NCBI RefSeq assembly: GCF_003097495.1
Contig: NZ_QEOP01000001.1
Span: 992,001 to 1,056,000 of the forward strand
Direction: 5' to 3'
Length of the DNA: 64,000 nt
DNA from: Amnibacterium flavum
GTDB taxonomy: Bacteria; Actinomycetota; Actinomycetes; Actinomycetales; Microbacteriaceae
The notes below the pieces were generated by a model, which did no database searches, was not told the DNA's origin, and was given only the letters and a program-made list of their open reading frames with translations. Below are positions 1 to 64,000 of the stretch, piece after piece (position 1 is the stretch's first letter; every line of letters starts with the position of its first letter). Both the position numbers and the translations under genes were made by a program.

Positions 1-478
1 TCCAGCCGAGGCTGTCGAGGTAGGTCTGCAGCCCCGGTCGGTCGAGCAGGGCGCCCGAGCTCTTCGAGTGCGTTGACTTGCGGAAGTAGCGGAAGGGGTT
101 TTTCGCCTGAGGGCCGAAGTAGTCGTTCGACCCCCACACGTAGACCCCGGGGATTCCCGCGAACGGTTCGAACGCCCGCTTGATCCCCTCGAGTCCACGC
201 TCGTGGCCCAGGTTGTCGCCGGTGTCCACGATCAGATCGGGATGCAGGTCCGCGAGTTGCCGGATCCAGTCCTGCTTGCGCTTCTGCCACGGCGCCATGT
301 GCAGGTCCGAAAGGTGCAGCACCCGGATCGGCCGCGAACCGGCGGGCAGGACGGGCACCGAGACGCGGCGCAGCACGTAGGCGTTACGCTCGATCAGGCT
401 CCCGTAGGCGAACGCCGCCGCCCCGACCGCGGCGACGGCCCCGACGATGGACAGAGCGCGGCGGATCACTGCGGGCAT
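1..478 (-). CDS. Metallophosphoesterase, C-terminal part cut by window edge
   Basis: The reading frame starts at ATG 476-478 and runs off the left edge after 159 codons. An N-terminal hydrophobic stretch (about residues 5-26) suggests a membrane anchor or signal. The metal-binding signatures of calcineurin-like phosphoesterases follow in order: SDLH at 57-60, TGDN at 87-90 and a GSND motif at about 117-120, where most relatives have GNHD. Only the N-terminal half of the catalytic domain is visible. The start overlaps the 3' end of the upstream penicillin-binding protein gene by 13 bases, so the two are probably co-transcribed. The natural phosphoester substrate cannot be told; small membrane-anchored members hydrolyse diverse phosphodiesters. 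Confidence 0.85.
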   Translation of the reverse strand, partial: MPAVIRRALSIVGAVAAVGAAAFAYGSLIERNAYVLRRVSVPVLPAGSRPIRVLHLSDLHMAPWQKRKQDWIRQLADLHPDLIVDTGDNLGHERGLEGIKRAFEPFAGIPGVYVWGSNDYFGPQAKNPFRYFRKSTHSKSSGALLDRPGLQTYLDSLGW

Positions 479-3069
479 CCCGTCGGCGGCACTGCACCCG
501 TCGGTGAGTACAGGGTCAGCGTGATCGGTGAGCTGATCGTCGCCTTCGCACCCGGGGCCGGATCGGTTGCGGCGACCACACAGGTGTTGGCGACAGTTGC
601 GCCGGTCGCCGTGTAGGCGACCGTGACCTTAGAGGTGTCCACCCCCGCCGCGGCGAGAGCCTGCAGCGCGACGTCACTGCGCTGACCCGTCAGGTTGGGC
701 ATCGTGGCGCCCGCCTGGCTCCCATCGCTCGTGTAGACCGTGATCGTCGCCCCCTTGCCCGTCTGGGTTCCCCCGGCCGGATCCATCGCGATGACGAGAC
801 CAGCGGTTGCATCGGAGGCGCGCGTTCCGCCGTCCTGGAAGGTGAATCCAGCACCCTCGATGACGGCCTTCGCCTGCTCGAGGGTCTGACCCGTCACATC
901 GGGGACCGCCACCTGAACGCCGCGGATGTACTTGGAGTCGGGTGTCACGAAGTCGTCGCCGCCGAGACGGGCGTCGATCGCCTCCATGATCGGAAGCCAG
1001 ATCCGGTGACGCGCGGTCGCCGCGCTGCCGCTGTCGAGATCGAGCGCACGCAGGTTCGCGTACTCGTCGAGTCCTGCCGGCAGCGAGGCCTGGCCGACCA
1101 GCACCGACAGGCCGACCTTCGAGCTGGCGCCGGTCGTCCATGTCGTCGTGTTGCCGTCGCTCGTTCCCGTCTTCGCGATGTGCTCGACTCCGTCGTACGG
1201 GTTCGAGGCGGTCGCGGATCCGCCCTCGATGACGCCGCGCAGCGCGTACGCCGCTGCATCGGCGATCGGAGCCTCGATGGCCTGCGAGCAGAGCGACGCC
1301 GGGATGGCGGCGTCGGTCCCGTCGGGCTTCACCATGCGGTCGATCGCGACGGGCGTGCAGAACAGTCCATGATTCGCGATCCCCGCGTAGGCGGCCGCCA
1401 TCGTCAGCGGCGCGACCTCGTTCGTGCCGAGGATCGCAGACGGCTTGTCCTCGAGCGGAGCCCCGTCCGCGCGGTGGACACCGAGATCGGTCGCGGCCTT
1501 GCGGATGTCGCACTGATCGAGTTGCTGACCCATCTGCATGAATCCGCCGTTGATCGACGTCGCCGTCGACTGCATGACGGTGCGGGTGCCGCGCTCGTTG
1601 GCGTCGTTCGCAACCTGGTACTCGCCGGTGTACGTGGCGTCGCAGGCCTTGAAGTCGGCCTGGTTGTACGTCTTGGGAGAGATGTTGAACGACTCGCCCA
1701 GCGTGTGCCCCGCCCGCAGCCAGGCGATGAGGGTGAACACCTTGTAGGTCGACGCCGCCTGGAATCCGCTGGAACTGCCGTAGTCGGAATCGGCGTTGTA
1801 GTTGACAGCGGAGAAGTTCTCGCCGGCGGCTGCGGCGTCGCCCGAGTCGTTGAAGTCCTTATTCTGAGCCATCACCTTGATGCGACCGGTGCCGGCCTCG
1901 ACCGCCGAGGCCGCCGACGCGAGATCGACCCCATCGAACCGGGTCTTGGGGATGTTCTCGTCGATCGCCTGCTGAGCGACGTCCTGCATGTCGAGGTCGA
2001 GACTGGTGTACACGTCGAACCCGCCGCGGATGAAATTGCTGTAGCGCTCCTCGGCCGTCTCGCCGAACACCGGGTCGTTGCGGATCGTGTTCACCACGTA
2101 ATCGCAGAAGAAGCCCGCGTTGCCCGCCGCGGTGCACCCGACGGGCGCGTCGTGGATCGACGGCTCGATGGGGGCCGCGATCGCGTCGTCATGGGTCTGC
2201 TGATCGATCAGCTTGTGCGTGAGCATGCTGTCGATCACGTAATCGCGCCGCGCCTTGGTCAGGGCGTAGCCGTTCGCGGCACCGTTGTCCGGGTCGTCGG
2301 GCATGTCGAGCCGCAGGTTCGCCGGATTGTTCACGATCGCGATCAGGCTGGCGGCCTGGTTGATGTTGAGGTCGGAGGCGTTCACCCCGTAGTAGTACTG
2401 GGCGGCTGCCTGGATTCCGTAGACGCGACCGCCGAAGAGAGCGATGTTCAGGTAGCCGAGCAGGATGTCGTCCTTCGAGAACTGCTTCTCGAGGGCGATC
2501 GCGTACCGCATCTCCTTGAGCTTGCGGTCGAAGCTGACCGAGGTGGCCTCCTCGTAGGCGGCGTCCCGCTCCTCCTCGGTCGCGAGACCGGTCGCCTGGG
2601 CGACGAGGACGTTCTTCACGTACTGCTGGGTGATCGTCGAAGCGCCCTGCACGTCGCCGCCCATGACGTTCGAGATCGCCGCGCGGACGACCCCGAGCGG
2701 GTCGACCCCGCCGTGCTCGTAGTACCTCGGATCCTCGGCGGCGACGGCCGCGTCCTTCACGACCTGGGCGATCTGATCCCAGGTGACGTTCTCGCGGTTC
2801 TCCGCGTAGAACGAGGCGATGGGTACGTTCTGGTCGTTGCCGTCGATGGTGCGGTGGGCGTAGATCGTGGTCTTCTGCGGGAGGTTGTCGACGCGCAGGA
2901 ATGTCGGGAGCTCTTCGAACATCCCGATCGAACTATTGGCTGCGACCCCCGTCAGCGCGATCGCCGGAGTCACCGCGACCGTGGCGAGAATCCCTGCGAC
3001 CACACTGAGGCCGAGGAACGAGAGGACCGAGCCCATACGGCCGTTCGGCAGCCGGAAACGGGCAGACAT
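466..3069 (-). CDS. Bifunctional class A penicillin-binding protein with PASTA domains
   Basis: This encodes an 867-residue peptidoglycan glycosyltransferase and D,D-transpeptidase acting outside the membrane. From the ATG at 3069 the order is a short basic N terminus, one transmembrane helix (about 12-40), a GT51 domain with the EDPRYYEHGG active-site motif at 112-121, a transpeptidase domain with STYK at 440-443 and KTGTS further on, and two C-terminal PASTA repeats beginning VPDVTGQ and MPNLTGQ. I chose this start over an upstream in-frame one at 3147 because a TACCCT -10 box lies eight bases before it and the extra 26 residues lack PBP character. The family matches PonA/PBP1-type enzymes of actinobacteria. 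It is transcribed divergently from the DUF4177-like gene. Confidence 0.93.
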   Translation of the reverse strand: MSARFRLPNGRMGSVLSFLGLSVVAGILATVAVTPAIALTGVAANSSIGMFEELPTFLRVDNLPQKTTIYAHRTIDGNDQNVPIASFYAENRENVTWDQIAQVVKDAAVAAEDPRYYEHGGVDPLGVVRAAISNVMGGDVQGASTITQQYVKNVLVAQATGLATEEERDAAYEEATSVSFDRKLKEMRYAIALEKQFSKDDILLGYLNIALFGGRVYGIQAAAQYYYGVNASDLNINQAASLIAIVNNPANLRLDMPDDPDNGAANGYALTKARRDYVIDSMLTHKLIDQQTHDDAIAAPIEPSIHDAPVGCTAAGNAGFFCDYVVNTIRNDPVFGETAEERYSNFIRGGFDVYTSLDLDMQDVAQQAIDENIPKTRFDGVDLASAASAVEAGTGRIKVMAQNKDFNDSGDAAAAGENFSAVNYNADSDYGSSSGFQAASTYKVFTLIAWLRAGHTLGESFNISPKTYNQADFKACDATYTGEYQVANDANERGTRTVMQSTATSINGGFMQMGQQLDQCDIRKAATDLGVHRADGAPLEDKPSAILGTNEVAPLTMAAAYAGIANHGLFCTPVAIDRMVKPDGTDAAIPASLCSQAIEAPIADAAAYALRGVIEGGSATASNPYDGVEHIAKTGTSDGNTTTWTTGASSKVGLSVLVGQASLPAGLDEYANLRALDLDSGSAATARHRIWLPIMEAIDARLGGDDFVTPDSKYIRGVQVAVPDVTGQTLEQAKAVIEGAGFTFQDGGTRASDATAGLVIAMDPAGGTQTGKGATITVYTSDGSQAGATMPNLTGQRSDVALQALAAAGVDTSKVTVAYTATGATVANTCVVAATDPAPGAKATISSPITLTLYSPTGAVPPTGCPQ

Positions 3070-3076
3070 ATCATTG

Positions 3077-3082
3077 AGGGTA
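3077..3082 (-). promoter_or_regulatory. -10 box of the PBP gene (leaderless)
   Basis: TACCCT on the minus strand lies so that transcription would start at or one base before the ATG at 3069. No Shine-Dalgarno sequence precedes that ATG. Confidence 0.45.
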
Positions 3083-3158
3083 CGTGATCCGAGCTGGCAA
3101 CCGGCCACCGACTCGGGGGCGCCGACTGCATCCCAGTAGGGATTCAAAGGGGATTCAT

Positions 3159-3317
3159 ATGACCACCTGGGAGTACGTCACCACTCCGCTGATCGTGCAC
3201 AGTACCGCCGCGATCCTCAACAACTGGGGCTCGCAGGGGTGGGAGCTGGTGCAGGTCGTCCAGGGTCCCGAAGGCGGGCTCGTCGCCTATCTCAAGCGTC
3301 CGGCGGAGGAATCCTGA
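3159..3317 (+). CDS. Small DUF4177-like protein
   Basis: A 52-residue protein starting at ATG 3159 with a good ribosome-binding site (AAAGGGG at 3146-3152). It begins MTTWEYVTTPL and contains the WGSQGWELVQV core typical of the DUF4177 family, whose function is unknown. Its last base pairs overlap the start of the RidA gene (TGATG junction), so translation of the two is coupled. The same small gene commonly stands beside RidA in Microbacteriaceae, as far as I recall; here I infer a shared transcript but no specific role. Confidence 0.85.
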   Translation: MTTWEYVTTPLIVHSTAAILNNWGSQGWELVQVVQGPEGGLVAYLKRPAEES

Positions 3318-3787
3318 TGGCCCGCATCACCGACCGTCTCGCCGAACTGGGCTTCACCCTCCCCGAGGTCGTGCCGCCGCTCGCCGCCTACACGCCAGCG
3401 GTCGTGACGGGCAATCTGGTCTACACATCGGGCCAGCTCCCGATGACCGACGGCGCTCTGCCCGAGACCGGCAAAGTGGGCAACGGTGACGGCCTGGTCG
3501 ATCCCGAGCGCGCCAAGCAGTACGCCCAGACCTGCGCCCTCAACGCTCTCGCCGCGGTCGCCAGCGTGATCGGCGACCTCGACCGCGTGGTCCGGGTGGT
3601 CAAGGTCGTCGGCTTCGTCTCCTCGTCACCCGAGTTCACCGGTGCTCCGGGCGTGGTCAACGGAGCGTCCGAGCTGCTCGGTGCCGTATTCGGCGACGCC
3701 GGAGTGCACGCGCGCTCGGCGGTCGGCGTCGCCGTCCTGCCCCTCGACTCGCCCGTCGAGGTCGAGATCGTGGTCGAGTTCGCCTGA
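3317..3787 (+). CDS. RidA family protein (reactive enamine/imine deaminase)
   Basis: A 156-residue YjgF/YER057c/UK114 protein. Recognisable elements are the N-terminal VTGNLVYTSGQLPM strand and loop and the C-terminal GVHARSAVGVAVLPLD segment, which carries the Arg that binds the substrate carboxylate in characterised RidA proteins. These enzymes hydrolyse 2-aminoacrylate and similar intermediates released by PLP enzymes. At about 156 residues it belongs to the longer actinobacterial subgroup rather than the 128-residue E. coli type, so the exact substrate is uncertain. The start ATG overlaps the stop of the DUF4177-like gene. It converges with acs. Confidence 0.9.
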   Translation: MARITDRLAELGFTLPEVVPPLAAYTPAVVTGNLVYTSGQLPMTDGALPETGKVGNGDGLVDPERAKQYAQTCALNALAAVASVIGDLDRVVRVVKVVGFVSSSPEFTGAPGVVNGASELLGAVFGDAGVHARSAVGVAVLPLDSPVEVEIVVEFA

Positions 3788-3797
3788 GCTCCGCTGA

Positions 3798-3840
3798 CGA
3801 CTCGGGGCCCTGCCGCATGGGCGGTCAGGACCTCGAGTCG
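3798..3840. terminator. Hairpin between convergent ridA-like gene and acs
   Basis: CGACTCG (3798-3804) pairs with CGAGTCG (3834-3840), and an inner CCTGCCGC pairs with GCGGTCAGG apart from one bulge. The hairpin straddles the convergent gene ends and has no T tract, so a bidirectional terminator role is plausible but unproven. Confidence 0.4.
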
Positions 3841-5816
3841 TTGACCTCGTCGGTGATGATCTGCATGACGGTCGTGTCCGCGAGAGTCGTCGTGTCGCCG
3901 ATCTCCCGTCCCTCGGCGAGGTCGCGCAGTAGGCGCCGCATGATCTTGCCCGAGCGGGTCTTCGGCAGCTCATCCACCACGAACACCTGACGGGGGCGCG
4001 CGATGGCGCCGATCTGCTCGGCGACGTGCCCGCGCAACGAGTCGGCGCCTTCCGCGGACACGGTCTCCCGGTGCCGGGCCCGGATGATCACGAAGGCGAC
4101 GACCGCCTGACCGGTCGTCTCGTCGGATGCTCCGACGACCGCAGCCTCGGCAACCCACGGGTGGGCGACGAGCGCGGACTCGATCTCCGCCGTCGACAGC
4201 CGGTGACCCGACACGTTCATGACGTCGTCGACCCGGCCGAGAAGCCAGATGTCGCCGTCCTCGTCTTTGCGGGCGCCGTCGCCGGCGAAGTACCAGGGGC
4301 CGTCGGGCGCATCCGCGAACCGCGACCAGTAGGTCTCGACGTATCGCTCGGGGTCGCCCCAGATGCCGCGCAGCATTCCGGGCCACGGCTTCGTCACCGC
4401 GAGGAGCCCGTCGCCGTGCTCGATCGGCTCACCCGCATCGTCGACGACCTCGACGGAGATGCCGGGCAGCGGCACCTGGGCGGCGCCGGGCTTCGTCTCG
4501 GTCACTCCGGGGAGCGCCGAGATCATGATCCCGCCGGTCTCGGTCTGCCACCAGGTGTCCACGACGGGGGTGCTGTCGCCGCCGATCACCGAGCGGTACC
4601 AGAGCCAGGCCTCGGGGTTGATGGGCTCGCCCACCGAACCCAGCAACCGCAGTGACGACAGGTCGGAGCGTTCGGGGATGTCGCGTCCGGCCTTCATGAA
4701 CGATCGGATGGCGGTGGGCGCGGTGTAGAGGATCGTCACCCCGTACTTCTCGATGAGCTCCCACCAGCGGCCGGGACCGGGTGCGTCAGGGGTCCCCTCG
4801 TAGAGCAGCTGGGTCGCGCCGTTGGCGAGCGGGCCGTAGACCACATAGCTGTGTCCGGTGATCCAGCCGACGTCGGCGGTGCACCAGTAGACATCCGACT
4901 CGGGGTGGAGATCGAAGACGTTGCGGTGCGTGAACGCCGCCTGGGTCAGGTAGCCGCCGCTGGTGTGCAGGATGCCCTTCGGCTTGCCCGTGGTTCCCGA
5001 GGTGTAGAGGATGAACAGCGGGTTCTCCGCCTCGAATCCCCGCGCCACGTGGTCGGCGTCGACCTGCGCGATCTCCTCGTCCCACCACAGGTCGCGTCCC
5101 TGCACCCAGTTCAGCTTCTCGCCGTCGGGCCATGCGCGACGCACGACGAGCAGATGCTCGACCGTCGTCTCGCCGCGCTCGAGGGCGGCGTCGACCGCGG
5201 GCTTCAAGGGGCTGACCTTGCCCTTGCGCCAGCTGCCGTCGGCGGTGATGACGAGCTTCGCCTGTGCGTCGTCGATCCTGGCGCGGAGGCTCTCGGCGCT
5301 GAACCCGCCGAAGACGACGGAGTGCACGGCCCCGATCCGGGCGACGGCGAGCATCGCGATCACGGCCTCGGGGATCATCGGAAGGTAGATCGCGACCCGG
5401 TCGCCGTGCCGGATGCCGAGACTGGTGAGCAGGTTGGCTGCGCGCTTGACCTCGGCCGTCAGCTCGGCGTAGGTGAGGGTTCGGGTGTCGCCGGGCTCGC
5501 CCTCCCAGTGCAGAGCGACGCGGTCGCCGTTGCCGGCGAGCACGTGCCGGTCGAGGCAGTTGTAGGCGACGTTGAGCTCGCCGTCGCCGAACCAGCGGGC
5601 GACCGGTGCGCCCGACCAGTCGAGGACCTCGGTGAAAGGTTTGTGCCAGTGGATCAGCTGCCGTGACTGGTCGGCCCAGAACTCGAGACGATCGGCCTCG
5701 GCGGCGTCGTACAGGTCGCGGGACGCGACAGCGCCGGCAGCGAACTCGGCCGATGGGGCGAAGCGCTCCGAATGCGCGGCGTTGTCCCGCGTGCTGCTCT
5801 CTCGCGTATCCGTCAT
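3825..5816 (-). CDS. acs: Acetyl-CoA synthetase
   Basis: A 663-residue AMP-forming acetate-CoA ligase, the usual length for Acs, converting acetate, ATP and CoA to acetyl-CoA in the cytosol. The adenylate-forming signature YTSGTTGKPKG is present, as are the DTWWQTETGG substrate-pocket segment and the C-terminal KTRSGKIMRR motif, whose second Lys is the residue acetylated by Pat-type enzymes in known homologues. The ATG at 5816 is preceded by GAAGGAGCG. The gene stands alone, converging with ridA and diverging from the 6C RNA. Apart from a possible TAGGGT box around 5877-5882 no regulation can be read. Confidence 0.96.
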   Translation of the reverse strand: MTDTRESSTRDNAAHSERFAPSAEFAAGAVASRDLYDAAEADRLEFWADQSRQLIHWHKPFTEVLDWSGAPVARWFGDGELNVAYNCLDRHVLAGNGDRVALHWEGEPGDTRTLTYAELTAEVKRAANLLTSLGIRHGDRVAIYLPMIPEAVIAMLAVARIGAVHSVVFGGFSAESLRARIDDAQAKLVITADGSWRKGKVSPLKPAVDAALERGETTVEHLLVVRRAWPDGEKLNWVQGRDLWWDEEIAQVDADHVARGFEAENPLFILYTSGTTGKPKGILHTSGGYLTQAAFTHRNVFDLHPESDVYWCTADVGWITGHSYVVYGPLANGATQLLYEGTPDAPGPGRWWELIEKYGVTILYTAPTAIRSFMKAGRDIPERSDLSSLRLLGSVGEPINPEAWLWYRSVIGGDSTPVVDTWWQTETGGIMISALPGVTETKPGAAQVPLPGISVEVVDDAGEPIEHGDGLLAVTKPWPGMLRGIWGDPERYVETYWSRFADAPDGPWYFAGDGARKDEDGDIWLLGRVDDVMNVSGHRLSTAEIESALVAHPWVAEAAVVGASDETTGQAVVAFVIIRARHRETVSAEGADSLRGHVAEQIGAIARPRQVFVVDELPKTRSGKIMRRLLRDLAEGREIGDTTTLADTTVMQIITDEVNDSRS

Positions 5817-5979
5817 GACCTGTTCGCTCCTTCGCGTCGAGGCCGGGCAAACACACTGGGCCCGGACATTCTGACCCTACCGCGAGCGGCAATCGCGCTC
5901 ATCCGGAGGGACACGCGACCCAGTGGGGGGTCGTGCCTGTGGAGTCGCTCAGAAGAGAGGAAAGTGGTTCAAGACACTC

Positions 5980-6007
5980 TTGCGAACACCCCCGTCAGGG
6001 GTACACT
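5980..6007 (+). promoter_or_regulatory. Promoter of the 6C RNA
   Basis: TTGCGA (5980-5985) and TACACT (6002-6007) are separated by 16 bases, placing the transcription start near 6014. This is one of the few promoters in the window with both boxes readable, fitting a strongly expressed small RNA. Confidence 0.6.
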
Positions 6008-6013
6008 GGCTTC

Positions 6014-6111
6014 GTCAAACAAGCTTTGACATGCAGCGCTAACGATTCCCCCCAATCCAGCGTTGCTGTGGCGGCATCCGTTCCCCCCAATGGATGCCGC
6101 CCCTTCCTTTT
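6014..6111 (+). ncRNA. 6C small RNA
   Basis: Two consecutive stem-loops each expose exactly six cytosines in the loop, the hallmark of the actinobacterial 6C RNA family. Stem 1: 6033-6040 pairs with 6059-6066 (one G-U), with an upper GATT/AATC helix closing C6048-C6053. Stem 2: GGCGGCATCC (6070-6079) pairs perfectly with 6092-6101, enclosing C6083-C6088, and is followed by a T-rich run. In mycobacteria (there called B11) and corynebacteria this RNA is reported to act through C-rich loops binding G-rich ribosome-binding regions of mRNAs. The place next to a tad locus matches its position in mycobacteria as I recall it. The 5' end is inferred from the promoter. Confidence 0.9.
6070..6111 (+). 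terminator. Intrinsic terminator formed by 6C stem 2
   Basis: A perfect 10-bp stem (6070-6079 with 6092-6101) is followed by CCTTCCTTTT. The second 6C hairpin thus doubles as the terminator of the small RNA. Confidence 0.8.
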
Positions 6112-6277
6112 AACGCGCATGATCCTCGGTCGGCGGCTCCGCGCGCGCTTCTCCGATCGCGGCGGTCAACCACTAGACCTGGTGCGCAGGTCCTCCACAG
6201 ATACGACATGTAGTTCTCTCCCCACAGCGCCTCCGGATCTCGTCGGTCGCAGTGCGCCCGTTTCGTAGCGTCGGGAT

Positions 6278-7360
6278 GTGCAGTGGTTCGACTCGATTCC
6301 CGCGCCGGACGGTCGGATTCCCGACGTTCGTCCGACAGTGTCTCGACCGTCGAGAGAAGTGGTGGCTACGGAGGCTGATCGGGGTACAACCGGCCCCGAT
6401 GGGGTACGAGCGGTGCCGAATCACCGTCTCGCGCTGCCCGAGGTGCTCGCGCCTTTCGCGTCGTACGTCGACGAGCACACGACCGACCTGTTGGTGAACG
6501 GGAGCGATGAGCTCTGGATCGACGGGGCCGGCGGGCTCCGCCGCGAGATCAGCTGGCCGCCGATGGCGCCCGATGACCTTCGCAGTCTCGCGGCTCGGAT
6601 CGTCGCATCGGGCGGTCGGCACCTCGATCACGCGTCGCCCTGCGTCGATGTGAGGCTCGACGGCGGCATCCGCGTCCACGCCGCGCTGCCGCCGGTCGCG
6701 GTGAGAGGCACCACCATCTCGATCCGCATCCCGCGTGCGCGGGCGCCGGAACTTTCCGACCTGGTGCAGTGGGGCATGCTCGACGACGCCGAGGAGCGGA
6801 TCCTGCGGGCATGCGTCGGCACCCGATCCAACCTGCTGATCACCGGCGCTGCGGGCGTCGGCAAGACCACGCTGCTGTCCGCGGTTCTGGCGGCGGTGCC
6901 GCATGACGAACGCATCGTGACGATCGAGGATGTCGCCGAACTCTCCGTCGGGCACCCGCACGTCGTGGCACTCGAGGCGAGACAGGCCAACATCGAAGGC
7001 GCCGGCTCGATCGAACTGCCTCAACTCGTGCGCGAGGCGCTGAGGATGAGACCCGACCGGATCGTCGTCGGCGAGTGCCGCGGAGCGGAGGTGCGCGATC
7101 TGCTCATGGCGCTCGGCACCGGACACGACGGGGGAGCCGGCACCCTGCACGCACGCTCGCTCGAGGAGGTGTCGACGCGGCTCGAGGCCCTCGGCGACCT
7201 CGCCGGCCTCTCGCCCGAGTCGCTCGCCCGGCTCGCGTCGGGATCGATCGATGTCGTCGTGCACCTCGAGCGCCGCGACGGACGGAGAGTGCTCGTCGCC
7301 CTGGGGCGGCCCCGAGTGGGAGCCGACGGGCGCCTGGTGGTCGAACCGCTCGTGACGTGA
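6278..7360 (+). CDS. tadA: TadA/CpaF-type secretion ATPase
   Basis: The motor ATPase of a tad (Flp) pilus system, cytoplasmic and hexameric in characterised relatives. The Walker A motif GAAGVGKTT lies near residue 190; the Walker B/Asp-box segment VTIEDVAEL and the RPDRIVVGECRG and HDGGAGTLHA motifs follow, all typical of the VirB11/TadA group. The first 25-45 residues of the longest frame (GTG at 6278) look unlike the family, and GTG codons at 6359 or 6413 could be the true start. It overlaps the next gene by four bases. A MinD-like septum-site gene, which often precedes tadA in relatives, is absent; the 6C RNA is directly upstream. Confidence 0.9.
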   Translation: MQWFDSIPAPDGRIPDVRPTVSRPSREVVATEADRGTTGPDGVRAVPNHRLALPEVLAPFASYVDEHTTDLLVNGSDELWIDGAGGLRREISWPPMAPDDLRSLAARIVASGGRHLDHASPCVDVRLDGGIRVHAALPPVAVRGTTISIRIPRARAPELSDLVQWGMLDDAEERILRACVGTRSNLLITGAAGVGKTTLLSAVLAAVPHDERIVTIEDVAELSVGHPHVVALEARQANIEGAGSIELPQLVREALRMRPDRIVVGECRGAEVRDLLMALGTGHDGGAGTLHARSLEEVSTRLEALGDLAGLSPESLARLASGSIDVVVHLERRDGRRVLVALGRPRVGADGRLVVEPLVT

Positions 7361-8205
7361 GTCGCCAGCGGCAGGCCTCCCGCACGCTCAGCGCACTGGC
7401 GGCTGACGTCGAGCGCGCGGCGACCCTTCTGACAGCGGGGGTACCGGCATCGAGCGCGATGGCCGATCTCACCCGCTCCGATCCGCAGAGCGGAGGCGGC
7501 GTCCCGGACGCCCAGGCAGCCGTCGCCGCGGCTCTCGCGGTCGCCGAGGTCAGCGGGTCCCCGCTCGCCCGCACATTGCGAGACGTGTCCGCCTCTCTGA
7601 CGTCGCTCGCCGACGCGGCACGCGAGATCGAGGTCGCGTCGGTCGGACCCCGCATGACCGCCCTGTTCGTATCGGCCCTGCCTCTCGCCGGCATCGTCCT
7701 GGCAGCTGCTCTCGGCTTCGGTGTGCTCGATGTCCTGATCGGCTCCCCCGTGGGGCGCGTCTGTCTCGTCGGAGGGCTGGGACTCGGCGCATCGGGGGCA
7801 CTGTGGTCGCGACGCCTGATCCGGCATGCGCTTCCTCATCCGAGCGTCGGCGGACTCGTCCTCGACCTCGTGGCCATCGGTCTGCTGGGCGGGCTCCCTC
7901 CCGAGGGGGCCATCCACCTCGCCGGTCGCGAAGCGGCCGCCCGAGGACTCGATCCGGGCGGAGCGGATCGCGCCCGTGCGGTCGTCGCGCTCGGTCAGAG
8001 CTCGGGGGCACCCGTCGCCGCCCTGCTGCGCGGCGAGGCGATGCTCATCCGTCGCGAGCAGGCGATCGCAGCCCGGATCGCGGCCGAGCGACTCGCTCAC
8101 ACACTGCTGCTCCCGCTGGGACTCTGCGTGCTGCCCGCCTTCCTGCTGCTCGGGGTGGTGCCCGCCCTGATCGCGGTCGTGTCCTCCACCGTCGCGGCGG
8201 GGTGA
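7357..8205 (+). CDS. Type II secretion F-type protein, apparent TadB-TadC fusion
   Basis: A 282-residue inner-membrane platform protein for the tad pilus, starting at GTG 7357 inside the tadA stop (GTGA overlap). Residues about 1-150 read like a TadB T2SSF half (an RAATLLTAGVP helix, then SGSPLARTLRD and two hydrophobic segments around 105-150). Residues about 160-282 read like the end of TadC (SSGAPVAALLRGEA, then LPLGLCVLPAFLLLG). Most actinobacterial tad loci have two separate genes here, so this looks like a compact fusion. Alternative: one shortened TadC with loss of TadB. Confidence 0.8.
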   Translation: MSRQRQASRTLSALAADVERAATLLTAGVPASSAMADLTRSDPQSGGGVPDAQAAVAAALAVAEVSGSPLARTLRDVSASLTSLADAAREIEVASVGPRMTALFVSALPLAGIVLAAALGFGVLDVLIGSPVGRVCLVGGLGLGASGALWSRRLIRHALPHPSVGGLVLDLVAIGLLGGLPPEGAIHLAGREAAARGLDPGGADRARAVVALGQSSGAPVAALLRGEAMLIRREQAIAARIAAERLAHTLLLPLGLCVLPAFLLLGVVPALIAVVSSTVAAG

Positions 8206-8309
8206 CCGGTTGTCCACGGCAGTCCACCGCGAGCCGTTGCCGCGACGGACGCCCGCGCAGACTCGGGGGAGTGCCGGATCCCGTTCCCCTCACCGACTCG
8301 GAGGCAACT

Positions 8310-8504
8310 ATGCCCACATCCCCGATCCGCGCCCTCGTCCGCCGCTTCACTTCCGCTGACGAGGGGGCTGCCACCGCCGAGTACGCGGTGGCGACGATGG
8401 CGGCCGTCGGATTCGCGGGGCTGCTCGTCGTCATCCTCCGCTCGGACGAGGTGCGCGGGATCCTGACCGACCTCGTGCGCAATGCGCTCACCTTCGCGGG
8501 CTGA
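8310..8504 (+). CDS. Flp-type pilin, DUF4244-like
   Basis: A 64-residue protein with ATG at 8310 and GGAGG just upstream (8300-8304). After a short charged leader, the segment DEGAATAEYAVATMA is followed by a single hydrophobic helix, the design of actinobacterial Flp/DUF4244 pilins in which Glu and Tyr follow the prepilin cleavage point. It would be the major subunit of the tad pilus. No prepilin peptidase gene is present in the window. The 3' end overlaps the next gene by 23 bases. Confidence 0.85.
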   Translation: MPTSPIRALVRRFTSADEGAATAEYAVATMAAVGFAGLLVVILRSDEVRGILTDLVRNALTFAG

Positions 8505-8844
8505 CCCGCGCGGCGAGCGCGGCAGCGCGACCGCCGAGCTCGCCGTCGCGATGCCCGCCGTGCTCCTCGTTCTCGCCGCCTGCCTCGGCATGCTGCAGAT
8601 CGCGGCGCAGCAGGTGCGGTACAGCGACGCCGCCGCCGTCGGTGCCAGATCCCTCGCCCGAGGCGAGAGTGTGGCGGTCGCATCCGAACGCGCGCTCCTG
8701 GTGTCGGGGCCGGCGCGGTTCAGCCCGTCGACCAAGGGTGAGTTCGTCTGCGCGACGCTCACCGGCCGGGGCGTTCCCGTCCTGACCTCGGCGCTCGGCA
8801 TCGAGCTCTCCGCATCCAGCTGTGCTCTCGCCGGTGGGCTGTGA
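8482..8844 (+). CDS. TadE-like pseudopilin
   Basis: A 120-residue protein beginning at ATG 8482 within the pilin gene. It has a charged N terminus, the GSATAELAVAMPAVLLVLA segment typical of TadE-like pseudopilins, one transmembrane helix (about 18-45), and an extracellular tail with two Cys residues. Such proteins are minor subunits or assembly factors of the tad pilus. Its stop overlaps the GTG of the following gene. Confidence 0.85.
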   Translation: MRSPSRADPRGERGSATAELAVAMPAVLLVLAACLGMLQIAAQQVRYSDAAAVGARSLARGESVAVASERALLVSGPARFSPSTKGEFVCATLTGRGVPVLTSALGIELSASSCALAGGL

Positions 8845-9248
8845 ACCGCACGAACGCGGTGATCCGAGACCGAGCGATGACGGATGCCGGGGCGGGCAGC
8901 GCTCTGATCATCGCGCTCGTTGCGGCGATCGTCCTCGTCGCCGCCACCACGCTCCCTCTATATATGGGCTTCTCCTCGGCGCGCCGAGTCGCGGCCGCCG
9001 CCGACGCGTCGGCGCTCGCGGCGGCGGACACCGCGTCGGGGGCGCTCCCCGGCGTGCCCTGCGAGGCGGCCGAGTCGGTCGCCTCCCTCAACGGTGTGCG
9101 GGTCGAACGCTGCGATGTGCACGGCGCGATCGTCACGATCGTGGTCGCCGACGAGGTGCTCGGGCTCCCGCTCGAAGGACGGTCTCGGGCCGGCCCGCCC
9201 TCCGCGCAGAGCGAACGACACGGCGTCGGAGGTGCGGGCGATGATTAG
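8841..9248 (+). CDS. TadE-like protein of the Rv3654c family
   Basis: A 135-residue membrane-anchored protein starting at GTG 8841 (GTGA overlap). The N-terminal GAGSALIIALVAAIVLVA helix and the following RRVAAAADASALAAADTA segment are typical of the small TadE-like proteins that close actinobacterial tad operons (Rv3654c type). A Cys pair is found at PGVPCEAAE and VERCDVH. The function within the pilus is not established. The gene ends about 130 bases before topA. Confidence 0.8.
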   Translation: MNRTNAVIRDRAMTDAGAGSALIIALVAAIVLVAATTLPLYMGFSSARRVAAAADASALAAADTASGALPGVPCEAAESVASLNGVRVERCDVHGAIVTIVVADEVLGLPLEGRSRAGPPSAQSERHGVGGAGDD

Positions 9249-9376
9249 GTATCGGAAGAGCGCACCTGTGTATGGTGTGCGGTGATGCGCCCCGATGGGT
9301 GTCCCGGCGGGTTCCGACAGCCATCTCATCTCGAGAGGGTGCGGCTCCTGCATTTCCGTCGACAAGGAAGAACCAC

Positions 9377-12145
9377 GTGCCTGCCAGCAAAAAGCTCGTC
9401 ATCGTCGAGTCGCCCGCCAAGGCGAAGACGATCGCCGCGTACCTCGGCGCGGGCTACGAGGTCCAGGCGTCCGTGGGTCACATCCGCGACCTGATCGAGC
9501 CGAAGAACCTGCCCGCGGAGCTCAAGACCGGGTCTCTCGGCAAGTTCTCCGTCGACATCGAGAACGGCTTCGAGCCCTACTACGTGGTGTCCGAGCAGAA
9601 GAAGAAGACGGTCGCCGACCTGAAGCGCGCCCTGAAGGACGCCGACGAGCTCTACCTCGCAACAGATGAAGATCGCGAGGGCGAGGCCATCGCGTGGCAC
9701 CTCCTGCAGGTACTGCAGCCCAAGGTCCCCGTCAAGCGCATGGTCTTCCACGAGATCACGAAGGACGCGATCGAGAAGGCGCGGGAGAACACCCGCGAGC
9801 TCGACACGGCACTGGTCGACGCGCAGGAGACCCGCCGCATCCTCGACCGCCTGTATGGCTACGAGATCTCTCCCGTGCTGTGGCGCAAGGTGGGCCCGGG
9901 GCTCTCCGCAGGCCGGGTGCAGTCCGCCGCGACCCGCCTCGTCGTCGACCGCGAGCGCGAGCGCCTCGCCTTCGTGTCCGCCAGCTATTGGGACATCACC
10001 GCGGGCTTCGCTCCCGAGAGCGGGTCCGCATTCGAGGCGCGCCTCGTGCGGCTCGACGGCCAGCGCGTCGCGACCGGTCGTGACTACGACGACAAGGGTG
10101 TGCTCGCCGACGGAGTCCGCGTCCTCACCGAGGAGTCCGCGACAGCTCTCGCCGACGCGCTGCTCGACTCGGCGACCACCTCCACCGTGAAGAGCGTCGA
10201 GGCCAAGCCCTACACGCGCCGTCCCGCGGCTCCGTTCACCACGTCGACCCTTCAGCAGGAGGCTGCTCGCAAGCTGCGCTTCTCCGCTCGGCAGACGATG
10301 AGCGTCGCGCAGTCGCTCTACGAGAACGGCTACATCACCTATATGCGAACCGACTCGTCCTCGCTGTCGGCGCAGGCGATCAATGCGGCTCGCACGCAGG
10401 CCGCGTCCCTGTACGGTGCCGACTCGCTTCCCGACAAGCCCCGCGTCTACTCCGGCAAGTCGAAGAACGCGCAGGAGGCTCACGAGGCCATCCGTCCGTC
10501 CGGTGAGACCTTCCGCACGCCGTCATCGCTCTCCAGCGAGCTCCGCGGCAACGATCTCAAGCTCTACGACCTCATCTGGAAGCGCACCGTCGCATCGCAG
10601 ATGGCCGACGCGCGCGGCTCGACCGCTACCGTCACCATCGAAGCGCGCCCCGCGGGAACCGACACCCTCGCCACCTTCTCGGCGAGCGGCACGGTCATCA
10701 CGTTCCGCGGCTTCCTCCAGGCGTACGAGGAGGGACGCGACGAGGAGCGTGTCGCCGAGACCGACAAGGGCGACGCGAAGCTTCCTCCGCTCGAAGAGGG
10801 CCAGTCCCTGACGGTCGACACCGCTGAGGCGAAGGGGCACGAGACCTCGCCGCCCCCTCGTTACACCGAGGCCAGCCTGGTGAAGACCCTCGAAGAGCTG
10901 GGTGTCGGGCGTCCTTCCACCTATGCATCGATCATCTCCACGATCATCGACCGCGGCTACGTCACCCCGCGCGGCACGGCACTGGTACCGAGCTGGATCG
11001 CCTTCTCGGTCGTCCGCCTGCTCGAGGACTTCTTCGGCGACCTCGTCGAATACGACTTCACGGCCGGCATGGAGAACGACCTCGACCGCATCGCGGACGG
11101 CGAACAGGACCGCGTCGACTGGCTCGGCGGGTTCTACTTCGGCAACGCCGATCACCGGGGCCTGCGCTCCGTCGTCGACAACCTCGGCGACATCGACGCC
11201 AAGACGATCAACTCCGTCGTCATCAGTGACGACATCACCCTCCGCATCGGCAAGTACGGCCCCTACCTCGAGGTTGCGCAGGAGGGCGAGGAGACCCCTC
11301 GCCGCATCAACGTGCCCATCGACATGGCGCCCGATGAGCTGACCGCGGAGCGTGCGCGCGAGCTCGTCGACGCCCCGGTGCAGACCGACCGCGTTCTGGG
11401 TCAAGACCCCGAGACCGGTCGCGACATCGTCGTGAAGGACGGCCGCTTCGGGCCGTACGTGACCGAACTCGAACCCGAGGCCGCCGACGAGGCGGAAGCC
11501 GCGCCGAAGAAGCGCGGCGCCAAGGCCGAGAAGCCGCGCACCGCGTCTCTGTTCAAGAGCATGGTGCCGGCCGAGGTCGACCTCGCCACCGCCCTGCGTC
11601 TCCTCACCCTGCCCCGTGTCGTGGGCGCCGACCCCGAGTCGGGCGAGGAGATCACCGCGCAGAACGGCCGCTACGGCGCCTACCTGAAGAAGGGCACCGA
11701 CACGCGCTCGCTGACCAGCGAGGATCAGATCTTCGACATCGACCTCACCGGTGCGCTCGAGCTGTTCTCCCAGCCGAAGTACGGCGCGGCACGGACGTCG
11801 TCGGCGCTCAAGGAGTTCGACGCCGACCCGGTCAGCGGCAAGCCCATCCGCATCAAGGACGGTCGCTTCGGTGCGTACGTGACCGACGGCGTGACGAACG
11901 CCACGATCTCGCGCGGCGAATCGATCGACGAGATCGACTTCGACCGCGCTGTGCAGATGCTCGCCGATAAGCGCGCCAAGGGGCCGGCTCCCAAGCGAGG
12001 CGCGGCTGCCAAGGCCAAGCCCGCCGCCAAGAAGCCGGCTGCCGCCGCCAAGAAGCCCGCCGCCGCCGCCAAGAAGCCCGCGGCGGCTGCGAAGAAGCCG
12101 ACGGCTGCGAAGGCTCCTGCCAAGGGCGCGAAGACCACCACGTGA
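9377..12145 (+). CDS. topA: DNA topoisomerase I
   Basis: A 922-residue type IA topoisomerase that relaxes negative supercoils. The start is GTG 9377 with AAGGAAG upstream; an earlier in-frame GTG at 9272 adds 35 residues without homology. The TOPRIM domain has VESPAKAKT and DEDREGEAIA; the catalytic Tyr is residue 322 in ITYMRTDSS. The C-terminal half carries repeated D-x-x-G-x-x-I/GRFGPYV/GRYGAYL units seen in mycobacterial-type TopA instead of zinc fingers, then a Lys/Ala/Pro-rich tail. A TATGGT box at 9271-9276 could be its -10. The gene overlaps tmk by four bases. Confidence 0.97.
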   Translation: MPASKKLVIVESPAKAKTIAAYLGAGYEVQASVGHIRDLIEPKNLPAELKTGSLGKFSVDIENGFEPYYVVSEQKKKTVADLKRALKDADELYLATDEDREGEAIAWHLLQVLQPKVPVKRMVFHEITKDAIEKARENTRELDTALVDAQETRRILDRLYGYEISPVLWRKVGPGLSAGRVQSAATRLVVDRERERLAFVSASYWDITAGFAPESGSAFEARLVRLDGQRVATGRDYDDKGVLADGVRVLTEESATALADALLDSATTSTVKSVEAKPYTRRPAAPFTTSTLQQEAARKLRFSARQTMSVAQSLYENGYITYMRTDSSSLSAQAINAARTQAASLYGADSLPDKPRVYSGKSKNAQEAHEAIRPSGETFRTPSSLSSELRGNDLKLYDLIWKRTVASQMADARGSTATVTIEARPAGTDTLATFSASGTVITFRGFLQAYEEGRDEERVAETDKGDAKLPPLEEGQSLTVDTAEAKGHETSPPPRYTEASLVKTLEELGVGRPSTYASIISTIIDRGYVTPRGTALVPSWIAFSVVRLLEDFFGDLVEYDFTAGMENDLDRIADGEQDRVDWLGGFYFGNADHRGLRSVVDNLGDIDAKTINSVVISDDITLRIGKYGPYLEVAQEGEETPRRINVPIDMAPDELTAERARELVDAPVQTDRVLGQDPETGRDIVVKDGRFGPYVTELEPEAADEAEAAPKKRGAKAEKPRTASLFKSMVPAEVDLATALRLLTLPRVVGADPESGEEITAQNGRYGAYLKKGTDTRSLTSEDQIFDIDLTGALELFSQPKYGAARTSSALKEFDADPVSGKPIRIKDGRFGAYVTDGVTNATISRGESIDEIDFDRAVQMLADKRAKGPAPKRGAAAKAKPAAKKPAAAAKKPAAAAKKPAAAAKKPTAAKAPAKGAKTTT
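12009..12130 (+). repeat. In-gene AAKKPAA repeat tail of topA
   Basis: Several near-identical units encoding KKPAAAA follow each other at the end of topA. Basic Lys/Ala/Pro tails of this kind in actinobacterial topoisomerase I proteins bind DNA non-specifically and help processivity; the exact repeat number usually varies between strains. Confidence 0.75.
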
Positions 12146-12759
12146 CCGGTTTGTTCGTGACTTTCGAGGGCGGTGACGGCGCGGGCAAGACCACGCAGTC
12201 CGACCTCCTCGAATCGTGGCTGCGCGAACGAGGCGAGACGGTCCTGCGCACCAGAGAACCCGGTGGCAGCGATCTGGGCGTCGAACTGCGGCAGATCGTG
12301 CTGCACCGGCGCGGCCACATCACGCCGCGCGCCGAGGCTCTGCTCTACGCCGCGGATCGCGCGCATCACATCGGCACCGTCGTCCGGCCGGCCCTCGAGT
12401 CCGGCGCCGTGGTGGTGCAGGACCGATACCTCGACTCCTCGGTCGCCTACCAGGGTGCCGGCCGCGTGCTCGACCCGACCGAGGTGCGCGACCTGTCACT
12501 GTGGGCAGCGGAGGGGCTGCTCCCCGACGTGACGATCCTGCTCGACCTCGACGAACGGCGCGGTCGCGAACGACTGTCGGAACGCACCGAATACGACCGC
12601 CTCGAGTCCGAGGCCGACGACTTCCATCAGCGTGTCCGGCACGCCTACCTGGCGCTCGCCGAGGCCGAGCCCGAGCGGTTCCTGATCCTCGATGCGACGA
12701 GGCCCGTCGACGAGCTCGCCCTCGCGATCCGCGAGCGGATCGAACCGCTGCTGCCGTGA
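12142..12759 (+). CDS. tmk: Thymidylate kinase
   Basis: A 205-residue dTMP kinase making dTDP. The P-loop GGDGAGKTTQ spans about 10-19, the REPGGS motif follows near 38-43, and the DRYLDSSVAYQG segment carries the substrate-binding Asp-Arg pair. Length and motifs match the family. It starts at GTG 12142 inside the topA stop and is followed by holB with the same four-base overlap, so topA-tmk-holB and the next hydrolase gene are translationally coupled. Confidence 0.96.
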   Translation: MTGLFVTFEGGDGAGKTTQSDLLESWLRERGETVLRTREPGGSDLGVELRQIVLHRRGHITPRAEALLYAADRAHHIGTVVRPALESGAVVVQDRYLDSSVAYQGAGRVLDPTEVRDLSLWAAEGLLPDVTILLDLDERRGRERLSERTEYDRLESEADDFHQRVRHAYLALAEAEPERFLILDATRPVDELALAIRERIEPLLP

Positions 12760-13925
12760 CATCGGGGAAGCTGTGGGACCAGCTCGTCGGCCAAGACGAT
12801 GCGATCGGCGAGATCCGGGCCGCGGCCCGTTCGGCGCATGACCCGAGCGAGGCGCACGGGGCGATGACCCACTCCTGGCTCATCACCGGTCCGCCCGGAT
12901 CCGGTCGCTCCAACCTCGCCTATGCGTTCGCGGCTGCGCTCCTGTCCGACGGCGACGATCCCGACGACGTGACCGAACGGCAGGTCCTCGCCCGCACGCA
13001 TCCCGACCTCGCCGTCCTCAGCACCGAGCGCGTCATCATCTCGATCGACGAGGTGCGCACGCTCGTCAACTCGTCGCAGTACTCGCCGTCGGTCTCCCAC
13101 TACCGGGTGATGGTCATCGAGGACGCCGACCGGATGACCGAGCGCACCTCCAACCTGCTGCTCAAGGCGCTCGAGGAGCCGCCGCCGCGCACCGTGTGGA
13201 TCCTCTGCGCTCCGAGCGACGCCGACCTGCTGCCCACCATCCGGTCGCGGGTCCGCACCGTCCGGCTTCGGGTTCCCGCCGTCGACGACGTGGCCGACCT
13301 GCTGGTCGCGCGCGACGGGGTCGATCGCGACCTCGCCCTCGCTGCCGCTCGGGAGGCGCAGAGCCACATCGGCATGGCGCACCGCCTCGCCACCAACCCG
13401 GGCGCGCGCGAGCGCCGCGCCGAGACGCTGCGGCTGGCGCTCGGTCTGCACAGCGTGCCGGCAGCGGTGGGCGCCGCCGCGCGACTCGTCGAGCTCGCCA
13501 AGGCCGACGCCGAAGCGCTCACCGAGGAACGCGACGCGGAGGAGCGTGCCGCGATGCTCCGCACCCTGGGTGTGGAGAGCGGTGGCACGGTGCCGCCGGC
13601 GCTGCGCTCCCAGATCAAGGCGCTCGAAGAGGATCAGAAGCGCCGCGCGACCCGCAGTCTGCGCGACGGGATCGATCGGATCCTTCTCGACCTCCTGTCC
13701 CTCTACCGCGACATGCTGCTGCGCCAGCTCGGGTCGGGTGTCGAGGCGATGAACGTCTCCGTCGGGCGCGAGCTCGCGGATGCCGCCGAGGGCGGTGACC
13801 CGGCCGCGACTCTCGCGGTCATGGATGCGGTGGCGACGGCCCGCCGCCGAATCGACGCCAACGTTCCGCCGGCGCTGGCCCTCGAGGCCATGCTCATCGC
13901 CGCGGTGAGGAGATCAGCGCAGTGA
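12756..13925 (+). CDS. holB: DNA polymerase III subunit delta'
   Basis: A 389-residue clamp-loader subunit (AAA+ fold). The GTG at 12756 overlaps the tmk stop; longer in-frame extensions lie in tmk. The P-loop position reads GPPGSGRSN instead of GxxGxGK(S/T), as expected for a delta' subunit that binds but need not hydrolyse ATP. The SRC-type loop region VMVIEDADRMTERTSNLLLK and LLPTIRSRVRTVRL are typical. A C-terminal region rich in Arg/Glu would form the collar domain. The pairing with tmk is common in bacteria. Confidence 0.93.
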   Translation: MTSGKLWDQLVGQDDAIGEIRAAARSAHDPSEAHGAMTHSWLITGPPGSGRSNLAYAFAAALLSDGDDPDDVTERQVLARTHPDLAVLSTERVIISIDEVRTLVNSSQYSPSVSHYRVMVIEDADRMTERTSNLLLKALEEPPPRTVWILCAPSDADLLPTIRSRVRTVRLRVPAVDDVADLLVARDGVDRDLALAAAREAQSHIGMAHRLATNPGARERRAETLRLALGLHSVPAAVGAAARLVELAKADAEALTEERDAEERAAMLRTLGVESGGTVPPALRSQIKALEEDQKRRATRSLRDGIDRILLDLLSLYRDMLLRQLGSGVEAMNVSVGRELADAAEGGDPAATLAVMDAVATARRRIDANVPPALALEAMLIAAVRRSAQ

Positions 13926-15454
13926 CCCGCACACCGGCCCGCGCCGCCATGGCGGTGCTGGCCGCCACGGCCGTGCTCGCCCTGACGGCATGCACCCTGT
14001 TCGCGCCGCCTCGTGCGACGTCCACGCCCACGGGCGAGGACGTCGATCCGTCGCTCGCGAAGTACTACGGGCAGCAGCTCGTCTGGGAGGGCTGCGGCGA
14101 CGACATGCTCTGCGCGACGGCGATCGCGCCCATGGACTGGGACGATCCCGAAGGCCACGACGACATCGAGCTGGCTCTGGTGCGGCACGACGCCACCGGC
14201 ACACGGCAGGGCTCCCTCTTCGTGAACCCCGGTGGGCCGGGCGCATCGGGCTGGTCGCTGGTCCACGACAACGTCGACTACGCGGTCGACGCCGACATCC
14301 AGAGCGCCTACGACGTGATCGGCTGGGATCCCCGAGGTGTGGGCCGCTCGAGCGCGGTCGAGTGCTACGACGACGAGCAGCTCGACCAGTTCCTGTTCGG
14401 CCTCCCCGAGGCCGAGGTCGGCACACCCGAGTATCAGGCCGAGGTGACCGCCAGCGCGCAGGACTTCGTCGACGCCTGCGCCGAGAACACCGGCGAACTC
14501 CTGCAGTTCATCGACACCGACAGCACCGTGCGCGACCTCGACATGCTGCGCGCCGTGGTCGGCGATACCGACCTCAACTACTTCGGCTACTCCTACGGCA
14601 GTGACATCGGCGCGAAGTACGTCGACCGCTATCCCGACAAGGTGGGCCGCATCGTGCTCGATGGGGCGACGGACCCGACCGTGTCGATCTTCGATGTCGA
14701 TCTCGCTCAGACGAAGGCGTTCGCCGACGCTCTACGCGCCTACCTGGCCGACTGCCTCGGAGGCAGCGACTGTCCGTTCTCCGGCACCGTCGATGACGCG
14801 ATCGCGCAGATCGACGCCACTCTCGATCGGCTCGATGTCGCCCCGTTGCGAGCATCGGACGGGCGCGAGCTGACGAGCGCCTACGTCTCGACGGCGATCA
14901 CGTCGGCGCTCTACGACGAGCAGACCTGGCCGTACCTGTCCCAGGCATTCGCCGAGATCGCCGAGGGTGACAGTTCGACCGCCTTCCTGCTGGCCGACAG
15001 CTACGTCGACCGTGAGCCGGATGGCTCGTACGGGAGCAACTTCTTCGAGGCGTTCTTCGCCATCAACTGCATCGACTACCCGGTTGAGCGCGATCCGGCG
15101 GTGCTCGCGGACCAGGCCGCCCAGATCGCCGCCGCGGATCCGCTGTCGGCGGGCGACGAGGTCGATGTGCTGGGCGATGTGGTCTGCCAGCTGTGGCCGT
15201 ACTCGTTCGACGGCGAGGTCGGTCCGGTGCAGGGCGACGGCGCGCCTCCGGTCCTGGTCGTCGGCACGACGGGGGACCCCGCGACGCCGTACCCGTGGGC
15301 CGAGGCGCTCAGCAGCCAATTGTCCAGCGGGGTGCTCCTGACCTACGAGGGCGAGGGGCACATCGCTTACGACTCGGGCGACCCGTGCGTGGTGGGGATC
15401 GTCGACGACTACTTCGTGGAGGGGGCCGTTCCCGCCGATGGCGTGACCTGCTGA
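13922..15454 (+). CDS. Secreted lipoprotein alpha/beta hydrolase (tripeptidyl aminopeptidase-like)
   Basis: A 510-residue exported hydrolase starting at GTG 13922 (overlapping holB). The signal peptide ends in a lipobox LTAC with Cys24. The oxyanion-hole segment NPGGPGASG, the nucleophile elbow GYSYGS (Ser224), a late Asp in TTGDPATPY and the His in GEGHIAY form the expected catalytic triad. The overall layout, with a C-terminal TAP-like domain, matches Streptomyces tripeptidyl aminopeptidase/SCO7095-type proteins. Substrates in such proteins range from N-terminal tripeptides to esters, so specificity is open. Several Cys residues suggest disulfides. Confidence 0.88.
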   Translation: MTRTPARAAMAVLAATAVLALTACTLFAPPRATSTPTGEDVDPSLAKYYGQQLVWEGCGDDMLCATAIAPMDWDDPEGHDDIELALVRHDATGTRQGSLFVNPGGPGASGWSLVHDNVDYAVDADIQSAYDVIGWDPRGVGRSSAVECYDDEQLDQFLFGLPEAEVGTPEYQAEVTASAQDFVDACAENTGELLQFIDTDSTVRDLDMLRAVVGDTDLNYFGYSYGSDIGAKYVDRYPDKVGRIVLDGATDPTVSIFDVDLAQTKAFADALRAYLADCLGGSDCPFSGTVDDAIAQIDATLDRLDVAPLRASDGRELTSAYVSTAITSALYDEQTWPYLSQAFAEIAEGDSSTAFLLADSYVDREPDGSYGSNFFEAFFAINCIDYPVERDPAVLADQAAQIAAADPLSAGDEVDVLGDVVCQLWPYSFDGEVGPVQGDGAPPVLVVGTTGDPATPYPWAEALSSQLSSGVLLTYEGEGHIAYDSGDPCVVGIVDDYFVEGAVPADGVTC

Positions 15455-15520
15455 CGGGGGTGAACGCCGCGGCGTCGTCTTTCGGCTAAGCTCTGATGCC
15501 GTGCCGGGCGATCCGGCCGT

Positions 15521-15596
15521 GCCGCCTTAGCTCAGTCGGCAGAGCGATTCACTCGTAATGAATAGGTCCCGGGTTCGATTCCCGGAGGCGGCCCCA
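15521..15596 (+). tRNA. tRNA-Thr (anticodon CGT)
   Basis: The cloverleaf is complete. The acceptor stem is GCCGCCT with AGGCGGC (15521-15527/15586-15592). The anticodon stem ATTCA/TGAAT encloses the loop CTCGTAA with anticodon CGT at 15554-15556. The T arm is CCGGGTTCGATTCCCGG, and CCA is encoded at 15594-15596. The anticodon CGT reads ACG, giving threonine. Confidence 0.97.
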
Positions 15597-15601
15597 CGAG
15601 A

Positions 15602-15631
15602 AACGGTCACCCCGCGGGGTGGCCGTTTTTT
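15602..15631 (+). terminator. Intrinsic terminator after tRNA-Thr
   Basis: AACGGTCACCCC (15602-15613) pairs with GGGGTGGCCGTT (15616-15627) with one G-T pair, and is followed by a T run to 15631. This is a classic rho-independent terminator. Confidence 0.9.
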
Positions 15632-15660
15632 GGTGGAGCGCTGCCTCGCGATCCGCTGGC

Positions 15661-15699
15661 GCGCACGTTTCGGCGTGCGGGGCCGGCCGGAACGTGCGC
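15661..15699. repeat. Dispersed palindromic element, family 1, copy 1
   Basis: GCGCACGTTTCGG (15661-15673) and CCGGAACGTGCGC (15687-15699) form a 13-bp inverted repeat with one G-T mismatch. The same arms, and the CGTGC next to the left arm, recur at 41352-41388. It lies in the 332-base gene-free stretch 15597-15928, where I otherwise see only the tRNA terminator and no coding frame. Confidence 0.7.
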
Positions 15700-15928
15700 G
15701 CGGCGCCGGAACGCCCATCTCAGGGTGGGGGCGAGGTTTCTCGCCCGTGTACCCCATTGCGTCCCGGAGATCGTCGTTTTGCCCCCAGAACACGGCTGAT
15801 CGCGCGGATTCCTCTTGTCCCCCGCCCGGTGGGTTCTTAGGTTGGTTCACGACGGGACAACTTTTCCGTCCCTGCGGTGCCCCTCCGGGGGGATGAGGCA
15901 TCGCAGAGCATTCCGGGGGGAATCCATC

Positions 15929-16702
15929 GTGCGCACGGCGGTCAGATCGATAGTGGTGACGACAATCATCACCAGCGGTCTCGCCGCGGGTCTGCCGTTC
16001 CTGGCCACCGCGGTCGCCGATGCGTCGGACCAGGGCACTTCGACGACGGTCGTGTCGTCGCAGGTGCATCTCGGCCCGCGCGCGGTGAGCGCGCAGCTTC
16101 GCCAGGGCGCGCACGACGCGTCCTCCTCCGCGGAGTCGGCTGTCGCGGCGGCTGCTGCGATCGACGAGCGGGATCGGGCGGAAGGCGACGGCGCGACCTG
16201 TGCTGCGAACATCACCGGCGCGACGGCTCGTGTCGCGACCATCTCGTTCGACGGCGGTGCGATCACGGGCACCTCGTCCGACGACCTGGCCGAATTCGCG
16301 ACCCGCTTCAACGAGATCCGCGTCGAGAACTGCCTCGACCCCGTCCCGGTCGAGAACTTCCGCTACGGGGCCTGCATGGAGCAGCGCCTCGTCTGGATGG
16401 CCGAGGACCCGAGCACCGATCCCGCCAGCGCGTGGGGCCACGAGGGGTCCGTCCGCAGCGACGGCGTCCCGAGTGTCGGCTGCGACGGCAACCTCGCCGG
16501 AGGTTCGGACAACACCGGTGTCACGGTCGCGCAGAAGTGGTGGGACTCGCCCGCGCACCGCGCATCCCTGTACCGCCCCGACATCGCCGAGGTCGACGAC
16601 GACGTCTGCGTCGTCTTCGCGATGACCCACGGCGGAATCCCGAACGAGCCCGCGTCCTTCGCCCGCGCCGCGGCGCGATGGACCCACTGCTCAGAGCTCT
16701 GA
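15929..16702 (+). CDS. Secreted CAP (SCP/PR1)-domain protein
   Basis: A 257-residue protein starting at GTG 15929 after a G-rich site (CCGGGGGGAA); an ATG at 15893 is an alternative. The N terminus has a typical signal peptide (basic RTAVRS, hydrophobic 8-28, AxA-like end). After an Ala/Ser-rich spacer, residues about 125-255 contain FNEIRVENCLDPV, WMAEDPSTDP, GHEGS and WWDSPAHRASL, which resemble CAP/SCP domains of cell-surface proteins; Cys residues are spread so as to form disulfides. No enzymatic activity can be inferred. It precedes dacB in the same direction. Confidence 0.75.
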   Translation: MRTAVRSIVVTTIITSGLAAGLPFLATAVADASDQGTSTTVVSSQVHLGPRAVSAQLRQGAHDASSSAESAVAAAAAIDERDRAEGDGATCAANITGATARVATISFDGGAITGTSSDDLAEFATRFNEIRVENCLDPVPVENFRYGACMEQRLVWMAEDPSTDPASAWGHEGSVRSDGVPSVGCDGNLAGGSDNTGVTVAQKWWDSPAHRASLYRPDIAEVDDDVCVVFAMTHGGIPNEPASFARAAARWTHCSEL

Positions 16703-16748
16703 CACCGGGAACTCCGCTCGATCCGGCCCCGTTCGCCGGAACGCTTCG

Positions 16749-16754
16749 TACACT
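16749..16754 (+). promoter_or_regulatory. -10 box of dacB (leaderless)
   Basis: TACACT ends seven bases before the GTG at 16761, so the predicted transcription start is the start codon itself. Confidence 0.5.
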
Positions 16755-16760
16755 GTCGGA

Positions 16761-18176
16761 GTGGCTGTGTCGGGGAAACGTCGCGCGATCCTCATCGCGT
16801 CAGCAGCCGTCGCCTATGCGCTGGTGCTGGGTGGCGCCGGCTGGGCGGGGGCCGCAACCGCATCGACCGCTGAACTGAAGCGCGCACCCGCCGCCTCCGT
16901 CGTCACGAGCACCCCGACCCCGACCCCTACTGTCGAGGTCCGCGCCGTTCCCGCTGCGGCGCCCGGCCCGTCGCGGCTGCGGACCTGCTCGGTCGCCGGC
17001 CCCGCATCCGATGGCCGCCTGCAGCAGTTCCAGGCGCAGGTCGTCAACGCCTCGACCGGCGAGGTGCTCTACGACCGTGGCGGAGGAACCGCGTCGCGCA
17101 CCGCCAGTGTGCTCAAGGTGCTCACCTCGGCGGCCGCCCTCTCGGTGCTGGGTCCCGACTACCGGATGAGCACGCGCGTCGTGCGGGGCACCGAGCCGGG
17201 ACAGGTCGTGCTCGTCGGCGGGGGAGATGTGACGCTCTCGCGCACGCCCTCGGGGGACGAATCGACCTACAGCGGGGCACCGCACCTCGATGAGCTCGCG
17301 CGCCAGGTCCGTGCGGCATGGGATGCGGATCCGGCGACCGCGGGCACCCCGATCACGAGCGTCGTCACCGACGCGAGCTATTTCTCCGGCGACGCATGGG
17401 AGCCGAGCTGGAACCGCAAGGAGCTCTACGACGGCTACATGCCCCAGATCACCGCGCTGATGGTCGACGGCGACCGCGAGAACCCGTACCGCAGCACCTC
17501 GCCGCGAGGCGAGGATCCGGTCGGTCGGGCCGGGTGGGCGTTCGCCGACGCGCTCGGCGGCGGGCCCTCCGTCGTCTCCGGCACCGCGCCCGCCGGCGCC
17601 GCAGTGCTGGGTCAGGTCTACTCGCAGCCCGTCTCGACCCTCGTCCAGCAGACGCTGATCGTCTCGGACAACACGATCGCCGAGGGGCTCGCGCGCGTCA
17701 CGGCCATCGAGGCGGGTGCCGGCAGCAGTTTCAGCTCGTTGCAGCAGGGGATCACCTCCGGCCTGTCCGCGTACGGACTCGACACCTCGCAGCTGCGCAT
17801 CGCCGATGGGTCGGGCCTGAGCGGGAACAACGCCGTGCCGCCGTCGTATCTGACCTCCCTGTTCGTCAAGGTGATGAACAAGGAGGCCAATCTCTGGCCG
17901 CTCTACGACGGGCTGCCGATCTCGGGTCAGACCGGATCGCTCAGCTACTCGGACCGGTTCTCGGGTGACAGCTCACGGGCTGACGGGGCTGTGCACGCCA
18001 AGACCGGCTGGATCGACGACGGCTACACCCTGTCGGGCATCATCTACGCGGCCGACGGCACCCCGCTCACCTTCGCGATCTACGCGCTCGGCGATGTCAG
18101 CGACAGTGCCAAGCAGGCGATCGACGCGCTGACGGCTGCGTTCTGGGACTGCGGCAACAACCTGTCGAACCTCTGA
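16761..18176 (+). CDS. dacB: D-alanyl-D-alanine carboxypeptidase/endopeptidase (PBP4 family)
   Basis: A 471-residue peptidase of family S13 acting on peptidoglycan outside the membrane. One N-terminal hydrophobic segment (about 8-33) anchors or exports it, followed by a Thr/Pro-rich linker. Active-site motifs appear in the right order: SVLK at 116-119, SDN in the IVSDNTIAEGL segment and KTG in HAKTGWIDDG. The long insertion between SxxK and SxN characteristic of PBP4 is present. The GTG at 16761 is supported by a leaderless -10 box. It probably trims stem peptides. It stands between a CAP-domain protein and a nicotinamidase, with no obvious operon. Confidence 0.92.
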   Translation: MAVSGKRRAILIASAAVAYALVLGGAGWAGAATASTAELKRAPAASVVTSTPTPTPTVEVRAVPAAAPGPSRLRTCSVAGPASDGRLQQFQAQVVNASTGEVLYDRGGGTASRTASVLKVLTSAAALSVLGPDYRMSTRVVRGTEPGQVVLVGGGDVTLSRTPSGDESTYSGAPHLDELARQVRAAWDADPATAGTPITSVVTDASYFSGDAWEPSWNRKELYDGYMPQITALMVDGDRENPYRSTSPRGEDPVGRAGWAFADALGGGPSVVSGTAPAGAAVLGQVYSQPVSTLVQQTLIVSDNTIAEGLARVTAIEAGAGSSFSSLQQGITSGLSAYGLDTSQLRIADGSGLSGNNAVPPSYLTSLFVKVMNKEANLWPLYDGLPISGQTGSLSYSDRFSGDSSRADGAVHAKTGWIDDGYTLSGIIYAADGTPLTFAIYALGDVSDSAKQAIDALTAAFWDCGNNLSNL

Positions 18177-18244
18177 CGCCCACCGGCCCGTCGACAGGGC
18201 GGCACCCGGACGAACGCGGTGCGCCAGCGGTCCGTCCGCGTTCG

Positions 18245-18250
18245 TAGAAT
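18245..18250 (+). promoter_or_regulatory. -10 box of pncA-like gene (leaderless)
   Basis: TAGAAT ends seven bases before ATG 18257, predicting a leaderless mRNA. Confidence 0.6.
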
Positions 18251-18256
18251 CGACGC

Positions 18257-18835
18257 ATGACGAGGGCTCTTTTCATCATCGACGTGCAGAACGACTTCAC
18301 CGAGGGCGGGGCTCTCGGCGTGGACGGAGGCGCGGCGGTCGCGGCCGGCGTGAGCCGCTACCTCGACGAGAACCGTGGAAGCTACGACCTGGTGTTCGCC
18401 TCCCGCGACTGGCATGACGCGTCGAACGACAACGGTGGTCATTTCGCCACCGATGCGGCACCGGACTTCGAGGGCACCTGGCCGGTCCATTGCGTCGCGG
18501 GAACGCCCGGGGCCGAGTACCACCCGGCTCTCGACACGTCCGAGGTCGACTTCCACATCCACAAGGGTCAGGGCGTGCCCGCGTACTCGATCTACGAGGG
18601 CAGCACGACTGACGGCATCGCGGTGCGCGACCTCATCGAGGCCCACGCGGTCGACAGCATCGACGTCGTCGGCATCGCCACCGACTACTGCGTCCGCGCT
18701 TCGGCGCTGGACGCCCGCGAGCACGGCAAATCCGTCCGGGTCCTCACCGACCTCGTCGCGGGGGTCGCCGCGGAGTCGAGCGAGCACGCCCTGCGCGAGC
18801 TCGAGGCGGCAGGCGTCGAACTCGCCCACAGCTGA
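18257..18835 (+). CDS. pncA: Nicotinamidase / isochorismatase-fold amidase
   Basis: A 192-residue hydrolase that most likely converts nicotinamide to nicotinate in NAD salvage. The catalytic triad of the fold is visible: Asp9 in IIDVQNDF, Lys103 in HKGQG and Cys145 in ATDYCVRA. Metal ligands of nicotinamidases are suggested by Asp51, His53 and His62 in the segment from SRDWHD to GGHF. Length and motifs agree with actinobacterial PncA rather than other isochorismatase-like enzymes. It is transcribed from its own leaderless promoter and converges with the LysR gene across a 56-bp palindrome. Confidence 0.9.
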   Translation: MTRALFIIDVQNDFTEGGALGVDGGAAVAAGVSRYLDENRGSYDLVFASRDWHDASNDNGGHFATDAAPDFEGTWPVHCVAGTPGAEYHPALDTSEVDFHIHKGQGVPAYSIYEGSTTDGIAVRDLIEAHAVDSIDVVGIATDYCVRASALDAREHGKSVRVLTDLVAGVAAESSEHALRELEAAGVELAHS

Positions 18836-18840
18836 CCCGC

Positions 18841-18896
18841 GAGTTGCCCAGTTCGGCCCCTATTCCTGAGGTCTTGTGGGCCGAACTGGGCGACTC
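18841..18896. repeat. 56-bp palindromic element, family 2, copy 1
   Basis: Arms of 19 bp (18841-18859 and 18878-18896; outer word GAGTTGCCCAGTTCGGCCC) enclose an 18-base centre. Only two of 56 positions differ from the copy at 27848-27903. It sits six bases after pncA and ten before the LysR stop, at a convergent junction, where it could also act as a bidirectional terminator. Confidence 0.9.
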
Positions 18897-18905
18897 GACG
18901 ACCTG

Positions 18906-19817
18906 TTAGAGGCGGCTGAGTCGGGAGAGCGCGTCGAAGACTTGGCGGACCGGAGGGCGTCGATCCTCCACGAGCCGCGCGACGCCGACTTCCACGGACG
19001 CGAGGTCGGGAACGACAAGCGCGACGACGTCGTCGCGCTGGAACTGATCGGCCACCGCCTTGGAGGCGATCGCCATGCCCCGGCCGGCCGCGACGAACGA
19101 GTACATCTCCTGCACGGTCCGGGCAGGGGGACCGACGATCCTGCCGATCGGCATCCCCGCAGGTCTCGGCTCGCCCAGCCAGAGGTCGCGGTAGCCGGGC
19201 ACTCCCTCCGCCGAGCCGGGATCGAGGATCGCCTCACCGGCGAGGTCGGCCAACGTCACGCGGCCACGGTGCGCCAATCGGTGGTTCGTCGGGACGAGGG
19301 CGACTCGTTCGAGGAGCTCGAGTCCGGTGACCGTATGGCCCGCGACGGGAGTGCCCTCCGCGTACTGCAGGTAGGCGAGATCGGCGCGACCGGTGACTAT
19401 CGCCTGGTGCTCGTGGCCCCAGTCCAACTCGACGGGGTAGACGTCGACGCCGTCGATGCCATCGGCCGCAGCCAGGGCTGCCGCGACCAGGTGCTGCGGC
19501 GTGCCGGAGGTGAAGCCCATGGCGAGCGAGACGCCCGATGACGTGCGCCCCGCACGCCGCGTGCGCTCCTCCGCGCGCTGGGCCGCGGCGATGAGGTCGC
19601 GCCCTTCTTCGAGCAGCGTCTCGCCTGCGACCGTCAACAGGACTCCCTGCCCCGGGTTCTGCTTGTTGCGGTGAAGGAGGGCGCACCCGAGTTCCTTCTC
19701 CAGCCGGGCCACGCTCTGACTCAGAGCCGGCTGCGACATGTGGAGCTCACCGGCGGCCGCGGTGAAGCTGCGCAGCTCCGCGACCGCGACGAAATGACGC
19801 AGCTGGCGAAGGTCCAC
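18906..19817 (-). CDS. LysR family transcriptional regulator
   Basis: A 303-residue regulator with the N-terminal winged helix (MDLRQLRHFVAVAE, then SFTAAAGELHMSQPALSQS as recognition helix region, residues 17-35) and a C-terminal type 2 periplasmic-binding effector domain. The start is GTG 19817 with a strong GGAAGGAG site. It is divergent from the transporter and flavoenzyme operon 20036-27845 and is the natural candidate to control it in response to a substrate or metabolite. The effector is unknown. Confidence 0.93.
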   Translation of the reverse strand: MDLRQLRHFVAVAELRSFTAAAGELHMSQPALSQSVARLEKELGCALLHRNKQNPGQGVLLTVAGETLLEEGRDLIAAAQRAEERTRRAGRTSSGVSLAMGFTSGTPQHLVAAALAAADGIDGVDVYPVELDWGHEHQAIVTGRADLAYLQYAEGTPVAGHTVTGLELLERVALVPTNHRLAHRGRVTLADLAGEAILDPGSAEGVPGYRDLWLGEPRPAGMPIGRIVGPPARTVQEMYSFVAAGRGMAIASKAVADQFQRDDVVALVVPDLASVEVGVARLVEDRRPPVRQVFDALSRLSRL

Positions 19818-19903
19818 GTCCGCTCCTTCCGTCGCGTTTCGGCGGCGTTAACTTTCCGCGGTTTCGGGTGTCCGGGTCGACGGCCCATCCCCGGCATCAT
19901 GCG

Positions 19904-19922
19904 GTTATCGATAGATCTTATG
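19904..19922. promoter_or_regulatory. AT-rich candidate LysR operator/promoter region
   Basis: The stretch around TTATCGATAGATCTTATG is the only AT-rich patch in the 218-base divergent region and contains a T-N11-A arrangement and an AGATCT core. LysR proteins usually bind such sites between divergent genes. This is inferred from position and composition only. Confidence 0.3.
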
Positions 19923-20035
19923 ACCACAGTGATGATCCGAATTGGAGAGGCTCGTGACGGTCGATCTACTGTCGCAGAGCGCACCGCCCCACCGTTCACT
20001 TCCTCCCCTCTTCCCTCACAGCCAGGAGTCTCCGC

Positions 20036-21067
20036 GTGACGAACCGCACCGCCCGCACCAGGACCCCGATCGCCGCCGTGGCGATCGCCGCCGTTTCGCT
20101 TCTCGCCCTCAGCGCCTGCTCGTCGGGGGATGCGGGCGGTGGCGCAGCATCCGACACCACCCCGATCTCCTTCCAGCTCGACTGGGTGAAGGACAGCGAG
20201 TTCGGCGGATTCTTCGAGGCAGACGAGAAGGGGTACTTCGCCGATGAAGGGCTCGACGTCGAGTTCCTCGACGGAGGCGACGTCTCGTCGACCGCCGCGG
20301 TCATCGCGGGAGGCGCGGCGCAGATCGGCATCGTCTCGAACCTGTCGAGGCTCATCGACGCGATCGACACCGGCGCCGACCTCGTCGCCGTCGGAGCGCT
20401 CTACCAGACCTCCCCGGCCGGGCTGATGACTCTCCCCGACCTCGATGTGACGAGCGTCGACGATCTCAAGGGCCTGCGGATCGGGACCGACGAGTCCGGC
20501 ACCGCCGACATCGACACCCTGTTCCGGGTGAACGGCGAGGAGCCCGACTACGAGGACGTCCGAGTCGGGTACGACGCCGCACCGCTGTTCGACGATCAGA
20601 TCGACGCGTACTACGCCTACGTGACGAACCAGCCGATCCCGTATGAGCTGCAGGGCATCGACGTGAACACCGTGACCTTCGCCGATCTCGGGTTCGAGTC
20701 GTACGCCGGGTTGATCGTTACCACCCGTGAATTCCTCGACAGCAACCGCGACGCCGTCGAGGGATTCGTCCGCGCCGCATCGAAGGGCTGGAGTGAGACG
20801 ATCGACGATCCCAGCGCGACGGCCGAGCTCACCATCGGCTCCTACGGCGCCGACCTCGGGCTCGACGAGGACTCGGAGGTCGCGTCGCTCACCGCGATCA
20901 CCGAGCTCGTGCAGAGCGACTACACGAAGTCGAACGGTCTCTTCGCGATGGATCCGGAGCGCATCGCCGGTCCGATGTACGACGCGCTGACCGCCTCGGG
21001 ACGCGAGGATCTGCCCGACCCGGCCGACATCTTCGACACGACCATCGTCGCCGACGCGCAGGACTAG
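20036..21067 (+). CDS. ABC transporter substrate-binding lipoprotein, NMT1/THI5-like
   Basis: A 343-residue lipoprotein with signal peptide and lipobox LSAC (Cys at about 27). The mature part begins ISFQLDWVKDSEFGGF and continues with EKGYFADEGLDVEF, the usual opening of NMT1/THI5-like binding proteins. Members of this group bind thiamin pyrimidine precursors, riboflavin, nitrate or sulfonates, so a small aromatic or N-containing ligand is likely but not proven. The start GTG 20036 follows AGGAG (20024-20028). It is the first gene of a same-strand run reaching the flavin reductase at 27845. Confidence 0.88.
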   Translation: MTNRTARTRTPIAAVAIAAVSLLALSACSSGDAGGGAASDTTPISFQLDWVKDSEFGGFFEADEKGYFADEGLDVEFLDGGDVSSTAAVIAGGAAQIGIVSNLSRLIDAIDTGADLVAVGALYQTSPAGLMTLPDLDVTSVDDLKGLRIGTDESGTADIDTLFRVNGEEPDYEDVRVGYDAAPLFDDQIDAYYAYVTNQPIPYELQGIDVNTVTFADLGFESYAGLIVTTREFLDSNRDAVEGFVRAASKGWSETIDDPSATAELTIGSYGADLGLDEDSEVASLTAITELVQSDYTKSNGLFAMDPERIAGPMYDALTASGREDLPDPADIFDTTIVADAQD

Positions 21068-21095
21068 TCCAGGGACGAGGAGGAGGGGAGGAGTC

Positions 21096-21881
21096 GTGAC
21101 GGACATCGGGATCGAGCTCGACGGCATCAGCAAGAGCTTCGTGAGCGGAGCCGGAACGGTTCGTGCGCTCGACGACTTCACCCTCTCCGTCGCGGAGGGC
21201 GAGTTCGTCGCCATCCTCGGTCCATCGGGGTGCGGCAAGTCGACGGTCCTCCGCATCGTGGCAGGGCTCGACAGTGCTGATCGGGGCAGCGTCACCGTAG
21301 CGGGATCCAGCCCGCAGACGTTGATCGCCGAGGGGGCACTAGGAGTCGCGTTCCAGGACAACGCCCTCCTTCCCTGGCTGTCGGTCCGTGCCAACGTCGC
21401 CCTTCCCTACAAGCTGACCGGCCGGCCGGTCGACCAGGCTCGCGTCGACGAACTCGTCGCGCTGGTCGGCTTGGCGGACTTCGCGGGTGCCCGCCCGTCT
21501 CAGCTCTCCGGGGGCATGCGCCAGCGCGTCTCGATCGCCCGCTCCCTCGCCCTCGCGCCGCGGGTGCTGCTGCTCGACGAGCCGTTCGGCGCGCTCGACG
21601 CGGTCACCCGCCACCGCCTCAATGTCGAACTGGCCCGCATCCTCGCCGCGGAGGCGTCGACCACCCTCCTGGTGACGCACTCGGTCGAGGAGGCCGTGTT
21701 CCTCGCCGATCGGGTGGTCGTGATGACGGGACGGCCGGGGCGGGTCAAGTTGACGGTCGACGTGCCGTTCGGACGCGACCGCACCAAGGCCGTGCTCGGA
21801 CAGCCGGAGTTCCTGCGGCTCGTTGCACAGCTCACCGCCGCGCTCGACGATGACGACACCGAGACCGGGACCGCGGCGTGA
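21096..21881 (+). CDS. ABC transporter ATP-binding protein (nitrate/sulfonate/pyrimidine type)
   Basis: A 261-residue ATPase with Walker A GPSGCGKST (about 43-51), Q-loop VAFQDNALLPWL, signature LSGGMRQRVSIARSL and Walker B VLLLDEPFGALD, a pattern characteristic of the SsuB/TauB/ThiZ group that pairs with NMT1-like binding proteins. A run of G-rich sequence upstream of GTG 21096 supplies the ribosome-binding site. It overlaps the permease gene by four bases. Confidence 0.93.
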   Translation: MTDIGIELDGISKSFVSGAGTVRALDDFTLSVAEGEFVAILGPSGCGKSTVLRIVAGLDSADRGSVTVAGSSPQTLIAEGALGVAFQDNALLPWLSVRANVALPYKLTGRPVDQARVDELVALVGLADFAGARPSQLSGGMRQRVSIARSLALAPRVLLLDEPFGALDAVTRHRLNVELARILAAEASTTLLVTHSVEEAVFLADRVVVMTGRPGRVKLTVDVPFGRDRTKAVLGQPEFLRLVAQLTAALDDDDTETGTAA

Positions 21882-23458
21882 CCGTCTCGGCCACAGCAGC
21901 TCCGCGGACCCGCCCGGCCGCGGAGAACGGCGCGCGACCTCTGCGCCTGCCGCGCGCGGTCCTGCCCGTCGCCGGAGTGCTGGCGCTCGTGCTGATCTGG
22001 CAGGTCATCGGGGTGAGCGGGGTACTCGGGCGCGCGGTGCCGCCACCGACCGCGGTTCTCGATGCCTTCGTCGATAAGGGCGACATCCTTCTCCGCGCCG
22101 CACTGGCGACAGGCGGCCGAGCCCTCGTCGGTGGGCTCATCGGCTACCTGCTGGGTGCGATGGTCGCGAGCGTCACCGCCTGGTTCCCGCGTTCGACGAC
22201 GCCGCTCGTCCGCGTGACGGTTCTGATCAACGCCATCCCGATCGTCGCCCTGGGCCCGGTCCTGATGAGCGTGCCCGCCCGTCCGTTCATCCCCGAGGTG
22301 TTCGCGGCGCTGTCCGTGCTGTTCGCGACGGTCCTGACCGTCGGCGACGGGCTGCGGTCCGCGTCGAAGTCGCCCGCCGACGTGTTCCGCGTCTTCGGCG
22401 CGTCGCGCACCGCCCGCTTCTTCCGTCTCGAGCTGCCGAGCGCCCTGCCCATGGCCGCTGATGCCGCACGTCTGGCGGTTCCCGCTGCCATCCTCGGCGC
22501 CATCCTCGGGGAGTGGTTCGGCGCCGACCGCGGCCTGGGCGTGCTCATGGTGTCCGCGATGCGGAACATCCAGTACGGATTCCTCTGGGCCGCCGCCGTG
22601 GTCGCGGTACTCGTCTCCGTCGTCTTCTACCTGGTGGGGACGGTCCTCGAACGGGCGGCATCCCGACGGTTCGGCCGTTCCGGCGAAGCGGCTGTCGATG
22701 TGGCACCGCTGGCCAAATCGGCGAGCGCGCTGATCGGCGTTCTGATCCCGGTTCTCCTCATCGTCGGGTGGCAGGCGTGGATCTGGATCGGGGACGTGCC
22801 GCAGATCGTCGCGCCCGGCCCTCTCGGAGTGGCCGAGTCGCTCGCGGCGGATGCGCCCGAGCTCCTCGCGGCGGCCGGCCTCACCACACTGTCGGCGTTC
22901 GGCGGTCTTCTCGCCGGTGCCGTCGTCGGCCTCGCGCTCGCCATCCTCGTCACCCTGCTCCCCTGGCTGAACGCGATGCTCTCGCCACTCGCGCTCATCA
23001 TCCCGACCGTGCCCATCGTGGTCTTCATCCCCATCCTCGGCAGCCTCCTCGGTTACGGAGTCGCCACCGTCTTCGCATCGTGCGTGCTGATGGCCTTCTT
23101 CCCGATCTACGTCCTCGCCTGCTCCGGACTCCGAGCTCGGCCGGCCGGCAGCGACGATCTCTTCACGATCTACGGCACGGGGCGGCTCCGTCGGCTCACC
23201 CGACTGGCGCTTCCCGCCGCGGTCCCCGCGCTGCTGATCGCCGTGCGGCTCGCAGCTGCCAACGCCTTCCTGATCGCGATCTCAGCGGAGTGGCTCATGG
23301 GTCAGGGCGGCCTCGGCAGAGTCTTCAGCGAGCGTCGCGTCATCCTCGATACCAACGGCTCCTGGGCGGCAGTCGTGGTCGCGATCGTCCTCTCCGTTCT
23401 CGCCTACGTGGGTGCCGCCGCCCTCGAACGCAAGGTCGTCACGAGGTGGCGTTCATGA
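21878..23458 (+). CDS. Fused two-domain ABC permease
   Basis: A 526-residue membrane protein that contains two consecutive BPD_transp_1 permease domains, about 75-265 and 330-520, each with its own cytoplasmic coupling loop (GASRTARFFRLELPSALP and GTGRLRRLTRLALPAAVP). Most relatives are single 250-270-residue subunits forming homodimers, so here one polypeptide probably forms the whole channel. The start GTG 21878 lies within the ATPase stop; the stop overlaps the deaminase-like gene (ATGA). There is no frameshift or stop between the halves. Confidence 0.9.
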   Translation: MTVSATAAPRTRPAAENGARPLRLPRAVLPVAGVLALVLIWQVIGVSGVLGRAVPPPTAVLDAFVDKGDILLRAALATGGRALVGGLIGYLLGAMVASVTAWFPRSTTPLVRVTVLINAIPIVALGPVLMSVPARPFIPEVFAALSVLFATVLTVGDGLRSASKSPADVFRVFGASRTARFFRLELPSALPMAADAARLAVPAAILGAILGEWFGADRGLGVLMVSAMRNIQYGFLWAAAVVAVLVSVVFYLVGTVLERAASRRFGRSGEAAVDVAPLAKSASALIGVLIPVLLIVGWQAWIWIGDVPQIVAPGPLGVAESLAADAPELLAAAGLTTLSAFGGLLAGAVVGLALAILVTLLPWLNAMLSPLALIIPTVPIVVFIPILGSLLGYGVATVFASCVLMAFFPIYVLACSGLRARPAGSDDLFTIYGTGRLRRLTRLALPAAVPALLIAVRLAAANAFLIAISAEWLMGQGGLGRVFSERRVILDTNGSWAAVVVAIVLSVLAYVGAAALERKVVTRWRS

Positions 23459-24459
23459 CGGCCGTCGCCGTGCGCCGCGACCTGCTGCAGCTGCCGAAGG
23501 TTCACGTGCACGCCCACCTGGACGGTTCCTATCCGCTCGACGCCGTCCTCGAACTCGCACGTCGACGCGGCGCGGCTTTCGAGGTGCCCTCGGTGTTCCG
23601 CGACGTCGACCACTTCTTCGCGGCATACGGCACGGTGCCCGATCTCGTGGACGATCTCGCCGATCTCGCCATGCTGTGCCGAGCGCTCGTGCATCAGGAG
23701 GCTGCGCGGGGGGTGCTCTACCTCGAACCGGCGATCGAGCCGCAGCTCTACGCTCCCCGCCTCGGCAGCCTCACGGTCGTGACGGACACCATCGTCGGCG
23801 CGTTGCAGGATGCTGCCGCCGAGGCGGGCATCGAGGTGGGGGCCAACCTGACGATCAACACCGATCAGGACGTTTCCCTCGCCACGGAGCTCGCTTCCCT
23901 CGCCGCTGCTCGCTCCGGTCGCGGGGTGACCGCACTCGGCACCGCCGGATTCGTCGAACCCGCGGGCCTGCACCGTTTCGTGACCGCGGCACGGATCGGC
24001 CGCGACGCCGGTCTGCAGATCGTCGCGCACGCGGGGCAGACGGGCGGCCCCGACAGCATCATCGAAGCGCTCGATGTCCTCGGCGCCAGCCGGATCTCGC
24101 ACGGGGTCAACGCGGTGCTGGATCCGTCGCTCGTGACTCGTCTGGTCGAGGAGCGCATCGTCTGCGACGTCTGCCCGGTATCGAACGTCGCGCTCGGTGT
24201 CGCCGTCGACCTGCCGACCCACCCGGTCCGCGCCCTCATCGACTCGGGAGTGCCCGTCACCCTCAACGCCGACGACTCGCTCTGGTTCGGCCGCGATGTC
24301 GTCGACCAGTACCGCATCGCGCGCGAGCTGTGGGACCTCGACGACGCCGCGGTCACAGGCATCGCCCGCAACGGACTCCTGGTGGAGGGAATGTCGGCCG
24401 GCACCCGCTCGATCTACGAGGACTCACTGGCCGCCTGGTTCACCGCGGCACCCGGTTGA
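23455..24459 (+). CDS. Adenosine deaminase-like amidohydrolase with Gln for catalytic Glu
   Basis: A 334-residue TIM-barrel metal hydrolase of the adenosine deaminase family. The N-terminal HAHLDG motif (His19, His21), His192, His216 in SRISHG and the Asp273-Asp274 pair in NADDSLWFG match the metal and catalytic ligands of the family. The HAGE motif, however, reads HAGQ: codon 24037-24039 is CAG (Gln195). In adenosine deaminase that Glu protonates N1 of the purine, so another substrate or altered chemistry is likely. The bona fide adenosine deaminase of this window (59893-61020) keeps HAGE. It is translationally coupled to the permease gene. Confidence 0.88.
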   Translation: MTAVAVRRDLLQLPKVHVHAHLDGSYPLDAVLELARRRGAAFEVPSVFRDVDHFFAAYGTVPDLVDDLADLAMLCRALVHQEAARGVLYLEPAIEPQLYAPRLGSLTVVTDTIVGALQDAAAEAGIEVGANLTINTDQDVSLATELASLAAARSGRGVTALGTAGFVEPAGLHRFVTAARIGRDAGLQIVAHAGQTGGPDSIIEALDVLGASRISHGVNAVLDPSLVTRLVEERIVCDVCPVSNVALGVAVDLPTHPVRALIDSGVPVTLNADDSLWFGRDVVDQYRIARELWDLDDAAVTGIARNGLLVEGMSAGTRSIYEDSLAAWFTAAPG

Positions 24460-24532
24460 TGGCGAGGCCTGCTTCCGCCCATCCATCACCGCGCGCGGCG
24501 ATCGCGTCGCGCCCCACACACGAGGACCGAAC

Positions 24533-25912
24533 ATGACACGCATCATCCTGGGTGCCTTCGAGATCAACGGGCTCAACCTCACGAGTCAGGGTCTCTGGGC
24601 GCACCCCGAGCAGAACACCTTCCGCTACACCTCGCTCGGCTACTGGACCGAGCTCGCGCAGATCCTGGACGAAGGCGGATTCGACTTCCTCTTCTTCGCC
24701 GACTCCTACGGGTACCCGAGCACCGACGGACGCACCCCCGATGTCGCGTTCGAGCAGGCGACAGAGATCCCGAAGAACGACCCGATGCTGCTGGTCCCGG
24801 CGCTCGCCGCGGCGACGCAGCGGCTGAGCTTCGCCGTCACGACCTCGACCACCTATGAGGCGCCGTTCGCGAATGCCCGCCGATTCGCGACCCTCGACCA
24901 CCTGACGAACGGTCGGATCGCCTGGAACGTGGTCACCACGACGAGCACCGTCGTCCGCGATCTCTTCGGTCATGATCGGTTCATCCCGCACGACGAGCGG
25001 TACGCGATCGCCGAGGAGTACCTGCAGGTCAGCTACGAGCTGCTCGAGGGGTCGTGGGAGGACGACGCCGTCCGCGCGGACAAGGCGGCGAGGGTCTACG
25101 CCGACCCCTCGAAGGTGCACAAGGTCGAGCACCACGGCACCTACTTCGACGTGGAGGGGTACTTCAACAGCGAGCCGTCGTCGCAGCGAACGCCCGTCAT
25201 CTTCCAGGCGGGAGCGTCGTCCGCCGGGCTCGCCTTCGCCGCCCGGAACGCGGAGGTGGTGTTCCTCCAGGGCAAGGATGCCGACTCGCTGACGAAGCAG
25301 GTCGTCCAGGTGAAGCAGAAGGCGGTGGACGCGGGGCGCGACCCCGACGGCATCAAGACGGTCGTCGGTCTGTCCGCCGTCGTCGGCGAGTCGGTCGAGG
25401 ACGCGCAGAGCAAGCTCGACGATTACCTCTCGTACATCGACGAGGATGCGGTGCGCGTCTACTTCGCGCAGATGACCGGCATCGACCTCGCCGCGCTGGC
25501 TCCGGAGACCGAGGTGTCGTCGCTCTCGACGGAGCAGAGCCGCACCCAGGTCGCCCGCTACAACGGCAAGACCGCGGCCGAGGCATTCGCCGACTTCGCT
25601 CGGCGTGGAATGCGGGAGTTCATCCTGCTCGGCACGGGGGAGCAGATCGCGCAGCAGATGATCGACCTGGCCGAGGCGACCGGCGTCGACGGCTTCAACT
25701 ACACGCCGTTCGTCAGCCCGGCGTCCTACGTCGAGTTCATCGAGCACGTCGTCCCGGTTCTCCGGAAGCGAGGGGCGCTCGCGCCTCAGGGCGATCCGAC
25801 GACGTTCCGGGATCGCCTGTTCGGTTCGTCGCGGCTCCCCGCCGACCACCCGGCTGCGGCGCACCGCCGTGGCGTCGGCGTTCCGGTTGTCGCTTCCTCG
25901 GCCGCGCCGTGA
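24533..25912 (+). CDS. FMN-dependent monooxygenase, NtaA/SnaA/DszA family
   Basis: A 459-residue luciferase-like flavin monooxygenase, using FMNH2 supplied by a partner reductase. Family features are the early GLWAHPEQ segment, FFADSYG, the FEQATEIPKNDPM strand, RIAWNVVTT and the late TPVIFQAGASSAG. Length equals that of the NTA/DszA/riboflavin-hydrolase-like group. The ATG 24533 follows CGAGGAC. With the flavin reductase three genes downstream it forms a two-component oxygenase, as in nitrilotriacetate, dibenzothiophene sulfone and riboflavin breakdown. The substrate here cannot be told from sequence. Confidence 0.92.
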   Translation: MTRIILGAFEINGLNLTSQGLWAHPEQNTFRYTSLGYWTELAQILDEGGFDFLFFADSYGYPSTDGRTPDVAFEQATEIPKNDPMLLVPALAAATQRLSFAVTTSTTYEAPFANARRFATLDHLTNGRIAWNVVTTTSTVVRDLFGHDRFIPHDERYAIAEEYLQVSYELLEGSWEDDAVRADKAARVYADPSKVHKVEHHGTYFDVEGYFNSEPSSQRTPVIFQAGASSAGLAFAARNAEVVFLQGKDADSLTKQVVQVKQKAVDAGRDPDGIKTVVGLSAVVGESVEDAQSKLDDYLSYIDEDAVRVYFAQMTGIDLAALAPETEVSSLSTEQSRTQVARYNGKTAAEAFADFARRGMREFILLGTGEQIAQQMIDLAEATGVDGFNYTPFVSPASYVEFIEHVVPVLRKRGALAPQGDPTTFRDRLFGSSRLPADHPAAAHRRGVGVPVVASSAAP

Positions 25913-27315
25913 CCGTGCCCGCTGCGGCCGACGCGCCCGACAAGGCCGACGTCCTCGTCGTCGGGGCGGGCTTCTCGGGGCTGTCCGCCGCCCTCGCCCT
26001 GGTCGACGCGGGGCGATCCGTGACCGTCGTCGAGGCCGAACCCCGAGTCGGAGGGCGGACTCGATCCGGGATGACGGCCGACGGCCAGTGGTTGGAGCTC
26101 GGCGGCCAGTGGGTGGGCCCCGAGCACCTGCGGCTGCGTGCCCTGATCGCGCGCTTCGGTCTGAGCACCGAACCGTCCGGTCGGACCGGTGCCGTCGTGC
26201 GAGTGACGAACGGCATTCGAACCGAAATCGGTGAGGGCGAGGAGGCTCTTGCCGTGCTGTCACCGGCTGACGCAGCCGATGTGCGGCAGGCCGCGGAGCG
26301 CTTCGCCGCCATCGTCGACAGCGTGGATATGGCTTCGCCCTGGTCGACTCCCGGAGCGGAATCGCTCGACCGGGGGACTTTCGCCGACTGGATCGATCGG
26401 TCGCTCGGCTCGCCCGCCGCCCGTTCGTATTTCAGCGAATCCTGCGAGGCGATCTTCGCCCCCGACCCGGTGGATGTCTCGCTCCTGCACGCCGCCTACT
26501 ACTTCGGCTCGGGGGGACACATCCGCTCGCTCCTCGGGGTGAGCCGCGAAGCGCAGGAGGAGCGGGTCACGGGCGGTGCCTCGGCGGTCTGCGTCGCCAT
26601 CGGCGAGCTGCTCGGCGAACGAGTGGTGACGGGAGCGGCGGTCCGGACCATCCGGGTGTCGGACGGGGTCGAGGCGATCACCCGTGACGGCGCGAGGTTC
26701 CGGGCGCGGCACGTGATCGTCACCCTTCCGCCCCCGCTCGCCGGTCGGTTGGAGTACGACCCGATCATGCCGAGCCGACGCGACCAGCTGACCCAGCGGC
26801 TGCACGCGATCTCGGTCGTGAAGCTCTACCTCGTCTACGAGACGCCGTTCTGGGCGGACGCCGGTCTCAGTGGCGAGGGTGTGCTCGACGCGGGTCCCAT
26901 CCGCGTCGTCCTCGACAACACGCCTGTCGGCTACCCCCGGGGCGTGCTGGTCGCCTTCATCGAGGGGGCTGACACGATCGGTCCCGGTCCGACCGACGCC
27001 GAGTCCCGACGCGATGCCTTCCTGGCCGCCGCGGTGCTGCTCTTCGGGGCACGCGCCGCGGACCCCCTCGAGTACCTCGAATTCGACTGGATGTCGGAGG
27101 AGTTCGCGCGCGGCTGCTACAGCGGTCATCTCGCGCCCGGAACCTGGACCCGCTACGGCCCCGCGCTCACCGAGTCCGTCGGTCCGATCCACTGGGCGGG
27201 CACGGAGACCGCGGGCGAATGGACCGGATACATGGAGGGCGCCGTGCGGTCGGGCGAGCGCGTCGCCGCCGAGGTGCTCGCCGCCCTCGCGGCCGAGGAA
27301 CGGGGTGCCCTGTGA
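25909..27315 (+). CDS. Flavin-containing amine oxidase, MAO-like
   Basis: A 468-residue FAD-dependent amine oxidase. The dinucleotide-binding motif VVGAGFSGLSAALAL lies near 16-30, GGRTRSG follows, and GGQWVGPEH forms part of the flavin site. Near the C terminus, GCYSG places Cys403 where monoamine oxidases bind FAD covalently, and WAGTETAGEWTGYMEGA is the usual closing motif. Product would be an aldehyde, ammonia and hydrogen peroxide. It overlaps the oxygenase gene by four bases and the reductase gene by four bases, so the three are tightly co-expressed. The amine may be substrate of, or product from, the oxygenase. Confidence 0.92.
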   Translation: MTVPAAADAPDKADVLVVGAGFSGLSAALALVDAGRSVTVVEAEPRVGGRTRSGMTADGQWLELGGQWVGPEHLRLRALIARFGLSTEPSGRTGAVVRVTNGIRTEIGEGEEALAVLSPADAADVRQAAERFAAIVDSVDMASPWSTPGAESLDRGTFADWIDRSLGSPAARSYFSESCEAIFAPDPVDVSLLHAAYYFGSGGHIRSLLGVSREAQEERVTGGASAVCVAIGELLGERVVTGAAVRTIRVSDGVEAITRDGARFRARHVIVTLPPPLAGRLEYDPIMPSRRDQLTQRLHAISVVKLYLVYETPFWADAGLSGEGVLDAGPIRVVLDNTPVGYPRGVLVAFIEGADTIGPGPTDAESRRDAFLAAAVLLFGARAADPLEYLEFDWMSEEFARGCYSGHLAPGTWTRYGPALTESVGPIHWAGTETAGEWTGYMEGAVRSGERVAAEVLAALAAEERGAL

Positions 27316-27845
27316 CGGAGATGGCCGAACTTCCGCGGTACGCGTCCGATCCGAAGGAGCTGCGGAGGACGTTCTCGTACTTCCCGTCGGGGGTCGTCGC
27401 GCTGCTCGCCGAGGTCGACGGCGAGACCCACGGCATGGTGGCGTCGGCCTTCACCGTCGGTGTCTCGTTCGAGCCGCCCCTCGTGTCCTGCGCGATCCAG
27501 CTCACCTCGACGACCTGGCCCGTCCTCCGGACCGCCGAGACGATCGGCGTCTCGGTACTCGCCGAGGATCAGGGGGCGCTCGCGCGTCAGATCAGCGGCC
27601 GCGACAAGCTCGCGCGGTTCGCCGACGTACCCGTGCGGCACACCGGAGCGACCGCGCGTTTCATCGCCGGCGCCCCGGTCTGGTTCGAATGCCGGGTCTC
27701 GGGGGAGCATCCGGCCGGCGACCACTCGATCGCGCTGCTCGAAGTGGTCGCGCTCGGGGCTGACCCCGGCCTCAAGCCGCTCGTGTTCCACGGCTCGGCA
27801 TTCCGAGGCCTCCAGCTCGCGGAGGCCGAGATCGGCGACGCCTGA
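27312..27845 (+). CDS. Flavin reductase (FMN reductase component)
   Basis: A 177-residue protein of the flavin reductase-like/HpaC-RutF fold. It opens with RRTFSYFPSGVVAL and contains VGVSFEPPLVSCAI and an internal HPAGDHSIALLEV strand with the His-containing GDH motif. It should provide reduced FMN to the monooxygenase at 24533. The start GTG 27312 lies in the amine oxidase stop. The operon ends here, three bases before the second 56-bp palindrome. Confidence 0.92.
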   Translation: MTEMAELPRYASDPKELRRTFSYFPSGVVALLAEVDGETHGMVASAFTVGVSFEPPLVSCAIQLTSTTWPVLRTAETIGVSVLAEDQGALARQISGRDKLARFADVPVRHTGATARFIAGAPVWFECRVSGEHPAGDHSIALLEVVALGADPGLKPLVFHGSAFRGLQLAEAEIGDA

Positions 27846-27847
27846 CC

Positions 27848-27903
27848 GAGTCGCCCAGTTCGGCCCCTATTCCTGAGGTCTAGTGGGCCGAACTGGGCGA
27901 CTC
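27848..27903. repeat. 56-bp palindromic element, family 2, copy 2
   Basis: Arms 27848-27866 and 27885-27903 are perfectly complementary over 19 bp. The sequence differs from copy 1 (18841-18896) at one arm position and one centre position. It lies between the convergent flavin reductase and ABC exporter genes. Confidence 0.9.
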
Positions 27904-27910
27904 AGCGACG

Positions 27911-29794
27911 TCACACCAGAAGCTGGTGCTGCGCGAGGTCGCGGTAGAGCGGGGTCGACTCGATGAGCTCGGCGTGGGTGCCGACGCCGACGACACGTCC
28001 GTGGTCGAGGACGATGATCTGGTCGGAGTCGACGACGGTCGACAGCCGGTGCGCGATCACGATGAGCGTGCGCTTCTCGGCGACCGCGTCGATCGCGCCA
28101 CGCAGGCGCTGCTCGTTGAGTCCATCGAGGCTCGACGTCGACTCGTCGAGAAGCAGGACCGGGGGAGCGGCGAGCAGGGTGCGCGCGATCGCGAGACGCT
28201 GACGCTCGCCGCCCGAAAGCAGGATGCCGTCCTCTCCCACCTGAGCGTCGAGACCGAGCGGGTCGCGGCTGAGCACCTCGGTCAGGTTGACCTGCTCGAG
28301 GACCTCGATGCAGTCCTCGTCGGTCGAGAGGGGGCTCGCGAGCAGCAGGTTGTCGCGGAGCGAGCCGGCGAGCACCGGGGCGTCCTGTTCGACGTAGCCG
28401 ATCTGCGAGCGGAGCACCTCGCGGTCGAGGCTCTTGATGTCGAGCCCGCCGAGGCGGATCCGACCGCCCTCGGGATCGTAGAAGCGCTCGATCAGCGACA
28501 GCGTCGTGCTCTTGCCGGCGCCCGATGGGCCGACGAGCGCGGTGCGCGAGCCGCGCGGCACCCGGAAGCTCACCCCGTGCAGGACCTCCTGGCGCTCGAT
28601 CACGGGAGCCGCCGGAGCACCGCTCACGGCGTCGGCATCGGTGGCCTCGGGATCCGGTTCGCGGAGCGCGAGGTAGGAGAAGGTCACGTCGTCGAACTCG
28701 ATGGCGGGGGACTCGGGGCGGACCGCGTCGTTCGCGGCGCCGACCAGTACGGCCAGGGGTGCGATGTCGCGATCGTTCTGCGACTCGGTCGGCAGCGCGA
28801 TGATCTCCTGGATGCGTCCCAGCGCACCGAGTGCCTGGTTCACCGCGTTCACGGCGCCGAAGAACTGCCCGAGCGGCATCACCATCATGAACAGGAACAG
28901 GATGAACGCGACGAGGTTCGCGACGCTGAGCGCGCCGCTGGCCACCCGGTAGCCGCCGACTCCGAGCACCACGAGGAACGAGACCTGCAGCGCGATGCCG
29001 GCGATCGGCACGATCAGAGCCGAGATCCTGGCGACCTTGATGCCCTGCTCCCACGCCCCCTGCGCGTCGCGGTCGATAGCGGCGATCTCTCGGTCGGTCG
29101 CGTTGGAGGCGCGGACCGTGCGGATCGCGCTGATCGAGCGCTCGACGGCGGCGGCGAGGTCGCCGACCTTCTTCTGCGCCTCCTTCACCGCCGGACGGAT
29201 CCGAGCGGAGAGCGTCACGACGGTGAACACGGCGACCGCCACGACGAGGACGGTGAGCAGGAGCAGCAGCGGATCGAGGATGAGCATCGCGATGAGTGCG
29301 CCGATGAAGGTGAGCGCACCGCCGATCGACTCGACGACGCCCTGGGTCAGGACGGCCCGCAGCAGGGTGGTGTCGGACCCGACGCGGGAGACGAGGTCGC
29401 CGACCCTGCGGGTGTCGAACTCGCCGATCGGGAGGTTGAGCATGCGTGCGACGAGGCGTCGCCGCGAGGTCAGCACGACACCCTCGCCGGTGCGCTGCAG
29501 TAGATAGTGCTGGTATCCGGACGCGAGACCCGATCCGACGACCAGCACGACGAGCAGCCACACGATGCCGCCGAGCGGATCGCCCGCCTGGACCGTCGAG
29601 ATGACCGAGCTGACGAGAAGCGGCTGGGCGAGCGAGGTGACCGCGCCGATCACGCTGAGTACGACGACGACGATCAGGATGCGGCGATGCTCGGCGAGAT
29701 AGGGCCAGATCTGGCCGAGGGAGGCTCGGGGGCCTTCGCCGCGCGGCGGGCGGCGGAAGAGGGAACGACGGGGGGTGGTCTCGGTGCTGCTCAC
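27911..29794 (-). CDS. ABC exporter, fused transmembrane and ATPase domains
   Basis: A 627-residue half-transporter of the MsbA/multidrug type that would work as a homodimer. Six predicted membrane helices in residues about 38-330 precede an ATPase domain with Walker A GPSGAGKST, signature LSGGERQRL and Walker B VLLLDEST. A linker of about 40 residues rich in Asp, Ala and Pro just before the ATPase core is longer than usual. The gene follows the 71-residue HTH gene by 28 bases on the same strand, so its expression is probably under that regulator. Cargo is unknown; drugs, lipids or peptides are all exported by such proteins. Confidence 0.93.
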   Translation of the reverse strand: MSSTETTPRRSLFRRPPRGEGPRASLGQIWPYLAEHRRILIVVVVLSVIGAVTSLAQPLLVSSVISTVQAGDPLGGIVWLLVVLVVGSGLASGYQHYLLQRTGEGVVLTSRRRLVARMLNLPIGEFDTRRVGDLVSRVGSDTTLLRAVLTQGVVESIGGALTFIGALIAMLILDPLLLLLTVLVVAVAVFTVVTLSARIRPAVKEAQKKVGDLAAAVERSISAIRTVRASNATDREIAAIDRDAQGAWEQGIKVARISALIVPIAGIALQVSFLVVLGVGGYRVASGALSVANLVAFILFLFMMVMPLGQFFGAVNAVNQALGALGRIQEIIALPTESQNDRDIAPLAVLVGAANDAVRPESPAIEFDDVTFSYLALREPDPEATDADAVSGAPAAPVIERQEVLHGVSFRVPRGSRTALVGPSGAGKSTTLSLIERFYDPEGGRIRLGGLDIKSLDREVLRSQIGYVEQDAPVLAGSLRDNLLLASPLSTDEDCIEVLEQVNLTEVLSRDPLGLDAQVGEDGILLSGGERQRLAIARTLLAAPPVLLLDESTSSLDGLNEQRLRGAIDAVAEKRTLIVIAHRLSTVVDSDQIIVLDHGRVVGVGTHAELIESTPLYRDLAQHQLLV

Positions 29795-29822
29795 TGTCGG
29801 CGGGCTCTCTTCATCGGGTGGA

Positions 29823-30038
29823 TCATCTGCGTCCGTACTTCTTGTGGACCGCCTGTCGGGTGACTCCTAAAGCCAGCGCGATCAGCTGCCACGAGGTCCC
29901 GGTCACCCGTGCTCGGCGAACTGCGACCGCCTCGACGCGGTCGAGTTCGGCTCGCAGTCTCGCGATGGCGCCCAGGGCGACGATCGGGTCGTCGGAGTCA
30001 GCGTCTCCCGCGAGGGTGTGGATCGATCCGGGGTCCAT
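29823..30038 (-). CDS. 71-residue HTH regulator of the ABC exporter
   Basis: A very small protein consisting of an acidic N-terminal helix region (res 15-45) and a C-terminal helix-turn-helix, GTSWQLIALALGVTRQAVHKKYGRR. The final segment resembles sigma-4/Trp-repressor-like HTHs common beside actinobacterial transporters and Clp genes. Its ATG at 30038 is the predicted transcription start, and two perfect GTCAAC-N4-GTTGAC palindromes cover its -35 and -10 boxes. I infer an autorepressor that also controls the exporter gene downstream. No ligand-binding domain is present, so relief of repression would need another mechanism. Confidence 0.85.
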   Translation of the reverse strand: MDPGSIHTLAGDADSDDPIVALGAIARLRAELDRVEAVAVRRARVTGTSWQLIALALGVTRQAVHKKYGRR

Positions 30039-30058
30039 CTGTCAACCTTAGTTGACAG
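30039..30058. promoter_or_regulatory. Operator 1 of HTH-exporter operon
   Basis: CTGTCAAC-CTTA-GTTGACAG is a perfect 8-bp-arm palindrome directly before the ATG at 30038 and overlapping the -10 box. Confidence 0.75.
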
Positions 30059-30072
30059 AAACAAATCGTCAA
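30045..30072 (-). promoter_or_regulatory. Promoter of HTH-exporter operon (leaderless)
   Basis: On the minus strand, TTGACG (30067-30072) and TAAGGT (30045-30050) are spaced by 16 bases. The predicted start is base 30038, the A of the ATG. Each box lies inside one of the two operators. Confidence 0.65.
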
Positions 30073-30084
30073 CCATCGTTGACG
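30067..30084. promoter_or_regulatory. Operator 2 of HTH-exporter operon
   Basis: CGTCAAC-CATC-GTTGACG repeats the core of operator 1 with its centre 27 bases further upstream; its left half supplies the -35 box TTGACG (minus strand). Confidence 0.75.
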
Positions 30085-30170
30085 CTCGGGATCATCGGCG
30101 ATGCGGTCCTGGGCAGTCCAGTCGGCCCGCGACAACTGTACGCCGATGCTCGAGTGTCCTGCTCCGGGGG

Positions 30171-30596
30171 CTAGATCACGCCCTTCTTGAACGAGAAACA
30201 GGAGTACGGGCGGGGGTCGAGGGTCAGGATCACCGCGTAGGCGGCACGCGCGCGAGCGTAGAAGTCGAACCGCGGCACGACCTCGAATTCGAGATGACTC
30301 TCGAAGTCCGCCTGCGCGACGGCCAGGACCTCGTCGTGCGAGTCGAGCACGATCGACGCGTCGTCGCGGACCTCCATGCGCCCGACGGGCTGCTCGACGA
30401 AGGTGTCGAGAGGGAACACGGAGAGCACCGCCTGGGCGGCACGCGTCGTGCTGATATCGCCGAGGTTGACGACCGGGTTGCCGCCGCTGTGGGCCGGGAA
30501 GTTGCGGTCGACGAGCACGATGTCGTCGCCGTGTCCCATCTCATCGAGGATCTTGAGCAGCTCCCCGTTCAGGATCGGATCGATTCCCTTGAGCAT
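30171..30596 (-). CDS. RbsD/FucU family sugar mutarotase
   Basis: A 141-residue protein of the RbsD/FucU fold, which interconverts pyranose/furanose or anomeric forms of sugars such as ribose and fucose. Recognisable parts are MLKGIDPILNGELLKILDEMGHGD, VDRNFPAH with the conserved His, and the C-terminal YSCFSFKKGVI. The length is nearer FucU (about 140) than RbsD. The start has a strong AAGGAGAAGGA site. It follows the MFS gene on the same strand by 104 bases, and a divergent ribokinase lies beyond, suggesting a sugar uptake group. Confidence 0.88.
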   Translation of the reverse strand: MLKGIDPILNGELLKILDEMGHGDDIVLVDRNFPAHSGGNPVVNLGDISTTRAAQAVLSVFPLDTFVEQPVGRMEVRDDASIVLDSHDEVLAVAQADFESHLEFEVVPRFDFYARARAAYAVILTLDPRPYSCFSFKKGVI

Positions 30597-30700
30597 TCCT
30601 TCTCCTTCGATAGGCCTGCCTCGATGCTATCGACAGGCCCGGACACAGCAGTGGCCCGCTCCGTCCAGGGGGACGCAGCGGGCCACAGTGCTGGAGAGGG

Positions 30701-32098
30701 TCAGCTCACGTTGTTCTCGTACGCGACGTCCTTCGTCTCCTTCGTGACGAGCAGGGCGATGAGGGTCAGCACCGCCATCGCACTGAGGTAGACGCCGACC
30801 AGCACGGTGCTGCCGCCCGCCGCCTTCCAGAGCGCGACCGCGATGAACGGCGCGACGGCCGCACCCAGGATGCTCGACACGTTGTAGCTGATCGCCGAGC
30901 CCGTGTAGCGCACGTTCGTCGGGAACAGCTCGGGTAGCACCGCCGCCATCGGGCCGAAGGTGAGGCCCATGAGCGAGAAGCCGACGATGAGCAGGGCCAT
31001 CACACCGACGAATCCGCCGCCGAACAGCGGGACGAAGAGCAGACCGAAGACGAAGATGCCGACGGTCGTCCAGATCAGGTGCTTGCGACGCCCGAAGCGC
31101 TCGGCGAGCGGACCCGAGACCAGGGTGAAGATGCCGAAGAACACGACACCGACGATCAGCATGATCAGGAACGCGTTGCGCAGGTAGCCGAGACCCGGCA
31201 CGAAGCCCGCCGCGTCGAACGGTTTGCCCGCCGCCTCCGCCGCGGCCTGAGCGGTCTCGACGGATGATGCGGTCGTGCCGTAGGTCAGCGTGAACGTGGT
31301 CATCAGGTAGAAGAGCACGTAGGTCGCGAGCATGATGAACGTGCCCTGGATGAGCGGCCACCAGCTGGTCTTGAAGACGCGCGCGACGGGTGCCTTGAGC
31401 ACTTCGCCCTGGTCGATGACCTTCTGGAACGCAGGGGTCTCGAGCAGCTTGAATCGCACGTAGATGCCGACGATCACGAGGACGGCGCTCGCGATGAACG
31501 GGATGCGCCAGCCCCAGGCCGCGAAGTCCTCGGCCGACATGGTGGTGGCCAGGATCAGGAAGACGCCGTTGGCGAGGATGAACCCGATCGGGGCGCCGAG
31601 CTGCGGGAAGGTGCCGTAGATCGCGCGCTTGCCCTTCGGAGCGTTCTCGGTCGCGAGCAGCGCGGCACCGCTCCACTCGCCGCCGAGACCGAGGCCCTGG
31701 CAGAAGCGCAGGAGAACGAGCAGCGCCGGGGCGAAGAACTCCCACCCGGGCGTGAGCGCGGTGGGCAGCAGGCCGATCAGGACCGTCGCGATGCCCATCG
31801 TGAGCAGGGTCGCGACGAGCGCGCGCTTGCGTCCGATCCGGTCGCCGAAGTGGCCGAACAGGACGGATCCGACGGGGCGGGCGACGAATGCGGCGCCGAA
31901 CGCGGCGAACGACGACAGGAGCGACGTGGTCGGGTCCGCGTTCGGGAAGAACAGAGCGGGGAAGACCAGCACCGCGGCGGTCGCGTAGACGTAGAAGTCG
32001 TAGAACTCGATCGAGGTGCCGATCAGGCTCGCGAGAACGACGCGGGAGCGCGGGTTGCCGACGGGGGACGTTCCGGATGAGGTGACGCTGGCGGTCAT
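30701..32098 (-). CDS. MFS transporter, metabolite:H+ symporter family
   Basis: A 465-residue twelve-helix carrier. The loop motifs GSVLFGHFGDRIGRKRALV (between helices 2 and 3) and its shorter echo GPLAERFGRRKHLIW in the second half, and the IEFYDFYVYATAAVLVFP opening, are characteristic of the metabolite:H+ symporters (ShiA, ProP, KgtP relatives). Transported compounds in this family are carboxylates, osmolytes or shikimate, not sugars. The ATG 32098 has AAGGA upstream. The last genes on this strand are FucU-like. Confidence 0.9.
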   Translation of the reverse strand: MTASVTSSGTSPVGNPRSRVVLASLIGTSIEFYDFYVYATAAVLVFPALFFPNADPTTSLLSSFAAFGAAFVARPVGSVLFGHFGDRIGRKRALVATLLTMGIATVLIGLLPTALTPGWEFFAPALLVLLRFCQGLGLGGEWSGAALLATENAPKGKRAIYGTFPQLGAPIGFILANGVFLILATTMSAEDFAAWGWRIPFIASAVLVIVGIYVRFKLLETPAFQKVIDQGEVLKAPVARVFKTSWWPLIQGTFIMLATYVLFYLMTTFTLTYGTTASSVETAQAAAEAAGKPFDAAGFVPGLGYLRNAFLIMLIVGVVFFGIFTLVSGPLAERFGRRKHLIWTTVGIFVFGLLFVPLFGGGFVGVMALLIVGFSLMGLTFGPMAAVLPELFPTNVRYTGSAISYNVSSILGAAVAPFIAVALWKAAGGSTVLVGVYLSAMAVLTLIALLVTKETKDVAYENNVS

Positions 32099-32367
32099 GG
32101 TTCCTTCAGATGACAGGTGGGATCGTCAGCAGCGGCTGACGGGAGGAGCGCGGGACTTTCGCACAGCAGCCGACTGATGCAACCGGTGGGATCTTCCGCA
32201 GGCGATCGGGCTGCATCGCGCTGGGATCGGGCGAGCGCGGTGGTGGTGCGCGGGGCCGGTCGAGGCGAAATGACCGGTCTATCGTACGCCTCTCCCGGGA
32301 TCATGGGGATCTCCGCCTCCGTCGTCGCCTGCCGCGGCCCCGCTCCCCGTCTGGCAGGATCGAATGC

Positions 32368-33183
32368 ATGGGCAGAGTGGTCGTCGTCGGCAGTCTCAAC
32401 ATCGACTCGGTTGTCGAGGTCGAACGGCACCCCGCCCCCGGTGAGACGGTGCGCGGTGGAGACCTCCAGCAGCTGTTCGGCGGCAAGGGGGCCAATCAGG
32501 CCGTCGCCGCCGCGCTCGCCGGAGCCGAGGTCGCCATGATCGGCAGAGTCGGCGACGACGAGATGGGCCGGCGCTACCTCGACCGGCTCACCCGCCTCGG
32601 CATCGACGTCACCGGCGTTCGCATCGACACTGGCAGCGTCACCGGTCACGCGGCGATCGCCGTGGATTCGCACGGCGAGAACACGATCATCGTGTCGCCG
32701 GGCGCGAACGCCCGCGTATCCACCGACGATCTCGCTCTTCTCGACTCCACAGGTCCCGGCGACGTCGTGCTCCTGCAGCTCGAGATCGACATGACCGCGG
32801 TCGGAGAGGCCGTCCGCCGATCCGTGCATCGCGGAGCACGCGTCGTGCTCAACCTGGCGCCGTACTCCGACGTCCCCGCCGAATGGTTGGAGGCGGCCGA
32901 TCCCGTCGTGGTCAACGAGCACGAGGCCGCGCTGCTGGAGAGAGCCGGGCTCTCCGCGTCATCCCTGCTCACGACGCTCGGCGGTGAGGGATCCCGCTGG
33001 GGAGACAACGCCGTCCCCGCCGACCTGGTCGACGATGTCGTCGACACGACGGGCGCTGGCGACAGCTACTGCGGAACGCTCGCCGCGCGGCTCGCCGCGG
33101 GCGACGGCCCTGACACCGCGATGCGCGCCGCATCCGCCGCCGCCGGCGCCTCCGTCCGCTGGATGGGAGCCCAGCCGGCCTGA
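32368..33183 (+). CDS. rbsK: Ribokinase / PfkB family sugar kinase
   Basis: A 271-residue kinase. The N-terminal GSLNIDSVVEVERHPAPGE, the GGKGANQAVAAA motif (about 37-48) and the C-terminal DTTGAGDSYCG (anion hole and catalytic Asp) are typical of ribokinases. At 271 residues it is about 30 shorter than E. coli RbsK. It would phosphorylate ribose released, for example, by the nucleoside hydrolase of this window. CAGGAT at 32355-32360 lies eight bases before the ATG, compatible with a leaderless start. Other PfkB substrates (adenosine, fructose) cannot be excluded. Confidence 0.85.
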   Translation: MGRVVVVGSLNIDSVVEVERHPAPGETVRGGDLQQLFGGKGANQAVAAALAGAEVAMIGRVGDDEMGRRYLDRLTRLGIDVTGVRIDTGSVTGHAAIAVDSHGENTIIVSPGANARVSTDDLALLDSTGPGDVVLLQLEIDMTAVGEAVRRSVHRGARVVLNLAPYSDVPAEWLEAADPVVVNEHEAALLERAGLSASSLLTTLGGEGSRWGDNAVPADLVDDVVDTTGAGDSYCGTLAARLAAGDGPDTAMRAASAAAGASVRWMGAQPA

Positions 33184-33223
33184 TCGGCCGCGTCTGTCCG
33201 CCGTCGCGCCGCTCCACGTGCGG

Positions 33224-34489
33224 TCACGGTGAGGCCGCAGTGACCCGTCGTACGCTCGCCGAGGAGGTGGCGGCCAAGGTGGCGACGACGATGACGGCGG
33301 CGCAGCCGACGAGGGTCTGCGGCGTCCCGATGGCATGGGCGAGCGGTCCGACGACGACCTCGCCCACCGGGACGGCGACGAACGAGCCGACCATGTCGTA
33401 GGAGTAGACCCGCGACAGCACCTCACGGGGGATGTTGGTCTGCAGCGACTGATCCCACGCGATGGCGAACATCTCGATGGACATACCGCCGAGCGCGAAG
33501 GCGACGATCAGGGCGGGGAGGGCGGGGAGCAACCCGAGCGACGCGATCGGCACGGCGGTGACGGCCATCAGGGCGACGCCGATCCCCAGCGCCCTCCGCG
33601 GTCGCCATCTCAGGGCGAGCACCGCCCCGAGCGCCAGCCCGACGGTCTGCGCGGCGACCACGAGACCCCAGGCCGACCGTCCGAACGACTCATCGGCGAC
33701 CACCGGGCCCAGCACCGTCGTCGCGCCGACGAACGCGGCGTTGAGAACGGAGAACTGCGCGACCACGATCCACACCCACCGGCGGCTCGAGAACTCCCGC
33801 CATCCCTCCCGCAGGTCGCCGAGCAGCGACGCCGACGTGCCCGCCTGCGCAGTGACGGGCGTTCTCCTCGGCAGGCGCATCCGGGAGAAGAGGACCGCCG
33901 CCAGAGCGAAGCCGGCCGCGTCGACGGCCAGGCCCCACCCGGGGCCGACGATCGCGACGAGGCCGGCTCCGGCGGAGGCGCCGACGATGCTCCCGCCGTT
34001 GAGTCCGAGCCGGAGCAGCGCGTTCGCCGGGCGAAGCAGTGCGACGGGAACCGTCTCGGGAACGAGGGCGGCCGACGTCGGCAGGCTCACAGCGGCGACG
34101 GCCCCGTTCAGCACACTCAGGAGGACGAGCGATCCGATAGTCGCTGTTCCGGTGACGACCAGCGCGGCGATGCCCGCCTGCGTCGCCGCCGCCGCGAGGG
34201 AGGTGCCGACCAGGACGACATCGCGGGGCAGCCGATCCGCTATCACCCCGCCCAGCAGGAGGATCGCCACATTGGCCACCGACCGTGCGGCGACCACCAG
34301 TCCGAGGTCGGCGGCGGAGCCGGTCAGATCGAGCACGGCGAACGCGAGGGCGATCGGGGCGACGGCGTTGCCGAGGATGCTCGTGGTGCGGGCGGCGAGC
34401 AGCCAGCGGAACGCGGAATGAGACAGGGGACCGGCTCCGCTTCGCCGTTCGGGCCGATTCGACGAGGGCTCGGCCCGACTCCTCGTCAC
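33224..34489 (-). CDS. MFS transporter (efflux type)
   Basis: A 421-residue twelve-helix protein resembling MFS exporters of the enterobactin/macrolide (MefA, EntS-like) group: WLLAARTTSILGNAVAPIALAFAVLDLTGS in helix 1 and GGVIADRLPRDVVLVG in the first cytoplasmic loop. The GTG at 34489 overlaps the ArsR stop by four bases; a longer frame to 34633 is inside arsR and rejected. Control by the ArsR protein through the shared promoter is very likely. Cargo is unknown. Confidence 0.9.
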   Translation of the reverse strand: MTRSRAEPSSNRPERRSGAGPLSHSAFRWLLAARTTSILGNAVAPIALAFAVLDLTGSAADLGLVVAARSVANVAILLLGGVIADRLPRDVVLVGTSLAAAATQAGIAALVVTGTATIGSLVLLSVLNGAVAAVSLPTSAALVPETVPVALLRPANALLRLGLNGGSIVGASAGAGLVAIVGPGWGLAVDAAGFALAAVLFSRMRLPRRTPVTAQAGTSASLLGDLREGWREFSSRRWVWIVVAQFSVLNAAFVGATTVLGPVVADESFGRSAWGLVVAAQTVGLALGAVLALRWRPRRALGIGVALMAVTAVPIASLGLLPALPALIVAFALGGMSIEMFAIAWDQSLQTNIPREVLSRVYSYDMVGSFVAVPVGEVVVGPLAHAIGTPQTLVGCAAVIVVATLAATSSASVRRVTAASP

Positions 34490-35013
34490 GACCGTTTCAG
34501 CGGGAACAGTGCCGCGGTCATGGACACCGGCCGTGTGCCCGGTGTTCGCGGCGGCTGGGCGGCGGCGTGGAGCAGAGCAGAGGCCTCGCCGACGTGGTGG
34601 ACCACGCGCCGCCACGTCGCCGGATCGACCCACAGCTCGGCGTCGGTCGACACCTGCGGGCCGTCCGTGCGCTGACGGACCCGGCGTCTCAACTCCTCGA
34701 CCAGTGCATCGACGTAGGCGATCCGTTCTTCGGAGGCGCCGGGCCCGACCGGCCGCACCGCGTCGACGTCGAAGTGCTCCGCCGAGGACTCGTGCCGATA
34801 GCGCTTCGCCTCACCGCCCCTGAGCCGCACCGTCTCGACGACGCGCACGAGTCCCGCCCGCTCGAGGACGCGCAGATGGTAGCTCGCCGTCGCCTGCGAA
34901 CAGCCCAGCTCGCGCCCGGCTTCGGCGGCGCTCATGGCGGACCCGGTCAGCAGGGAGAGGAGTCGGAGCCGGATCGGATGGGCGGTCGCCCGGAGCTCGT
35001 CGAGGGTGGACAT
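34486..35013 (-). CDS. ArsR-like winged-helix regulator
   Basis: A 175-residue regulator with an N-terminal winged helix (RATAHPIRLRLLSLL, then AAEAGRELGCSQATASYHLRVLERAGLVR, residues 9-60) and a longer C-terminal region than in metal sensors. No metal-binding Cys pair is present, so it more likely senses an organic compound or the exporter's cargo. It precedes the MFS gene on one transcript. Its leaderless promoter carries a GCGTCGACGC palindrome in the spacer, a probable autoregulatory operator. Confidence 0.9.
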   Translation of the reverse strand: MSTLDELRATAHPIRLRLLSLLTGSAMSAAEAGRELGCSQATASYHLRVLERAGLVRVVETVRLRGGEAKRYRHESSAEHFDVDAVRPVGPGASEERIAYVDALVEELRRRVRQRTDGPQVSTDAELWVDPATWRRVVHHVGEASALLHAAAQPPRTPGTRPVSMTAALFPLKRS

Positions 35014-35019
35014 GACGCC

Positions 35020-35048
35020 ATGCTGACACCGCGTCGACGCACCGTCAA
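35020..35048 (-). promoter_or_regulatory. arsR-MFS promoter with palindromic spacer
   Basis: TTGACG (35043-35048) and CAGCAT (35020-35025), minus strand, are 17 bases apart and the predicted start is the ATG at 35013. The spacer holds the perfect palindrome GCGTCGACGC (35031-35040), a likely repressor site. Confidence 0.5.
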
Positions 35049-35114
35049 AAGTCTCTTTGGGGGTCGCGCCTCATGAGCCGGCCGGGCGATCGCCCGCCCG
35101 GCCGAGGCTCACGG

Positions 35115-35597
35115 TCAGGCGCCGCGGATCTCCCTGATCGCCAGTGCCGTGCGGACGGCCGCTTCCGCCGCCTCCGTGCCCTTGTCCTCCTTCGACCCCG
35201 GCAGGCCCGCCCGGTCGAGACCCTGCTGCTCGTCGTCGAGGGTCAGCACACCGAACCCGATGGGCTTACCCGTTTGGATCGCGACCTGCGTGAGGCCCGT
35301 CGTCGCGGCGTCCGAGACGAACTCGAAGTGCGGCGTGCCGCCGCGGATGATGACACCGAGCGCCACGACCGCGTCGGCCCCCGCCTCCAACGCCGCCTTG
35401 GCGAGCACCGGCAGTTCGAAGCTGCCGGGAGCGGAGATCACGGTGATCGTCGCTCCCGTCGCCTCGAGCGTGCGGCGCGCACCCGCGAGCAGGCCGTCGG
35501 CGATCTCGTCGTGCCAGCGGCCGGCGACGATGGTGACGGCCAGTCCGCTCGCGTCGAGGTCGCTGACGTCTCCGCTGGGTGCTCCGTGTCCGCTCAT
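35115..35597 (-). CDS. ribH: 6,7-dimethyl-8-ribityllumazine synthase
   Basis: A 160-residue lumazine synthase condensing the pyrimidine intermediate with dihydroxybutanone phosphate. VSAPGSFELP, GADAVVALGVIIRGGTPHFEFV with the catalytic His, and the FGVLTLDDEQQ segment are diagnostic. It is the last gene of the rib operon and overlaps ribBA by four bases. Confidence 0.97.
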   Translation of the reverse strand: MSGHGAPSGDVSDLDASGLAVTIVAGRWHDEIADGLLAGARRTLEATGATITVISAPGSFELPVLAKAALEAGADAVVALGVIIRGGTPHFEFVSDAATTGLTQVAIQTGKPIGFGVLTLDDEQQGLDRAGLPGSKEDKGTEAAEAAVRTALAIREIRGA

Positions 35598-36898
35598 CGG
35601 CTCAGTCCTTCCGTGGCTATGCTCTCCGCCGGTCCGCCGACGGCAGCGTGCTCCAGCTGCTCGGCGATGATCTGGTGCCCCATGCGGTCACGCTTCGCCT
35701 CGAGATAGCCCTCGTTGAACGGGGTCACACCCACGACGAGCGGCACCCTCTCGGTCACCGTCACCCCGCGCGCCTCGAGCTGGCTGACCTTGTCGGGGTT
35801 GTTGGTGAGCAGTCGCACGGAGTCGATGCCGAGGTCCTCGAGGATCGCGGTCGCCGCACCGTAGTCGCGGGCATCAGCCGGCAGACCGAGCGCCAGATTG
35901 GCGTCGAGGGTGTCGAGGCCGTCCTCCTGCAGACGGTAGGCGCGCAGCTTGTTGATGAGGCCGATACCGCGCCCCTCGTGGCCGCGCAGATATATGACCG
36001 TTCCGCCCTCCCGCTGGATCGTGTCGAGCGCCGCGTCGAGTTGCGGACCGCACTCGCACTTCAGCGATCCGAAGGCCTCACCGGTCAGGCACTCCGAGTG
36101 CACGCGGACGAGGCTTCCGGCGGCCGGCTCACCGGCGATGATCGCGATGTGGTCGGCACCGGTCTGGTTGTCGCGGTAGGCGCGCATGCGGAACGGGCCG
36201 TGAGTCGTGGGCACGGTCGTCTCGACCTCGAACCGGACGCGGGGCGACTCGGAGACGGGCGACGCGGTTCCGTCGAGGGGGAGGACCCCTGGGTTGTCCT
36301 GGATGTAGGCGATGAGCGCCTCGATCGTGGTGACGAGGATCCCGTCGCGCTCGCCGAGTTCGATCAGCCCGGGAAGACGGGTCATCTCTCCGTCGTCGCC
36401 CATGACCTCGCCGATCGCCGCGACGGGGGTCAGACCGGCGAGACGCATCAGGTCGACCGCCGCCTCGGTGTGGCCTGCGCGCTCGATCACACCGCCGGGC
36501 GCCGCGCGCAGCGGGAGGATGTGACCGGGGCGGATGAGGCTCGCGGGCAGCGACTCCTCGTTCGAGAGGACGCGCAGCGTGTGGGCGCGGTCGGCCGCGC
36601 TGATGCCGGTCGACAGCCGGTCCGCGGCATCGACGGTCACGGTGTAGTTCGTGCCGCGCGAGTCCTGGTTGTTGGCGACCATGACCGGCAGCTCGAGCCG
36701 GTCGGCGATCTCGTTCGTCATGGGTGCGCAGATGAAGCCCGACGTGTTGCGGATCGTCCAGGTGAGCCACTCCTGGGTGGCGAACTGCGCGGCGAGGATG
36801 ACGTCACCCTCGTTCTCGCGGGCCTCGTCGTCGGCCACGATGATGGGCTTGCCGGCGCGCAGTTCTGCGAGCACGGCGGGGATACTGGCGAGAGTCAT
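35594..36898 (-). CDS. ribBA: Bifunctional DHBP synthase / GTP cyclohydrolase II
   Basis: A 434-residue fusion catalysing both entry reactions of riboflavin synthesis. The N-terminal half (1-about 210) has DDEARENEGD, the acidic metal site of dihydroxybutanone phosphate synthase, and GHTEAAVDL. The C-terminal half has the zinc ligands in CLTGEAFGSLKCECG and the RGHEGRGIGL motif of GTP cyclohydrolase II. Its first bases overlap ribE and its last overlap ribH. Confidence 0.97.
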   Translation of the reverse strand: MTLASIPAVLAELRAGKPIIVADDEARENEGDVILAAQFATQEWLTWTIRNTSGFICAPMTNEIADRLELPVMVANNQDSRGTNYTVTVDAADRLSTGISAADRAHTLRVLSNEESLPASLIRPGHILPLRAAPGGVIERAGHTEAAVDLMRLAGLTPVAAIGEVMGDDGEMTRLPGLIELGERDGILVTTIEALIAYIQDNPGVLPLDGTASPVSESPRVRFEVETTVPTTHGPFRMRAYRDNQTGADHIAIIAGEPAAGSLVRVHSECLTGEAFGSLKCECGPQLDAALDTIQREGGTVIYLRGHEGRGIGLINKLRAYRLQEDGLDTLDANLALGLPADARDYGAATAILEDLGIDSVRLLTNNPDKVSQLEARGVTVTERVPLVVGVTPFNEGYLEAKRDRMGHQIIAEQLEHAAVGGPAESIATEGLSR

Positions 36899-37542
36899 CT
36901 CGCACCTCCTTCTGCCACCGCTGCTGCGGTGGATGTTGCGAATGCGGCGAGGCGCTGCACATGGCGCGCCAGGACGTCGGTCTCGATGTTGACGGGGTCG
37001 CCCGGTTCGAGCGATCCGAGGGTTGTCGCAGTGAGGGTCTCGGGGATGAGGCTGACCTCGAACCAGGCGTCGGCCGCAGACGGTTCGCTGACCGCCGAGA
37101 CCGTCAGCGAGACACCCGCGACGGTGATGGATCCCTTGTCGACGACGAGGGGGGCCAGCTCGGCCGGAAGACTGAAGCGGAGCACGCGCCAGGTGCCCTC
37201 GTCCGAGCGGGTGAGCAGCTGCGCGGTCCCGTCGACGTGACCCTGGACGATGTGACCGCCGAGTCGGGCACCGGCTTGCATGGCGCGTTCGAGGTTGACC
37301 GAGCTCCCGACGCGAACGGCGCCGAGGGCGGAGACCGCGAGGGTCTGCCCCATGACGTCGGCGGCGAACCAGTCGGCTCCCTGATCGATGACGGTGAGGC
37401 AGACGCCGCCCACCGAGATGGAGTCGCCGTGGCGGGCGTCGCTCACCGCGACGGGTGCGTGCACGGTGATCCGCGCCGACCCGTCGCCGAGCGTCTCGAG
37501 CGAGGTGACCTCGCCGATCTCTTCGATGATTCCGGTGAACAT
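36895..37542 (-). CDS. ribE: Riboflavin synthase alpha chain
   Basis: A 215-residue enzyme with the tandem lumazine-binding domains of riboflavin synthase. The start MFTGIIEEIGEV is diagnostic, and the second domain begins near GHIVQGHVDGTAQLL. It dismutates two lumazine molecules to riboflavin. It lies six bases after ribD and overlaps ribBA. Confidence 0.97.
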   Translation of the reverse strand: MFTGIIEEIGEVTSLETLGDGSARITVHAPVAVSDARHGDSISVGGVCLTVIDQGADWFAADVMGQTLAVSALGAVRVGSSVNLERAMQAGARLGGHIVQGHVDGTAQLLTRSDEGTWRVLRFSLPAELAPLVVDKGSITVAGVSLTVSAVSEPSAADAWFEVSLIPETLTATTLGSLEPGDPVNIETDVLARHVQRLAAFATSTAAAVAEGGAR

Positions 37543-37548
37543 CTCAGG

Positions 37549-38625
37549 TCATCCGTTCGTGTCTGAAGCGGGCCCATCCGCGTGCGCGGTGGGTCGGGCG
37601 ATGATGCGGAGGTCGCCGCCGAGGCGATCGACGGAGACGAGGTCGAGGCGTTGTGCCTCGCCCAGCGTGGCGACGCCGAGGTCGTCGAAGGCGAGTCGGG
37701 GACCGCCGATGAGGACCGGTGCGAGGTAGAGCAGGTACTCGTCGACCAGTCCCGCTCGCGCGAGTGCGGCGGCGACGGTCGGTCCGCCTTCGACGAAGAC
37801 GCTGCGGATGCCGCGGTCCCACAGCTCGGCCAGGTGCCCGGCGGGGTCGCGCCCGTCGAACTGGACGAATCCGCGGGGGTGCTCGCGCACCGCCGCGTCG
37901 GCGGGGACGTCCCGCCGGCCGAAGACGACGGCGAGCGGCTGCCCGTCGGCGAGGTCGCCGTCGGATCCGCGCGCCGTCAGTCGGGGATCGTCGGCGAGCA
38001 CGGTGCCCGTTCCCGCGACGATCGCTCCGGCCGCTGCGCGGCGCAGGTGCACGTCGGCGCGCGCCTCGGGTCCGGTGATCCACTGACTCGACCCGTCGGC
38101 GGCCGCGATCCGCCCGTCGAGCGAGGAGCCCCACTTGACGGTCACGTACGGCCGGCCGAGGCGGACGGCGGTGGTCCAGCCGTGCAGCAGCTCAGCGGCG
38201 CGATCCGCGAGCACGTCGCTGATGACTTCGACTCCGGCGTTTCGGAGACGCTCGGCGCCACCCGCCGCGACGTCGTTCGGATCCGCCATGGCGTAGACGA
38301 CCCGGGCGACGCCCGCCTCGATGAGCGCGACGCTGCAGGGTCCGGTGTGGCCGGTGTGATTGCAGGGCTCGAGGGTGACGACCGCAGTGGTGCCGCGTGC
38401 CTCGCCGCGAGCGAGCCGGGAGAGCGCGTCGACCTCGGCGTGCGCGGTGCCGACTCCGCGGTGCCAGCCCTCGGAGAGGATCCGCCCGTCGGAATCGAGG
38501 ATGACAGCGCCGACCTGCGGGTTCTCGGCCCACGCCGGGCCGCGAAGGGCGAGTTCGAGCGCGCGGCTCATCGCGGTCTCGAGCGCTGCTGCGTCGACCG
38601 GCGATTCGCGGAGCGTGTCGCTCAT
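37549..38625 (-). CDS. ribD: Bifunctional riboflavin deaminase/reductase
   Basis: A 358-residue fusion: the N-terminal deaminase has HAEVDAL and PCNHTGHTGPCSVAL-type zinc motifs (here EPCNHTG and GPCSVALI), and the C-terminal reductase begins at about 150 with RPYVTVKWGSSLDGRIA. It is the first gene of the operon, about 85 bases downstream of the FMN riboswitch, with GAGG before ATG 38625. Confidence 0.96.
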   Translation of the reverse strand: MSDTLRESPVDAAALETAMSRALELALRGPAWAENPQVGAVILDSDGRILSEGWHRGVGTAHAEVDALSRLARGEARGTTAVVTLEPCNHTGHTGPCSVALIEAGVARVVYAMADPNDVAAGGAERLRNAGVEVISDVLADRAAELLHGWTTAVRLGRPYVTVKWGSSLDGRIAAADGSSQWITGPEARADVHLRRAAAGAIVAGTGTVLADDPRLTARGSDGDLADGQPLAVVFGRRDVPADAAVREHPRGFVQFDGRDPAGHLAELWDRGIRSVFVEGGPTVAAALARAGLVDEYLLYLAPVLIGGPRLAFDDLGVATLGEAQRLDLVSVDRLGGDLRIIARPTAHADGPASDTNG

Positions 38626-38708
38626 CTCATCCTCGTGTCCTGGTATCGGACTCCGGGGGGCGCGCGAGGCTCTCTGGCGGCACCGGCATCGCCGATTCCG
38701 CCTGTGCG

Positions 38709-38846
38709 CCTCTCATCCAGACTTTGACTGTCGGTACCGGAATTCCACCGGATCGGCCCGTCGACCTCGTCTCACTCGCGTGAGATGCGGACGGCGGGTT
38801 CGCGGACTATCACCGCCGGTTCGGAATTACACCGACCCCGGAGCAC
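38709..38846 (-). promoter_or_regulatory. FMN riboswitch (RFN element)
   Basis: On the minus strand the conserved core is readable: GGGGTCGGTGTAATTCC, ACCGGCGGTGATAGTCCGCG, then after a variable hairpin (CTCACGCGAGTGAG) CCGGTGGAATTCCGGTACCG, ACAGTCAAAGTCTGGATGAG. These are the joining regions and helices P2-P6 of the RFN aptamer. FMN binding would reduce expression of ribD-ribE-ribBA-ribH. I see no strong terminator between aptamer and ribD, so control of translation start is the likelier mode. Confidence 0.95.
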
Positions 38847-38858
38847 ATTGCTTGTTCT

Positions 38859-38864
38859 GTTATA
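38859..38864 (-). promoter_or_regulatory. -10 box of the rib operon
   Basis: TATAAC (minus strand) lies about 12 bases before the aptamer, placing the start near 38852. No clear -35 is seen. Confidence 0.5.
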
Positions 38865-38957
38865 GCGCAACGTCTGGTGAGCCCGCTTATTCCCGGACGC
38901 CAGTCCCCGCCCCGACCAGGGGATCCGTGCCGTCGGCGCTCGACGGAGCTGCCGAGG

Positions 38958-39698
38958 TCAGCGGAGCGCGCCGACCAGATCCAGGAGGCGCGTGATTTCG
39001 ACGATGCCGAGTGCCTCCGCCTCCGCCGCGTCGTCGGACGGCGGGGTGATGCCGCGTCGATCGAGCCAGACGCCGGTCAGGCCGGCACGCGCGGCCCCGA
39101 TGGCGTCGGTGCGCAGGCGGTCGCCGATGTAGACGCTGTCGGAGGGGGCGATGTCGAAGACCTCGCAGGCGTGCCGGAAGATCGCCGGATCCGGCTTGGT
39201 GACTCCGAGAGCCCCCGACGCGATGACGTGCTCGATGCGGGGAGCGAGTCGGACCGTGTCGATCTTGTCCAACTGGAAGTCGAGGTCGCCGTTCGTGATG
39301 ATGCCGAATCGCACACCGGGGAACGCCTCCTCGAGGTCGTCCAGGCAGGGGAGCGCGTCGTCGTGGAGGGTCCATGCGGCGCGATACCCCGTGAGATAGC
39401 CCTCGAACCAGGCCTCGGCCTCCCGGTCGTCGGCGAGGTCGATCCCGTAGGGCTCGACGAAGTCGCGCGCGCGGGCTCGACGCTGCCCCAGGTAGTCGAG
39501 TTCGCCCGAGAGGTAGCGGTGGTAGTGGTGCTCCTCCAGCTCGTGCCAGCGCCCCACCTCCTCGGCGGTGCGCGACTCGCTGGCAGCCGGGTCGAGTGCC
39601 GTGAGACTCGCGGCTGCAGCCGCTTCGACGGCCTCCCGATGGCGGAAGAGGGTGTCGTCGAGATCGAACAGGACGAGGCGCGGTTTCACGAGGTCCAC
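38958..39698 (-). CDS. HAD family hydrolase (YjjG-like)
   Basis: A 246-residue phosphatase of the HAD superfamily. Motif I FDLDDTLF is at about 11-18, motif II is ITNGDLDF, Lys of motif III is in GVTKPDP, and motif IV is VYIGDRLRTD. A large alpha-helical cap between motifs I and II resembles the pyrimidine nucleotidase YjjG group, so a nucleotide substrate is possible. The start GTG 39698 overlaps the GNAT gene by 13 bases. Confidence 0.88.
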   Translation of the reverse strand: MDLVKPRLVLFDLDDTLFRHREAVEAAAAASLTALDPAASESRTAEEVGRWHELEEHHYHRYLSGELDYLGQRRARARDFVEPYGIDLADDREAEAWFEGYLTGYRAAWTLHDDALPCLDDLEEAFPGVRFGIITNGDLDFQLDKIDTVRLAPRIEHVIASGALGVTKPDPAIFRHACEVFDIAPSDSVYIGDRLRTDAIGAARAGLTGVWLDRRGITPPSDDAAEAEALGIVEITRLLDLVGALR

Positions 39699-40255
39699 TC
39701 CGGCCAGCTGGCCAGGGATCGCGCCGTCGCGCCACGATCCGTCCGATCGCGTTCCCCGTGCCAGGCCGGGGGATGGGTTCCGTCCCGAGCGGTCACGTCA
39801 CTCGGTGCGATGCCGGTGAAGCGGAATCCCGCGCGTCGTGCGACCGCCGCCGAGGCGCGGTTGCCTTCGAGGCACTCCCACTGGACGGTCGGGATTCCGC
39901 GGGAGAACAGCCAGTCGATGACGGAGCCGACGGCCTCGGTCATGTATCCGTGGCCGCGATGGGGCCGACCCAGCCAGAAGCCGACATCCGTCAGGGCCGC
40001 CCGGTGACCGATGGCGCCGACGAGTCGGCCGCCGGGAGCGGTGCGGATGACCCAGTTCAGGTCGGTCGCGGCCGCCCATCCGCCGGGGACCACCCTCAGC
40101 ACCCACTGCTCCGCGTCCGTCCTGGCGTACGGAGAGGGCAGGGTCATGAAACGCTCGAACAGCGGGTCGTCGCAGTACTCGGCGATGGCATCGATGTCGG
40201 CGTCGGTCGGCTGGTCGAGCACCAGGCGCTCGGTGCGCAGGACGACGGGCTGCAC
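39686..40255 (-). CDS. GNAT acetyltransferase (RimJ/RimL-like)
   Basis: A 189-residue N-acetyltransferase. It begins VVLRTERLVLDQPTDADI, has the acetyl-CoA pyrophosphate loop in GFWLGRPHRGHGYMTEAV and ends with GNRASAAVARRAGFR. These are hallmarks of the RimJ/RimL type that acetylates small amines or protein N termini. GTG 40255 directly follows the trpS stop (one base gap); a longer frame to 40576 is inside trpS. Substrate unknown. Confidence 0.88.
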   Translation of the reverse strand: MQPVVLRTERLVLDQPTDADIDAIAEYCDDPLFERFMTLPSPYARTDAEQWVLRVVPGGWAAATDLNWVIRTAPGGRLVGAIGHRAALTDVGFWLGRPHRGHGYMTEAVGSVIDWLFSRGIPTVQWECLEGNRASAAVARRAGFRFTGIAPSDVTARDGTHPPAWHGERDRTDRGATARSLASWPEWTS

Positions 40256-40256
40256 G

Positions 40257-41288
<1,032 letters not shown>

Positions 41289-41351
41289 GATCGGCGGTCA
41301 CTGCCGTCGGATCGGGCGCTTCCCCGCTGGCGCTGGTGTTCCGGGCGAGAA

Positions 41352-41388
41352 CGCACGTTCCGGCGTGCACATGCGCCCGGAACGTGCG
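41352..41388. repeat. Dispersed palindromic element, family 1, copy 2
   Basis: CGCACGTTCCGG (41352-41363) and CCGGAACGTGCG (41377-41388) are perfectly complementary and match the arms at 15661-15699. It lies between xthA and trpS. Confidence 0.75.
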
Positions 41389-41445
41389 CACTCGTGAAGG
41401 CGTCAGGTCCGCGGCCTCAGGCCCGGCTTCCCGCCAGCGGTGGCG

Positions 41446-42288
41446 TCAGGGGAGGAGGTAGTCGGCGACAACCGGGGTGTGGTCCGAGAACCGGGTGTCG
41501 TAGGTGGCAGCCCGATCGACGGAGTATTCGGCGGCGGTGTCGGCGAGGGCCTTGGTGGCGAGGTGGTAGTCGATCCGCCAGCCGCTGTCGTTGTCGAACG
41601 CCTTGCCGCGCCAGGACCACCAGGTGTACGGGCCGTCGACCTCGCCGGCCGCCTTGCGTCCGACATCCACCCAGCCCAGACCGCCGCCCGTATTGTAGTC
41701 GTCGGCGCCCTCCGCTCCGACGAAGCGGTCGAAGTAGGCCCGTTCGTCGGGGAGGAATCCGGCGCGCTTGACGTTGCCCTTCCAGTTGCGGATGTCGAGA
41801 GTCCGGTGCCCCACGTTGAGGTCGCCGAGCACGATCGCATAGGGGCTGTGCGCTGCGATCTCGGGCAGGCGGCGCTCCATCGCGTCGAGGAAGGCGTACT
41901 TGTCGACCTGCTTCTGGGTATCGGCTTCGCCCGAGTGCACGTAGGCGCTGACCACGGTGACGAGGTTGCCGGCAACCTCGTAATCCGCCTCGAGCCAGCG
42001 GCCGGAGGTGTCGAACTCGTCGTCGCCGATGGTCACCCGGTGGATGCTGGCCTTGTCGCGGCTCGCGATGGCCACGCCGGCGCGGCCTTTGGCGGTCGCC
42101 GCGTCGTGGAGGATGTTCCACTCGGGTCCGAGGAGCTCCTCGACATCCTCCGTGGAGGCACGGACCTCTTGGATGGCCAGGATGTCGACGTCGCGCGCGG
42201 ACAGCCAGTCGCCCATTCCGCGGCGGTAGGCGGCGCGAATTCCGTTGGCGTTGACAGTGGCGATGCGGAGGCGTGTGGGGGAGGGCAC
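41446..42288 (-). CDS. xthA: Exodeoxyribonuclease III
   Basis: A 280-residue AP endonuclease/3'-5' exonuclease of the exonuclease-endonuclease-phosphatase fold. RIATVNANGIRAA, the metal-binding Glu in AIQEVRAS, GDLNVGHRTLDIRNWKGN and the closing FSDHTPVVADY are family motifs. It acts in base excision repair. The GTG 42288 has TAGGAT eight bases upstream. Confidence 0.95.
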   Translation of the reverse strand: MPSPTRLRIATVNANGIRAAYRRGMGDWLSARDVDILAIQEVRASTEDVEELLGPEWNILHDAATAKGRAGVAIASRDKASIHRVTIGDDEFDTSGRWLEADYEVAGNLVTVVSAYVHSGEADTQKQVDKYAFLDAMERRLPEIAAHSPYAIVLGDLNVGHRTLDIRNWKGNVKRAGFLPDERAYFDRFVGAEGADDYNTGGGLGWVDVGRKAAGEVDGPYTWWSWRGKAFDNDSGWRIDYHLATKALADTAAEYSVDRAATYDTRFSDHTPVVADYLLP

Positions 42289-42295
42289 GCGTTCG

Positions 42296-42301
42296 ATCCT
42301 A
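42296..42301 (-). promoter_or_regulatory. -10 box of xthA (leaderless)
   Basis: TAGGAT on the minus strand lies eight bases before the GTG at 42288. Confidence 0.5.
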
Positions 42302-42339
42302 GGTCGGCCCTCCGACAGGCACCGGACGTCGGGATCGGG

Positions 42340-43563
42340 TCAGGACTTGGCCGCGGCCTTGCTGCCGGTCTTCGTCTCGAGGTCGTCGGCCTTGGCCAGC
42401 TCGTCGGTCGTGGGAACGGACTCGCGGCGCTTCGCCTCTTCGCGAGCGTCGCTGCGGATCTGTCGGGCGAGCCTCCACTTGCGGATTCCGCGGGCCCCGC
42501 GGTACTCCTCTTTCGCCCGCTCCAGATTCGACTTCGCGACGAGGCGTCGGGCGTCTTCGAGCTGGCGCGCGTGCTCGAGCTCGAGCTCCTCCTCGGACAG
42601 CGAGCGGGGGTCGATGCCGGCGTCCTTCATGCCGACCGAGATCCACGAGGCGGCGATGAGCATCGCCTGACAGACGAAGTTGAGGAAGATCATGAGGCCA
42701 AGAACCGCGAACCCGGCCAGGAGCGGGTTGCTGCCTGTGCCTCCGATGAGGCCGAGCGTCACGGCCGCCTTGAGTACGCCCAGGGCGGCGGCGCCGATCG
42801 CGGCTCCGGCGAAGAGGCGCTTGGGCGGGATGCGGATCGCGGAGAGGATCCGGTAGGCGGCTGCCAGGGTGAGCAGGTCGATGGCGAACACGATGACGTA
42901 GCCGATGATGCGAGCGACGATGACGGCGAAGAGGGACTCGTCGTCGATCCCGAGGAGCCCGAAGACGGCGCCGAGGGCGGCGGTGCTGACGACGGAGAGG
43001 ATCGCGGAGATCAGGATGACGGCGCCGAAGCCGAACGCCAGGCCGAGGTCCTTGGCCTTCTGGATCGCGAAGGGCGCGGCGAGGGTGGGAAGGTCGAAGA
43101 TGCGGCGGATGGCGTCCCGCATGGAGGCGAGGAATCCGACGGCGGTGAGAAGCAGACCGATGAGCGCGATGGCGGCGGTCCAGGTGAGTCCGTCGGTCGA
43201 TTCGAGGGTGTCGGGCGAGATGAGGCCGTCCTCGCCGACGATGCCGGGCACCGCGTTGTTGATCGCGTCGAAGATCGCCTGCTGGAGCGTGGGGTTGGCG
43301 GCGACGACGAAACCGAGCACCGAGAAGGCGACCCAGATGGCTGCGAAGAGCGCGAAGACCGCCTGGTAGGTCATGCCGGCGGCGAGAAGCGCCCCGCCGT
43401 TGGCACCGTAGTGCAGGAAGACGCGGACGGGGCGCAGGGCGAGGATCTTGGCGATCAGCGCCGCGAAACCCGTCTTCGGCTCCTCGGGAGTCGCTTTGGC
43501 ACCGACCGCGGGGGTCTCGTATTCGTCGTCCTTCACCGCTTGCGCATCAGGAGACTTGGCCAC
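42340..43563 (-). CDS. YihY/BrkB family membrane protein
   Basis: A 407-residue integral membrane protein with about six helices between residues 40 and 300, including GALLAAGMTYQAVFALFAA and VSVGMKDAGIDP-adjacent segments typical of YihY/virulence factor BrkB. Residues about 315-407 form a long charged tail (EEELELEHARQLEDARR onward), probably a cytoplasmic coiled-coil. The function of the family is unresolved; despite older names it is not a nuclease. The start GTG 43563 has a leaderless promoter. Confidence 0.88.
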   Translation of the reverse strand: MAKSPDAQAVKDDEYETPAVGAKATPEEPKTGFAALIAKILALRPVRVFLHYGANGGALLAAGMTYQAVFALFAAIWVAFSVLGFVVAANPTLQQAIFDAINNAVPGIVGEDGLISPDTLESTDGLTWTAAIALIGLLLTAVGFLASMRDAIRRIFDLPTLAAPFAIQKAKDLGLAFGFGAVILISAILSVVSTAALGAVFGLLGIDDESLFAVIVARIIGYVIVFAIDLLTLAAAYRILSAIRIPPKRLFAGAAIGAAALGVLKAAVTLGLIGGTGSNPLLAGFAVLGLMIFLNFVCQAMLIAASWISVGMKDAGIDPRSLSEEELELEHARQLEDARRLVAKSNLERAKEEYRGARGIRKWRLARQIRSDAREEAKRRESVPTTDELAKADDLETKTGSKAAAKS

Positions 43564-43569
43564 GCTCCA

Positions 43570-43575
43570 ACCCTA
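43570..43575 (-). promoter_or_regulatory. -10 box of brkB-like gene (leaderless)
   Basis: TAGGGT on the minus strand ends seven bases before the GTG at 43563. Confidence 0.55.
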
Positions 43576-43643
43576 GTGAGCCCGCTGTGAGCACCCTGGC
43601 CCCAACCTGAACGCGAGCTCACTCTCCGCGCCCCGCCCTCTCC

Positions 43644-43749
43644 CTCAGCAGGCGAAATGCCCCGTCTCCCCTCGCTCAGCAGGCGAAAGTGTGTCCAGCA
43701 GTTGGAATTCGGGCTATCCGGCCTGCTGAGCGCCTTTTCACCTGCTGAG
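43644..43749. repeat. Left CTCAGCAGGTGAAA repeat array (family 3)
   Basis: Five units of a 14-base word and its reverse complement lie here: direct at 43644-43657 and 43675-43688 (AGGCGAAA variants), a degenerate direct copy around 43695-43707, a truncated inverted copy at 43722-43732, and an inverted copy at 43736-43749. The last overlaps the 3' end of the DUF559 gene. Confidence 0.85.
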
Positions 43750-44580
43750 CGAGAGGGCGGCTTGGATAGTGGTGAGAATGAGATTCCAGTCATAGATGAC
43801 CTGGGCGTAGCTGAAATGGAGAACCGTGTAGCCCCCCTGGGTGAGTAAGGCGGTGCGACGCCGATCCTTCGTGAATGCCTCCCGCTGCGCGTGCGTTTCA
43901 CGTCCATCGAGCTCGATGACCAGTCGCTCGCCGATGAGCAGATCCACTCGACCGATCTCGCCGACGACCACTTGAGGAACGGCGCGGATTCCCGACTGAA
44001 GCAGGCGGAATCGGGCGATGGACTCGATACCCTCCTCGCTTCGCTCGTCGAGTGAAGAGAGCAGGGTTGTCCGATGAGGAGGAAGGGTGGCCGTCATCTT
44101 CTCGATCGTTCTCGTGCTGAGGACCCGTCGATGAAGAAGCGAGTCGAGAACCGCAACGGAGTAGTGGGCCGGTTGGCATTCGAGAAGGTGACCGAGCGCT
44201 CGTTCAATGGTGCTCGCGCCAGTCGACCACTCCTGGTGCGTGAGTTTGGACCCCCAGTGCGCTGTGACGTCCTCGCCCTTGCCGTCTTCGCGGGACCGCG
44301 CGAGCCGTCGACCGGAAGACGAGGCCGGCATCGCGATGTGCAGTCCGGAGTCCGGTGGGCACCATGATCCGTAGAGCCGGAGGGCTGAGACGCACCCGAT
44401 TCGTCCGCCCGCTCGCATGGCACGGATCATCTGCGCATCGGTCCCGGGCTCGGCGTACCACCCGCGATGCACCTGCCACAGGCGCTCTTCGCGGACGGCC
44501 CGGGCGATGTCTGCAGCTCCAAAGCCGCGGGAGCGCAGTTCGGCGGTCGAAAGAAGCGGGCGGCTGAGCAACCGGGTCAT
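43738..44580 (-). CDS. DUF559-domain nuclease-like protein with AbiEi-like N terminus
   Basis: A 280-residue protein from ATG 44580 (an upstream in-frame ATG at 44649 adds 23 unlikely residues). Residues 10-45 (STAELRSRGFGAADIARAV, WQVHRGWYA) look like the winged-helix start of AbiEi-type antitoxins. Residues about 205-265 form a DUF559/Vsr-like PD-(D/E)xK core, with Asp213 in GRVDLLI and Glu223-Leu-Asp225 in VIELDG. No cognate toxin gene is adjacent. Codon use appears less GC-biased than neighbours. The stop codon and last codons fall inside a repeat unit. Role: unknown, possibly defence-related or repeat-associated. Confidence 0.8.
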   Translation of the reverse strand: MTRLLSRPLLSTAELRSRGFGAADIARAVREERLWQVHRGWYAEPGTDAQMIRAMRAGGRIGCVSALRLYGSWCPPDSGLHIAMPASSSGRRLARSREDGKGEDVTAHWGSKLTHQEWSTGASTIERALGHLLECQPAHYSVAVLDSLLHRRVLSTRTIEKMTATLPPHRTTLLSSLDERSEEGIESIARFRLLQSGIRAVPQVVVGEIGRVDLLIGERLVIELDGRETHAQREAFTKDRRRTALLTQGGYTVLHFSYAQVIYDWNLILTTIQAALSLSR

Positions 44581-44684
44581 ACCGAGACGATGGCCGGGCA
44601 AGGGCCATCGTTGCGGTCGCTTGCGGCCGCCTGTAGAGAAGTCCGGCACTCAGACGACTCTGCAGGACACGAGCCGCGCTTTCG

Positions 44685-44790
44685 CTCAGCAGGTTGAAAC
44701 ACGCTCAGCAGGTGAAATCTGACCGATTCCACCTGCTGACGGCATTTCTGCCTGCTGAGCGAGAGGAACGGGCCGATTTCACCTGCTGAG
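44685..44790. repeat. Right CTCAGCAGGTGAAA repeat array (family 3)
   Basis: Two direct units (44685-44699, with one extra T, and 44704-44717) are followed by three inverted units (44727-44740, 44745-44759, 44777-44790). CAGCAGGTG at 44706-44714 pairs perfectly with CACCTGCTG at 44730-44738. The order direct then inverted mirrors the left array. The array fills most of the 230-base gap between sdhB and the DUF559 gene; no other gene is seen there. Confidence 0.88.
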
Positions 44791-44810
44791 CGAAAGGGCT
44801 GAGGGAGAGG

Positions 44811-45593
44811 TCAGGCGTGGCCGCGGAGGACTGCTTGCTTGACTTCCTGGATGGCCTTCGTGACCTCGATGCCGCGGGGGCAGGCCTCGGAGCAGTTGAA
44901 TGTGGTGCGGCAGCGCCACACGCCTTCTTTGTCGTTGAGGATGTCGAGGCGCACCTTGGCGGCCTCGTCGCGGTCGTCGAAGATGAAGCGGTGCGCGTTG
45001 ACGATCGCGGCCGGCCCGAAGTACTGGCCGTCGGTCCAGAACACCGGGCACGACGAGGTGCACGCCGCGCAGAGGATGCACTTGGTCGTGTCGTCGAAGC
45101 GCTCGCGGGCGGCGACGCTCTGGGTGCGCTCGCGCACCGGGTTGCCGCTGGCCTGCAGGAACGGCTGGATCTGACGGTACGACTCGAAGAACGGCTCCAT
45201 GTCGACGATCAGGTCCTTCTCGAGCGGAAGGCCCTTGATCGCCTCGACGTAGATGGGCTGCGTCGGGTCGAGATCCTTGATCAGGGTCTTGCAGGCGAGA
45301 CGGTTGCGGCCGTTGATGCGCATCGCATCCGAACCGCAGATGCCGTGCGCGCACGAACGGCGGAATGTCAGCGAGCCGTCCTGCTCCCACTTGATCTTGT
45401 GCAGCGCATCGAGGATGCGGTCCGTGGGGAGGACGCGGACATCGAAGTCCTGCCAGCGCGGCTCCTCATCGATCTCGGGGATGAACCGGCGGATGATGAG
45501 GGTGACGACGAACGACCCGGGAGGGCCTGCTTCGAGGTCGGAGATGCTCGACTGGGTGGGAGCCTCGACGGCGTCGACGATGAGTGTCGACAT
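44811..45593 (-). CDS. sdhB: Succinate dehydrogenase iron-sulfur subunit
   Basis: A 260-residue subunit carrying all three clusters of complex II: the 2Fe-2S site in SCAHGICGSDAMRING and downstream LAC, and CILCAACTSSCP with CSEACPRGI for the 4Fe-4S and 3Fe-4S clusters. It passes electrons from SdhA to the membrane quinone site. It is last in sdhC-sdhD-sdhA-sdhB and overlaps sdhA by one base. Confidence 0.97.
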   Translation of the reverse strand: MSTLIVDAVEAPTQSSISDLEAGPPGSFVVTLIIRRFIPEIDEEPRWQDFDVRVLPTDRILDALHKIKWEQDGSLTFRRSCAHGICGSDAMRINGRNRLACKTLIKDLDPTQPIYVEAIKGLPLEKDLIVDMEPFFESYRQIQPFLQASGNPVRERTQSVAARERFDDTTKCILCAACTSSCPVFWTDGQYFGPAAIVNAHRFIFDDRDEAAKVRLDILNDKEGVWRCRTTFNCSEACPRGIEVTKAIQEVKQAVLRGHA

Positions 45594-47500
45594 CAGTACT
45601 TCCTCTCCATCGGCTGGTAGTTGGTCACCACGACGGGCTTCCAGCCGAGTTCGATGTGGTCGTCCGCGTGGGACGAGTGCGGGTCGCCGGTCAGGTAGGC
45701 CATGGTGTGCTGCATGTAGCCGTCGTCATCGCGCTTCGGGAAGTCGTCTCGCATGTGACCGCCCCGGCTCTCGTGTCGGTTGCGTGCCGAGTAGACGACG
45801 ACCTCGGCGAGGTCGAGCAGGAAGCCCAGCTCGATGGCCTCGAGCAGGTCGGTGTTGAACCGCTTGCCCTTGTCCTGGACGGCGATGTTGCGGTAGCGCT
45901 CACGCAGCCCGACGATGATCTCCATCATCTCACCGAGGGATTCCTCGGTGCGGAACACCTGGGCCTTCTTGTCCATCTCGTCCTGCAGCTCCTTGCGGAT
46001 GGCTGCGATGCGCTCGGTGCCCTTCGACGCCTGGAGGGTCTCGACGAGTTCGCGGATCTCCTTCGCGGGGTCGTCGGGCAGGGGCACGAACTCGGCGGTC
46101 CTCGCGTATTCGACGGCGTAGTTTCCGGCGCGCTTGCCGAACACGTTGATGTCGAGCAGCGAGTTGGTGCCGAGACGGTTCGACCCGTGCACCGAGACGC
46201 AGGCGCATTCACCGGCGGCGTAGAGGCCGGGAACGACCGTGTCGTTGTCGGCGAGCACCTCGGCGCGGATGTTGGTCGGGATGCCGCCCATCGCGTAGTG
46301 CGCGGTCGGCATGACGGGCACCGGCTCGACGACGGGGTCGACGCCCAGGTAGGTGCGCGCGAACTCGGTGATGTCGGGCAGCTTGGTCTCGAGCACCTCG
46401 GCACCCAGGTGGGTGCAGTCGAGGAGCACGTAGTCCTTGAGGGGACCGGCGCCACGACCCTCCGCGACCTCCTGGACCATGCAGCGGGAGACGATGTCGC
46501 GCGGTGCGAGGTCCTTGATGGTCGGGGCGTAGCGCTCCATGAAGCGCTCGCCGTCGCCGTTGCGCAGGATCGCGCCCTCGCCTCGGGCGCCCTCGGTGAG
46601 AAGGATGCCGAGCCCTGCGAGTCCCGTCGGGTGGAACTGGAAGAACTCCATGTCCTCGAGGGGGAGGCCCTTGCGCCAGATGATGCCGACGCCGTCACCG
46701 GTGAGGGTGTGCGCGTTCGAGGTCGTTTTGTAGATCTTGCCGAAACCGCCAGTGGCGAAGATGAAGGCCTTCGCCTGGAACACGTGCAGCTCGCCCGTGG
46801 CCAGCTCGTAGGCGACGACCGCGGTGGGCCGCTTGACCTTCTTGCCGTTCTCCGTGACCTCGGTCATCGTGAGGTCGAGCACGTAGAACTCGTTGAAGAA
46901 GTTGATGCCGTGCTTGACGCAGTTCTGGTAGAGCGTCTGCAGGATCATGTGGCCTGTGCGGTCGGCCGCATAGCAGGCGCGACGCACCGGCGTCTTGCCG
47001 TGCTCGGCCGTGTGACCGCCGAAGCGGCGCTGGTCGATCTTGCCGTCGGGCGTGCGGTTGAACGGCAGGCCCATGTTCTCGAGGTCGATGACCGCGTCGA
47101 TCGCCTCTTTCGCGAGGATCTCCGCCGCGTCCTGGTCGACGAGGTAGTCGCCGCCCTTGACGGTGTCGAAGGTGTGCCACTCCCAGCTGTCCTCTTCGAC
47201 GTTGGCGAGGGCCGCAGCCATGCCGCCCTGGGCCGCACCCGTGTGCGAACGCGTCGGGTACAGCTTCGAGATAACGGCGGTGTTGGCCTTGGGCCCCGCC
47301 TCGATCGCCGCGCGCATGCCGGCGCCGCCGGCGCCCACGATGACGATGTCGAACTGGTGGTAGTGAATGCCGTCGACCACGCGGCCGGTGCCCTGCTCGG
47401 CGAAGGACGCAGGGTCCTCCGCGTTGCGGACATCGCCCGCCGTGGTGCCGCGCTCGTCCGTCAGACGGGGGAAGAGCCCCGTCTTCTTCTCCGCGCTCAC
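45593..47500 (-). CDS. sdhA: Succinate dehydrogenase flavoprotein subunit
   Basis: A 635-residue FAD subunit oxidising succinate to fumarate. The FAD-binding [15 protein letters not shown], the [14 protein letters not shown] segment with the flavin-attached His, and [21 protein letters not shown] around the catalytic Arg/His are present. GTG 47500 overlaps the sdhD stop (GTGA); the in-frame extension to 47782 lies in sdhD and is a shadow. Confidence 0.96.
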
Positions 47501-47979
47501 GAGCGAGCCGCGCAGAAGGTGGGGAGCAGATCGGCGGGGGCGCCGGAAGGACAGGGGTCGAACGTGAAGATCACAAGGGTTCCGAGCACGAGGAGGACGA
47601 TGGTCGAGCCGACCAGCAGGGTCTTGAAGATGTAATGCGGCGTGAACAGGCGACGCAGACGCGTGCCGCCGATCGGGACCGTCGTGTAGTCGTTGATGAT
47701 CGTGCGCATGCCGTTGGAGCCGTGGATGAGCGCGAGCCACAGCAGTGCGAAGTCGTACCACTGCCAGAACGGACTCGCCCACTTGCCGGCCACGAAGCCG
47801 AAGTCGAGGGCCGAGACGCCCTCACCCGCGTAGAGGTTGACGAAGAGGTGGCCGAAGATCAGCACGACCAGCAGCACGCCGGAGGCGCGCATGTAGAGCC
47901 AGCCCCACTTCTCCCAGTTGACGCCACGACGCGGCGCGGGCTTGACCCGCGGGGATTCGATGCTCACCGACATGCTCAT
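47497..47979 (-). CDS. sdhD: Succinate dehydrogenase membrane anchor
   Basis: A 160-residue hydrophobic anchor with three helices (about 28-50, 70-95, 120-145). The [11 protein letters not shown] helix and [15 protein letters not shown] contain His residues suited to haem ligation and quinone binding. Coupled by four-base overlaps to sdhC and sdhA. Confidence 0.92.
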
Positions 47980-48437
47980 TCACCTCCGAAGACGTGCATG
48001 AGGTGGCGCGGTGCAAAGCCGAGCATGAGCACGGCCCAGAGCGCGATGACGATCCAGAACATCAGCCGCTGGTTGCGGGTGCCGACGCTCCAGAAGTCGA
48101 TCAGGATGATCCGGATGCCGTTGAGCGCGTGGAAACCGATGGCAGCCACGAGGCCCAGTTCGCCGAGACCCATGATCGGGTTCTTGTAGGTGTTGATGAC
48201 CGCGTTGTACGCCTCGGGACTCACGCGCACGAGTGCGGTGTCGAGGATGTGCACCAGCAGGAAGAAGTAGATGGCCACGCCGGTGATGCGGTGAAGCACC
48301 CACGACCACATTCCTTCGCCGCCGCGATACACCGTTCCAGCAGGTCGCTTGGGAAGCGAGAACCGACCCGCAGTGCGCGTGGGACGGAGCTTGCGGGCCG
48401 GTGCAGGTGCGGGGAGATCGGTGCTCTTCAGCGACAC
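47976..48437 (-). CDS. sdhC: Succinate dehydrogenase cytochrome b556 subunit
   Basis: A 153-residue three-helix anchor. SWVLHRITGVAIYFFLLVHILDT carries the conserved His/Arg and haem-ligand His; HALNGIRIILIDF is in the second half. I chose GTG 48437 because AAGGTGGG lies just upstream; another GTG at 48476 falls almost at the predicted transcription start. Confidence 0.9.
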   Translation of the reverse strand: MSLKSTDLPAPAPARKLRPTRTAGRFSLPKRPAGTVYRGGEGMWSWVLHRITGVAIYFFLLVHILDTALVRVSPEAYNAVINTYKNPIMGLGELGLVAAIGFHALNGIRIILIDFWSVGTRNQRLMFWIVIALWAVLMLGFAPRHLMHVFGGE

Positions 48438-48477
48438 GACGAATTCCCACCTTCCCTGGTCGGGTATGACTTCCACC

Positions 48478-48483
48478 AGTGTA
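48478..48483 (-). promoter_or_regulatory. -10 box of sdhCDAB
   Basis: TACACT on the minus strand predicts a start near 48471, giving a leader of about 34 bases that contains the sdhC ribosome-binding site. Confidence 0.5.
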
Positions 48484-48501
48484 AGCCGCCGCGGGAGGTG
48501 C

Positions 48502-49650
48502 TCAGGCCACCTCGGGGCTTCCGGCGCCGGCTGTCAGGGAACGCGCGGTTCGGACGGCGTCGTAATGGCCGATGAGCTCGCGGCAGACCGTCTCCCATGA
48601 CCGGCCCAGCACCCGGCGGCGTCCGGCCTCGCCGAGACGGGCCCGATCGAGCGCGTCGGAGGTGAGCGGTTCCACCGCCCCGCGGAGCCCCCCGGGCAGC
48701 GCGGGATCGAAGAGGGCGCCGTCGACCCCCGTGTCGACGAGATCGATCGGACCGCCCGCCGCCGGTGCCACGACGGGAAGACCCGATGCGTGGGCCTCCT
48801 GGATCGTCTGCCCGAACGTCTCCTCCGTCCCGGTGTGCACGAAGACGTCGAGTGCGGCGTAGGCATCGGCGAGCGCCGTACCGCCGAGTCGGCCGAGCCA
48901 GGTCACCGGCATCCCGCGCAGCGCCCGCTGGACCGAGGCCGTCGCGGGCCCATCGCCCACGATGGCGAATCGGACCCCGGGCAGTCCGCGGAGCTCGCGC
49001 AGTCGTTCGACCTGCTTCTCGGGTGCGATCCGGCCGATGTACCCGACGACGGTCTCACCGCTGGGTGCCAGCTGGTCCCGGAGCGCCCGCACCGCGGGGC
49101 TGTCCCGGTTGCGCGGGTGGTAGCGCTCGAGGTCGACCCCGCGACCCCACCTGGCCAGCCGGGGGATGCCGGCGGCCCTGCAGTCGGTGAGCGCCGCGCT
49201 GCTCGGGACGAGGGTCAGGTCTGCGTTCTCGTGCACCCGGCGGACGAGCTGCCAGGCGAGAGACGAGGTCACGCCCAGCCGGTTGCGGCGGGCGAATCCG
49301 GCGACGTCGGTCTGGTAGATCGCCACCGACGGCGTCCCTCTCTTTCGTGCCGCCGACAGTGCATGCCCGCCGAGCAGGAACGGGCTCGCCGCGTGCACCA
49401 CATCGGGCGCGAATTCGTCGAGCACCCGCTGGACGGACGGGCTCGGGAGGCCGACCGGGAACTGCCGGTAGGCGACGGCTGGCATCCTGTGCACGCGGAA
49501 CCCGGCGTACTCGGATGGCGCTCCGGCTCCGGGGCTGAGTACAACTGCCTCGTGCCCGCCCGCGGCGAGGTGCTCGAGAACCCGGGCGACGCTCGTGGTC
49601 ACCCCGTTGACGGTGGGCAGGAAGCTCTCGCTCACGACGGCGACCCTCAT
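48502..49650 (-). CDS. GT4 family glycosyltransferase (mannosyltransferase-like)
   Basis: A 382-residue GT-B enzyme. It begins MRVAVVSESFLPTVNGVTTSV, the N-terminal motif of GT4 mannosyltransferases such as MgtA/PimB-like proteins; the C-terminal GYIGRIAPEKQVERL and the TEETFGQTIQEAHASGLPVVAP segment with its E-x7-E motif bind the sugar nucleotide. A GDP-mannose donor is suggested by the divergent mannose-1-phosphate guanylyltransferase gene. ATG 49650 has TAACGT (49658-49663) eight bases upstream. The longer frame to 50853 is antisense to manC. Confidence 0.92.
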   Translation of the reverse strand: MRVAVVSESFLPTVNGVTTSVARVLEHLAAGGHEAVVLSPGAGAPSEYAGFRVHRMPAVAYRQFPVGLPSPSVQRVLDEFAPDVVHAASPFLLGGHALSAARKRGTPSVAIYQTDVAGFARRNRLGVTSSLAWQLVRRVHENADLTLVPSSAALTDCRAAGIPRLARWGRGVDLERYHPRNRDSPAVRALRDQLAPSGETVVGYIGRIAPEKQVERLRELRGLPGVRFAIVGDGPATASVQRALRGMPVTWLGRLGGTALADAYAALDVFVHTGTEETFGQTIQEAHASGLPVVAPAAGGPIDLVDTGVDGALFDPALPGGLRGAVEPLTSDALDRARLGEAGRRRVLGRSWETVCRELIGHYDAVRTARSLTAGAGSPEVA

Positions 49651-49657
49651 GCGCCGC

Positions 49658-49663
49658 ACGTTA
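49658..49663 (-). promoter_or_regulatory. -10 box of GT4 gene (leaderless)
   Basis: TAACGT on the minus strand lies eight bases before the ATG at 49650. Confidence 0.45.
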
Positions 49664-49752
49664 CGGACGCCGGTCGCCGCCCCGGCATCCTGCACGCGTC
49701 GCGCAGATGAAGGGAGGGGGAATGAATAGGGGGCGCGCGTCACACCCCCGGA

Positions 49753-49758
49753 TAGTCT
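49753..49758 (+). promoter_or_regulatory. -10 box of manC-like gene (leaderless)
   Basis: TAGTCT ends seven bases before the ATG at 49765. Confidence 0.5.
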
Positions 49759-49764
49759 CTTGGC

Positions 49765-50916
49765 ATGACTGACTCCGGAATCTCCTGGCGTGGCCGCGGC
49801 ACCGAACCCGAGGCGGTCGACCGCTTCTACAGCGTGATCCCCGCCGGCGGCATCGGATCGCGGCTCTGGCCGCTGTCCCGGGCCAGCGCCCCGAAGTTCC
49901 TGCACGACCTGACCGGCTCCGGTCAGACGATCCTCCGCGACACCTGGAACAGGCTCGCCCCCATCTCGGGCACCGACCGCATCATGGTCGTCACGGGTCG
50001 CGCCCATCGCGCCGCGGTCGAGGCGCAGCTGCCCGAGCTGAGCGACGCGAACATCGTCCTCGAGAGCGAGGGCAAGGACTCCTCCGCCGCCATCGGCCTC
50101 GCCGCGGCGATCCTCGAGAAGCGCGAGCCGGGCGTCATCATCGGATCCTTCGCCGCCGACCACGTCGTGGGCGACAACCGACGCTTCCGTCAGGCCGTCA
50201 TCGAGGCCGTGGCGCTCGCGGATGCGGGCTACATCGCGACGATCGGCATGCAGCCGACGGAGCCGGCGATCGCTTTCGGCTACATCCACTGCGGCGGCCC
50301 CGTCACGATCGCGGGTGCACCGAGCGCGCTGAGCGTCACCGGGTTCGTTGAGAAGCCGAGCCTCGAGATCGCGAAGGAGTACGTCGACTCGGGCAGCTAC
50401 CTGTGGAACGCGGGAATGTTCATCGCCCGCGCGGACCGCCTGCTCGAGCAGCTCGGCAAGACTCAGCCCCGACTGCTCGCCGGGCTTCGCGAGATCGCGG
50501 ACGCCTGGGACGGCCCCGATCGCGGCGCGGTCGTCGACCGGGTCTGGCCCGGCCTGACCAAGATCGCCATCGACTACTCGGTCGCCGAGCCCTCCGCCAA
50601 GGAGGGCGTGCTCGCCGTCGTCCCCGCCGACTTCCCCTGGGACGACGTCGGAGACTTCGCCTCGCTCGCCAAGCTCCAGTCGGGCGGCCGCAAGAACGAG
50701 CTCGCCATCCTCGGTGAGCACACCCGCGTACTCGCCGACTCGTCGAGCGGCATCGTCGTCAGCGAGACCGGGCGCCTCATCACGCTCATCGGAGTAGAGG
50801 GGATCGTCGTCGTCGACACCCCGGACGCGCTTCTGGTCACCACCTCGGAGCACGCTCAGCGGGTGAAGTCCGTGGTCGACGCCCTGAAGCTCTCGGGCCG
50901 CACCGACGTCCTCTGA
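49765..50916 (+). CDS. manC: Mannose-1-phosphate guanylyltransferase
   Basis: A 383-residue nucleotidyltransferase making GDP-mannose from mannose 1-phosphate and GTP. The pyrophosphorylase signature PAGGIGSRLWPLSRASAPKF is near 28-47, FVEKPS is in the middle, and SYLWNAGMFIA follows. It has only the guanylyltransferase domain, without the isomerase domain of type II ManC. It diverges from the GT4 gene that probably uses its product. Starts leaderless at ATG 49765. Confidence 0.93.
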   Translation: MTDSGISWRGRGTEPEAVDRFYSVIPAGGIGSRLWPLSRASAPKFLHDLTGSGQTILRDTWNRLAPISGTDRIMVVTGRAHRAAVEAQLPELSDANIVLESEGKDSSAAIGLAAAILEKREPGVIIGSFAADHVVGDNRRFRQAVIEAVALADAGYIATIGMQPTEPAIAFGYIHCGGPVTIAGAPSALSVTGFVEKPSLEIAKEYVDSGSYLWNAGMFIARADRLLEQLGKTQPRLLAGLREIADAWDGPDRGAVVDRVWPGLTKIAIDYSVAEPSAKEGVLAVVPADFPWDDVGDFASLAKLQSGGRKNELAILGEHTRVLADSSSGIVVSETGRLITLIGVEGIVVVDTPDALLVTTSEHAQRVKSVVDALKLSGRTDVL

Positions 50917-50981
50917 CCCGTCCCGGGGCGCGGCGGCGAGATAGCCGCTGGTCTCGGCCGGAGGGGGTGGGCGGGCAGCGG

Positions 50982-50987
50982 TAGCGT
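50982..50987 (+). promoter_or_regulatory. -10 box of nucleoside hydrolase (leaderless)
   Basis: TAGCGT ends seven bases before the GTG at 50994. Confidence 0.5.
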
Positions 50988-50993
50988 TTCCCG

Positions 50994-51959
50994 GTGCCCA
51001 TTCCCTTCATCCTCGATACCGACACCGCGCAGGACGACTGCGTCGCCATGCTCGTCGGGCTGCTCGACCCCGAATCCGACCTGCGCGCCGTGACGATGGT
51101 CGCCGGCAACGTCGGCTTCGATCGCCAGGTCCACAACGCCTGGCTGACCATGAACGCCGCAGCCCGGTTGGCCGATGTGCCGATCCACCTCGGCTCGCGC
51201 CGCCCGCTCATGCGCGAGTGGGTCTCGGCGGAGAACGTGCACGGCGACGGGTCGGGCGGTCTCGACCTCGACCTGACCGGCCTCGAGACCTCCGACGAGC
51301 ACGCCGTCGACGCGCTCATCCGCCTCACCGCCGAGTCGCCCGGCGAGCTGACCATCGTCTGCATCGGCCCGCTGACCAACATCGCGATGGCCGTGGTGAA
51401 GGACCCGCGGTTCGTCGCGAACACCCGTGCGCTCTACATCATGGGGGGGTCGAACAACGGGCGGGGCAACATCACGGCCGCCGCCGAGTACAACTTCTAC
51501 GTCGATCCCGAAGCCGCACGCGTCGTGTTCGAGGCCGGCTTCGACATCACCGTCGTCCCCTGGGCGCCGCTCACCCTGCGCGACGCCGTCTTCACGCGTG
51601 AGCGCCTCGCCGAGCTGGACGCGCTCGGCACCCCGCTGTCCGCTTTCTTCCGTCGGGTCTGCGAGGGCACCCTCGCGTTCGACGAGTCCGTCGGCATCCC
51701 CGGATCCACCCACCCCGACTCGCTCACGGCGAGCATCCTGCTCCACCCCGAGCTGATCCTCGAGGCCGCCGACTACAACGTCCAGATCGAGACCTCGTCC
51801 GACCTCACCCGGGGCTACTCGGCCATGTCGTGGGGAGTGCACGATCTCGCGGCGAACGCGCGGGTGATCGAACGGATCGACGCCGAGGGGTTCTACGCCT
51901 ACCTCCGGAGTCTGCTGGCGCTCCCGACCGCGCCGGAGCGCCCGTTCGTCGGACTCTGA
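50994..51959 (+). CDS. Nucleoside hydrolase (inosine-uridine preferring type)
   Basis: A 321-residue N-ribohydrolase releasing base and ribose from nucleosides. The calcium-binding N-terminal motif reads DTDTAQDDCVAML; the Asp residues of the usual DxDPGxDD are kept, while PG is replaced by TA. IGPLTNIAMAV and YNFYVDPEAARVVFEAGF are conserved family elements. GTG 50994 is supported by its -10 box. It lies just before the nucleoside ABC transporter operon, which could supply its substrates. Confidence 0.9.
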   Translation: MPIPFILDTDTAQDDCVAMLVGLLDPESDLRAVTMVAGNVGFDRQVHNAWLTMNAAARLADVPIHLGSRRPLMREWVSAENVHGDGSGGLDLDLTGLETSDEHAVDALIRLTAESPGELTIVCIGPLTNIAMAVVKDPRFVANTRALYIMGGSNNGRGNITAAAEYNFYVDPEAARVVFEAGFDITVVPWAPLTLRDAVFTRERLAELDALGTPLSAFFRRVCEGTLAFDESVGIPGSTHPDSLTASILLHPELILEAADYNVQIETSSDLTRGYSAMSWGVHDLAANARVIERIDAEGFYAYLRSLLALPTAPERPFVGL

Positions 51960-51979
51960 TCGCGACGGTTTCCCGCAGA

Positions 51980-52007
51980 TTTCGGTCTGATCGCGGATTG
52001 GTAACTA
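51980..52007 (+). promoter_or_regulatory. Candidate promoter of nucleoside transporter operon
   Basis: TTTCGG (51980-51985) and TAACTA (52002-52007) are spaced by 16 bases, giving an untranslated leader of about 105 bases before the TTG start. The leader contains small GC hairpins (for example around GGCCGCTTCAGGCC) but no recognised riboswitch. Confidence 0.35.
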
Positions 52008-52120
52008 TCTCGTTCCGACCGGGTTCCAACCCCTGACTGGGGACTTGCCGAGAGGTAACGTGACCGTCGAACGTGTGCCCGGCCGCTTCAGGCCGCGGCG
52101 TGTCTACGGAGGTATACCCC

Positions 52121-53203
52121 TTGAGAGCAACCACTACCGCGCGCGGCCTCGCAGGCTTCGCACTCGTCGGTGCCAGCGCCCTGATCCTCGCGGGCTGTGC
52201 AGCCCCGCCCGAGGAGGACGCAGGGACCGACGCCGGCAGCGACTTCCTCGCCTGCGCCGTCTCCGATGAGGGCAGCTGGAACGACAAGAGCTTCAACGAG
52301 GCGGCCTACGACGGCCTCACGAAGGCCAAGGACGACCTGGGCATCGAGACCAACGACGCCGAGTCCGACGACACCGAGGACTTCGTCCCCAACCTGACCC
52401 AGATGGTCGACGCCGGTTGCGACGTCACCTTCGCGGTCGGCTTCAACTTCAGCGACGGCTCGCTCGAGCAGATCGCCGGCGAGAACCCCGATTCGCACTT
52501 CGTCTGGATCGACGGCTACGACCTCGGCACCGGCAACGTCAAGCCCATCCAGTACTCGATGGACCAGAGCAGCTACCTCGCCGGCTACCTGGCCGCCGCG
52601 TACAGCACCACCAAGGTCGTCGGCACCTACGGCGGACTCGACATCGACGCGGTCAACGTGTTCATGGAGGGCTTCTACTACGGCGCCAAGGCCTACGAGA
52701 CCGAGACCGGCACCCCGGTGACCGTCCTCGGCGCCCCCGTCGACGGCCCCGGTCAGTACACCGACCCGGCCACGAGCTTCCAGGACGCAGCCGGCGCGCT
52801 CTCCATCACGGAGGGCCAGCTCGCCCAGGGCGCGGATGTCATCTTCCCCGTCGCGGGCGGCCTGTTCGCCTCGACGGCTGAGGCCATCCAGAAGTCCGGC
52901 AAGAACGCGGTCTTCCTCGGCGTCGACAAGGACGTGGCCGTGACCTCTCCCGAGTACGCCGACCTGGTCCTCACCTCGGTCGAGAAGCGCATGACCACCG
53001 CCGTCTTCGACGTCATCAGCGAGCTCGCTGACGGCGGCGAGTTCACGGTCGACCCGTACATCGGGACGCTCGAGAACGACGGCACCGCGCTGAGCGACTT
53101 CGGCTCGTTCGACTCGAAGGTCTCCAACGAGATCAAGGCGAAGCTCGAGGAGATCAAGGCCGGCATCATCGACGGCAGCATCGTCCCGGTTCCCGCCAGC
53201 TGA
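52121..53203 (+). CDS. Nucleoside-binding lipoprotein, BmpA/PnrA family
   Basis: A 360-residue ABC binding protein. I place the start at TTG 52121 because GGAGG (52108-52112) is well placed and the sequence from there is a normal signal peptide with lipobox LAGC (Cys26); upstream codons lack signals. Mature features of the BMP family are DEGSWNDKSFNEAAYDG, the DAGCDVTFAVGFNFSD region and IFPVAGGLF. Members such as PnrA bind purine nucleosides, and the salvage enzymes downstream support that ligand. The rare TTG start may lower expression. Confidence 0.92.
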   Translation: MRATTTARGLAGFALVGASALILAGCAAPPEEDAGTDAGSDFLACAVSDEGSWNDKSFNEAAYDGLTKAKDDLGIETNDAESDDTEDFVPNLTQMVDAGCDVTFAVGFNFSDGSLEQIAGENPDSHFVWIDGYDLGTGNVKPIQYSMDQSSYLAGYLAAAYSTTKVVGTYGGLDIDAVNVFMEGFYYGAKAYETETGTPVTVLGAPVDGPGQYTDPATSFQDAAGALSITEGQLAQGADVIFPVAGGLFASTAEAIQKSGKNAVFLGVDKDVAVTSPEYADLVLTSVEKRMTTAVFDVISELADGGEFTVDPYIGTLENDGTALSDFGSFDSKVSNEIKAKLEEIKAGIIDGSIVPVPAS

Positions 53204-53218
53204 CGATCCGCACCGCGT

Positions 53219-53256
53219 AAGAGGGCTGGGGCTGCTTCGGCAGTCCCAGCCCTCTT
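53219..53256 (+). terminator. Strong intra-operon hairpin (UUCG loop)
   Basis: AAGAGGGCTGGG (53219-53230) pairs perfectly with 53245-53256, and an inner CTGC/GCAG closes a TTCG tetraloop. No T tract follows. Between the binding protein and ATPase genes it probably stabilises upstream mRNA or partly terminates, letting binding protein exceed membrane components. Confidence 0.6.
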
Positions 53257-53304
53257 CATTTCCGTCGTATCCGCCCTCCGGCGGTAGTGCAGGATAGGTA
53301 TCCG

Positions 53305-54804
53305 ATGAAACTCGAACTGCGTGGCATCACGAAGCGCTTCGGCTCCCTCGTGGCCAACGACTCCATCAGCCTCACCGTCCAACCGGGCGAGGTCCACGCG
53401 CTGCTCGGCGAGAACGGCGCGGGCAAGTCGACCCTGATGAACGTGCTCTACGGGCTGTACCAGCCCGACGAGGGCCAGATCCTGCTCGACGACGAGGCTG
53501 TCGTCTTCGCGGGCCCCGGCGACGCGATGCAGGCGGGCATCGGCATGGTCCACCAGCACTTCATGCTGATCCCGGTGTTCACCGTCGCCGAGAACGTGAT
53601 GCTCGGCCACGAGCCCACCCACGCGGGCGGCGTCCTCGACCTCGCGAAGGCCCGCGAGCTCGTCCGCGAGATCTCATCCCGCTTCGGGTTCGAGATCTCT
53701 CCCGACGCGCTCGTCAGCGACCTGCCGGTCGGCGCCCAGCAGCGCGTCGAGATCATCAAGGCCCTCTCGCGCGATGCGAAGGTGCTGGTCCTCGACGAGC
53801 CCACCGCCGTGCTGACGCCGCAGGAGACCGACGAGCTCATGGTCATCATGAAGCAGCTCGCCGCGTCCGGCACCTCGATCGTGTTCATCACCCACAAGCT
53901 GCGCGAGGTGCAGGCCGTCGCCGACACGATCACGGTCATCCGTCTCGGCAAGGTCGTCGGCGAAGCCGAGCCGACCGCATCGTCCGCCGAGCTCGCATCG
54001 CTCATGGTCGGCCGCGACGTCGACCTCACCGTCGACAAGCCGCCGCTGCACGCGGGCGCCGACGCGCTCGTCGTCACCGAGCTCACTCACTTCGACGACC
54101 ACGGGCAGAAGCTGCTCGACGACGTCTCCTTCACGGTCCGCGCCGGCGAGATCCTCGCCATCGCGGGCGTTCAGGGCAACGGGCAGACCGAGCTCACCGA
54201 GGCGATCCTCGGCCTGCGTCACCGGGTCTACGGCTCGGTCAAACTGGGCGGTCGCGAGCTCGTCGGATCCTCGGTCCGCGACATCCTCGATGCCGGCGTC
54301 GGCTACGTGCCCGAGGACCGCAAGAAGGACGGACTCGTCGGCGAGTTCAGCGTGGCCGAGAACCTCATGCTCGACCGCAGCTTCGCCGGACCCTTCACCA
54401 AGGGGCTCGGCGTCGACTTCGCCCACCGCGACGAGTTCGCCCGCGAGGCGATCGGCGAGTTCGACATCCGCACACCCGGCGGATCGACCCCCGCCGGCCG
54501 ACTCTCCGGTGGAAACCAGCAGAAGGTCGTGCTGGCGCGCGAGCTCTCGCGCGATCTGCAGCTCTTCATCGCATCGCAGCCCACCCGCGGCGTCGACGTC
54601 GGGTCAATCGAGTTCATCCACGAACGCATCGTCGCGGTCCGCGATTCGGGCATCCCCGTGCTCATCGTCTCGACCGAGCTCGACGAGATCACCGCCTTGG
54701 CCGACAGGATCGCCGTCATGTACCGAGGTCGCATCGTCGACATCGTCCCCTCCGACACTCCCCGTTCGACGCTCGGCCAGCTGATGGCGGGGGTCGTCGC
54801 GTGA
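53305..54804 (+). CDS. Nucleoside ABC transporter ATPase (two ATP-binding domains)
   Basis: A 499-residue duplicated ATPase of the sugar/nucleoside (RbsA/NupO-like) type. Domain 1 has GENGAGKST, a signature replaced by LPVGAQQRVEIIKAL, and VLVLDEPTAVLTP; domain 2 has VQGNGQTEL in the Walker A position and LSGGNQQKVVLARELS. Domain 2 lacks the Walker A Lys, as is common. I start at ATG 53305; GTG 53287 would add six residues. GTGA overlap couples it to the first permease. Confidence 0.94.
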   Translation: MKLELRGITKRFGSLVANDSISLTVQPGEVHALLGENGAGKSTLMNVLYGLYQPDEGQILLDDEAVVFAGPGDAMQAGIGMVHQHFMLIPVFTVAENVMLGHEPTHAGGVLDLAKARELVREISSRFGFEISPDALVSDLPVGAQQRVEIIKALSRDAKVLVLDEPTAVLTPQETDELMVIMKQLAASGTSIVFITHKLREVQAVADTITVIRLGKVVGEAEPTASSAELASLMVGRDVDLTVDKPPLHAGADALVVTELTHFDDHGQKLLDDVSFTVRAGEILAIAGVQGNGQTELTEAILGLRHRVYGSVKLGGRELVGSSVRDILDAGVGYVPEDRKKDGLVGEFSVAENLMLDRSFAGPFTKGLGVDFAHRDEFAREAIGEFDIRTPGGSTPAGRLSGGNQQKVVLARELSRDLQLFIASQPTRGVDVGSIEFIHERIVAVRDSGIPVLIVSTELDEITALADRIAVMYRGRIVDIVPSDTPRSTLGQLMAGVVA

Positions 54805-56039
54805 GCACCGACCAGAGCGTCAACGCGCTGCCGCCCCAGCCGAGGGCGAACCAGCTCCTTCAGGCGGTGCTCGGCGGCGGATTCGTCCGCACGCTGCTCG
54901 CCATCGTGCTCGCGTTTGCGGTGGCGTCGCTCCTCATCATCTTCACGAACGAGGACGTCATCACAGCGTCGGGGTACCTGTTCGGACGGCCCGGCGACTT
55001 CTTCAGCGCAGCCGGCTCCGCCGTCGGCGACGCCTACGCGGCACTGTTCCGCGGATCCATCTACAACTACAACGCGGACACCGTGGTGGCCGCGTTCCGG
55101 CCGCTGACCGAGACGCTGAGGTTCGCCGGGCCCCTCATCGCCGGCGGCCTCGGCGTGGCGCTCAGCTTCCGCGTCGGCATGTTCAACATCGGTGCGCAGG
55201 GCCAGATCCTGGTGGGCGCCGCGTTCGCATCGTTCGCCAGCTCGATGATCCACCTGCCCTACGGCATCCACCTCATCGTCGCCGTGCTCTTCGGCCTCGT
55301 CGGATCCGCTCTCTGGGCCGCGATCGTCGGTGTGCTCAAGGCGTTCACCGGTGCGCACGAGGTGATCGTCACGATCATGCTCAACTACATCGCGATCAGC
55401 CTCGTCACCTACCTGATGCGCACGCCCCTCCTCCACGACATGGAGGGCAGCAACAACCCGATGACGATCCCGCCCGACCCGACGGCGGTGCTCCCGAGGA
55501 TCCTCGGCGAGGGCTTCGCTCTGCACCTCGGCTTCGTCTTCGCGATCATCGCGGTGGTCGTCTACTGGTGGCTGATGGAGCGTTCGACCACAGGATTCCG
55601 TCTGCGCATGGTCGGCATCAACCCCGATGCAGCGCGCACCGCGGGCATCGACGTCCGCAAGATCTACATCCTCGCGATGACGCTGTCCGGCCTCTTCGTC
55701 GGCCTCGCCGCCGTCAACCAGGCGCTCGGACGCGAAGGCAGCTTCACCCCCAGCGTCGACGGCGGAATCGGCTTCGACGCGATCACCGTCGCGCTGCTCG
55801 GCGGATCGAGAGCTCTCGGGGTGCTCGGCGCCGGCATCCTGTTCGGCGCCCTCAAGGCCGGCGGGCCCGCCATGCAGGTCGCGGACGTCGCGCCCGAGGT
55901 GCTCGGTGTCGTCCAGGCGCTCATCGTGCTCTTCATCGCGGCGCCCCCGCTCATCCGCACCATCTTCCACCTCCCCGGTCGCCCCAAGCGGGCACCCCGG
56001 AAGGTCAAGGCCACCAAGCAGCTCGAGGAGGCGTCATGA
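54801..56039 (+). CDS. Nucleoside ABC transporter permease 1
   Basis: A 412-residue membrane protein of the BPD_transp_2 family with about ten helices, including the FRVGMFNIGAQGQILVGA segment characteristic of NupP/YufP-type nucleoside permeases. The 90-residue N-terminal part has an extra helix and a loop that is longer than in sugar permeases. Overlaps both neighbours (GTGA, ATGA). Confidence 0.93.
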   Translation: MSTDQSVNALPPQPRANQLLQAVLGGGFVRTLLAIVLAFAVASLLIIFTNEDVITASGYLFGRPGDFFSAAGSAVGDAYAALFRGSIYNYNADTVVAAFRPLTETLRFAGPLIAGGLGVALSFRVGMFNIGAQGQILVGAAFASFASSMIHLPYGIHLIVAVLFGLVGSALWAAIVGVLKAFTGAHEVIVTIMLNYIAISLVTYLMRTPLLHDMEGSNNPMTIPPDPTAVLPRILGEGFALHLGFVFAIIAVVVYWWLMERSTTGFRLRMVGINPDAARTAGIDVRKIYILAMTLSGLFVGLAAVNQALGREGSFTPSVDGGIGFDAITVALLGGSRALGVLGAGILFGALKAGGPAMQVADVAPEVLGVVQALIVLFIAAPPLIRTIFHLPGRPKRAPRKVKATKQLEEAS

Positions 56040-57304
56040 CGGCTCTCGCTCCCGTCCACGAGACGGTCGCGGCACCGCCGCGCAACTGGAAGACGCCGAT
56101 CGTGCTCTCGGTGCTCGCCGCCGTCACGTTCGTGGTCTTCGGCCTGCTCGGCAACGCGCAGGAGGTCACCTTCCGGTGGTCCGAGGCCGACGACACCATC
56201 TCGCTGGCCTCTCTGGTCGTCGCGTCGCAGCCGCTGTGCCTCGTGCTCGGCGTCCTCACCCTCCTCGGCGCGGGCTTCGCCTACTACCGCGCCTACCGCC
56301 GCGAGAAGGTGCCGCTCTGGGTGTCCATCGGCGTGGGCGCCCTGTTCATCATCGGGCTGTTCGCGAACGTGGGTGCGGGCGCGACCGTCCCCGTCGTGTT
56401 CATCCTGACGGGCGCGATCGGCCTCTCGACCGCCGTCATCTTCGGCTCGCTCGCCGGTGTCGTCGGTGAGCGCGTCGGGGTCGCGAACATCGCGATCGAA
56501 GGCCAGCTGCTCGCCGGAGCGTTCGTCGCCGCCGTCGTCGCGAGCGTCACCGACAGCCTGTTCCTCGGCCTCATCGCCGCCATGATCGGTGGTGCTCTCG
56601 TCTCGATGGTCCTCGCGGTGTTCTCGCTGAGGTACGTCGTCGACCAGATCGTCGTCGGCGTCGTGCTCAACGTGCTCGTCGTCGGCATCACGAACTTCTT
56701 CTACTCGGCGGTCCTCTCCGACAACAGCGAGGAGTTCAACTTCCCGGGGACTCTGCCGTCGCTGCCGATCCCGCTGCTGTCGTCGATCCCCGTCATCGGG
56801 CCGGTCTTCTTCGATCAGCGCATCACCACCTACGTGATGTTCCTGCTCATCCCGACGGTGTGGTTCGTGCTGTTCAAGACCAAGTGGGGCCTGCGCATCC
56901 GAGCAGTCGGAGAGCACCCGCTCGCCGCCGACACGGTCGGCATCAACGTCAACAACACCCGGTTCTGGACCGTCACCGTCGCCGGCCTGATCGCCGGTTT
57001 CGGCGGCGCCGCGCTGACGATCGGATCGGTCGGCGCATTCGTGCGCGAGATGAGCGCCGGTCAGGGCTTCATCGCCCTCGCCGCCGTCATCCTCGGTCGC
57101 TGGAACCCGTGGCTCGCCGCGGTCGCCGCACTGCTGTTCGGCTTTTCGCGCAACTTCCGCATCTGGGCCGGGCAGATCGGCTCCCCGATCCCGCCCGACC
57201 TCATCGCCATGACCCCGTACCTCGTGACGCTCATCGCCGTGTCCGTGCTCGTCGGCAAGGCCGTCGCGCCCGCCGCGGTCGGCAAGCCCTACATCAAGGA
57301 GTGA
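56036..57304 (+). CDS. Nucleoside ABC transporter permease 2
   Basis: A 422-residue partner permease. GVVGERVGVANIAIEGQLLAG and AVILGRWNPWLAAVAALLFG are family segments of NupQ/YufQ-like subunits. Four extra N-terminal helices (residues 20-125) distinguish it from the typical 310-residue form. The longer frame from 55568 runs within permease 1 and is a shadow. Confidence 0.93.
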   Translation: MTALAPVHETVAAPPRNWKTPIVLSVLAAVTFVVFGLLGNAQEVTFRWSEADDTISLASLVVASQPLCLVLGVLTLLGAGFAYYRAYRREKVPLWVSIGVGALFIIGLFANVGAGATVPVVFILTGAIGLSTAVIFGSLAGVVGERVGVANIAIEGQLLAGAFVAAVVASVTDSLFLGLIAAMIGGALVSMVLAVFSLRYVVDQIVVGVVLNVLVVGITNFFYSAVLSDNSEEFNFPGTLPSLPIPLLSSIPVIGPVFFDQRITTYVMFLLIPTVWFVLFKTKWGLRIRAVGEHPLAADTVGINVNNTRFWTVTVAGLIAGFGGAALTIGSVGAFVREMSAGQGFIALAAVILGRWNPWLAAVAALLFGFSRNFRIWAGQIGSPIPPDLIAMTPYLVTLIAVSVLVGKAVAPAAVGKPYIKE

Positions 57305-57306
57305 AC

Positions 57307-57747
57307 GTGGCCGCTGAGATCGACTGGGACGTGCTGCACGCGAGCGCAGTGGACGCCATGCGCCGCTCGTACTCCCCGTACTCGAACTTCCCCGTCGGGG
57401 CCGCCGCGCTCGTCGACGACGGCCGTATCATCAGCGGCTGCAACGTGGAGAACGCGTCGTACGGTGTCGGGCTGTGCGCCGAGTGCACGCTCGTCTCGAC
57501 GCTCATCATGACCGGCGGGGGCAAGCTCGTGGCCTTCGCCTGCGTCGACGGCGACGAGAATGCGCTCATGCCGTGCGGTCGCTGCCGCCAGCTGCTCTAC
57601 GAGCACTCGGCTGAGGAGATGGTGCTCGCGACCGTGAGCGGCATCAAGACGATCGACGAGGTCCTCCCCGACGCGTTCGGGCCGCGCACCCTCGTCGCCT
57701 ACCAGACGACCCACGTGCACGAGGCCCCCGAGGGCCAGTCCGACTGA
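57307..57747 (+). CDS. cdd: Cytidine deaminase
   Basis: A 146-residue zinc enzyme converting cytidine and deoxycytidine to uridine forms. Zinc ligands Cys57, Cys90 and Cys93 and the catalytic Glu59 (CAE, PCGRC) mark the homotetrameric type. GTG 57307 is favoured over GTG 57301 by the AAGGAG site six bases upstream. It follows the nucleoside permeases directly, so uptake and deamination are co-expressed. Confidence 0.95.
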   Translation: MAAEIDWDVLHASAVDAMRRSYSPYSNFPVGAAALVDDGRIISGCNVENASYGVGLCAECTLVSTLIMTGGGKLVAFACVDGDENALMPCGRCRQLLYEHSAEEMVLATVSGIKTIDEVLPDAFGPRTLVAYQTTHVHEAPEGQSD

Positions 57748-57804
57748 CACGAAGGTCCGAGAGGACACGCGCGGCCGCAGCGGGGAGCGACGGATCGCCG
57801 TCGA

Positions 57805-57810
57805 TACCGT
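57805..57810 (+). promoter_or_regulatory. -10 box of DUF4232 lipoprotein (leaderless)
   Basis: TACCGT lies eight bases before the ATG at 57818. Confidence 0.4.
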
Positions 57811-57817
57811 TGACGGC

Positions 57818-58429
57818 ATGACGTCGCGCCGATCCGCATTCCTCCCTCTGGCCGCGGTCGTCGCGGTGCTCGCCTTGGCGGGTTGCTCGAACCCCGCACC
57901 GGCTCCCACGACGGCCGCTCCCACGACTCCGGCGACGAGCCCCACCCCGACACCCACCGGAAGCGCGGACCCCGTCGATCCGGACGCGCCCGCCGGCCAG
58001 TGCGCCGACAGCGCGATCTCGGTCGCCGTCGCCGAGGGCGACGCGGGCGCGGGCAACCTCTACTACCAGGTCGTCTTCACCAACACGGGCACCACGGCCT
58101 GCGAGCTCCGCGGGTACCCCGGGGTCTCCGTCGTCGGCGACGGGAACGGCACCCAGATCGGCGCCGCCGCCGCCGAGCTGCAGGGCGGCCCTGAGGTGGC
58201 GACCTACACGGTCGAACCCGGCGGCACGATCGGTGCCTCGCTCACCGCCGTCAACGTCGCGGGCGGCGGAGGACCGCTGGGGGACGCCTGCCAGGCGACC
58301 ACCGGCGACGGCTGGCGGGTGTACCCGCCGCACTCGTTCGAGGCCGTCTTCGTCGAGGCGCCCGGTGTCGCCGCCTGCGCGAACGCGGCGACGCCGTGGC
58401 TGACGATCGCTCCGCTCAGCGCCGAGTAG
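57818..58429 (+). CDS. DUF4232-like secreted lipoprotein
   Basis: A 203-residue lipoprotein: signal peptide, lipobox LAGC (Cys23), a Pro/Thr/Ala-rich linker to about residue 60, then a beta-rich domain with YYQVVFTNTGTTACELRGYPGV, typical of DUF4232 domains. Four Cys in the domain probably form disulfides. Function unknown. It interrupts the salvage genes cdd and deoA and has its own -10 box. Confidence 0.82.
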   Translation: MTSRRSAFLPLAAVVAVLALAGCSNPAPAPTTAAPTTPATSPTPTPTGSADPVDPDAPAGQCADSAISVAVAEGDAGAGNLYYQVVFTNTGTTACELRGYPGVSVVGDGNGTQIGAAAAELQGGPEVATYTVEPGGTIGASLTAVNVAGGGGPLGDACQATTGDGWRVYPPHSFEAVFVEAPGVAACANAATPWLTIAPLSAE

Positions 58430-58454
58430 CGGGCCGTCATCCGCGGCCGCTGAC

Positions 58455-58460
58455 TACGCT
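58455..58460 (+). promoter_or_regulatory. -10 box of deoA (leaderless)
   Basis: TACGCT ends seven bases before the GTG at 58467. Confidence 0.55.
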
Positions 58461-58466
58461 GGACGG

Positions 58467-59750
58467 GTGACTGAAGCCTTCGACGCCGTCGACATCATCA
58501 TCGCCAAGCGCGACGGACACGAGCTCTCGACCGGGCAGATCGACTGGCTGGTCGACGCCTTCACCCGCGGCTACGTCGCCGACGAGCAGATGTCCGCATT
58601 CGCCATGGCCGTGCTCCTCAACGGCATGACCAGATCCGAGATCCGCGATCTCACCCTGGCGATGATCGACAGTGGCGAGCGGCTCGACTTCTCGGGCCTC
58701 GGCAAACCCACGACCGACAAGCACTCGACGGGCGGCGTCGGCGACAAGATCACGCTTCCGCTCGCCCCGCTCGTCGCGGCGTACGGCGTCGCCGTACCGC
58801 AGCTGTCGGGTCGGGGTCTCGGGCATACCGGCGGGACGCTCGACAAGCTGGAATCGATCCGCGGCTGGAGGGCCGACGTCTCGCCGGCCGAGATGATCGC
58901 GCAGCTCCGTGATGTGGGCGCCGTCATCTGCGCGGCGGGAAGCGGACTCGCCCCGGCCGACAAGAAGCTCTACGCGCTGCGCGACACCACGGGAACCGTC
59001 GAGGCCATCCCGCTCATCGCCTCGTCGATCATGTCGAAGAAGATCGCGGAGGGAACCTCTGCGCTCGTGCTCGATGTGAAGTTCGGGGAGGGCGCGTTCA
59101 TGAAGGACTTGGAGCGCGCTCGAGAACTGGCGCGCACGATGGTCGACCTCGGTCGCGATGCCGGAGTGACGACCGCAGCCCTGCTCACCGACATGTCGGT
59201 GCCGCTGGGTCGGACGATCGGCAACGCGCTCGAGGTGCGCGAATCCCTCGAGGTCCTCGCGGGAGGCGGCCCCTCCGATGTCGTCGAGCTCACCGTCGCG
59301 CTCGCGCGGGAGATGCTGGCGGCCGTCGGGATCGCCGACGTCGACCCGGCGGAGGCCCTCGCCGACGGCCGCGCGATGGACGTCTGGCGCCGCATGATCA
59401 GCGCGCAGGGCGGGGATCCCTCCGCCGCGCTGCCCACGGCATCGTTCAGCCACACCGTCACCGCGGCGCGTTCCGGGATCCTCACCCGTCAGCAGGCGCT
59501 TCCGTTCGGCATCGCCGCATGGCGCCTGGGGGCGGGGCGTGCGCGACAGGGCGACGCCGTATCCGCCGGAGCGGGGATCGAGCTGCACGCCAAACCGGGC
59601 GACGAGGTCGTCGCCGGCGCTCCGCTGTTCACCCTCCACGCCGATGAGGAGGCGCGTTTCGCCCGCGCGCTCGAGTCCGTCGAGGGCGCGTGGGAGATCG
59701 GCGACACGGCTCCGGGCGAACGCCGACTCATCGTCGAGACCATCCGCTGA
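58467..59750 (+). CDS. deoA: Thymidine phosphorylase
   Basis: A 427-residue pyrimidine nucleoside phosphorylase of family 2. KHSTGGVGDKITLPLAPLV (phosphate-binding) and SGRGLGHTGGTLDKLES are the diagnostic motifs. It splits thymidine or deoxyuridine with phosphate into base and deoxyribose 1-phosphate. The GTG 58467 has a leaderless promoter. Position next to cdd and add fits nucleoside salvage. Confidence 0.96.
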   Translation: MTEAFDAVDIIIAKRDGHELSTGQIDWLVDAFTRGYVADEQMSAFAMAVLLNGMTRSEIRDLTLAMIDSGERLDFSGLGKPTTDKHSTGGVGDKITLPLAPLVAAYGVAVPQLSGRGLGHTGGTLDKLESIRGWRADVSPAEMIAQLRDVGAVICAAGSGLAPADKKLYALRDTTGTVEAIPLIASSIMSKKIAEGTSALVLDVKFGEGAFMKDLERARELARTMVDLGRDAGVTTAALLTDMSVPLGRTIGNALEVRESLEVLAGGGPSDVVELTVALAREMLAAVGIADVDPAEALADGRAMDVWRRMISAQGGDPSAALPTASFSHTVTAARSGILTRQQALPFGIAAWRLGAGRARQGDAVSAGAGIELHAKPGDEVVAGAPLFTLHADEEARFARALESVEGAWEIGDTAPGERRLIVETIR

Positions 59751-59880
59751 CGCCGGCGCCGCGGACGCTGCGGCGAATGGGACAACGCCGCGAGCCGAAA
59801 GGCGTCGACCATTCCACAAGACGCGCCGCAGCGCGCCGCATCCCGCCGATACCGGCACTCATGGGAGCGCATTCAGGCCA

Positions 59881-59886
59881 TAGATT
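59881..59886 (+). promoter_or_regulatory. -10 box of add (leaderless)
   Basis: TAGATT ends seven bases before the ATG at 59893. Confidence 0.6.
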
Positions 59887-59892
59887 GGGAGC

Positions 59893-61020
59893 ATGAGCGC
59901 AGGCGAGAAGTTTCTGATCGCGGGTGGCCGAGTCGACATCGCCGATCTGCCCAAAGTGAGCCTCCACGATCATCTCGACGGCGGTCTGCGTCCCGAGACG
60001 ATCGTCGAACTGGCCGAGGAGGCGGGCGTCGAGCTGCCCGCTCCCGATGCGGCATCGCTCGGGGAGTGGTTCCGCGACAGCGCGGACTCCGGCTCACTGG
60101 AGAGCTATCTCGACACCTTCGCCGTCACCATCTCGGTCATGCAGACGCGTCAGGCGCTCAGCAGAGTCGCACGCGAGTTCGTCGTCGACCTCGCGACCGA
60201 CGGTGTGATCTACGGCGAGGTCCGCTGGGCGCCCGAGCAGCATCTCGAACGGGGTCTGTCGCTCGACGACGCGGTCGAGGCGGTTCAGGAGGGGATCGAG
60301 CAGGGGATCGAGGATGCGCGCCGCACGACCGGGCACGACATCCGCGTGAGCCAGATCCTCAGCGCCATGCGCCAGGCCGACCGCAGCCTCGAGATCGCCG
60401 AGCTCGCGGTCCGGTGGCGCGGCCGCGGGGTCGTCGCATTCGACATCGCCGGACCCGAGGAGGGGTTCCCGCCCTCCCGAATGCTCGACGCGTTCGACTA
60501 CCTGGCCGAGGAATGGTTCCCCGTCACGGTCCACGCCGGCGAAGACGGCGGGATCGAGAGCATCCGCGGTGCTCTCCTCGACGGTCGAGCCCTGCGGATC
60601 GGTCACGGCGTGGGCATCGCCCATGACATCGACTTCGAGGGCGAGGACGACGAGACCCAGTTCGTGAGCCTCGGCACGATCTCGCAGTGGGTCAAGGACC
60701 GGGAGGTCGCGCTCGAGCTCGCCCCGTCGTCGAACCTGCAGACCGGCGCGATCTCGCACTGGGGCGAGGATCTGGCCGACCATCCTTTCGATCTGCTCTA
60801 CCAGCTCGGCTTCCGCGTCACCGTCAACACCGACAACCGCCTGATGAGCGGCACGAGCATCACCCAGGAGCTCTCGCTCCTCCGCGACGCGTTCGGCTAC
60901 GACCTCTCCGACTTCGAGGTGTTCCAGCTCAATGCGGCGGCGGCGAGCTTCCTGAGCGTCGAAGACCGCGAGGATCTCGCGGACCGGATCAGCGACGGGT
61001 TCGACGCCGCCGGTCGGTGA
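59893..61020 (+). CDS. add: Adenosine deaminase
   Basis: A 375-residue zinc deaminase converting adenosine and deoxyadenosine to inosine forms. KVSLHDHLDGG carries the metal His pair, VHAGEDGG the catalytic Glu, RIGHGVG another His and TVNTDNRLMSGT the conserved Asp (second Asp replaced by Asn compared with the DD of many homologues). It has its own leaderless promoter. Its intact HAGE motif contrasts with the relative at 23455-24459. Confidence 0.94.
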   Translation: MSAGEKFLIAGGRVDIADLPKVSLHDHLDGGLRPETIVELAEEAGVELPAPDAASLGEWFRDSADSGSLESYLDTFAVTISVMQTRQALSRVAREFVVDLATDGVIYGEVRWAPEQHLERGLSLDDAVEAVQEGIEQGIEDARRTTGHDIRVSQILSAMRQADRSLEIAELAVRWRGRGVVAFDIAGPEEGFPPSRMLDAFDYLAEEWFPVTVHAGEDGGIESIRGALLDGRALRIGHGVGIAHDIDFEGEDDETQFVSLGTISQWVKDREVALELAPSSNLQTGAISHWGEDLADHPFDLLYQLGFRVTVNTDNRLMSGTSITQELSLLRDAFGYDLSDFEVFQLNAAAASFLSVEDREDLADRISDGFDAAGR

Positions 61021-61039
61021 GTCACCCTCATGTCCTCGA

Positions 61040-61045
61040 TAGGCT
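61040..61045 (+). promoter_or_regulatory. -10 box of PTS IIB-like gene (leaderless)
   Basis: TAGGCT lies eight bases before the ATG at 61053. Confidence 0.4.
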
Positions 61046-61052
61046 GGCAGCA

Positions 61053-61325
61053 ATGAAGATCGTGGCCATCTGCGGCGCCGGAATCGGCACCTCCGGAATC
61101 CTCAAGGTCAGCGCGGAACGGGCCCTGCAGCGTCTCGGCTACGAGGCGGAGGTCACCGCGAGCGACGTCTCGAGCATCGGCGCCGAGGGCGACGACGCGC
61201 AGATCATCCTGACCTCGCCGGAGCACGTCGCCGCGATCGGCCGCACGTTCGCCGATGTCATCGTCATCGACAACATCCTCGACCAGGAGGAGATCGCCGC
61301 GAAGCTCGAGGCGGCTCTCAACTAG
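61053..61325 (+). CDS. Orphan PTS IIB-like protein (ascorbate/lactose type)
   Basis: A 90-residue protein with the phosphocysteine loop VAICGAGIGTSG (Cys7) of PTS EIIB components of the SgaB/UlaB type. Residues 60-90 end in an amphipathic helix as in those domains. No IIA or IIC gene lies in the window. It is separated from the converging phosphomutase gene by nine bases. It could pair with a distant permease or serve as a phosphorylation-responsive regulator; I cannot decide. Confidence 0.82.
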   Translation: MKIVAICGAGIGTSGILKVSAERALQRLGYEAEVTASDVSSIGAEGDDAQIILTSPEHVAAIGRTFADVIVIDNILDQEEIAAKLEAALN

Positions 61326-61334
61326 CCCGACCGG

Positions 61335-63026
61335 TCAGCCGAGCAGCTCGCCGACGCTCTCGGTGAGGCGAGCGAGTGTGGCCTCGCCTCTGCTGCGGCG
61401 ATCCGTCACGTCGCCGTCGACGACGGACACGTCGATGTACACCTTGAGCTTCGGCTCGGTGCCGCTCGGACGCACGATGACCCGGCCGCCCTCCTCGGTT
61501 CGCATCCGCAGCACGTCGCTCGCGGGAAGCGTCGCCGACCCCGCGCTGAGGTCGTCGATGCCCGTCACCGCGATGCCGCCCAGGGCGGTCGGCGGGGCGG
61601 CGCGCAGGCGACTCATGATCTCGCCGATCCGGGACAGATCGTCCACCCGGAGCGAGTGCTGCGCCGAGCCGAACCAGCCGAAGTCGCGGACGAACGCATC
61701 ACGGTACTGCTGGAGCGTCACGCCCGTGCGGCGCAGCTCGATGAAGAAGCCGAGAGCGACCAACGCGGCGGAGATCCCGTCCTTGTCGCGCACCTTCTGC
61801 GGGTCGACGAGATAGCCGAGAGCCTCCTCGAAACCGAACACCAGCCCGGGTACGCGGGAGATCCACTTGAAACCGGTGAGGGTGTCGGAGTAGCCGAGCC
61901 CGTAGTGCGCGGCGACCGCGGCGAGGCCCGGCGTCGACACGATGGACGCCGCGAGCGACCCCGTGCGCCCCTCGGCGACGGCGCGCTCGGCGATGGTGCG
62001 GGCGAGCAGCAGGCCGACCTCGTTGCCGCTCAGCTGCTCCCACGCTCCCGTCCTCGAATGCCGGACGGCGATGGCGAGCCTGTCGGCGTCGGGGTCGTTC
62101 GCGACGACGAGCACCGCACCGGTCTCGCTGGCGGTCCGGATCGCGAGATCGAGAGCGCCTGCCTCTTCGGGATTGGGGAAGGCGACGGTCGGGAAGTCGG
62201 GGTCGGGCTCGAGCTGTTCGGTGACGAGCGCAGGTTCGGGGGCGTTCGCGGCGCGCAGCACCCGCGACATGGTCTCCCAACCGACCCCGTGCATGGGCGT
62301 GTAAACCCACGGCAGATCGGCGTCGGGCAGGAGGGCGGCGCTCGCTGTCGCAGCGACGTAGGCGTCGAGCACCGCGTCGTCCGCGACGGAGTACTCGGTC
62401 GACATCGCCAGGGGAGCGGCGGAATCGGCGACGACGGCGGCGATCTGCGCGAACACCTCCGCGTCGGCGGGGGGAACGATCTGGGACCCCTCATCGGCCC
62501 CGCCGAGGTAGAGCTTGTAGCCGTTGTCGCGCGCCGGATTGTGCGAGGCGGTGATCATGACGCCCGCGCTCGCGCTCAGATGCCGGACCGCGAACGCGAG
62601 CACCGGCGTGGGCAGCTGCCGAGGGAGGAGTACCGCGGAGATCCCGGCGCCGGCCAGGACCTCGGCCGTGTCACGGGCGAAGATCGCGGAGTTCTTGCGT
62701 CCGTCGTATCCGATGACGACGCTCGGACTGCTCTCGCGGGAGAGCAGGAACCGGGCCAGGCCCGCGGTCGTCTGCCGCACGACCACGCGGTTCATCCGGT
62801 TGGGCCCCGCGCCGAGTTCACCGCGGAGACCGGCGGTGCCGAAGGCCAGCCGGGAACCGAACCGGTCCCTCAGCTCGGCTCGCGCGGGAACACGGGCAGC
62901 GCCCCGAGAGCGGGCGCGTCGGAGCAGGTCGAGGAGTTCGACCGCCGTCTCGGGATCGGGGTCGATCGTGGCCCATGCGGTCGCGGCGGCGAGGAGCCGG
63001 GCGTCGGTGGGAGCCGACGAGCTCAC
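61335..63026 (-). CDS. Phosphopentomutase/phosphomannomutase-like phosphosugar mutase
   Basis: A 563-residue alpha-D-phosphohexomutase. The phosphoserine loop is TASHNPARDNGYK (Ser161), the metal loop is DPDADRLAIAV, and the C-terminal phosphate-binding loop is RPSGTEPKLK. The AFGTAGLRGELGAGPNRMN start is typical of the PMM/PGM2-like group that includes bacterial phosphopentomutases. It overlaps punA by four bases, supporting a role in isomerising (deoxy)ribose 1-phosphate to the 5-phosphate; a phosphomannomutase role for the nearby manC is the alternative. Confidence 0.9.
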   Translation of the reverse strand: MSSSAPTDARLLAAATAWATIDPDPETAVELLDLLRRARSRGAARVPARAELRDRFGSRLAFGTAGLRGELGAGPNRMNRVVVRQTTAGLARFLLSRESSPSVVIGYDGRKNSAIFARDTAEVLAGAGISAVLLPRQLPTPVLAFAVRHLSASAGVMITASHNPARDNGYKLYLGGADEGSQIVPPADAEVFAQIAAVVADSAAPLAMSTEYSVADDAVLDAYVAATASAALLPDADLPWVYTPMHGVGWETMSRVLRAANAPEPALVTEQLEPDPDFPTVAFPNPEEAGALDLAIRTASETGAVLVVANDPDADRLAIAVRHSRTGAWEQLSGNEVGLLLARTIAERAVAEGRTGSLAASIVSTPGLAAVAAHYGLGYSDTLTGFKWISRVPGLVFGFEEALGYLVDPQKVRDKDGISAALVALGFFIELRRTGVTLQQYRDAFVRDFGWFGSAQHSLRVDDLSRIGEIMSRLRAAPPTALGGIAVTGIDDLSAGSATLPASDVLRMRTEEGGRVIVRPSGTEPKLKVYIDVSVVDGDVTDRRSRGEATLARLTESVGELLG

Positions 63027-63856
63027 AGTCGCGCGACGATCTGCGAGAGGAGCACCCCGAGCCGCTGCTCCGCCGACTTGCCGGCGGCGATGACCTCCTC
63101 ATGGCTGAGGGGCTCGTCGGAGATGCCGGCGGCGAGGTTGGTGATCAGGGAGAGCCCGAGGATCTCCATACCGGCCTCCCGGGCCGCGATCGCCTCGAGC
63201 GCCGTCGACATGCCCACGATGTGGCCGCCGATCGTCTCCGCGTAGCGGACCTCGGCGGGCGTCTCGTAGTGGGGTCCGCGGAACTGGACGTAGACGCCCT
63301 CTTCGAAAGCGGGGTCGACCTCGCGAGCAACGGCGCGCAGACGCGACGAGTAGAGGTCGGTGAGGTCGACGAATGTTGCGCCCTCGAGGGGGGACGAGGC
63401 CGTCAGGTTGATGTGATCCGTGATCAGGGCGGGGGTGCCGGGAGTCCAGTGCCGCTTGATTCCGCCGGCGCCGTTCGTCAGGACCATGATCCGGGCGCCG
63501 GCTGCGGCGGCCGTGCGAACGCTGTGCACGACACGGCGGACCCCCTTGTCCTCGTAGAAGTGGGTGCGTGCACCGATGACGAGGGCGTGGCGGCCGTTCT
63601 CGAGCCGGATGGATCGGAGGGTTCCCGAGTGGCCGGGGACGCCCGAGGTGCTGAAGCCCTCGATCTCGGAGGCCGGAACCTCCGCCACGGTCTCGCCGAG
63701 CAGGTCGGCGGCCTTGCCCCACCCGCTGCCGAGCGTGAGAGCGATGTCGTGCCGTTCGACGCCCGTCGCCGAGGCGAGCTGGGCCGCGGCCCTGCGGGCC
63801 ACATCGAACGGGGAGACCGAGGGGTCGTCGAGCGATCTGGGAGCCGAGTTCGTCAT
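63023..63856 (-). CDS. punA: Purine nucleoside phosphorylase
   Basis: A 277-residue trimeric-type PNP. LTLGSGWGKAADLL holds the phosphate-binding Ser, GHSGTLRSIRL and TNGAGGIKRHWTPG follow, and VQFRGPHYETPAEVRY contains the purine-site Glu region. It converts inosine or guanosine to base and ribose 1-phosphate. First of a two-gene operon with the phosphosugar mutase. Confidence 0.96.
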   Translation of the reverse strand: MTNSAPRSLDDPSVSPFDVARRAAAQLASATGVERHDIALTLGSGWGKAADLLGETVAEVPASEIEGFSTSGVPGHSGTLRSIRLENGRHALVIGARTHFYEDKGVRRVVHSVRTAAAAGARIMVLTNGAGGIKRHWTPGTPALITDHINLTASSPLEGATFVDLTDLYSSRLRAVAREVDPAFEEGVYVQFRGPHYETPAEVRYAETIGGHIVGMSTALEAIAAREAGMEILGLSLITNLAAGISDEPLSHEEVIAAGKSAEQRLGVLLSQIVARL

Positions 63857-63862
63857 CCCGTC

Positions 63863-63868
63863 AGCCTA
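63863..63868 (-). promoter_or_regulatory. -10 box of punA (leaderless)
   Basis: TAGGCT on the minus strand ends seven bases before the ATG at 63856. Confidence 0.55.
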
Positions 63869-63941
63869 CTTATTGCGAACCAGGCGCCCGCATCGGGTCC
63901 GATGCCCGGATCCCGGGCAGGAATGGGGAAGAATGAGGGGA

Positions 63942-64000
63942 ATGGTCTACGTTTTCGAACGCAAGCAGCGGATCGGCGTGCTCGGCGGTGGCCCCGGCGG
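63942..64000 (+). CDS. Start of a Rossmann-fold flavoprotein, probably LpdA-like quinone reductase
   Basis: Nineteen codons are visible from ATG 63942, reading MVYVFERKQRIGVLGGGPGG. The final GxGxxG is an FAD/NAD-binding loop. Divergence from punA and this opening resemble the LpdA-like NAD(P)H-quinone dehydrogenases (Rv3303c type) found at the same place in other actinobacteria. The identification rests on 20 residues and on context. Confidence 0.6.
   Translation, partial: MVYVFERKQRIGVLGGGPG

Follow-up and report, generated by a model that had tools for sequence, protein, structure and literature searches.

Repeats of the REP and REPIN kinds are widespread in bacteria, and all mobile forms known to us are tied to one enzyme family, RAYT. 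DUF559, the nuclease family considered here, is still listed as a domain of unknown function. RAYT genes are described as flanked by two palindromic repeats, many of which lie right at the stop codon (PMC3116915, PMC2817692, PMC8266576). In SBW25, three REPIN groups are reported, each beside its own RAYT (PMC3116915), and TnpA-REP and REP are stated to have co-evolved (PMC8266576). No tie between DUF559 and palindromic repeats was found in the searchable portions of the open-access PMC literature.

The window analysed is a 64,000 nt stretch of the Amnibacterium flavum genome (contig NZ_QEOP01000001.1, positions 992,001 to 1,056,000). It contains a DUF559 / REase_MTES_1575-like gene at 43738..44649 on the reverse strand, identified from the ORF, Pfam, AlphaFold and Foldseek. 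The start codon is GTG, and the predicted 303 aa protein joins an AbiEi-like N-terminal half to a C-terminal nuclease domain of the Vsr/EDxHD type (Pfam, PADLOC and fold comparison; the motif name EDxHD follows PMC3943268). The match to PF04480 (DUF559) scores 37 bits, above the gathering cut-off of 20.6, and those to PF18741 (REase_MTES_1575; 31.2 bits, cut-off 38.2) and PF13338 (AbiEi_4; residues 30-67, 20.6 bits, cut-off 25) are below theirs. Pfam nuclease matches cover residues 215-298 and 239-299, and PF04480 was matched in 42 and PF18741 in 44 of 46 homologues (E 0.01). Pfam and the alignment of these homologues place the nuclease domain at about residues 206-299 (43753..44034, reverse strand, computed from the ORF). 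The AbiEi-like winged-helix region occupies about residues 30-100 (44350..44562, reverse strand), as judged from the sub-cut-off Pfam match, the PADLOC AbiEi models, which match residues 31-97 and 29-111, and the Foldseek match to 6y8q. The alignment, A1, holds 46 of the 50 homologous loci described below, leaving out L050 (truncated), L067 and L081 (stop inside) and L027; E209, D236, E246, H253, D262 and R265 are among its nine invariant columns, as would be expected of an active nuclease.

The AlphaFold model has a mean pLDDT of 89.5 and a pTM of 0.85. Two Foldseek matches have E < 0.001, namely the AbiEi antitoxin 6y8q (E 2.2e-4, TM 0.49 on target, rmsd 5.5) and the catalytic domain of I-Bth0305I, 3r3p (E 8.7e-4, TM 0.71 on target); 3hrl ranks sixth with E 0.027. 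A sequence profile search returned 3hrl at 7.8e-10 and 3r3p at 1.1e-4. In the profile alignment to 3r3p the residues of the active-site region (E209, D236, E246, H253 and D262) are not all aligned, and the fold is shared. The earlier note, made from the sequence alone, had read the protein as an AbiEi-like winged helix with a DUF559 nuclease, and Pfam, PADLOC and the confident fold model back that reading.

We know of no dispersed cognate repeats for I-Bth0305I, which resembles the window protein in its nuclease fold and differs in having been deposited as a mobile intron protein. It reportedly forms a dimer on a target just under 60 bp long (PMC3943268), a size like that of the palindromes described here. 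AbiEi and Rv2827c are described as binding inverted repeats in their promoters (PMC7319586). The window protein resembles AbiEi in fold, and differs from it in having no adjoining nucleotidyltransferase toxin gene, in being fused to a nuclease, and in having repeats on both sides as well as dispersed ones. By analogy, a dimer target of about 60 bp (I-Bth0305I) and inverted-repeat binding (AbiEi) would fit a protein that spans a palindrome.

The DUF559 nuclease domain is also that of VsrA, a Vsr-like protein of Caulobacter described as triggering a DNA damage response in cells without a methylase (PMC12907096). VsrA differs in that its proposed mismatch-repair role is tied to a cytosine methylase, and dispersed repeats are not mentioned in the available portion of that source. 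Together with the weak matches of the window protein to PADLOC AbiEi and homing-endonuclease models, this precedent favours a defence or self-marking nuclease, which would cut foreign DNA, the repeats serving to sequester the protein or to label the chromosome. The gene neighbourhood speaks against such a role. The adjoining genes encode an SdhB-like protein (44811-45593; Fer2_3, Fer4) and a BrkB/YihY-family protein (42340-43563), and all three genes read leftwards. Pfam searches of these two neighbours found no toxin, methylase or defence gene, and the AbiEii nucleotidyltransferase toxin is absent from both. A fixed foreign target is also ill-suited because the repeat word differs between genomes, and we regard a defensive role as very improbable.

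Two palindromic elements enclose the gene. The left element (43637..43756), downstream of the gene, has units at 43644 (+), 43675 (+), 43694 (+, decayed), 43717 (−, decayed) and 43736 (−), and the right element (44678..44799), upstream, has units at 44685 (+), 44704 (+), 44727 (−), 44746 (−) and 44777 (−). The two inverted-repeat arrays, with direct units followed by inverted ones, are confirmed as the earlier note described them; its count of five units per flank holds for the right array, and on the left three units are clear and two decayed. Arrays are present on both sides, but the left one reaches into the 3′-end of the gene and covers the stop codon. The repeat unit CTCAGCAGGTGAAA at 43736..43749 (reverse strand, read from the sequence and ORF) also codes for the last three residues and the stop of the 303 aa ORF; this unit, CTCAGCAGGTGA, encodes Leu-Ser-Arg-stop. 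The right array occupies the stretch 36-141 nt before the GTG start, which leaves about 20 nt between it and the neighbouring gene at 44811.

With up to 3 mismatches allowed, CTCAGCAGGTGAAA has 12 matches in the window, a number reached by 0 of 100 shuffles. Eight are in the two arrays, and the other four (1963, 26258, 44108 and 50855) are at chance level because 2.26 (sd 1.56) are expected. The word had been thought absent elsewhere, which is borne out in the window beyond chance level but not in the host genome, where 24 places carry a CTCAGCAGGTGAAA-type word with at most 1 mismatch, compared with 1 for the reversed control (3.57 Mb searched, in 13 contigs). Both arrays fold as long hairpins (left z = -4.98, right z = -7.54 against shuffles), as do two of the dispersed copies (z -5.72 and -6.10), and all four folded elements beat all shuffles. 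Three matches to microRNA precursors, far below the gathering score, were taken as a chance effect of the hairpins, and assignment to a known RNA family was rejected.

In the host genome, 13 elements at 11 sites (ten places and the window were read) share one register, with unit starts at +0, +31 and +50 followed by inverted units at +73, +92 and +123; at least one outer unit is usually decayed. Because elements elsewhere have this same register, the gene in the window is bracketed by two copies of a palindrome that occurs throughout the genome. All 10 element sites checked fall outside the genes called by a simple predictor. This predictor assigned some neighbours wrongly (the RsmD-like gene of L009, for example, was overlooked) and was used for the 'inside gene' result only. 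The repeats are extragenic and dispersed, and their inverted units form hairpins, as in REPIN/RAYT systems. According to the earlier note, a word common at unrelated intergenic sites would count against its proposal; the word does occur at such sites, and a REPIN-like model predicts exactly that. A separate cluster of CAGCAGG palindromes at L010 2294-2785 (host C2:307493-307984) is interleaved with related units, CAGCAGGTGC...TTCCTGCTG, and is partly repeated with a 214 nt period, which looks like tandem expansion.

One host element lies between the ends of convergent ThiL-like and RsmD-like genes. These genes (Pfam AIRS and Cons_hypoth95) are adjacent in 8 genomes; the gap between them is 139 nt with the element in the host, and 16-60 nt without it in the 7 relatives. 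On these sequences, the simplest reading would be one gain in the host. Inspection of this site by eye revealed neither a target-site duplication nor an exact excision; the relatives are too diverged here for a clean before/after pair. A comparison of 12 host element loci with 26 loci of four other genomes, several of these being short, yielded 1 pair with shared flanking proteins (L034-L113).

The right array lies in the gap that separates the start codon from the gene upstream, a position that favours the main rival explanation, operator use, possibly in addition to mobilisation. Here the AbiEi-like half would bind the repeats and repress its own gene, and the scattered copies would be a regulon or decoys. 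The AbiEi similarity found by Pfam, PADLOC and Foldseek points the same way, as does the reported binding of AbiEi and Rv2827c to promoter inverted repeats (PMC7319586). However, the 3′-end of the gene has an equal array, which runs over the stop codon, and at least one of the scattered elements sits between the convergent gene ends described above. Up to 72 pattern matches per genome and the nuclease fusion are also left unexplained. In addition, the third DUF559 gene of the host has palindromes and no AbiEi match at E 0.001. The operator explanation is considered unlikely, and a mixed role in regulation and mobilisation is possible.

The centre pattern CAGCAGG-N19-CCTGCTG was counted in nine genomes of the genus, designated G000 (the host) to G008, which have 18, 5, 1, 72, 10, 0, 0, 0 and 26 matches, respectively; the reversed control gives 0-1 per genome, and some matches to the real pattern are chance. 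Close relatives of the window protein are encoded by 7 genes, in G000, G001, G003 (two), G004, G007 and G008. In G002 and G005 the best matches reach 33-39% identity and are flanked by different words, and no relative was found in G006, a genome that is 68% complete. Five of the six gene-bearing genomes contain at least 5 pattern matches, compared with none of the three genomes without the gene. The presence and absence of gene and palindrome are largely parallel across the nine genomes. The exception is G007, in which the gene has units on both sides and there are 0 matches to the dispersed pattern; its arrays keep only the widely spaced units. In G002 and G005, the 1.5 kb that follow the SdhB-like gene contain no pair of CARCAGG units, and the gene beyond differs.

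Array units are found on both sides of all 7 subfamily genes in the genus, but the word varies. The flank word is CAGCAGGTGAAA in the window gene, CAGCAGGCATGG and CAGCAGGACTTTC in the two G003 genes, CAGCAGGAACAA in G008, CAACAGGCAGAA in G004, CAACAGGCAGA in G001 and CAGCAGGCA in G007. Six of the seven genes adjoin an SdhB-like gene; the exception, one of the two G003 copies, is found with its arrays on a different contig. The flank units of each gene were scored against the dispersed units of each genome, G007 having no dispersed set. The gene's own genome ranks first for G000, G001 (narrowly), G003 copy 1 and G008, is second by 0.1 for G004, and is last of five for G003 copy 2. The G008 gene (L050 / L026) has about 110 internal residues deleted, and 26 pattern matches persist in that genome; the deletion may reflect either decay after the repeats had spread or an assembly fault. 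In G003, six family palindromes lie in tandem, 90-94 nt apart, at C11:560221-560719 (L096), like REPIN clusters.

The host carries two further DUF559 genes with repeats of their own. The second (C2:1220301) is located between arrays of GCACGGATCAGGA, a word with 62 host matches at no more than 1 mismatch, 8 of them around this gene, and a control count of 0. A GATCAGG pattern for the centre of its palindrome has 11 matches in G000, 21 in G005 and 0-1 elsewhere. G005 is without the window subfamily and its palindromes, but has a GATCAGG-flanked gene, L058. G001 and G004 carry genes of the GATCAGG class yet have 0 and 1 pattern matches, and the centres of their elements differ. The third gene (C2:1172901) belongs to a more distant subfamily and is enclosed by two 56 bp palindromes, GAGTTGCCCAGTTC...GAACTGGGCAACTC (L021 717-772 and 1724-1779, 56 bp each), the right one of which begins in the stop codon. 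Two nearly identical 56 bp palindromes of this third family (GAGTTGCCCAGTTCGGCCCC...) occur 9 kb apart in the window, at 18841..18896 and 27848..27903. The host genome contains three palindrome families, each with its own DUF559 gene. A further open frame of 1254 aa at C4:97565 (L024), with an MTES_1575 nuclease match below the cut-off, has a different, long architecture.

For the wider DUF559 group, about 300 nt to the left and to the right of 50 homologous loci were aligned with each other in both orientations. These loci comprise 21 from the genus, 28 from other genera of the family, each the best locus of one of 28 genomes, and 1 from Glaciihabitans. The wider search gave matches in 75 of 150 genomes, from which the best 30 loci were taken, and the test covers the stronger homologues. 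Controls were 88 ORFs of similar size in 20 stretches of 20 kb at round coordinates in 14 of the same genomes; they were called by a simple longest-ORF caller and are mostly core genes, not accessory single genes. A flank score of at least 16, a threshold picked after the scores were seen, was reached by 40 of the 50 DUF559 loci and by 0 of the 88 control ORFs (highest control 15.5), and a score of at least 20 by 31 of 50 and 0 of 88. By group, scores of 16 or more were found at 19 of 21 loci in the genus, 21 of 28 in other genera and 0 of 1 in Glaciihabitans. Homologues lacking flanking repeats, which the earlier note had set against its own proposal, are thus a minority, with 10 of 50 below the threshold of 16; among these, L046 has array units by eye, and its motif score is not above shuffles.

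Most of the flank repeats are palindromes built of direct and inverted units, with words that vary among loci. Other words include GATCAGGA, GATCCGGAG, AAATGCAGGA, GAATTCAGGA, AACTCAGGA, CCAAATCACGGAGA and CGTGTAGGT, and a core like CAGGA or CGGA is, by eye, common to many of them. The sequence GACACGCCG lies in the middle of repeats flanking L053, L054, L061, L068 and L089 and spans different word classes. Outside the family, a homologue at E 1e-20 was found in 0 of 197 further genomes sampled from the phylum. The group is not strictly family-bound because three Tsukamurella plasmid records, assigned to another order in their recorded taxonomy, contain full-length homologues with 32% identity. 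Two of these three loci were scored for flanks, giving 16.5, just above the highest control, and 11.5. At the locus scoring 16.5 (L185, plasmid NZ_LR134454.1), a short repeat, CTCACGATCTCGAGTTCTG, is found beside the AbiEi-DUF559 gene and near its 3′-end. One unannotated phage record also matched.

Protein and word were compared on a tree of 46 proteins, built by a quick method with SH-aLRT support only. Five word classes require 6 changes on this tree (minimum 4), compared with a shuffled mean of 16.9, and 0 of 200 shuffles were as low. Classes were assigned by hand to 27 of the 46 rows from flank alignments and automated words, a judgement that could flatter the result; labels for L057 and L077 follow the flank alignment, not the automated word, and that of L075 comes from AAATGCA in the automated word. 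The CARCAGG class forms one side of a branch with support 99, and GATCMGG likewise with support 98, both for labelled rows; the 19 unlabelled rows can lie inside groups, as does L060, which is without a clear repeat, inside the GATCMGG branch. WTCAGGM clusters moderately (as low in 4 of 500 shuffles), and TGCAGGA and ATCAMGG do not cluster singly (as low in 124 and 79 of 500). A first flank motif count, without composition correction, returned mostly GC-rich words and was replaced by a corrected count. With automated words at 35 of the 50 loci, those kept at a log-score of at least 5.5 after L081 (stop in the matched frame) had been dropped by hand, word similarity and protein similarity are correlated (r 0.34, Spearman 0.17), and the largest of 5000 permutations gave 0.21. 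The families also dissociate between genomes, with CAGCAGG and GATCAGG pattern matches of 72 and 0 in G003, 0 and 21 in G005, and 18 and 11 in G000. On this comparison, enzyme and repeat word co-evolve, with exceptions.

This pairing bears on a further rival explanation, in which the palindromes spread otherwise, by replication slippage, gene conversion or another enzyme, and DUF559 genes merely insert into them or persist beside them. The element copies that remain in G008 despite its damaged gene are in its favour, and no transposition footprint was seen at the ThiL-RsmD site. However, it does not account readily for three different palindromes in one genome, each with its own DUF559 gene, for words that cluster on the protein tree, or for the largely parallel presence and absence of gene and repeat. 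We consider it quite improbable.

REPIN/RAYT is among the closest known systems. In both, an enzyme gene is located between two palindromes, the repeats are dispersed and extragenic, and each enzyme has its own repeat class. The analogy drawn by the earlier note is stronger than could be seen at that stage, given the dispersal, the bracketing of 7 of 7 genes, a word that follows the protein subfamily, and the failure to find a RAYT; the note's interpretation as a whole is partly supported. The differences are that RAYT is a Y1 HUH transposase acting on single-stranded REPs, whereas here a Vsr/EDxHD-type nuclease is joined to an AbiEi-like half, and that the units form direct repeats followed by inverted repeats. 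The Y1 transposase domain PF01797 was found in 0 of the 9 genomes of the genus (one 68% complete) and in 5 of 14 control genomes. We therefore regard the window system as REPtron-like in the way it works but place it outside that class, because the anatomy is alike and there is no Y1 transposase match in the nine genomes.

A REPIN/RAYT-like partnership built on an unrelated enzyme, with the nuclease moving the palindromes, is the explanation we judge probable. In this partnership each DUF559 protein of the group would recognise one short word, which is present as two or three direct units followed by inverted copies and so forms a palindrome of roughly 55-125 bp. The gene sits between two such palindromes, with more copies in other intergenic gaps. 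The AbiEi-like half would bind the units, with a dimer probably spanning the palindrome, and the Vsr/EDxHD-type nuclease domain would nick or cut at the palindrome, in the duplex or in an extruded hairpin. The element may then be copied to new intergenic sites as the break is repaired or as the hairpin is transferred, and the gene may persist by serving, or by parasitising, the repeat population. Binding, cutting and mobilisation are thus putative activities of the DUF559 protein.

A gene with its own palindromes suggests an unrecognised way of keeping and spreading small DNA repeats. If an unrelated enzyme family has the REPIN/RAYT anatomy, the partnership arose more than once. This would suggest a substrate for DUF559 and would provide many natural protein-word pairs for learning DNA recognition, and it could explain palindromic repeats in genomes without RAYT. 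A broader proposal, which we put at slightly short of an even chance, is that these systems are a second, independently evolved class of REPIN-like mobile repeats, served by AbiEi-Vsr/EDxHD nucleases and not by HUH transposases. They would move by the cutting of both strands and repair of the break, in a manner akin to homing but directed at repeats. Dozens of protein-word pairs would have diversified across Microbacteriaceae, possibly also in other actinobacteria, and would amount to a natural code that relates nuclease sequence to DNA word.
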